IMG/VR virus record: IMGVR_UViG_3300032331_001408
Coordinates: 1 to 22,154 of that record
Length of the DNA: 22,154 nucleotides
DNA from: a virus
Direction: 5' to 3' (one strand)
Below the pieces are notes generated by a model. The model was not told the DNA's origin. It ran no database searches and saw only the letters and a program-made list of their open reading frames with translations. Shown one piece after another: positions 1 to 22,154 of this stretch (position 1 is its first letter; each line of letters begins with the position of its first letter). The position numbers and the translations under genes are program-made.

Positions 1-1983
1 ACCACACAAGATCGTATCAAGGGGGCGAGAGCTTACCTTGCCAAACTTCCGTCTGCTATCTCAGGCGCTGGTGGACACCCCGCCACGTATCGAGCAGCTT
101 CTATTCTTGCGAATGGTTTTGATTTGCCATACGACGAAGCTTGGAATTTACTTAATGAGTGGAATATAAGCCATTGTAGTCCTCAATGGAGTGAGAAGGA
201 TTTGCGCCACAAGCTGAACGACGCTTACGTTAAGCCGCACGAAAAACCGAAGGGTTGGCTACTAGGCAATAGCAAAGTATTGGGGTCTAATGGTCGAATG
301 ATGTTCGACCCGAAGCGCGTAGCCGAGATAGCTTTCGGATCTATTCCATTAACTACGGCTGACTTACTATTGGCAGCTTTCAAAGATGAAGAAATCGTTT
401 GTATCACCAATGAAGCTGGTCAGTCCGAAGATGGTAGGTTCTATCCAGCTTCTAAGGGTATATTTATTACAAGATCGGAATGGATAACTAAGTTTTTCGG
501 TCCAGGCGCTAAGCATAAGAAATTCGACGATACCGAGCAAGGCGCTTGGGTTCGTATCAATCCTTACAAGGAAGATGATGTAACAGGCGCGGATACAGGT
601 ATCTCCAGCTATCGGCACGTTCTAGTCGAGTTCGACAAAAAGAGTAAAGAGGAACAGATAGCTATATTCCATCAATCCAATTTGCCTATAACGGCTTTGA
701 TAGACTCAGGTGGCAAGTCAGTCCATGCTTGGGTTAAAGTTGACGCGGAAGATAAGCAACAATGGGAAGCCAGACGTAATCAGATTTATGAGTTCCTGTC
801 TGATCATGAACCAGATCCGCAGAACAAGAACCCATCGCGCTGGTCAAGATTGGGCGGTATCATGCGCGGGGACAATGAGCAAAAGGTATTGGCGCTCAAT
901 GTCGGCGCCGACGATTGGGATAGCTGGATAGCTTGGAAGGAAGGGCAAGACTTACCTGATGAGCTTAAGACCGATTTCCTAGAAACCTACGACACTCAAC
1001 ACGACCCGAACCATGTCATCGGGTATGGGCGCTGGCTTTGTAGGGGTGGATCGTTGCTTATTACAGGTCAATCGGGTATAGGTAAGTCCAGCTTCACCAT
1101 GCAAACAGCCGTCTCATGGGCAATAGGACGCGAACTTTTTGGCATACCTGTCAAGAAACCTTTGAAAATCGCCGTAATCCAGGCCGAGTGCGACGTTGGT
1201 GATATGGCTGAGAGCTATCAGGGTGTAACATCGTCAATGCAGTTGAAACCCGAAGAAAAGGAAATGTTGCGCGAAAACTTAAGATTTTATACGGAGACAA
1301 CCAAGACAGGTAAGGATTTCGCGGATTTATGCCGAAAGATAGTTGTTCGTCTAGGGCTGGACGTATTGTTCTGCGACCCGCTGCTATCCTACGTAGGGGG
1401 GGATCTGTCCAAGCAAGAAGTGGCTAGTCACTTTCTCCGTAACCTAATCCAGCCAATCCTTAAGGATACAGGGTGCATTATCGTATTTACCCACCACGAA
1501 GGTAAGCCCAAGCCCAAAGAGGTCACAGATGGGCAAACAATCAGCGATATGGCCTATTCTGGTCTAGGGAGTAGTGAGCTGGTTAATTGGGCAAGAGCTA
1601 TTATTAACGTCAGGCGCGAAGATCAGAATAACCCCATATTCTCATTTAACTTAACCAAACGCGGTAAGCTAGCTGGTATGCGTCACCCAGACGGCAAACC
1701 TACCCTTACAATCAAGCTGCGCCATGCCGAAGGTAAGGTGCTATGGGAAGTAGCGCCTACAACTTCCAAGTTCTGTTTAACTCAGCTTGGTCCACAATTC
1801 GACCATTATGGGACTAAGCCCATGACGGCGCGCGTCAACATACTGAAAGAGCTTGAGCGAGATCATGGCATGAAGCGCGAGGAAGCTGAAGGTATCTTGA
1901 AGGCATTAGTAACCAACGGAGTCCTAGAACCCAAGAAAGTTGGTTCAGGTATATTCTACGTAGGGACTAAGCACGAAGCTTAA
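1..1983 (+). CDS. Primase-helicase, 5' end outside window
   Basis: Likely replication protein that primes and unwinds phage DNA. The frame is open from base 1, so the gene begins upstream and a TTG at 124 is internal; 660 residues are visible. Domains in order: an N-terminal helical segment with RAYLAKLPSAISGAGGH and WSEKDLRHKL, a signature often seen at the edge of primase modules (PriCT-like); a middle segment with LVEFD, SGGKSVHAW and DPQNKNPSRWSRLGG, resembling the acidic and sxH motifs of archaeo-eukaryotic-type primases; a RecA-like ATPase with Walker A GQSGIGKSS (about residues 356-364), Walker B DVLFCDPLL (454-462) and FTHHEGKPK; and a C-terminal winged-helix-like tail. The ATPase call is firm, the primase call is from motif pattern only. 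It is the only clear plus-strand gene and converges with the lysis end of the late region, overlapping it by 17 bases. Confidence 0.8.
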   Translation, partial: TTQDRIKGARAYLAKLPSAISGAGGHPATYRAASILANGFDLPYDEAWNLLNEWNISHCSPQWSEKDLRHKLNDAYVKPHEKPKGWLLGNSKVLGSNGRMMFDPKRVAEIAFGSIPLTTADLLLAAFKDEEIVCITNEAGQSEDGRFYPASKGIFITRSEWITKFFGPGAKHKKFDDTEQGAWVRINPYKEDDVTGADTGISSYRHVLVEFDKKSKEEQIAIFHQSNLPITALIDSGGKSVHAWVKVDAEDKQQWEARRNQIYEFLSDHEPDPQNKNPSRWSRLGGIMRGDNEQKVLALNVGADDWDSWIAWKEGQDLPDELKTDFLETYDTQHDPNHVIGYGRWLCRGGSLLITGQSGIGKSSFTMQTAVSWAIGRELFGIPVKKPLKIAVIQAECDVGDMAESYQGVTSSMQLKPEEKEMLRENLRFYTETTKTGKDFADLCRKIVVRLGLDVLFCDPLLSYVGGDLSKQEVASHFLRNLIQPILKDTGCIIVFTHHEGKPKPKEVTDGQTISDMAYSGLGSSELVNWARAIINVRREDQNNPIFSFNLTKRGKLAGMRHPDGKPTLTIKLRHAEGKVLWEVAPTTSKFCLTQLGPQFDHYGTKPMTARVNILKELERDHGMKREEAEGILKALVTNGVLEPKKVGSGIFYVGTKHEA

Positions 1984-2308
1984 ATTGACGATACGCTAGG
2001 GACAAACTGATCATTAAGCAAGATACGATAATCGCAATAGATATATCGTAAGAGTATCTTAGGGCAGCCGTAGAGGAAGAAAGATTGTTTTGCAAATTAG
2101 CGTCATCTGAAACTATGCCATTATCTGTTATGATTAAAGCTAGGGCGTGAGAGTCGTTTAGATCACTCAATACCTTATTAACAATGAAAGAGGTGTAGGC
2201 GGCACATAAGCAAGACATTGATAGAATTACTATGACGGATATGATAAGGTTATTATCACTTCCTTTTGTGCTTTTTTCCTTTTTCACTTTTAATTTTTTT
2301 GATTTCAT
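1967..2308 (-). CDS. Small two-TM membrane protein, lysis region
   Basis: Unrecognised protein of 113 residues. It has a strongly basic N-terminus (MKSKKLKVKKEKSTKG), a hydrophobic segment at about residues 20-46, a polar loop of about 45 residues, and a second hydrophobic segment before the C-terminal end RQFKLRA. The start at 2308 is preferred over an upstream one at 2389 because AAAGGGG lies 7 bases before it. The start sits inside the preceding holin-like gene, giving a 53-base overlap in a different frame. The 3' end overlaps the convergent primase-helicase gene by 17 bases. Two membrane segments and the position after a holin-like gene suggest a holin partner, antiholin or spanin-type role, but no family is recognised. 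Confidence 0.6.
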   Translation of the reverse strand: MKSKKLKVKKEKSTKGSDNNLIISVIVILSMSCLCAAYTSFIVNKVLSDLNDSHALALIITDNGIVSDDANLQNNLSSSTAALRYSYDISIAIIVSCLMISLSLAYRQFKLRA

Positions 2309-2609
2309 TTTCGCCCCTTTGCTTGAGATAACGAAGTCCGTAATCCAATAGCTCAGGTGCTGTATAACCAGATATGCCAATCGCGGCAAATTTCAATGGT
2401 TGGCTGCTAATCTGATCTGCCAATGCCCAACCTACAAAGATTGATGTAATCGCGGCGGCTGATACCCTACGGATAACCCAACCTAGCGTTACAGGTTCGG
2501 TAGAGAGCATTAACCTGGCAACCATCGCGGCGGCGCCGAGCGTTCCAGCGATTACGCCGTCTTTTAGGACAATGCCAAGATCTTCGGGGTTATTTGTAGG
2601 AGTTGACAT
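2256..2609 (-). CDS. Putative holin
   Basis: A 117-residue membrane protein, probably the holin that opens the inner membrane at lysis. Hydrophobic segments lie at about residues 19-35, 43-64 and 70-83. They are followed by APELLDYGLRYLKQR and a very lysine-rich C-terminus (KKIKSEKGKKHKRK). The segment ISGYTAPELLDYGLRYL resembles the end of the LydA/superfamily III type of phage holin; this is from memory of the family, not a search. The ATG at 2609 is preferred to an upstream TTG-type start at 2684, which would lie deep inside the preceding gene. The gene overlaps the preceding lipoprotein gene by 20 bases and the next gene by 53. It sits in the usual lysis position after the tail fibre, although no endolysin is seen nearby. 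Confidence 0.6.
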   Translation of the reverse strand: MSTPTNNPEDLGIVLKDGVIAGTLGAAAMVARLMLSTEPVTLGWVIRRVSAAAITSIFVGWALADQISSQPLKFAAIGISGYTAPELLDYGLRYLKQRGENEIKKIKSEKGKKHKRK

Positions 2610-3006
2610 TTTCGGATTGTTTAACTTTCCACCATAGGTGGTATAGGGCAATAAGCAGCGCGACGAGTAGTGCGCCGCTAACAATTATACTAAAGTAAGC
2701 CGATTGGACAATGTAGGGGACTGATCCAGCCAATGCACCACAGGCGATTAACTTTAATCCAGCGTCTCGCGCAAAGAAGGCAAACGATACCGCGCCTGTT
2801 GCAAACAAACCTAGTCCAACGTATGTGAACAACGAAGTCCCATTGGCCTTACCTACAGCCAGCGCTTCATCAGTAGCGTCCGATAAATCGTATTCGTCAA
2901 AGTCCTCAACGATTGTAGCTACAGATCCTTTGGCTGTGTCCTTGATAACGGACGCGCAGCCAACCATTCCGATAAAAAATAAAATGGATAAAAGGATTAG
3001 CCGCAC
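2590..3006 (-). CDS. Putative lipoprotein with membrane segments
   Basis: A 138-residue protein with an N-terminal lipoprotein signal: MRLILLSILFFIGMVGC ends in a lipobox-like GMVGC with Cys17 as the likely lipidated residue. After an acidic stretch there are about three hydrophobic segments (roughly residues 58-77, 84-103 and 107-125). The start codon is GTG at 3006, supported by AAGGGG 9 bases upstream. Phage lipoproteins near holin genes are often outer-membrane spanins, but those normally lack internal membrane helices, so the spanin idea is weak. Membership of the lysis operon is inferred from the tight overlaps on both sides. Confidence 0.6.
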   Translation of the reverse strand: MRLILLSILFFIGMVGCASVIKDTAKGSVATIVEDFDEYDLSDATDEALAVGKANGTSLFTYVGLGLFATGAVSFAFFARDAGLKLIACGALAGSVPYIVQSAYFSIIVSGALLVALLIALYHLWWKVKQSENVNSYK

Positions 3007-3009
3007 AGG

Positions 3010-3150
3010 TCATCGCCCCTTAAGTGCGTCAATGAGTCTTTTGCCTTCCATCTCTTTATCTGTAAGCTTTCGAGCATTGTTACGAAAGAACAAAGCACCA
3101 GCAATAAATCCAATTAAAAGGCCAACTGTGGATGTGATTAGGTATGCCAT
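3010..3150 (-). CDS. Small 46-residue membrane protein
   Basis: A short reading frame lying between the tail fibre stop and the lipoprotein start. The protein begins MAYLITSTVGLLIGFIAGAL, one clear transmembrane segment at about residues 3-21, followed by a short charged tail (RNNARKLTDKEMEGKRL). It starts three bases after the tail fibre stop and its stop lies three bases before the lipoprotein GTG, the packing expected of a real operon member. No Shine-Dalgarno site is visible, so translation may be coupled to the tail fibre gene. A one-helix small protein ahead of a lipoprotein and a holin-like gene could be a lysis factor or a spanin-like inner-membrane part; no family is recognised. Confidence 0.55.
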   Translation of the reverse strand: MAYLITSTVGLLIGFIAGALFFRNNARKLTDKEMEGKRLIDALKGR

Positions 3151-3153
3151 AAA

Positions 3154-5643
3154 TTATACAGTAAGGTAATTCTTTCCACCTTGAGTAAAGACAGTAGCTG
3201 CCAGCCATGCACCATTACGATAAACATAATAGTTTCCGTCGCTAGGTGGTGGTAAGAATGGAACAGTCTGCGCGGTAGCAATAGAATTAAATTTAATACC
3301 TGTTGAGTCAACCTTAAGAGCTGAAGTTGCGTCTGGCGCTATACCAATTCCAACGCGTCCAGAATTACTTATTACAAAAGGCGTTGCGTCTGGGCTGGTT
3401 TCATCTTCAACACGCAAAGACTCGCCTGTTCCTGTATTTGTAATTTTTAATGAAGCACCAGATCCAGAATTGTTAATTGTTAAAGTTGGATTGCTTGTGC
3501 TTTGCTGAATAGTTTGATAAGCAGTAAATACATTTACTCGATTAGTGTCAGCGATAATACGTTCTGTATTCGATGAGTCTTTGTATCTCATACTAGATGT
3601 AGAAATCCAAATGTCACCGACTGCGGGCTGTGCTGGTGTCTTTCCTGCAGACATTCTGAGTGGTGCAATATTGTCTCCTACAGGTATGTTTATTACTACC
3701 TGTCCAGATACAGTAGGATTGATTAAAAAATTTTCGTCTAATACTGTAGAGGAATTTATTTGAAGTCCATTGTGATCTAATGTTAATTGACTTTGATAAC
3801 CATCAATGCCAATAAACGCATCACTTGTTAAATCGAAACCATTTTCGTTTTGGGTAAAAGTAGATTTTCTATAACCATCTTCACCAGGATCTCCAACTTG
3901 TTTTGAAAACGTAATAGGCAGATTAGTTGATGTTACCTCAGTATTGGAAATTGTAACAGACTTACCATTAGCACCATTTACATATAAACCTTCAGTATCA
4001 AAAAATGTATTGTGTCCATTTGAACTATCAGTTGCACCAAATCCACCGATAAAAGCTTGTGACCAGGGGCCATCATCTCCTGGTCCTCTTGTATCAAGAT
4101 TTATAGCACCAGACATTTTACCACCTGTAAGCGGTAGTCCTGCGGTGGATTGGGTTGTAGAGTCGGCAAATGTTATAAATCCAAAACCACCTGTTAATGA
4201 TATACCATTACTATCTAATCTTACAAGGTCTGCTTGAAAACTTATAAAATCATTACCAATAAACAAAGAGTCATAACTATCGTTATTATTAACATATAGA
4301 TTTGCATTTAAGTTAATATTGCCTGTAATTGTCCCGCCATTCAAAGACAACTTGCCGTCTAATGCTGATTGTAAATCTGTTTGGTTGCTAAGAGTCCCTG
4401 TAATACTACCCCAAACATTTTCAGCTGATCCAATGTCGCTCATTGTAGCAAACGCGTTTCCAGGACCAGGTGAATTGGAGGAACTTAATGCGGTTGCGAT
4501 ATTTACACCATCAAGTGTTGTAGTTCCTAGATTTTTCCAAATCTGATTTACTGTTGTATTACTAGGGTTCTGATCCGCGTCCCTTCTTACAAATCGAGCA
4601 TTGGCTTGGTCATTGGAAATAGGCGTTCCCAATGGCAAAGGAAGTATTGCCCCATCAGTAATAACATCGGAAGCTATAACACATGATGTTTGTAGTAGTG
4701 TATATTTCTTATCATCAACACTTATTGATACTTCAATCGTAGTTGCTTTACGAGCTTCACCATTTAAGAATTGGTGGCACTCAGCTGTTGATAAATTGAT
4801 AGAACCATAATAACCGCTATAGCCAATTAAAGTTCCAGACGTTTCTAATGTAGTATTAGTAGTTAATACAATATCCCATTGTGAAAAACCTGTATTGAAT
4901 ACTTGTAAGTTTAAAGCATTAGCAATCTCATCGGCTGATACATTATATCTAAATGTATAAGAAAGGTTATTATAAAAAATATTAAAAGACCCCGACTTTG
5001 GCTGAGGATCAATATTAACTCTGTAAATCTTTGTAGATCCGTCCCAAGCTTGAATAATCTGATTACTAATTACAGGACTTGGTAGCGCTGTCCATGTGTT
5101 AGACAAAGCTATTGGATTTTGACGAAGTTCAACGAAAATGATTTCTTTTAATTCTTCGGTTCCAGCTTGAACCAATGTTGCTGTTATATATGAAGCTGGT
5201 GTTAGCGCGTCAGAACCTTGTTCGATTAAAGGTTTAGATCCGTAAGTATTCCAAGTTATATTATAGGCGTCTCCAACCTTAGAAACACTTACTCCACCAG
5301 CCGACAATACAGCTGGTAATTCATTTAGAGCTGTTTGAACAATAGTAGCCGTAGCATTGTATGGCATATCGCCTGTTTCCATTCCATTGACCATGAGCTG
5401 CCATGTGCCGCCTGTTGGATAGGCATTTGTTTCGCCTACGGCTACAGTTATTGCTGCGCCAGCTGGGAAGGGTAATTCAACAGGGGTATTACCAACGCCA
5501 GCTGACGCTACAATATGAAGTTCTAAATTTGCCTCATTACCTTGATAGAAAATAGGGGACGAAGCGGCAATAAATGAAGTTTGATTAGCTAATAAACGAT
5601 TAGCGTCAGTTGCCATCCAAAAACGATAAGTATTTATAGCCAT
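3154..5643 (-). CDS. Tail fibre / receptor-binding protein
   Basis: An 829-residue virion protein, the likely host-recognition fibre. The N-terminus (MAINTYRFWMATDANRLLAN) probably anchors to the tail. Two similar beta-rich units follow, at about residues 79-109 (GTWQLMVNG...YNATATIVQTALNEL) and 218-245 (GSFNIFYNN...YNVSADEIANALN), a repeat type seen in phage fibres. The middle carries classic fibre motifs WGSITGTLSNQTDLQSALDG (about 411-430), NGGTITGNI and LPLTGGKMSGAI (about 503-514). The C-terminal part has a GRVGIGIAPD segment and ends GGKNYLTV. No tail-spike enzyme motif or intramolecular chaperone was recognised. The gene is preceded by a copy of the recurring 15-base motif and a weak AAGG ribosome site, and it heads the fibre/lysis block. 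Confidence 0.85.
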   Translation of the reverse strand: MAINTYRFWMATDANRLLANQTSFIAASSPIFYQGNEANLELHIVASAGVGNTPVELPFPAGAAITVAVGETNAYPTGGTWQLMVNGMETGDMPYNATATIVQTALNELPAVLSAGGVSVSKVGDAYNITWNTYGSKPLIEQGSDALTPASYITATLVQAGTEELKEIIFVELRQNPIALSNTWTALPSPVISNQIIQAWDGSTKIYRVNIDPQPKSGSFNIFYNNLSYTFRYNVSADEIANALNLQVFNTGFSQWDIVLTTNTTLETSGTLIGYSGYYGSINLSTAECHQFLNGEARKATTIEVSISVDDKKYTLLQTSCVIASDVITDGAILPLPLGTPISNDQANARFVRRDADQNPSNTTVNQIWKNLGTTTLDGVNIATALSSSNSPGPGNAFATMSDIGSAENVWGSITGTLSNQTDLQSALDGKLSLNGGTITGNINLNANLYVNNNDSYDSLFIGNDFISFQADLVRLDSNGISLTGGFGFITFADSTTQSTAGLPLTGGKMSGAINLDTRGPGDDGPWSQAFIGGFGATDSSNGHNTFFDTEGLYVNGANGKSVTISNTEVTSTNLPITFSKQVGDPGEDGYRKSTFTQNENGFDLTSDAFIGIDGYQSQLTLDHNGLQINSSTVLDENFLINPTVSGQVVINIPVGDNIAPLRMSAGKTPAQPAVGDIWISTSSMRYKDSSNTERIIADTNRVNVFTAYQTIQQSTSNPTLTINNSGSGASLKITNTGTGESLRVEDETSPDATPFVISNSGRVGIGIAPDATSALKVDSTGIKFNSIATAQTVPFLPPPSDGNYYVYRNGAWLAATVFTQGGKNYLTV

Positions 5644-5656
5644 AATGAGTTATGCC

Positions 5657-5671
5657 TTGCCATAAGTCAAA
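5657..5671 (-). promoter_or_regulatory. Late-block motif, copy 1 (fibre/lysis)
   Basis: On the minus strand this reads TTTGACTTATGGCAA, matching TTKGACWWWWGGCWA, and lies 13 bases before the tail fibre start. A second TTTGACA lies just upstream at 5674-5680. It occupies the 38-base gap after the preceding gene. The role as promoter or activator site is inferred from recurrence and placement. Confidence 0.6.
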
Positions 5672-5681
5672 TGTGTCAAAA

Positions 5682-6962
5682 TCACTCTATAGACTCAACG
5701 TAAAAATCAACCAGGCGCCTTGCTTTACCTTTTGGTAGATCTTCTTCAGCCCAAATAACTTCAGAAAGTTTCTGTTTATCTAATTCGTTTTGTGGACTAT
5801 TTGAAATCCATTTATCTTTATCTCCAGATAATGTTCCTTGTTTTTTAACTTCTTTTATTTCACCCCAATTAAATTTATATTCTAAGTAATTTCCAGATGT
5901 AGTATAATTACCTGTCTTTTCTATTGTTACATCACCCTCTTGGTATTTGATAACAAAATTAACTTTCTTTCCAGCATAGTAACAAGGTGTGCAAGGCCTT
6001 CCACTCATCGCAACAAATATTTCTATCTTCATAGTTTTCAAATCTTTTAAGAAACTATAATTAACGGCTGGAGATTGAAACGCTATATAAGGATTATCTC
6101 CGACTTCAGCGACTTGTGCAAACAATCCGTATCTTGGTTCAACAGTATAATCAGTTGAATATATTTGATATGGAGTATAATCAGTATCTCTTGCTAATAC
6201 ATATATTGGGTATGTTTTAATTGGATTTGGAAATGTATTAACCAAATCATTTGAAGTAATTGGTTGCCCATCTTCCTTCCAATAAAAATCTTTCAGATTA
6301 CCTGTTTTCCATTCTTTCCATCCATACAATTTTGGATTATAATCTTTATCAAATTGAACACCCTCGTAAGCATAGGTTAAATCACCAGATGGAGTTGCCG
6401 TATTGGTTATTTGTTGCCAATAAGAAAACTTATCATCTTTACTTGATAATTGTAAAGTTTTTGCACTACTATTTGCGCAATATTCTGTTCCTTCATCAAA
6501 TGGTGGATTAACCCAATTTCCATCGCTATCTGTAAAAGTATATTTTAAATGACTTCCAAGATAATTATTCCCTACACCACCTAGTCCTGGAACACCGCCA
6601 CCAGGAAAAGGGTAAAACCAATAATTATTACGAAATGCACTACTTCCAACACCAACCATATCGTTTGATGTTTCTGTAATTTCTAAATAATAACTTAAAT
6701 GTGAATTAGCAGTAAAAACTGAACCTTTAAATTTAACAGCTTTATTAGAAGTTGGAAACCAAGCACCATCGGTTATACCTGTTTCTGGATCATTGTCTTT
6801 CCACCAAGAAAACAATGGCAATTTATTACCATATTGACCCCATTTAACGTGTCCTAATATATCATTCGTTATTCCATTACCCAAACCTATTCTTTCTTCG
6901 ATAGGATCGTATGGATTAAACAAAAGACCTACCTTGCGTCTGGATAATGGACCATCAGTCAT
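5682..6962 (-). CDS. Putative virion protein, distal tail region
   Basis: A 426-residue protein of no recognised family. It starts MTDGPLSRRKVGLLFNPYDP and is unusually rich in Tyr, Trp, Asn, Gly and Pro, as are its two upstream neighbours. A CxxC pair occurs in GRPCTPCYYAGKK about two thirds along. No membrane helix or signal peptide is seen. The ATG at 6962 is chosen because it overlaps the upstream stop as TAATG and has a GGGGGG run 7 bases before it; a TTG 15 bases upstream would use that run as coding sequence. The place between tape measure and fibre suggests a baseplate, hub or tail-tip part. The gene looks more A+T-rich than the capsid genes. Confidence 0.7.
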   Translation of the reverse strand: MTDGPLSRRKVGLLFNPYDPIEERIGLGNGITNDILGHVKWGQYGNKLPLFSWWKDNDPETGITDGAWFPTSNKAVKFKGSVFTANSHLSYYLEITETSNDMVGVGSSAFRNNYWFYPFPGGGVPGLGGVGNNYLGSHLKYTFTDSDGNWVNPPFDEGTEYCANSSAKTLQLSSKDDKFSYWQQITNTATPSGDLTYAYEGVQFDKDYNPKLYGWKEWKTGNLKDFYWKEDGQPITSNDLVNTFPNPIKTYPIYVLARDTDYTPYQIYSTDYTVEPRYGLFAQVAEVGDNPYIAFQSPAVNYSFLKDLKTMKIEIFVAMSGRPCTPCYYAGKKVNFVIKYQEGDVTIEKTGNYTTSGNYLEYKFNWGEIKEVKKQGTLSGDKDKWISNSPQNELDKQKLSEVIWAEEDLPKGKARRLVDFYVESIE

Positions 6963-7672
6963 TATACTACCCCCCAATAATACTCTGCTGTGTTAGTTCC
7001 ACACTTTAATCTCTCAACCCATTTTGAGCCGCAAGCCGTAAGATTTACAATTTGAAAAGCATATTGAACAGGACTTGTGTTAGGTATTGCAACATTCTCC
7101 GCGTAACCAATAGTTAGATAAGTATGGTAATCAGTATCTTGTGGCGCTGGACTTTCTGAACCCCAAAATTCAACATCTTGTGGGAATGTAAATTGTTCTG
7201 GTGATGAACCAGATCCAGATATATCCAAGTAAAAATAGTATTTGAATGGTTGATCAAACTTTAAACCTCCATTGTCAATTCCACCTTCTTTCTTTGGGAA
7301 GAATGGTGGGGGTTGTTCATCTAATGGAGTGTCATCATAAGGAACCCAAATAGGAACAATGTTATTTACTGTTCCAGGCCATACTTTTATACAAGGAACT
7401 AGTTGAGCTGCTTCATTACCCATCTGACCTTTATATTCTCTTGTGGATAAATATAATTCAAATGGACAATGTGTTTGAGCAACGCCGTAGTCAACTTTTG
7501 GTGGAATAAATATAGATGTTCCACCATTAGAATTGATAATGTCCAACCCTTCAGATGGCCCGATTGTTCCCCTATCGGCTTGCTGAGCAAGTTTGTTTAA
7601 GGACTTTGCATAGATGGCTTCACCAGGATCAAAACCACCACCTGAATTATTTGAAAAGCCATGTATTCCCAT
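6962..7672 (-). CDS. Putative virion protein, distal tail region
   Basis: A 236-residue protein of unknown family. The N-terminus MGIHGFSNNSGGGFDPGEAI is glycine-rich and probably flexible. The rest has alternating hydrophobic and polar stretches suggesting a beta-rich fold, with Pro-rich turns such as DEQPPPFFPKK. Two Cys residues lie near the C-terminus (ACGSKW and LKCGTN). It begins six bases after the stop of the upstream gene, lacks a clear ribosome-binding site, and is joined to the next gene by a TAATG stop-start. Position after the tape measure and before the fibre suggests a tail-tip or fibre-connector protein; this rests on gene order only. Confidence 0.65.
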   Translation of the reverse strand: MGIHGFSNNSGGGFDPGEAIYAKSLNKLAQQADRGTIGPSEGLDIINSNGGTSIFIPPKVDYGVAQTHCPFELYLSTREYKGQMGNEAAQLVPCIKVWPGTVNNIVPIWVPYDDTPLDEQPPPFFPKKEGGIDNGGLKFDQPFKYYFYLDISGSGSSPEQFTFPQDVEFWGSESPAPQDTDYHTYLTIGYAENVAIPNTSPVQYAFQIVNLTACGSKWVERLKCGTNTAEYYWGVV

Positions 7673-7678
7673 TTTAGA

Positions 7679-8647
7679 TTATTTATTTATTACTGACTCA
7701 ACAGGGTAAATATCTGGATCCCAACCAATAACACCACTCATCATTAAATCTGCTTGGACTTTATATAGACCACCATAGACTTCCATTGAAGCGTTGGTGC
7801 ATAAGAAATTTCTTTTTCTATCTGGCGGTGTTCCTTTTGGCAATTTTGCTGGAAGATCTGCTGTGTATTCTTGACATAAATTATTATAAGGTGGTGGTAA
7901 AACAATAGCACCAACATTTCCGTAATTTATCCAACCAACCCTTCTCAATGTTTGCTTTGCAAGTTCGGCAGATGATGTGTATGCAAGACAACGAAGAATT
8001 GTATTAGGTCTAAAATAAGAACGGACACCAGCTTTTAGATTAACAGGATCTTCAGGTTTCTGTGATGGAAGGAAACCTACGAATTGATATTGAACAACTT
8101 GAGTTGCAGCTTGAGCCGTATATGCAAAGTGAGCGCGATTAGGATTTTTAGTTAAATCACTTTCATTATCACTAATATATTTAGCTGGACCAGCTAAGGG
8201 TATTGCGTTTCCTGATTGATCCTTACTTCCATTTGTTCCTATTCTAGGAACTTGAATGGCTGTAAAATTGGGGTGAGTCTCAATAGCTTCTTGAGCTGAA
8301 GCGCTGGTTACTTGAACCTGTGTAGTTGTTGTAGGTGAATTAAACTCAATACCACAATAATCTGCTGTGATTGTGCAAATACCATCATTTGAAGATCCGC
8401 TTACTTTATATAGTGTAAATCTTTTCCAATACTCAGCGCCGTCATCGCTTAATGGATTATCACCGCGTTTGAAATCGGTATCAACCCAATCCATTCTGTC
8501 TGAGTCAGCTGTGTATTTAATTTGTAGTGTAATTAAACCAAATCCGTCGTGCTGAATAGATCTGTTTTTATCAACAACATATATGCTGTTAATATCTACA
8601 CCTTCTTGTGTATAAGTTATTTCTCCACCTCTAGTTGCGTTTGGCAT
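7679..8647 (-). CDS. Putative distal tail protein
   Basis: A 322-residue protein coded directly after the tape measure, where siphophages normally carry the distal tail or hub protein. It starts MPNATRGGEITYTQEGVDIN and ends WDPDIYPVESVINK. It appears beta-rich, with several Cys residues (GICTITADYCGIEF, LRCLAY, NLCQEY, FLCTNA) and no membrane segment. No enzymatic motif was found. It starts three bases after the tape measure stop, so the two are surely co-transcribed. The assignment to the tail tip comes from position; a tail lysin or a hub protein are alternatives. Confidence 0.65.
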   Translation of the reverse strand: MPNATRGGEITYTQEGVDINSIYVVDKNRSIQHDGFGLITLQIKYTADSDRMDWVDTDFKRGDNPLSDDGAEYWKRFTLYKVSGSSNDGICTITADYCGIEFNSPTTTTQVQVTSASAQEAIETHPNFTAIQVPRIGTNGSKDQSGNAIPLAGPAKYISDNESDLTKNPNRAHFAYTAQAATQVVQYQFVGFLPSQKPEDPVNLKAGVRSYFRPNTILRCLAYTSSAELAKQTLRRVGWINYGNVGAIVLPPPYNNLCQEYTADLPAKLPKGTPPDRKRNFLCTNASMEVYGGLYKVQADLMMSGVIGWDPDIYPVESVINK

Positions 8648-8650
8648 AAA

Positions 8651-10162
8651 TTATTTTGCTACTTGGTTATTGGTATCAGCTGGTGGTGGAGTATTTACGG
8701 AAGAACCGCCGCCTTGTCCAGCAGCAATAGTCTCTAGTGCGTTTGCGGATCTCTCGGTGTTCTTATCAATATTGTCAAGTGCGCTTACTCTTGATACGGC
8801 AGATAATACGTCACCACCGCCAACTTTTTGCAGACTTGAAGCAGCTTGGAAAATTCCTACGTTTAGATCTTCCTTTTTAACGTTTCGTTTTTGAAGTTCA
8901 TCTAATACGTCTTGACCAGCTTTCGTCTTTCCTACGCCTTCAGACTTCAATCTAGCAATAAATTCGCCTTGTGACTCGCCTGGATACCTAGCACCAAATT
9001 TGTTTATATCTGGCGCTGAAGTATATTTCTGTGTTTGTTTTACCATATTGTAATTAGTCATAGCTTGAACAGGTCCACCCTGTAATAAGCCAGCTACACC
9101 AGCGACAAGAGCGCCGTCAAAGCCAAGTATATTTTTAGTTGTTTGTTTTACTGATACATCGGTTGTTTGAGAAAGCAAATCGGCAGCTTCTTGTTTGCTT
9201 ATTTTACCAGCATTATATTTTCCTATAATCTGATCTCTTGTAAGTGCTGTTTGTTGAGAAAAACCATATACTTTGTCAGAAACTTTAGCTTTAATAGTTT
9301 CAATTAAATTTGTAGCAGATCTATTACCTTGAGCAGCTGACTCTATTTCAGATGGTGTAAGATGAGGCGCATTTTTACCTAATTTCTCTATTTCCAATGA
9401 TCCTTCTCTCAACAAAGGTATCATGTTCTTAAACTCATTACCAAGTAATTGAGTTCCAATACGCGCTATTTCTGCGTCACCAGCATTGTTTTTATACGCG
9501 TCAGAAAGTCGTTTTAATATATCAATGTTTGTAACACTTCCGTCCCTAACACCAGCCATACTGATCTTGAGACGATTAAAAGCCAATACACCAGCGCCAC
9601 CTTCCATTTTAGCTTGTCCTAGCACTTCATTTGCCTTTGCCATAGCATTTGTAAATGTCTCTATGCTTACACCTGTCATTTGAGCAGCGTAGCCGTATTT
9701 TTGAACTTCGTCGGTTGATAAACCTGTTATTCTAGATGTTTTCTGGATTGTTCTAGCATACTGTGTTCCTTCTTGAACAGCTTGAACAAACATTTTAGCT
9801 GCTTCAGCGCCAGCGTTTAGTGCTGTTGTAAATAAATTAAAACCAGATAATGTTGAAGCTAGACTAGAAGTTAGCTCGTTACTAAATTGTTCGCTGTAAC
9901 CTTTTTCCCAGGGAAATGGTTGCCTACTTTGTTTTGAAACGGCTGTTTTCTGTTGACCAGGTAGAGGGGGTGGCAAACTACTTCCTGGTTGACCTGGCGG
10001 CGGCGTAGGTGGCGTAGGCGGCGTAGGTGGCGTAGGTGGCGTCGGCGGCTTAGGTGGTGTAGGTGGTTTTCCACCGCCTTCGGCTTCGATCTGACCTGGA
10101 ATTTTAACGTTACTTAACCCAGACGTATCCGCTACAAATTTAATTTTTACTTCGTCGCTCAT
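8651..10162 (-). CDS. Tail tape measure protein
   Basis: A 503-residue protein that likely sets tail length and helps DNA entry. The N-terminal part (MSDEVKIKFVADTSGLSN) is a common opening of tape measure proteins. A proline/threonine linker of repeated PPT units follows at about residues 31-56, encoded by 9-base DNA repeats. The rest is mostly helical and Ala/Lys/Gln-rich, with GAEAAKMFVQAVQEGTQYAR and TGLSTDEVQKYGYAAQMTG, typical of tape measures, and a hydrophobic stretch around LGFDGALVAGVAGLLQGG. It is short for the family; at about 0.15 nm per residue the tail would be near 75 nm. Its ATG overlaps the stop of the upstream chaperone-like gene by four bases. Confidence 0.8.
   Translation of the reverse strand: MSDEVKIKFVADTSGLSNVKIPGQIEAEGGGKPPTPPKPPTPPTPPTPPTPPTPPPGQPGSSLPPPLPGQQKTAVSKQSRQPFPWEKGYSEQFSNELTSSLASTLSGFNLFTTALNAGAEAAKMFVQAVQEGTQYARTIQKTSRITGLSTDEVQKYGYAAQMTGVSIETFTNAMAKANEVLGQAKMEGGAGVLAFNRLKISMAGVRDGSVTNIDILKRLSDAYKNNAGDAEIARIGTQLLGNEFKNMIPLLREGSLEIEKLGKNAPHLTPSEIESAAQGNRSATNLIETIKAKVSDKVYGFSQQTALTRDQIIGKYNAGKISKQEAADLLSQTTDVSVKQTTKNILGFDGALVAGVAGLLQGGPVQAMTNYNMVKQTQKYTSAPDINKFGARYPGESQGEFIARLKSEGVGKTKAGQDVLDELQKRNVKKEDLNVGIFQAASSLQKVGGGDVLSAVSRVSALDNIDKNTERSANALETIAAGQGGGSSVNTPPPADTNNQVAK
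10002..10068 (-). repeat. 9-base tandem repeats coding PPT linker
   Basis: Near-identical 9-base units (plus strand ggtggcgta / ggcggcgta) run through this stretch and code for the repeated Pro-Pro-Thr units of the tape measure linker. Copy number could easily change by slippage. Confidence 0.75.
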
Positions 10163-10734
10163 TTGTTTTTCTTATATTGCTCAGATAATTTTTGAGCTAA
10201 TTCCATAGCTTTAATATCATCATCGGTTATTATTACTATTTCTGCGCCTTCCGAAATAGCGTTAGAAACATACATCCAAATAGCTTCACTTTCAGGCATT
10301 GTCCAAGCTTGTTCGTAAGTTAGGCCAATTTTCATTAAACCTGTAATACATGATAGTATTAGGTTTATACCTGTTTTAGATTTCTTTTCTTTCTTATCCC
10401 AAATTACAGGATGATTTTCCTGCATTGAAATATACTCAGTCAATTTTCCTAATTCGGACAAATAGTAATCATTATCATTAAGAAACTTTAACAATAAAAT
10501 GCTGTCTTGCTCTTTAACTTTCAAGGTTAGCATTTCTTCTAGATTATGTGTTGATAGGATTTTTATAGCTGTAATTAGATCCTGAGGGGACATTACCTTA
10601 TCGGTAAATACAGCTGGAGACTCAATATCCTCCAATATCAACCTATGTCTTAATGTAATTGGTAAAATTACATAGCCACCCACTTCCATTTTGAGTATGG
10701 AAGTCTTTACGGACTGTGTATAGCGGCTATCCAT
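10159..10734 (-). CDS. Putative tail assembly chaperone
   Basis: A 191-residue, mostly helical, soluble protein immediately upstream of the tape measure, the place of the tail assembly chaperone (lambda gpG-like) that binds the tape measure during tail assembly. It contains GINLILSCITGLMKIGLTYEQAWTMPE, with a helical 'YEQAWTMPE' segment like those of chaperones and related phage proteins, and an acidic/lysine end. The start at 10732-10734 lies in the loop of an 8-base-pair hairpin; an alternative start is Met16 at 10689. The four-base overlap with the tape measure replaces the usual frameshift extension, and no good slippery site was found. Assignment is mainly from position. Confidence 0.55.
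   Translation of the reverse strand: MDSRYTQSVKTSILKMEVGGYVILPITLRHRLILEDIESPAVFTDKVMSPQDLITAIKILSTHNLEEMLTLKVKEQDSILLLKFLNDNDYYLSELGKLTEYISMQENHPVIWDKKEKKSKTGINLILSCITGLMKIGLTYEQAWTMPESEAIWMYVSNAISEGAEIVIITDDDIKAMELAQKLSEQYKKNK
10682..10704. repeat. Inverted repeat inside chaperone gene start
   Basis: Arms acttccat and atggaagt are perfect complements of 8 bases with a 7-base loop, within the first 20 codons of the gene and next to a second hairpin over its start codon. Confidence 0.5.
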
Positions 10735-10744
10735 GTGCCGCTAT
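10720..10744 (-). promoter_or_regulatory. Hairpin holding the chaperone start codon
   Basis: Arms atagcggc (10720-10727) and gccgctat (10737-10744) are perfectly complementary over 8 bases. The start codon at 10732-10734 is in the 9-base loop. In mRNA this could limit or time translation of the chaperone-like gene; that role is inferred. Confidence 0.45.
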
Positions 10745-10747
10745 TGA

Positions 10748-11086
10748 TTAAGCAATCTCCTGGTATTTAATTCCTTTTACAGATAACTTGCGAAACTCTT
10801 GATTGCTACCGCGATCTGTTACATCCTTAACGATGTAGGAAACTCCACCATAGGTTAATTTGCTACCAATCGCTACGCTATCTTGAGACGAAACTACGCC
10901 TTCAATAGTGATTTCATTACGAGAGTCATCTAAACGATTAGTGATCACGCGACCTTGTTCGTCCATTACTTCAATGTCTAATGCAAAACGTTGAGTATGG
11001 CTATCAGACTGAACTACAATACCTGTAACCTCGTCTAATGGTCCGAAAACTAAAGCTACTCCAAATTCTGTGGGGGATGAAGGCAT
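10748..11086 (-). CDS. Putative tail tube / minor tail protein
   Basis: A 112-residue, beta-rich protein with no recognised family, starting MPSSPTEFGVALVFGPLDEV. The C-terminal half, GSKLTYGGVSYIVKDVTDRG, resembles the Y-x-V-x-x-V strand pattern of small connector and tube proteins, and a similar pattern occurs in the neck gene at 12494-12832. It lies between a tail-terminator-like gene and the chaperone/tape measure pair, where the tail tube gene belongs. It is small for a tube protein, so a minor tail or connector part is possible. A copy of the 15-base motif lies 18 bases ahead of the start, and no Shine-Dalgarno site is visible. It would be the first gene of the tail block. Confidence 0.5.
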   Translation of the reverse strand: MPSSPTEFGVALVFGPLDEVTGIVVQSDSHTQRFALDIEVMDEQGRVITNRLDDSRNEITIEGVVSSQDSVAIGSKLTYGGVSYIVKDVTDRGSNQEFRKLSVKGIKYQEIA

Positions 11087-11104
11087 AATGAAAGATTATA
11101 TCTA

Positions 11105-11119
11105 TTGCCAAATGTCAAA
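11105..11119 (-). promoter_or_regulatory. Late-block motif, copy 2 (tail block)
   Basis: Minus-strand TTTGACATTTGGCAA, a full match to TTKGACWWWWGGCWA, lies in the 28-base gap before the tail tube candidate. A TATAAT follows, but only 12 bases after TTGACA, too close for a normal sigma-70 promoter. Confidence 0.6.
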
Positions 11120-11549
11120 CGGCTGGCGGGATTACCGCTACAGCTGTATAAGTTATCATATTTCCGTAATTTCGGCTTTTCATGCCTTCTTCATCAGCTT
11201 CTATCCAGCAAGCGTATAACTTACCTTCAGATCCGTTGTAATTCCATAGACTTTGTAGAGCTGCTAAATCAGCCATAAGACCATGAACTTTGCTTACTCG
11301 CGTCCTATGGGTTTCTAGGGTATCATCGTCGGCAGATGAATAAACGTAGATTTCCATTTTAACCTGATAATTACCCAACGGACTAGCGCCTAAATCCTTA
11401 TCTGGCTTAGAATTGGAAGCTGATACAATAATCAATGGCAAAGATCTTACATCATCGGTAACGCCCTTGTGAACAGGCGTATCGGTTATGTTTGCGGCAA
11501 GATAAGCTGAAAACTTATCTTCTAAAATGGATCGTATTAAGGAACTCAT
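11115..11549 (-). CDS. Putative tail terminator / completion protein
   Basis: A 144-residue protein with a helical N-terminus (MSSLIRSILEDKFSAYLAAN) and the segment YQVKMEIYVYSSADDDTLETH. It has the size and layout of tail terminator proteins (lambda gpU-like, about 130 residues): helix, then strands, a D/T-rich turn and a helix with RTRVSKVHGLMADL. It would cap the tail tube and form the head-tail interface. It lies directly downstream of a neck protein gene and upstream of the tail tube candidate, matching lambda order. No close motif proves it. Its start has only weak purines (GAAGAA) upstream. Confidence 0.55.
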   Translation of the reverse strand: MSSLIRSILEDKFSAYLAANITDTPVHKGVTDDVRSLPLIIVSASNSKPDKDLGASPLGNYQVKMEIYVYSSADDDTLETHRTRVSKVHGLMADLAALQSLWNYNGSEGKLYACWIEADEEGMKSRNYGNMITYTAVAVIPPAV

Positions 11550-11552
11550 AAA

Positions 11553-12497
11553 TTATTCTTCGGAAATAGTAAAACCTGGATTTTTAGGGGCAAGGTGGAA
11601 TATTTTGTTAGCTTGTCCGTTTTTAACAAGTTTTGCAAGCATTTCAACGCGCATAGAATAAGCCCTATGGTTCATGGCAATTTTATAATTATTCTTTGTT
11701 TCAACGTGCAAACCTTGACTCATATTTCCTACAGTTACGGCTGGCATACTTTTATCATCAAGTTGATTGATAAATATCTCTCTACCCCATTGATTTCCTT
11801 TAATCCACATGGGGGCGCTAATACTACCAAGTTGACTACCAGCGCCATACCAAGCTGCTTTAAGCTCGCCTACGCGTTTCTGGACTTGTCTGGAGTAATT
11901 GTCTAAAGCGGCTTTATCAACAGCATAGGTTGTGTATTTAGCATTTTTTTCCATAGAGTCGAAGTAAAGACTAGTCTTAGTTCCCCCTCTATTTGTTTCA
12001 TGTGCTGATTTCAAATCACCTTTATATAATTGTGAAAAATCAACAGATTTTGCACTATGACCTTCTTTAGCAAATTTCCATTTATTAAATCTTTTCCACA
12101 TTTTAGAACCTTCCGAACCATACGGATCTTCATTTAACCATTTAGGCAAAGTTGGGTCATTGTTTTCACGTCTAAGTCTTACCCAAGCATAAAAAACAGC
12201 TTCCTTACCATGAGAGTAAATTTCTGGTGCTTTAACATACGCCAGGGGGGTGAATAGCTTTCTTAATTGTGCGTCAACAATCCCCATGCCCTTTTTCTGA
12301 GCCGCTAAGCCCTTACCAGACCCTTTTGACCAATCGAGCGTGGGTTCGGTATAGTCCAGCATATCATCGCAGAATAACCTAGCTTGCTTACGGATTAACT
12401 TAGAGGCGCATTGAGCCATTACAGCAATATACAACGCTAGAGTCTGTTGAAACTCTTGCATATTTACCACTACGCCCTTAGTTACCTTAATTATCAT
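11553..12497 (-). CDS. Putative neck / head-tail joining protein
   Basis: A 314-residue protein with no firm family match. It begins MIIKVTKGVVVNMQEFQQTL, has a helical N-terminal part with many Lys/Arg, a central WLNEDPYGSEGSKMWKRFNKWKF segment unusually rich in Trp and charge, and ends HLAPKNPGFTISEE. Order between a connector-like gene and a tail-terminator-like gene corresponds to lambda gpZ or HK97 gp10, but it is about 100 residues longer than those. The ATG at 12497 is chosen because it overlaps the upstream stop as ATGA and has AAAGGA five bases before it; an upstream TTG-type start at 12530 lies inside the preceding gene. Confidence 0.55.
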   Translation of the reverse strand: MIIKVTKGVVVNMQEFQQTLALYIAVMAQCASKLIRKQARLFCDDMLDYTEPTLDWSKGSGKGLAAQKKGMGIVDAQLRKLFTPLAYVKAPEIYSHGKEAVFYAWVRLRRENNDPTLPKWLNEDPYGSEGSKMWKRFNKWKFAKEGHSAKSVDFSQLYKGDLKSAHETNRGGTKTSLYFDSMEKNAKYTTYAVDKAALDNYSRQVQKRVGELKAAWYGAGSQLGSISAPMWIKGNQWGREIFINQLDDKSMPAVTVGNMSQGLHVETKNNYKIAMNHRAYSMRVEMLAKLVKNGQANKIFHLAPKNPGFTISEE

Positions 12498-12832
12498 TGT
12501 TCCTTTGTTTGAACCCTCATAATAACCCAAGCGGAAGGCGGGCGATCTGCAACAGCCACAATTCGATAGTCTTGGTCGTTATAAGTAACAATGTTACCAT
12601 AAGCTGCAAGGCCAGGATTATTGTTGTGATCTGTCCTAAGAACCTTTACTTCAAAAGTTGTAGAATTAAGGAAACCACCTGTTTCCAAATCCTGTAATAC
12701 CATAGGCGATGAAATCATCACCTTTAGCGCTACAGGTGTTCCAGCAGGAACTTTTTTGATGGTGACGTTCTTACCTATCTCATTTAAGATAGAAAGAGCG
12801 TCAGAAGTGAACGTAGTCCAAATGTCTGACAT
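12494..12832 (-). CDS. Putative head-tail connector protein
   Basis: A 112-residue protein beginning MSDIWTTFTSDALSILNEIG. It combines an N-terminal helix with a strand-rich C-terminal half, AYGNIVTYNDQDYRIVAVAD, a pattern typical of small head-closure or gpFII-like joining proteins. It directly follows the capsid gene and its terminator, the expected neck position. The ATG at 12832 is preferred to a TTG at 12844 because the 15-base motif covers that TTG. It overlaps the next gene by four bases. Assignment is by size, strand pattern and order. Confidence 0.55.
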   Translation of the reverse strand: MSDIWTTFTSDALSILNEIGKNVTIKKVPAGTPVALKVMISSPMVLQDLETGGFLNSTTFEVKVLRTDHNNNPGLAAYGNIVTYNDQDYRIVAVADRPPSAWVIMRVQTKEQ

Positions 12833-12837
12833 AACTA

Positions 12838-12852
12838 TAGCCAAATGTCCAA
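12838..12852 (-). promoter_or_regulatory. Late-block motif, copy 3 (neck block)
   Basis: Minus-strand TTGGACATTTGGCTA, matching TTKGACWWWWGGCWA, directly follows the capsid terminator and its T tract and ends five bases before the connector start. Terminator followed at once by the motif supports a transcription start function. Confidence 0.6.
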
Positions 12853-12887
12853 AAACAGAGAAGGCGGCTCTTATTTGAGCCGCCTTC
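12850..12887 (-). terminator. Rho-independent terminator after capsid gene
   Basis: A perfect 11-base-pair stem, gaaggcggctc with gagccgccttc around a 6-base loop (12860-12887), is followed on the minus strand by TCTGTTTTTG. It lies about 37 bases past the capsid stop. A smaller 6-base-pair hairpin (12903-12920) sits between stop and terminator. Confidence 0.85.
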
Positions 12888-12924
12888 TTGCATTGGCGCG
12901 ATAGGACTACTACAAGTCCTAAAA

Positions 12925-13824
12925 TTACGCGGTGAGGTTAATGCGTTGGAGAGCGTCAGGATTACCCTTAGACGAACCAACTAACCAATTTGCACTAAGT
13001 TTGTGCAAGCCAGCAGACCAATCATACCAATAGCGGAGAGCGTATGAGAATTGGCTATCTGGATCGGTTACGATGGTTTGTTCGCCACCACCTGTGGTAG
13101 GTGCAGCAGGAACGCGGGTAACAACAACTAAACCTTCTTTGCAAGATACTACACCATTAAGGGTAGCGTCAATGCCAGAAGCTTCAAAGCCGTTATATTC
13201 GTAGAAATCAATGCCATGTATCATTCCCAAGCGATTTCCGCGAATAACGTCGGAAGTTCCGATAGAGAAAGCTTGTGCAACAGCAGGATCGCTAACTAAT
13301 TGTTGATAAATGTCAGGTGAAACTAAAGCAGAACGACCTTCTTGAGGAAGATTTGCTTTGGTTAATGATTTAGCGATATTGCTTACAGCAATACGATTGA
13401 AGTTACCAATGGTTCCATTGTAACCTGAAGCGAAAGATCCGTCAACTTTACCAAGAACTTGGTCGAACAAGCTCTTAACTACGGCATTTGCCATAGGTGC
13501 CATGAAAAGGCGGCGCAGACGATCTAAGCTAAGGGTTGCAACTTCGTAGTCAGTAAATTCAATAGTGACGTGCTTTTGGTCAGCTAAGGTTACAGGAACG
13601 TCTGTAGAAACAGCGTCTGAAGCTACGAAACCTGTTGCTTTGCTGTAGTTAGCGGCGGTAAATTTACCAGCGTAACGAGTGTGGACAGTAGTTCCGCGTT
13701 CAGCGACGTAAGCGCCGAAATCAGTTACTGCGATCTTTGTGAGCGGCTGAAGCTGTGGAACCAGGGTTCGTAAGCTTTCTTCAGCAACTAGTTGGAGTGT
13801 TAATCCACCGATGTTATTGGACAT
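12925..13824 (-). CDS. Major capsid protein
   Basis: A 299-residue protein taken as the HK97-fold major capsid protein that builds the head shell. It has an N-terminal arm (MSNNIGGLTLQLVAEESLRT), the typical segment TVHTRYAGKF ... DVPVTLADQKHVTIEFTDYE seen in P22-like and related capsid proteins, a long helix SLDRLRRLFMAPMANAVVKS, and a C-terminal strand-rich part. Position after protease and scaffold and before the neck genes is exactly as expected, and the gene ends at a strong terminator. No Shine-Dalgarno site is evident; the 25 bases upstream are A+T-rich (CCATATAATTAAAAATT). The gene's G+C is higher than that of the tail genes. Confidence 0.85.
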   Translation of the reverse strand: MSNNIGGLTLQLVAEESLRTLVPQLQPLTKIAVTDFGAYVAERGTTVHTRYAGKFTAANYSKATGFVASDAVSTDVPVTLADQKHVTIEFTDYEVATLSLDRLRRLFMAPMANAVVKSLFDQVLGKVDGSFASGYNGTIGNFNRIAVSNIAKSLTKANLPQEGRSALVSPDIYQQLVSDPAVAQAFSIGTSDVIRGNRLGMIHGIDFYEYNGFEASGIDATLNGVVSCKEGLVVVTRVPAAPTTGGGEQTIVTDPDSQFSYALRYWYDWSAGLHKLSANWLVGSSKGNPDALQRINLTA

Positions 13825-13849
13825 AATTTTTAATTATATGGGGTTGAGA

Positions 13850-14311
13850 TTATTTAATTCCAGCGGCGCGAATAATCGCAGCGCGGTTTTTAGTATAAAA
13901 TTCGGAAGCACCTTTGGGATCTTTTTCTTTCATAAGAACCCACTCTTTAGAAATTTCTTCGTCGCTCTTTCCAGCGTCGTTCATATTGACAGGTGAAACT
14001 TCTACAGGATCTACGCCAGCGGAAGCTACGATAGAAGCGGCTTTTTTACCAGCTGACTCAATTTGTTTTGAAATTGCTTCTTTTTCTGAAGCGAGAGTTG
14101 ATACTGAAGCTTCAAGTGCTGTGATCTTTGCTAACAGCGCGTTTTTATCTGCTGTAAGACCATCAACAAGCGCTAATGTTTCGCTAAGTTTTGTTTCACT
14201 TGCGGCTGCTAATTCTTTTGCAGCTAATACTTCTTTGTGCGCATTTTCAACTTCGGCAGACTTGCCTGAGAGTGCGTCTTTTAAGCTGGTAACGATTTCT
14301 TCAATGCTCAT
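13850..14311 (-). CDS. Putative scaffolding protein
   Basis: A 153-residue, Ala/Glu/Lys/Ser-rich protein with a long predicted coiled coil from about residue 15 to 95 (KSAEVENAHKEVLAAKELAA, SVSTLASEKEAISKQIESAG). It ends in a basic stretch, TKNRAAIIRAAGIK. Scaffolds guide capsid assembly and are then removed by the head protease; this gene lies between protease and capsid genes, where scaffolds lie in many lambda-like phages. The C-terminal helix and basic end would fit the capsid-binding part of a scaffold. The 15-base motif lies eight bases before the start. No enzymatic motif is seen. Confidence 0.7.
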   Translation of the reverse strand: MSIEEIVTSLKDALSGKSAEVENAHKEVLAAKELAAASETKLSETLALVDGLTADKNALLAKITALEASVSTLASEKEAISKQIESAGKKAASIVASAGVDPVEVSPVNMNDAGKSDEEISKEWVLMKEKDPKGASEFYTKNRAAIIRAAGIK

Positions 14312-14319
14312 TGTAATAA

Positions 14320-14334
14320 TTGCCTATTGTCAAA
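14320..14334 (-). promoter_or_regulatory. Late-block motif, copy 4 (scaffold/capsid)
   Basis: Minus-strand TTTGACAATAGGCAA, matching TTKGACWWWWGGCWA, fills most of the 23-base gap between the protease stop and the scaffold start, ending eight bases before the ATG. Confidence 0.6.
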
Positions 14335-15177
14335 TTATTCGATATTTGAAGCTCTTTCAAGGACTTCGTTTAAGCTGCTGCAAATACCTGTAATCATACA
14401 TTTCTCGGCAGCTTTTTTACCGCTAAAAGATTGGCCTTCCATATCTTCGTCTTTAATCATGCTTCTTACCTTTTTAACGTCTTTTTTGAACGTATTATGG
14501 GTTTCAGTAACATCATTTTGAAGGAAATCGTGTTGATCTTTGCTTAACGACGTCCCCTCGATACCCATACCCTTGTATTTACCAGATTTAATTACTTCCA
14601 TTTTGATACCTTCGTTGGCAAAAGCTTCGGTGTAATCAGGAATAGCCATATAGACACCGACTGAACCAATTTCAGATGACTCGGTAGCCAGGAATTGATT
14701 GGATTGAGAGGCCAGGTAATAGGAAGCTGAGTGACAATCGGTTTCGGTATATGAAATCGTATTTTTAATTGCACCCAAAGCTCTAATCTTAGCGGCAAGT
14801 TCTGGAACGCCTGTTACTGTGCCACCTGGACTATTGTGTTCAAACACAACAGTTTTAATTTCTGGATCTTGTGCAACTTCATCAACCCAAGATGAAATAT
14901 CATCAACATCAATAGCGCCGCAAAGTCTATCTAATTGACCTAGATTTTTACCAATAACTCCCTTAACAGGAATTACGGCTACTGATCCGTTTTTTTCCAT
15001 CATAGGCGGTTTTCCAAAAATCAATTCCATAAATTGAGATACTTCAGAAAAGTTTTTTTCAAAAGGAACATTTAATTCTTCGATTTTCTCCATGTATGCT
15101 AATGCAATAGATGGTTTAATCATCAAAGGTTTATTATTTGTAAATGCTGTTTTAATATGGTTCATTGTATGTTTCAT
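14335..15177 (-). CDS. S49-family head maturation protease
   Basis: A 280-residue member of the SppA/lambda gpC-type serine peptidases that trim the prohead. After an N-terminal segment there is VAVIPVKGVIG, the NSPGG segment (about 115-119) and SYTETDCHSASYYLASQ, in which Ser150 aligns with the catalytic Ser of SGGYY in SppA. IGSVGVYMAIPDY (about 170-182) and SGKYKGMG follow, with Lys202 as the likely general base. The 52-residue Ser-Lys spacing equals that of Bacillus SppA. Length fits a head protease without a fused scaffold, which agrees with a separate scaffold gene next door. It follows the portal gene with a 15-base gap, as in lambda-like head operons. Confidence 0.88.
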   Translation of the reverse strand: MKHTMNHIKTAFTNNKPLMIKPSIALAYMEKIEELNVPFEKNFSEVSQFMELIFGKPPMMEKNGSVAVIPVKGVIGKNLGQLDRLCGAIDVDDISSWVDEVAQDPEIKTVVFEHNSPGGTVTGVPELAAKIRALGAIKNTISYTETDCHSASYYLASQSNQFLATESSEIGSVGVYMAIPDYTEAFANEGIKMEVIKSGKYKGMGIEGTSLSKDQHDFLQNDVTETHNTFKKDVKKVRSMIKDEDMEGQSFSGKKAAEKCMITGICSSLNEVLERASNIE

Positions 15178-15192
15178 TTTATATAAAATAAA

Positions 15193-16803
15193 TTAGTCTC
15201 CCATTGGATCTTGAAGTTCATCGTCCTCAGCTTCATAATCATTTTCAACTTCTTCCCCTTCTTCGGTTTCTTCTAATTCATTAACTGAAACTACTTCATC
15301 TTCATCTTCTTTTTCTACATTTGTAGAATTATCTTGTTCAGTAATATCTGATAACGCTGTATTAGATGGTTTATATAACATCCAAAGAGGAACATCGTAT
15401 TGTTCTGCCATAGATTTAATCTCGGCAGCTTCAATAGCACGACGCTGGATCATAGTTGAGAAGTGTTCTCCGTTTTCTTGACATTCTTCACCGAGAGTCT
15501 TTAGGCCAAACTCAATGTCGGCGCGGTTTTGTGCCGCGTCGCGTCCAGCGTCAACAGTTACGCGCTTAGGTGTTGTCCAAATTACCTTATTCCAATTTTC
15601 ACATTCAGGTAATTCACCTTTAGCAATACCATCGGCAATAACATAACACCATACAGGCGTTAAGAAGCGATTGATAAGAACGTTTTGGCGTTTTTGAAAT
15701 TTGCGATCTGCCTTTGCAACAATAAGTCTCATTGAAGCGCCGCTTGCCTTCGATGGATCGTGAGTAAATTCGTATGGTAAAAATCCAGCAAGTGAGTCGC
15801 GAATTAAATGTTCGTTAAAACCTACAAACGTAGCATTTGGACGATTTGATTGAAAAGACTCAAGACGTTCACCAGGTGCTAATGCTAAAATCTTACCTCC
15901 AATGAATGTGGAAGCTTCATTTGGGTTTGTTACGCCATCGCCTTGATAATCTTGAGGGCGCATGCCAAACGCTTCAAAGTCAGATTGAGCGCCATCGAAT
16001 TGTGCTGTTTCGCGCGTTAAAGTTCTGACAATATCGCTGTTCATTTTAACAGCAAATTTCTCTAAACTCAGAACTTCAAGCATATCAACAATGTTATTGA
16101 TACTATGTTGAAGCGGAGAGTAAGCTCTAGCGCCTGAGGCAAGCTCAGGTTCAAATACGTGCATTACAGCATTAGCTGGAACCTTGCGACTAGATCCGTC
16201 TGATTTGATAACGTTATAAAATATTGGTTTTCCATATTTACCAAATGTAATTCCGTCCACTTCGCTAGGTGGTGGGGCGCCAGATTGATTACTTGAAACT
16301 CTATGAGCTTCAATTAGCTGTATTCTGCAACGACCATATTCGTCGCGGGTCTTAATTGGGAAGATCTCTCCATCACGATCCATCAAACGGCAAACAATAA
16401 ACTGTTGTTCGTAAAAATTAAATCTATTTGTAATATCGCACTTATTTCTAGCCCAATCGTGAAAATAGTCCTCAAGTTGTTTATCAATTATTGAATTACC
16501 TGTTCTAGCTTGTGCGGTAATACCACTTCCTACGGAATAAGTTGCATTGTCATCAATCGCTTGTCTTACAATTCCGCTATTCAACTCCAACCAACGCATT
16601 TTGCGCGTTGTTTCGAGCCGATCGAAAACTGTCATCGTTTTCTTGAAATCTGTAGGCCACGAACTCCAGATCCAAGAACGCTTGTTGCTGAATTTTGCCG
16701 ACTCGAAGTTACTGAATATGCCTGGCCCCCCTGTAGCTTGCTTATTCAGATTTGGTGACTTATCACCAATCTTAGGTTTTTTTGTAGTAGGTTTGCGCGC
16801 CAT
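15193..16803 (-). CDS. Portal protein, lambda family
   Basis: A 536-residue portal forming the DNA channel at one head vertex. Recognised features are the order, the length, the helix-rich core with RWLELNSGIVRQAIDDNATY, the segment IQLIEAHRVSSNQ, NAVMHVFEPE and SGARAYSPLQHSINNIVDML, and the late segment WTTPKRVTVDAGRDAAQNRA, as in lambda gpB-type portals. The C-terminus (about residues 495-536) is strongly acidic with runs of Glu/Asp. The N-terminal 20 residues are basic and Lys-rich. The gene follows the gpW-like gene with a five-base gap and has AGAGG about 12 bases ahead of the ATG. It may be proteolytically trimmed by the protease; that is inferred. Confidence 0.9.
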   Translation of the reverse strand: MARKPTTKKPKIGDKSPNLNKQATGGPGIFSNFESAKFSNKRSWIWSSWPTDFKKTMTVFDRLETTRKMRWLELNSGIVRQAIDDNATYSVGSGITAQARTGNSIIDKQLEDYFHDWARNKCDITNRFNFYEQQFIVCRLMDRDGEIFPIKTRDEYGRCRIQLIEAHRVSSNQSGAPPPSEVDGITFGKYGKPIFYNVIKSDGSSRKVPANAVMHVFEPELASGARAYSPLQHSINNIVDMLEVLSLEKFAVKMNSDIVRTLTRETAQFDGAQSDFEAFGMRPQDYQGDGVTNPNEASTFIGGKILALAPGERLESFQSNRPNATFVGFNEHLIRDSLAGFLPYEFTHDPSKASGASMRLIVAKADRKFQKRQNVLINRFLTPVWCYVIADGIAKGELPECENWNKVIWTTPKRVTVDAGRDAAQNRADIEFGLKTLGEECQENGEHFSTMIQRRAIEAAEIKSMAEQYDVPLWMLYKPSNTALSDITEQDNSTNVEKEDEDEVVSVNELEETEEGEEVENDYEAEDDELQDPMGD

Positions 16804-16808
16804 AAATA

Positions 16809-17051
16809 TTAAAGTCCTCTAAAGTTATTCAACATATTACCAACCCTAGTTCTATCAATAGAACCATATACGGCTGGATTTTTAATCTGCAACGCATAGC
16901 GACATTCAAGCAGAACAGTTGGTGGATCAATAGGCCAATCTTTACGAATGTCAGATCCACTATCTTTATACTCCATGATAGTTTTTCCTTCAGCAACAAT
17001 TTCAGCAGCTTTGTTTTTAATGTTCTCAATTTGCTCAAGAGTAAGGGTCAT
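16809..17051 (-). CDS. gpW-like head-tail joining protein
   Basis: An 80-residue protein between terminase and portal, the place of lambda gpW (68 residues), which joins tail to filled head. It begins MTLTLEQIENIKNKAAEIVA, a helix like the N-terminal helix of gpW, then a short strand segment and a second helical end. The start at 17051 is preferred because AAAGGG lies seven bases before it and the length fits gpW; an in-frame ATG at 17099 adds 16 residues but lies only six bases after the 15-base motif and lacks a ribosome site. If the motif starts transcription, the first start would be nearly leaderless. Confidence 0.6.
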   Translation of the reverse strand: MTLTLEQIENIKNKAAEIVAEGKTIMEYKDSGSDIRKDWPIDPPTVLLECRYALQIKNPAVYGSIDRTRVGNMLNNFRGL

Positions 17052-17105
17052 GAATATACCCTTTGGTGAAGTAGAACCGCGATAATGAACGAAAGCCATA
17101 ACTTT

Positions 17106-17120
17106 TAGCCAATAGTCAAA
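17106..17120 (-). promoter_or_regulatory. Late-block motif, copy 5 (portal block)
   Basis: Minus-strand TTTGACTATTGGCTA, a match to TTKGACWWWWGGCWA, comes directly after a terminator-like repeat at the end of the terminase gene and heads the joining protein, portal and protease genes. Confidence 0.6.
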
Positions 17121-17199
17121 GAAAAGAGACTGTTACCTCCCGAACAACCACCATAACAACAGCCACTATTATTACGGAGAAAAAAGAAGGTAACAGTCT
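17121..17199 (-). terminator. Terminator-like inverted repeat after terminase
   Basis: Arms agactgttacc (17127-17137) and ggtaacagtct (17189-17199) are perfect 11-base complements separated by a 51-base loop. On the minus strand a T-rich stretch (TCTCTTTTCTTTG) follows. The long loop is unusual for a simple terminator, so a structured RNA is an alternative. Confidence 0.5.
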
Positions 17200-17211
17200 T
17201 AAATTCATCTT

Positions 17212-19062
17212 TTATGACTCAGGCGGCTTGTCAACAGCTTTTTCGTTAGTTGCGTTTTTATTTTTACCCTTACCTATCAATTTAGCCATTAAAGCTGGCA
17301 AAATGCCCATAGTCTCGCAATCCCATAGGTGATTTGGGCGATCTCCAATCTGCAACCAAATGGGCTTACCTGTCTCGGTTCGGCTTCTATGCTCGGATTG
17401 CATTTGCTTTCGGTATTCGTCCCCGCAATTCGACGCGTAAGTATGGTGTCCAGCTTTGCGAAGTCGCATAAGCGTATCTTTTAAAATTAAATTTGAATAA
17501 TGGAACACCCGACAGGACTGTTTTCCAATCTGTGCTATTTTGGCTGGTGAGTAAGGTCGATAGGCAATCTTCATTCCGTAGGGCGTTTGAACCTTCCAGG
17601 GGAAGTCTGTATTGCCAGATCCCTTTGTGGCGTTCCAGCCGTAGGTCGCGCAATTTCTATAAACCTCATCCATGTTTGGACCATCACCTGAGTCCACAAA
17701 TGTAAATATCTCAGCTACCTTGTAACTTACCTGTAATTGTCTTACCTGTTCCCAAGTATCAACGTATTCCCAATGGACAATACGGCTCTTACCATCTGCT
17801 GACCAAGATCTTATCAAGATATAAAACCCCTTTCGCTGAACGTCAACAGTCATAAACCTTAATTTAATAAAACTAGTGTTCTTCAACTGATCTTCGTCAA
17901 ACGGCGGCGCAACTACCTTGCTGTTAATACTCGCAGCTTCATCAACCCAATCTTCTCCCAATAAATAACCGCTAGGCAATACTTCACCGCCATCATCATC
18001 AGGTTCATCACTCCAAGATAGCGCCAGGCGCTTTTGTTTGAAATCGCGACGCTTGGTATCATCTCCAGCATTACTTTCTGAATTGGCGGCTTCAATGCAC
18101 TCAACGGCAAGATCACCCCAACTCAATCCCCATAGCATAGACAAAGCGTTAAAATGAAATCCGCGACGTCCTTTAGGCGCTGATGTATTGATTGGGACGT
18201 ACTCAGCTTTTGCTAGCATTTCAGCCCTTACGCTATTTCTATCTAGGTATCTATGCTTACAACTCTTGCACTCATATTCACAACCAGATCTTACGGCGTC
18301 CAAATTCCAACCTGTTGCTGTCTTAGAGTTTTCTGGGTATTTCAACTGAGTCCATTCAAAAGGTTGTCTAAAGTCACATTTAACACATCTGAAAGACCAT
18401 TCAGCACGATCAGTAGAATTAAATAAATTAGTAAATTCATCGTTATCCACGCCACCTTGAGAAACGAACACAGATTTACCTTGCCATGCAAAAGCTGTTC
18501 TACGCGCAAGCGATTGAGTTAAAGCACCATTAGGCCATAGCCAGCACTCGTCACCACCTAGAAATCTGATTGATCGCCGTTGTAAATTCTTAGTATTGTG
18601 AGCGCCTAATACCCAAATAACATTTCTATCAAATTGGGTAGTATTCCATTTGCTTTTAAGATTGTTGTTCAATCTGTCTCTTGTAGGCGGTGTGCTTTCC
18701 CACAATGGGCGCAAGCGAGTTTCCTGCCAATCTTGCGCGTTCTCATTTACGTCTTGAAGTAATAACGTTGGTCCAGGTGTTCTAGAAGGAATAAAAGCTG
18801 ACCATAATTCTAGGATCATAGACTTACCAGATTGAACGTTACCCATCACGACAATCGTTTCAACTTCAGGATCTTGTAACGCGCGAAGTATAGGCGCTAA
18901 GTATGGCGTTGACTCAATTCTAAATGGTCCTTGCTGAGGAGAATAAGGTATGTTCTTAACGTTCTTTTCTAACCATGCAATTATATCACCATCAGGATCT
19001 GGGGCAAGAAGCGCCCTAAGATTGTTTTCAAATATTTGGACTGTTTTATTATCAACAATCAT
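17212..19062 (-). CDS. Terminase large subunit, GpA family
   Basis: A 616-residue motor and nuclease that cuts and packages DNA. The ATPase has GNVQSGKS at residues 74-81 (variant Walker A of the GpA group) and IRFLGGDE at 165-172 (Walker B and catalytic Glu). Cys pairs CVKC (226-229) and CEYECKSC (261-268) form the zinc-binding insertion common to GpA-type terminases. The nuclease part begins near FMTVDVQ (Asp407), with FVDSGDGPN (about 455-463) as a second acidic site. The length fits lambda gpA (641 residues). Such terminases usually cut at cos sites, so a cos-type genome is likely. Its ATG overlaps the methyltransferase stop by four bases. Confidence 0.93.
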   Translation of the reverse strand: MIVDNKTVQIFENNLRALLAPDPDGDIIAWLEKNVKNIPYSPQQGPFRIESTPYLAPILRALQDPEVETIVVMGNVQSGKSMILELWSAFIPSRTPGPTLLLQDVNENAQDWQETRLRPLWESTPPTRDRLNNNLKSKWNTTQFDRNVIWVLGAHNTKNLQRRSIRFLGGDECWLWPNGALTQSLARRTAFAWQGKSVFVSQGGVDNDEFTNLFNSTDRAEWSFRCVKCDFRQPFEWTQLKYPENSKTATGWNLDAVRSGCEYECKSCKHRYLDRNSVRAEMLAKAEYVPINTSAPKGRRGFHFNALSMLWGLSWGDLAVECIEAANSESNAGDDTKRRDFKQKRLALSWSDEPDDDGGEVLPSGYLLGEDWVDEAASINSKVVAPPFDEDQLKNTSFIKLRFMTVDVQRKGFYILIRSWSADGKSRIVHWEYVDTWEQVRQLQVSYKVAEIFTFVDSGDGPNMDEVYRNCATYGWNATKGSGNTDFPWKVQTPYGMKIAYRPYSPAKIAQIGKQSCRVFHYSNLILKDTLMRLRKAGHHTYASNCGDEYRKQMQSEHRSRTETGKPIWLQIGDRPNHLWDCETMGILPALMAKLIGKGKNKNATNEKAVDKPPES

Positions 19063-19586
19063 TTAGTTTTTATCATGCTTCCATCAAGTGAAATTAGTAT
19101 TCCTTTGATTAAACCTTTCTCAAGAGCGTCCATTACAACCAAAGTATTGTTTTGTCCGTAGCTGATCAAACACGAAGGCGCGCCAGCTGCGTCTGATTTA
19201 GTTCCGTCAACGTGGTGAAAACAAAGTCTGCCTTTGAAAAAGAATATGCTATCTGCATAAGGCCAGATGTAGTCGAAAAACGTTGATGTTTCTGTCCTGG
19301 AAAAAATTAAAGCTATTCCGTTTTTATGGTTTGCTAGCTTTTCCATCCATAGTTTTGTTTGCGTTCCGTAAGGCGGGTTCATCCACACACGAACACTTGA
19401 GTCACCCCAATCGGAAGTTAATCCATCGGTAATTTGATTAAATGTCTTTTCTGCAATTTTCCAGGGTGGTGTAATTGGAGAACAAGGATCCAGATCAAAC
19501 GGACCAAGAGCGTCGGTTATATATTGAGGCGTCAACCATTCATCTTTTCCGTCTGATGACTTTTCATGTGAAAATGCTTTGCTCAT
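19059..19586 (-). CDS. Phage DNA N-6-adenine methyltransferase
   Basis: A 175-residue member of the small phage adenine methyltransferase group (Dam-like, PF05869 type by motif). It carries DEWLTP (15-20), the AdoMet-associated FDLDPCS (30-36), the catalytic VWMNPPYG (67-74) and GAPSCLISYG (135-144). It adds methyl groups to adenine in the phage DNA, probably protecting it from host restriction; the target site cannot be read from the sequence. It lies between the two terminase subunits and overlaps both by four bases, so it is expressed with packaging. No target-recognition domain is evident, as is normal for this short family. Confidence 0.85.
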   Translation of the reverse strand: MSKAFSHEKSSDGKDEWLTPQYITDALGPFDLDPCSPITPPWKIAEKTFNQITDGLTSDWGDSSVRVWMNPPYGTQTKLWMEKLANHKNGIALIFSRTETSTFFDYIWPYADSIFFFKGRLCFHHVDGTKSDAAGAPSCLISYGQNNTLVVMDALEKGLIKGILISLDGSMIKTK

Positions 19587-20218
19587 TCTGTTTCGATTTC
19601 GTCAATGGTATCGGTTATTTCTTCTTTAGGAAGTTCAATAGGTGTTTCAATCATTTCATTTGCTACGTCATCAGCTTGACCAGCTAGACGCGTAAGCATT
19701 TTATTCACTTCTGTTTCTATTGCTTTCATGGCTGTTCCTGGCGCGTCAGGATTTGCTTTAGCGGATACCTTTAATGGCAATAAACTAATTTCATTACGGA
19801 TAGAAAGAATTACTTTACCAAACGTATCTATTGCCGTTTGGGTTTTGATAAGTTCCCTATTGGCAATTTGCCGAGCTTGTAATTCTCTTTCTAGTGATAC
19901 TAGGGTTTTAACAAGCTTATCGTAGGTAGCATAGGACTTGGCTTGCTGCGGAGATCGCTCGCGTAGATCTTCAAGGTATTGGTCGTATGCTAGAGCTTTT
20001 AATTCCCTGTGTTTTTCGACGATCTTAGCAAAGTCCTCATCTACGATTTCACCATTGATCGGGACAATACTGTTATCAGTCCGTCTGGTCATCTTTTCGG
20101 CATACCAAGCTTCAGCTGCTTCAATGCTGCTATCTGGCATACCTTCTCGGAGATAGGCGTTAATGGTCTGTCTTGAAAGACCTAAACGTTCGGCTATGTC
20201 AACGGCTCTTACTTTCAT
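19583..20218 (-). CDS. Putative terminase small subunit
   Basis: A 211-residue protein with an N-terminal helix-turn-helix (MKVRAVDIAERLGLSRQTIN) as in Nu1-like small terminases that bind the packaging site. A long helical, probably coiled-coil region follows (SYATYDKLVKTLVSLEREL and nearby), and an acidic C-terminus (KEEITDTIDEIETE). It precedes the methyltransferase and large terminase with four-base overlaps. Size and layout fit a Nu1/terS protein. A general HTH regulator is the alternative, but position strongly favours packaging. Confidence 0.7.
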   Translation of the reverse strand: MKVRAVDIAERLGLSRQTINAYLREGMPDSSIEAAEAWYAEKMTRRTDNSIVPINGEIVDEDFAKIVEKHRELKALAYDQYLEDLRERSPQQAKSYATYDKLVKTLVSLERELQARQIANRELIKTQTAIDTFGKVILSIRNEISLLPLKVSAKANPDAPGTAMKAIETEVNKMLTRLAGQADDVANEMIETPIELPKEEITDTIDEIETE

Positions 20219-20718
20219 TTCTTGCGGCGCTTGGCGCTTTGTTTTGAGATCTCACAGGTTTCGGTGCAGCGCATGTAAATACTTGGTTCAATGTTTAATC
20301 GTTTCTGAATTTGCTTTACGCGCCAGGAAATCGTGGCTCGCTTGACGTCATATTTCTTGGCAACGTCAGCCATAGACTTATAGGTTCTATACCCAAGCGC
20401 AAGTCTTATGCAATCATTGTGCATAAGAACTTCTTTGTTTGTCGTGCAATCTAGCGCGTCTATTACCTTAGCGATAATTGATGACAATACGTTGACTACT
20501 CCATCATTGTTTTCCTCGTCTCTCAGATCCGCTTTCCATTCGTTTATCGTAATTGGCCTACAAAACTTTTCCTGGTCGTAAATGTATCGGTGCGGCTTTG
20601 GCACACCATCGTCGTTAATGTCGTATATGTTAAATCCAGCGTCCGTAAGTTCTTTTCTTTGCTCAGGTGTTAATCCATCTACAAAAGCTTTCCATTCATT
20701 TTCTATTTCTTCATTCAT
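20215..20718 (-). CDS. HTH DNA-binding regulator, sigma region 4-like
   Basis: A 167-residue protein with a helix-turn-helix near residues 115-141 (SMADVAKKYDVKRATISWRV) that resembles region 4 of sigma factors and related regulators. The N-terminal half is acidic and has no recognised domain; the C-terminus is basic (KQSAKRRKK). Its stop overlaps the small terminase start by four bases. It is the best candidate in the window for a factor acting on the 15-base late-block motif, but that link is inferred from presence alone. No membrane or enzymatic motif is seen. Confidence 0.6.
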   Translation of the reverse strand: MNEEIENEWKAFVDGLTPEQRKELTDAGFNIYDINDDGVPKPHRYIYDQEKFCRPITINEWKADLRDEENNDGVVNVLSSIIAKVIDALDCTTNKEVLMHNDCIRLALGYRTYKSMADVAKKYDVKRATISWRVKQIQKRLNIEPSIYMRCTETCEISKQSAKRRKK

Positions 20719-20927
20719 TTGTTGTTTCTTAGATTGGTTAAACTTGTGACAATCTGAACCAGAGAGCGCGCGTCATCTATCATCCATTTGAAGTTGCGCC
20801 TATCTGACTCAGTTACATCAAGATCCAACATGATGGCTACATACGCCGTAACTAGGTTACTTGAAACCGCGTTTGCTTTTTCAATTATAGCTTCCAGCTG
20901 CTCGTCATCTGACTCACTTGTAATCAT
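20715..20927 (-). CDS. Small protein of unknown function
   Basis: A 70-residue acidic, mostly helical protein (MITSESDDEQLEAIIEKANA ... RSLVQIVTSLTNLRNNK) with no recognised family. It overlaps the next gene by four bases, which supports a real operon member. A 16-base palindrome overlaps its start codon. It may be a small partner of the adjacent HTH protein, but nothing in the sequence proves this. Confidence 0.5.
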   Translation of the reverse strand: MITSESDDEQLEAIIEKANAVSSNLVTAYVAIMLDLDVTESDRRNFKWMIDDARSLVQIVTSLTNLRNNK

Positions 20928-20942
20928 GAATAAACTTATTCA
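20927..20942. promoter_or_regulatory. Palindrome over start of small gene
   Basis: tgaataa and ttattca are perfect 7-base arms around a two-base centre, covering the start codon of the 70-residue gene. It is a possible operator for one of the adjacent HTH proteins. Confidence 0.4.
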
Positions 20943-20950
20943 CATACTTA

Positions 20951-20965
20951 TCAACATTAGTCAAC
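20951..20965 (-). promoter_or_regulatory. Degenerate late-block motif
   Basis: Minus-strand GTTGACTAATGTTGA resembles the 15-base motif TTKGACWWWWGGCWA in its TTGAC and W4 parts but lacks GGC. It lies in the short gap before the 70-residue gene. It is a weak candidate only. Confidence 0.25.
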
Positions 20966-21298
20966 GTTAATTATATACATTCCGTTGGACTGTCTTAGGA
21001 ATAGACCATGCTTGATACAAAGTCTGGTAAGGCACCAAGCTTTCGTGGTGGTCATTTCATCGCCATAGAACTCTTGCCAATACTCCGACACCTGATCCCG
21101 AAGGCGGCTAGCCGTCATGGGTTCTTTGGGCAAGTTACTGATGATTGCCTTTACAAGTTTCACCCTCTCCAAACTCGCCTGGGTTTTCTGGCGGTTCAGA
21201 TTGTTGATATGGTTAGTCATGTTCTCGCGGTTCCTACTCCAGATCTTTTTCCAATATCCAGAAAAGTGGCGGCGGTTGTTAGGTTTTTGGTTTTTCAT
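20957..21298 (-). CDS. Small winged-helix-like protein
   Basis: A 113-residue basic protein and first gene of the packaging block. The N-terminal 40 residues are rich in Lys, Arg and Asn (MKNQKPNNRRHFSGYWKKIW). The rest, with LPKEPMTASRLRDQVSEYW and a final GLFLRQSNGMYIIN, resembles a winged-helix fold with a terminal hairpin, so DNA or RNA binding is likely. The upstream region lacks a ribosome-binding site; Met27 at 21220, with AGGA 11 bases before it, is an alternative start. The family is not recognised. Confidence 0.55.
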   Translation of the reverse strand: MKNQKPNNRRHFSGYWKKIWSRNRENMTNHINNLNRQKTQASLERVKLVKAIISNLPKEPMTASRLRDQVSEYWQEFYGDEMTTTKAWCLTRLCIKHGLFLRQSNGMYIINVD

Positions 21299-21393
21299 AA
21301 AGGTTTAGGGGGGTGGGGGTCAAATAGCTTTTTATTTTGCGTAGCCCCCGAAGGGTGGCATAAGCAGAAATAAATGGCGTAGCCAGCTATTTC

Positions 21394-21436
21394 AGTATTT
21401 GTATTAGAGCAATAGTATTTGCTCTATAAATACTAT
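21394..21436. repeat. Iteron-like and competing hairpin repeats
   Basis: AGTATTTG occurs at 21394-21401 and again at 21414-21421, exactly 20 bases apart, with an inverted AAATACT at 21428-21434. Two hairpins overlap here: TAGAGCAA/TTGCTCTA (21405-21426) and ATAGTATTT/AAATACTAT (21412-21436); only one can form at a time. Confidence 0.5.
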
Positions 21437-21454
21437 GTTAATTTCTATGTCGCG

Positions 21455-21510
21455 ATATATGTCAACCATATATGTAAGTCACGTATATCAGATCGTATAA
21501 CCGACATATC
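21455..21510. repeat. Short repeats ATATATGT and CGTATA
   Basis: ATATATGT occurs at 21455-21462 and 21468-21475 (13 bases apart). CGTATA occurs at 21482-21487 and 21494-21499 (12 bases apart), followed by GACATATC. The near-helical spacing suggests binding sites. Confidence 0.35.
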
Positions 21511-21624
21511 AAAAAGTGCATAAATTTCATAATACAAAATGGTTTTTAGCGAGGTGGGCTTTCTAAAGCGCCCTGCCGCCTCTCCCCCCTAAATAGATTT
21601 CTTAGGCGGGGTATGTCGCGCCGA

Positions 21625-21681
21625 CGTCGAGCGCCGCGCGTCCGTCGAGCTGCGCGCTGTCCGCGATTTGTGCGCGATTTG
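21625..21681. repeat. G+C-rich short direct repeats
   Basis: CGTCGAGC occurs at 21625-21632 and 21643-21650 (18 apart). CGCGATTTG occurs at 21662-21670 and 21673-21681 (11 apart). They lie between the composition change and the terminator. Confidence 0.4.
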
Positions 21682-21686
21682 ATCAG

Positions 21687-21718
21687 GCATAGAAAAGGCG
21701 GCGCTGTGAACGCCGCCT
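21687..21718 (-). terminator. Rho-independent terminator
   Basis: Stem aggcggcg / cgccgcct (21696-21718, 8 base pairs, 7-base loop) is followed on the minus strand by TTTTCT. It lies 24 bases past the stop of the G+C-rich gene at 21742 and separates it from the late region. Confidence 0.8.
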
Positions 21719-21741
21719 AGTCGGTCGGGAGGGTTGGGGTT

Positions 21742-22154
21742 TTATTCAGGATCTGCTTCCCATTCTTCGCGCCAATCGTCGGATAGCTTCAAATAGATTG
21801 GCAGCCCGCGCTCAGGTTCAAACGCGCTGCGCAACCTGTCAGGCATGCGATCCCATGAGACATAGAGCGGACAGCCGCGCGGGTCGGGCTGGTGGTAGAT
21901 CTTGGCGCTGTCCCCATAGATCCAGCGCGCAATTCCAGCGGCTAGCTGCTCGACGTGTTCAACAGCTTCCTTTATGGCTTTGCTTTCGCCGACGTCACAT
22001 AGTATGCAATCGAAGCCATGCAGCTTATAGGCGCAATTTACAAGCGCTCTGAACGGCTCAGGCAATCGCGCTTTGATGATCGCGTGGTGTTCGTCCGTCC
22101 CGACAAACGCGGCAGGATCCTGCGCGATCAGCGCGCCCAGCGGTTCAAGCTTCT
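21742..22154 (-). CDS. Unidentified phage-type protein, 5' end outside window
   Basis: The frame is open to the window edge, so the N-terminus is missing; 136 residues are visible. A TTG at 22065 is internal and not the real start. Visible segments include PEPFRALVNCAYKLHGFDC, a helical KAIKEAVEHVEQLAAGIARW, and KIYHQPDPRGCPLYVSWDRM. The last resembles a DPRG-x-x-LY segment common in small hypothetical phage proteins. The C-terminus is acidic. Codon use is strongly G/C-ending (GCG, CTG, ATC), unlike the late genes to the left. No function can be given. Confidence 0.65.
   Translation of the reverse strand, partial: KLEPLGALIAQDPAAFVGTDEHHAIIKARLPEPFRALVNCAYKLHGFDCILCDVGESKAIKEAVEHVEQLAAGIARWIYGDSAKIYHQPDPRGCPLYVSWDRMPDRLRSAFEPERGLPIYLKLSDDWREEWEADPE

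Follow-up and report, generated by a model that had tools for sequence, protein, structure and literature searches.

The stretch of viral DNA analysed here, referred to as the window, is the 22,154-base record IMGVR_UViG_3300032331_001408, which was judged to be a fragment by comparison with relatives. Four small membrane-protein genes lie between 1967 and 3150, directly after the fibre gene, and these and the genes against which they are positioned in the text are as follows.

1 to 1983, plus strand: primase/helicase (PF13481 AAA_25, phrog_2597), convergent with the cassette
1967 to 2308, minus strand: two-helix protein, about 113 aa, with basic ends and a conserved loop of about 40 residues between the helices
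2256 to 2609, minus strand: holin-like protein, 117 aa (phrog_6384 holin, weak PF16083 LydA)
2590 to 3006, minus strand: lipoprotein, 138 aa, with a GTG start, lipobox MVGC, three hydrophobic segments and a basic C-terminal tail
3010 to 3150, minus strand: P46, 46 aa, with one TM helix and a basic C-terminal tail (phrog_3879)
3154 to 5643, minus strand: fibre/tail protein, upstream of the cassette
17212 to 19062, minus strand: terminase large subunit (TerL), the anchor for the position of the record end

The four open reading frames are real genes and not chance occurrences, since pS exceeds pN in 12/12 pairwise comparisons among three close copies of the four cassette genes and in 4/4 comparisons with a distant copy, and since homologues keep their order and strand. 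The 80 cassette loci kept were the top-ranking ones among 262 confirmed relatives and are partly redundant; among them, this holds for the P46 family in 74/77 loci (directly upstream of the lipoprotein), for the holin family in 71/71 and for the two-helix family in 42/65, the denominators being the loci with enough flank. These observations bear out the first-pass annotation in its description of four tiny membrane-protein genes behind the fibre. Its further description of them as packed and overlapping applies to the lipoprotein and holin-like genes (20 nt) and to the holin-like and two-helix genes (53 nt), but not to P46 and the lipoprotein gene, between which there is a gap of 3 nt. The annotation gave no strand for the cassette, which is on the minus strand. 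The 3' end of the two-helix gene overlaps that of the convergent plus-strand primase/helicase gene by 17 nt. A purine-rich AGGGG precedes both the lipoprotein start and the two-helix ATG; promoter-like signals (5 against 3.1 expected) and terminator-like signals (2 against 2.3 expected) gave nothing noteworthy.

The holin-like protein gives a weak match to the phrog_6384 holin (E 5.7e-6) and falls below the Pfam cut-offs for both PF16083 LydA (21.0 bits, cut-off 28.4) and PF04550. Matches to the holins of PHROGs 6384, 785 and 175 and of Pfam holin superfamily III (PF16083, PF04550) span residues 19–102 of 117, but with its scores under the Pfam cut-offs the window protein is a distant relative at best. 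Hydropathy segments are found at 13–31 and 45–63, a weaker third region can be seen by eye, and the C-terminus is very basic. From the weak profile match the protein is putatively a holin, and we refer to it as holin-like. The two-helix protein has no significant family in PHROGs, Pfam or NCBIfam; it starts either at the ATG at 2308 (113 aa) or at an in-frame GTG at 2287, and because the ATG reads ACG in the two nearest relatives the start is uncertain and may be the GTG. It is a candidate antiholin or lysis regulator. P46, with one TM helix by hydropathy, matches phrog_3879 (E 9.5e-7), a family of unknown function, and among the matches listed in tblastn searches of cultured phages it reached E values of about 0.2–0.3 only.

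None of the four proteins has a muralytic domain in Pfam, PHROGs or NCBIfam scans, in agreement with the first-pass annotation. No endolysin was found within the window, either in the SLT family search (0/1) or in Pfam scans of its other main genes except TerL, which returned no muralytic domain (20215–20718 was searched with PHROGs only). Such an enzyme is present in relatives. The nearest of these, IMGVR 3300027969_000269 (33,572 bases), shares 92.9–96.5% DNA identity with the window in four aligned blocks and encodes at 733–1266, outside the part covered by the window, an SLT-like protein of 157–177 aa; in the remainder of this contig 14 genes were scanned by Pfam, about ten short ORFs being left out. 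The primase/helicase gene is the last of an opposite-strand operon, and in relatives the SLT gene lies further upstream in that operon. In the nearest relative it is 9.4 kb upstream of TerL, on the opposite strand, whereas upstream of its own TerL gene the window extends for 3.1 kb. The record ends, at 22,154, before the expected SLT position, which would explain the absence of an SLT gene from the window. An SLT homologue is found in 15/24 relative records, including 9/9 records of 30 kb or more, and of the 80 terminase loci (L009–L088), 10 have over 7.5 kb of DNA ahead of TerL, with SLT upstream on the opposite strand in 10/10. From these relatives, an SLT gene would be expected in the genome of this phage as well.

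The first-pass annotation had proposed either that the endolysin is elsewhere or that the cassette works in an unfamiliar way. The former is supported, as nearest and more distant relatives carry SLT outside the stretch covered by the window, while an unfamiliar mechanism is not needed to account for the missing endolysin, given that relatives with the cassette encode SLT. Lysis by the cassette with no endolysin at all, through a single-gene block of wall synthesis or through membrane disruption alone, would agree with the lack of a muralytic domain in the four proteins and elsewhere in the window (SLT search and Pfam scans). However, the record is a fragment when compared with its relatives, and relatives with the same cassette carry the SLT gene, far away or directly downstream, so that we regard endolysin-free lysis as highly improbable.

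Assignment of the relatives' protein to the SLT fold is supported by model comparison. Pfam SLT scores lie on both sides of the cut-off of 21.3, at 21.0 bits for the nearest relative and 24.8 bits for locus L188, and the proteins of L005 and L042 gave no SLT match. A structural model (pLDDT 79.5) gave a VIA Z-score of 11.1 to Slt70 (141 aligned, rmsd 3.4), with other matches to MltE (9.6), the phi6 lysin (8.6) and phiKZ gp144 (8.1), and also to MltC and MltF. Foldseek's 33 top rows comprise lytic transglycosylases, catalytic domains of Ralstonia chitinases, a phage endolysin and a phage neck protein, with no match at E ≤ 0.001. By its structural model the relatives' protein has an SLT fold. 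In the VE[ST]G-type motif, E40 and G42 are invariant in 14/14 sequences, and the Glu of the ES/ET-G motif is the residue that we take to be catalytic in SLT lytic transglycosylases. An SLT protein encoded in a replication operon could nevertheless serve something other than lysis.

Two layouts of the cassette and SLT gene were observed. Layout B, shared by the window and the majority of its large relatives, places the SLT gene within the replication operon on the opposite strand, whereas layout A (L004–L007 and others) has it after the cassette on the same strand. Among 54 loci with more than 3 kb downstream, SLT lies 1.0–4.6 kb past the holin gene in 18, a convergent primase is found in 31, neither in five and both in none. 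Profile searches of the 40 loci with more than 5 kb downstream, using profiles refined on these same loci, gave a same-strand SLT in 14, a convergent primase in 23, neither in three and both in none. Judged by crude rules, and with one row without the motif (L160) set aside, the layout A SLT sequences compared all have a signal-like N-terminus, with basic residues, a run of hydrophobic ones and the motif A-x-A. The N-terminus in layout B is moderately hydrophobic, mostly without preceding basic residues, and A-x-A is found in only some. In an SLT tree of 34 rows, layouts A and B form one split (support 99/98, 100% of 200 bootstrap trees), and the correlation between signal sequence and layout therefore rests on one event; the single split speaks against independent switching between the layouts. 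Short lipoproteins occur in both layouts, at six loci each (the layout B loci L001 and L003 are the same contig), so a given type of cassette can accompany either enzyme.

The layout A operons also bear on whether the four might instead be small membrane proteins of the tail region, associated with the virion or serving as connectors. The fibre gene directly preceding them would suit such a role, but the holin match, the lipobox and the continuation of the relatives' operon towards an SLT enzyme that bears a signal-like sequence argue against it, and we consider it very unlikely. The label of lysis cassette given by the first-pass annotation is supported by the weak phrog_6384 holin match and by other phages in which the cassette precedes the gene of an SLT-type enzyme; its overall interpretation is partly supported, as a lysis cassette with the endolysin elsewhere. 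In T7- and T4-like phages the lysis genes are scattered, with the endolysin among DNA-metabolism genes and the holin elsewhere. The arrangement here resembles theirs in placing the endolysin among DNA-metabolism genes, but the proteins are unrelated and the endolysin operon is on the opposite strand.

The lipoprotein of the window has no family match in PHROGs, Pfam or NCBIfam. By motif it has an outer-membrane-type lipobox (MVGC, Cys17, Ala at +2), followed by a tether of ∼41 residues without a periplasmic Cys (residues 18–58) and then three hydrophobic segments. Its family, in which 262/310 pattern-matched stretches were confirmed, includes a long form of 230–255 aa with a lipobox and a proline-rich linker, the whole part before the three hydrophobic segments amounting to ∼140 residues. 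Of the 80 lipoprotein loci five were left out (four in which no lipobox or start could be parsed, the remaining one because the locus end cuts the gene), and the 75 parsed proteins fall into 31 groups at 88% identity; long homologues lack a periplasmic Cys in 73/75, and the +2 residue is not Asp in 74/75. Alignment of the short and long families with hhalign (probability 99.2, E 1.1e-19) covers window residues 36–137, the membrane-proximal part, and the short form is accordingly one that lacks ∼100 periplasmic residues. A model of the long lipoprotein L121 (pLDDT 74.1, pTM 0.38) has helices at 33–95 and 98–176, the latter continuing without a break as the first TM segment; the other TM segments account for two further helices. 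The window lipoprotein thus belongs, as a shortened version, to a family whose architecture is spanin-like.

According to PMC6139136, the T1 gp11 unimolecular spanin has one C-terminal TM domain and a periplasmic part predicted to be mainly beta, and the shortest combined periplasmic length of two-component spanins is 62 residues. The lipoprotein family shares with the gp11 type an outer-membrane-type N-terminal lipobox, a C-terminal TM anchor, the lack of periplasmic Cys and a holin-adjacent gene, but differs in having three TM segments, in short and long forms alike, and a periplasmic part predicted to be helical. Because the single TM, a defining feature, is absent, we have not filed it as a unimolecular spanin; it may nevertheless work like one. 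The first-pass statement that none of the proteins is a clear spanin strictly holds, but it passes over the membership of the lipoprotein in a family with lipobox, helical stalk and three TMs. As to bridging, the long lipoprotein offers ∼141 residues with a helical stalk and the window form only ∼41. Tentatively, and with less than even confidence, we suggest that the lipoprotein represents a new unimolecular spanin class that is helical, has a three-TM anchor and is present in hundreds of uncultivated phage contigs, and whose bridge has shrunk to ∼41 residues in the window lineage. No description of a three-TM unimolecular spanin was found in the passages of PMC6139136, PMC12596118 and PMC7692668 consulted, which does not imply absence from print.

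Some exclusion factors of phages, Llp and Cor among them, are likewise short lipoproteins. It is conceivable, though rather unlikely, that only the holin-like and two-helix genes act in lysis and that the lipoprotein and P46 serve superinfection exclusion or envelope remodelling. Besides the precedent of Llp and Cor, this would fit the lack of a lysis annotation for either protein, the best lysis-type match of the long form being a holin at an E-value of 0.17, and a tether shorter than the 62 residues given in PMC6139136. It is, however, at odds with a linkage to the holin gene that is strict across many loci and with the lipobox, TM segments and rarity of periplasmic Cys and +2 Asp in the long members.

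We consider it likely that these four genes form the membrane component of a holin–endolysin system of an uncultivated tailed phage, with the SLT enzyme encoded outside the fragment. The gene content, its conservation, the SLT fold and the SLT position in relatives are computed, and from sequence and models we infer all lysis functions. The host is presumably Gram-negative. Late in infection the holin-like protein would permeabilise the inner membrane, its timing possibly modulated by the two-helix protein encoded by the overlapping gene, and the SLT-type lytic transglycosylase from the opposite-strand replication operon would then reach and cut the peptidoglycan. The lipoprotein, N-terminally lipidated and anchored in the inner membrane by its three C-terminal helices, may disrupt the outer membrane in the manner of a unimolecular spanin. 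P46 is given no part in this model.

The nearest tested parallel to this proposed mechanism is Campylobacter Fletchervirus F352 (PMC7692668), whose lysis genes, not arranged as one cassette, comprise a LydA-like holin, a putative antiholin that overlaps it, a signal-peptide-bearing SLT endolysin, and spanins. The likeness lies in the LydA-like holin with a small overlapping downstream gene and in the separation of the holin gene from that of an SLT (PF01464) endolysin. The F352 signal peptide resembles the layout A N-terminus, whereas the enzyme of layout B, the layout of the window, has no canonical signal peptide; F352 also has a two-component spanin in place of a lipoprotein with three TM helices, and the F352 system, unlike this one, was tested by expression in E. 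coli.

Wider searches gave no cultured-phage match by tblastn at E ≤ 0.01 for an M78 peptidase (L007), SLT (L005), the long lipoprotein (L118, cut to 200 aa) or the holin (L110), and host scans confirmed no relative of the terminase or lipoprotein alignment among genome contigs. The lipoprotein family is widespread and spanin-like but three-TM, with a long form (L118) that has no match in the cultured-phage collection. A contig that ends early and lysis genes kept at separate places best explain the missing endolysin, rather than lysis free of a wall enzyme. Absence of the endolysin from the fragment is ordinary; the lipoprotein is unusual and perhaps a new kind of outer-membrane disruptor. 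If so, its ∼41-residue form would have to act where the gap between the two membranes is unusually small, or without bridging them. The same membrane cassette pairs with two kinds of SLT enzyme, one with a canonical-looking signal on the cassette strand and one without it in the opposite-strand replication operon, and this pairing makes the rules by which holins, endolysins and spanins are matched testable.

In 62 of the 71 loci, the lipoprotein and holin genes of the cassette are separated by a gene of ∼95 codons for an IrrE/M78-type metallopeptidase, the L007 product matching PF06114 at 27.3 bits (Pfam cut-off 22.0). Although present in most cassette loci, this gene is missing from both the window and the window's nearest relatives. 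Two examples from relative phage contigs are:

L007:3136-3423, IrrE/M78-type metallopeptidase
L121:5174-5458, IrrE/M78-type metallopeptidase

A search of the L008 cassette detected no holin homologue, and the holin's place is occupied by a 73-aa ORF (L008:6569-6790) that combines a single hydrophobic segment with a tail resembling a coiled coil. In L117, an extra 50-aa lipoprotein-like ORF (2847-2999, minus strand), possibly o-spanin-like, is flanked by P46, the 46-aa single-helix protein, and the long form of the lipoprotein. At the two-helix gene, the start codon at window position 2308 is ATG in the window versus ACG in the two closest relatives.

Next to the terminase gene, and flanked on its other side by the next gene upstream, lies:

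window 19059-19586, Dam-type DNA methyltransferase

Contig 269, a close relative, lacks this gene at the corresponding position. At the right end of the window (21600-22154) GC content rises to 53-64%, compared with 41% for the whole window, and this rise continues in contig 269 as a GC-rich island of ∼5 kb (∼3650-8700) that includes a beta-clamp-like gene (PF02767).
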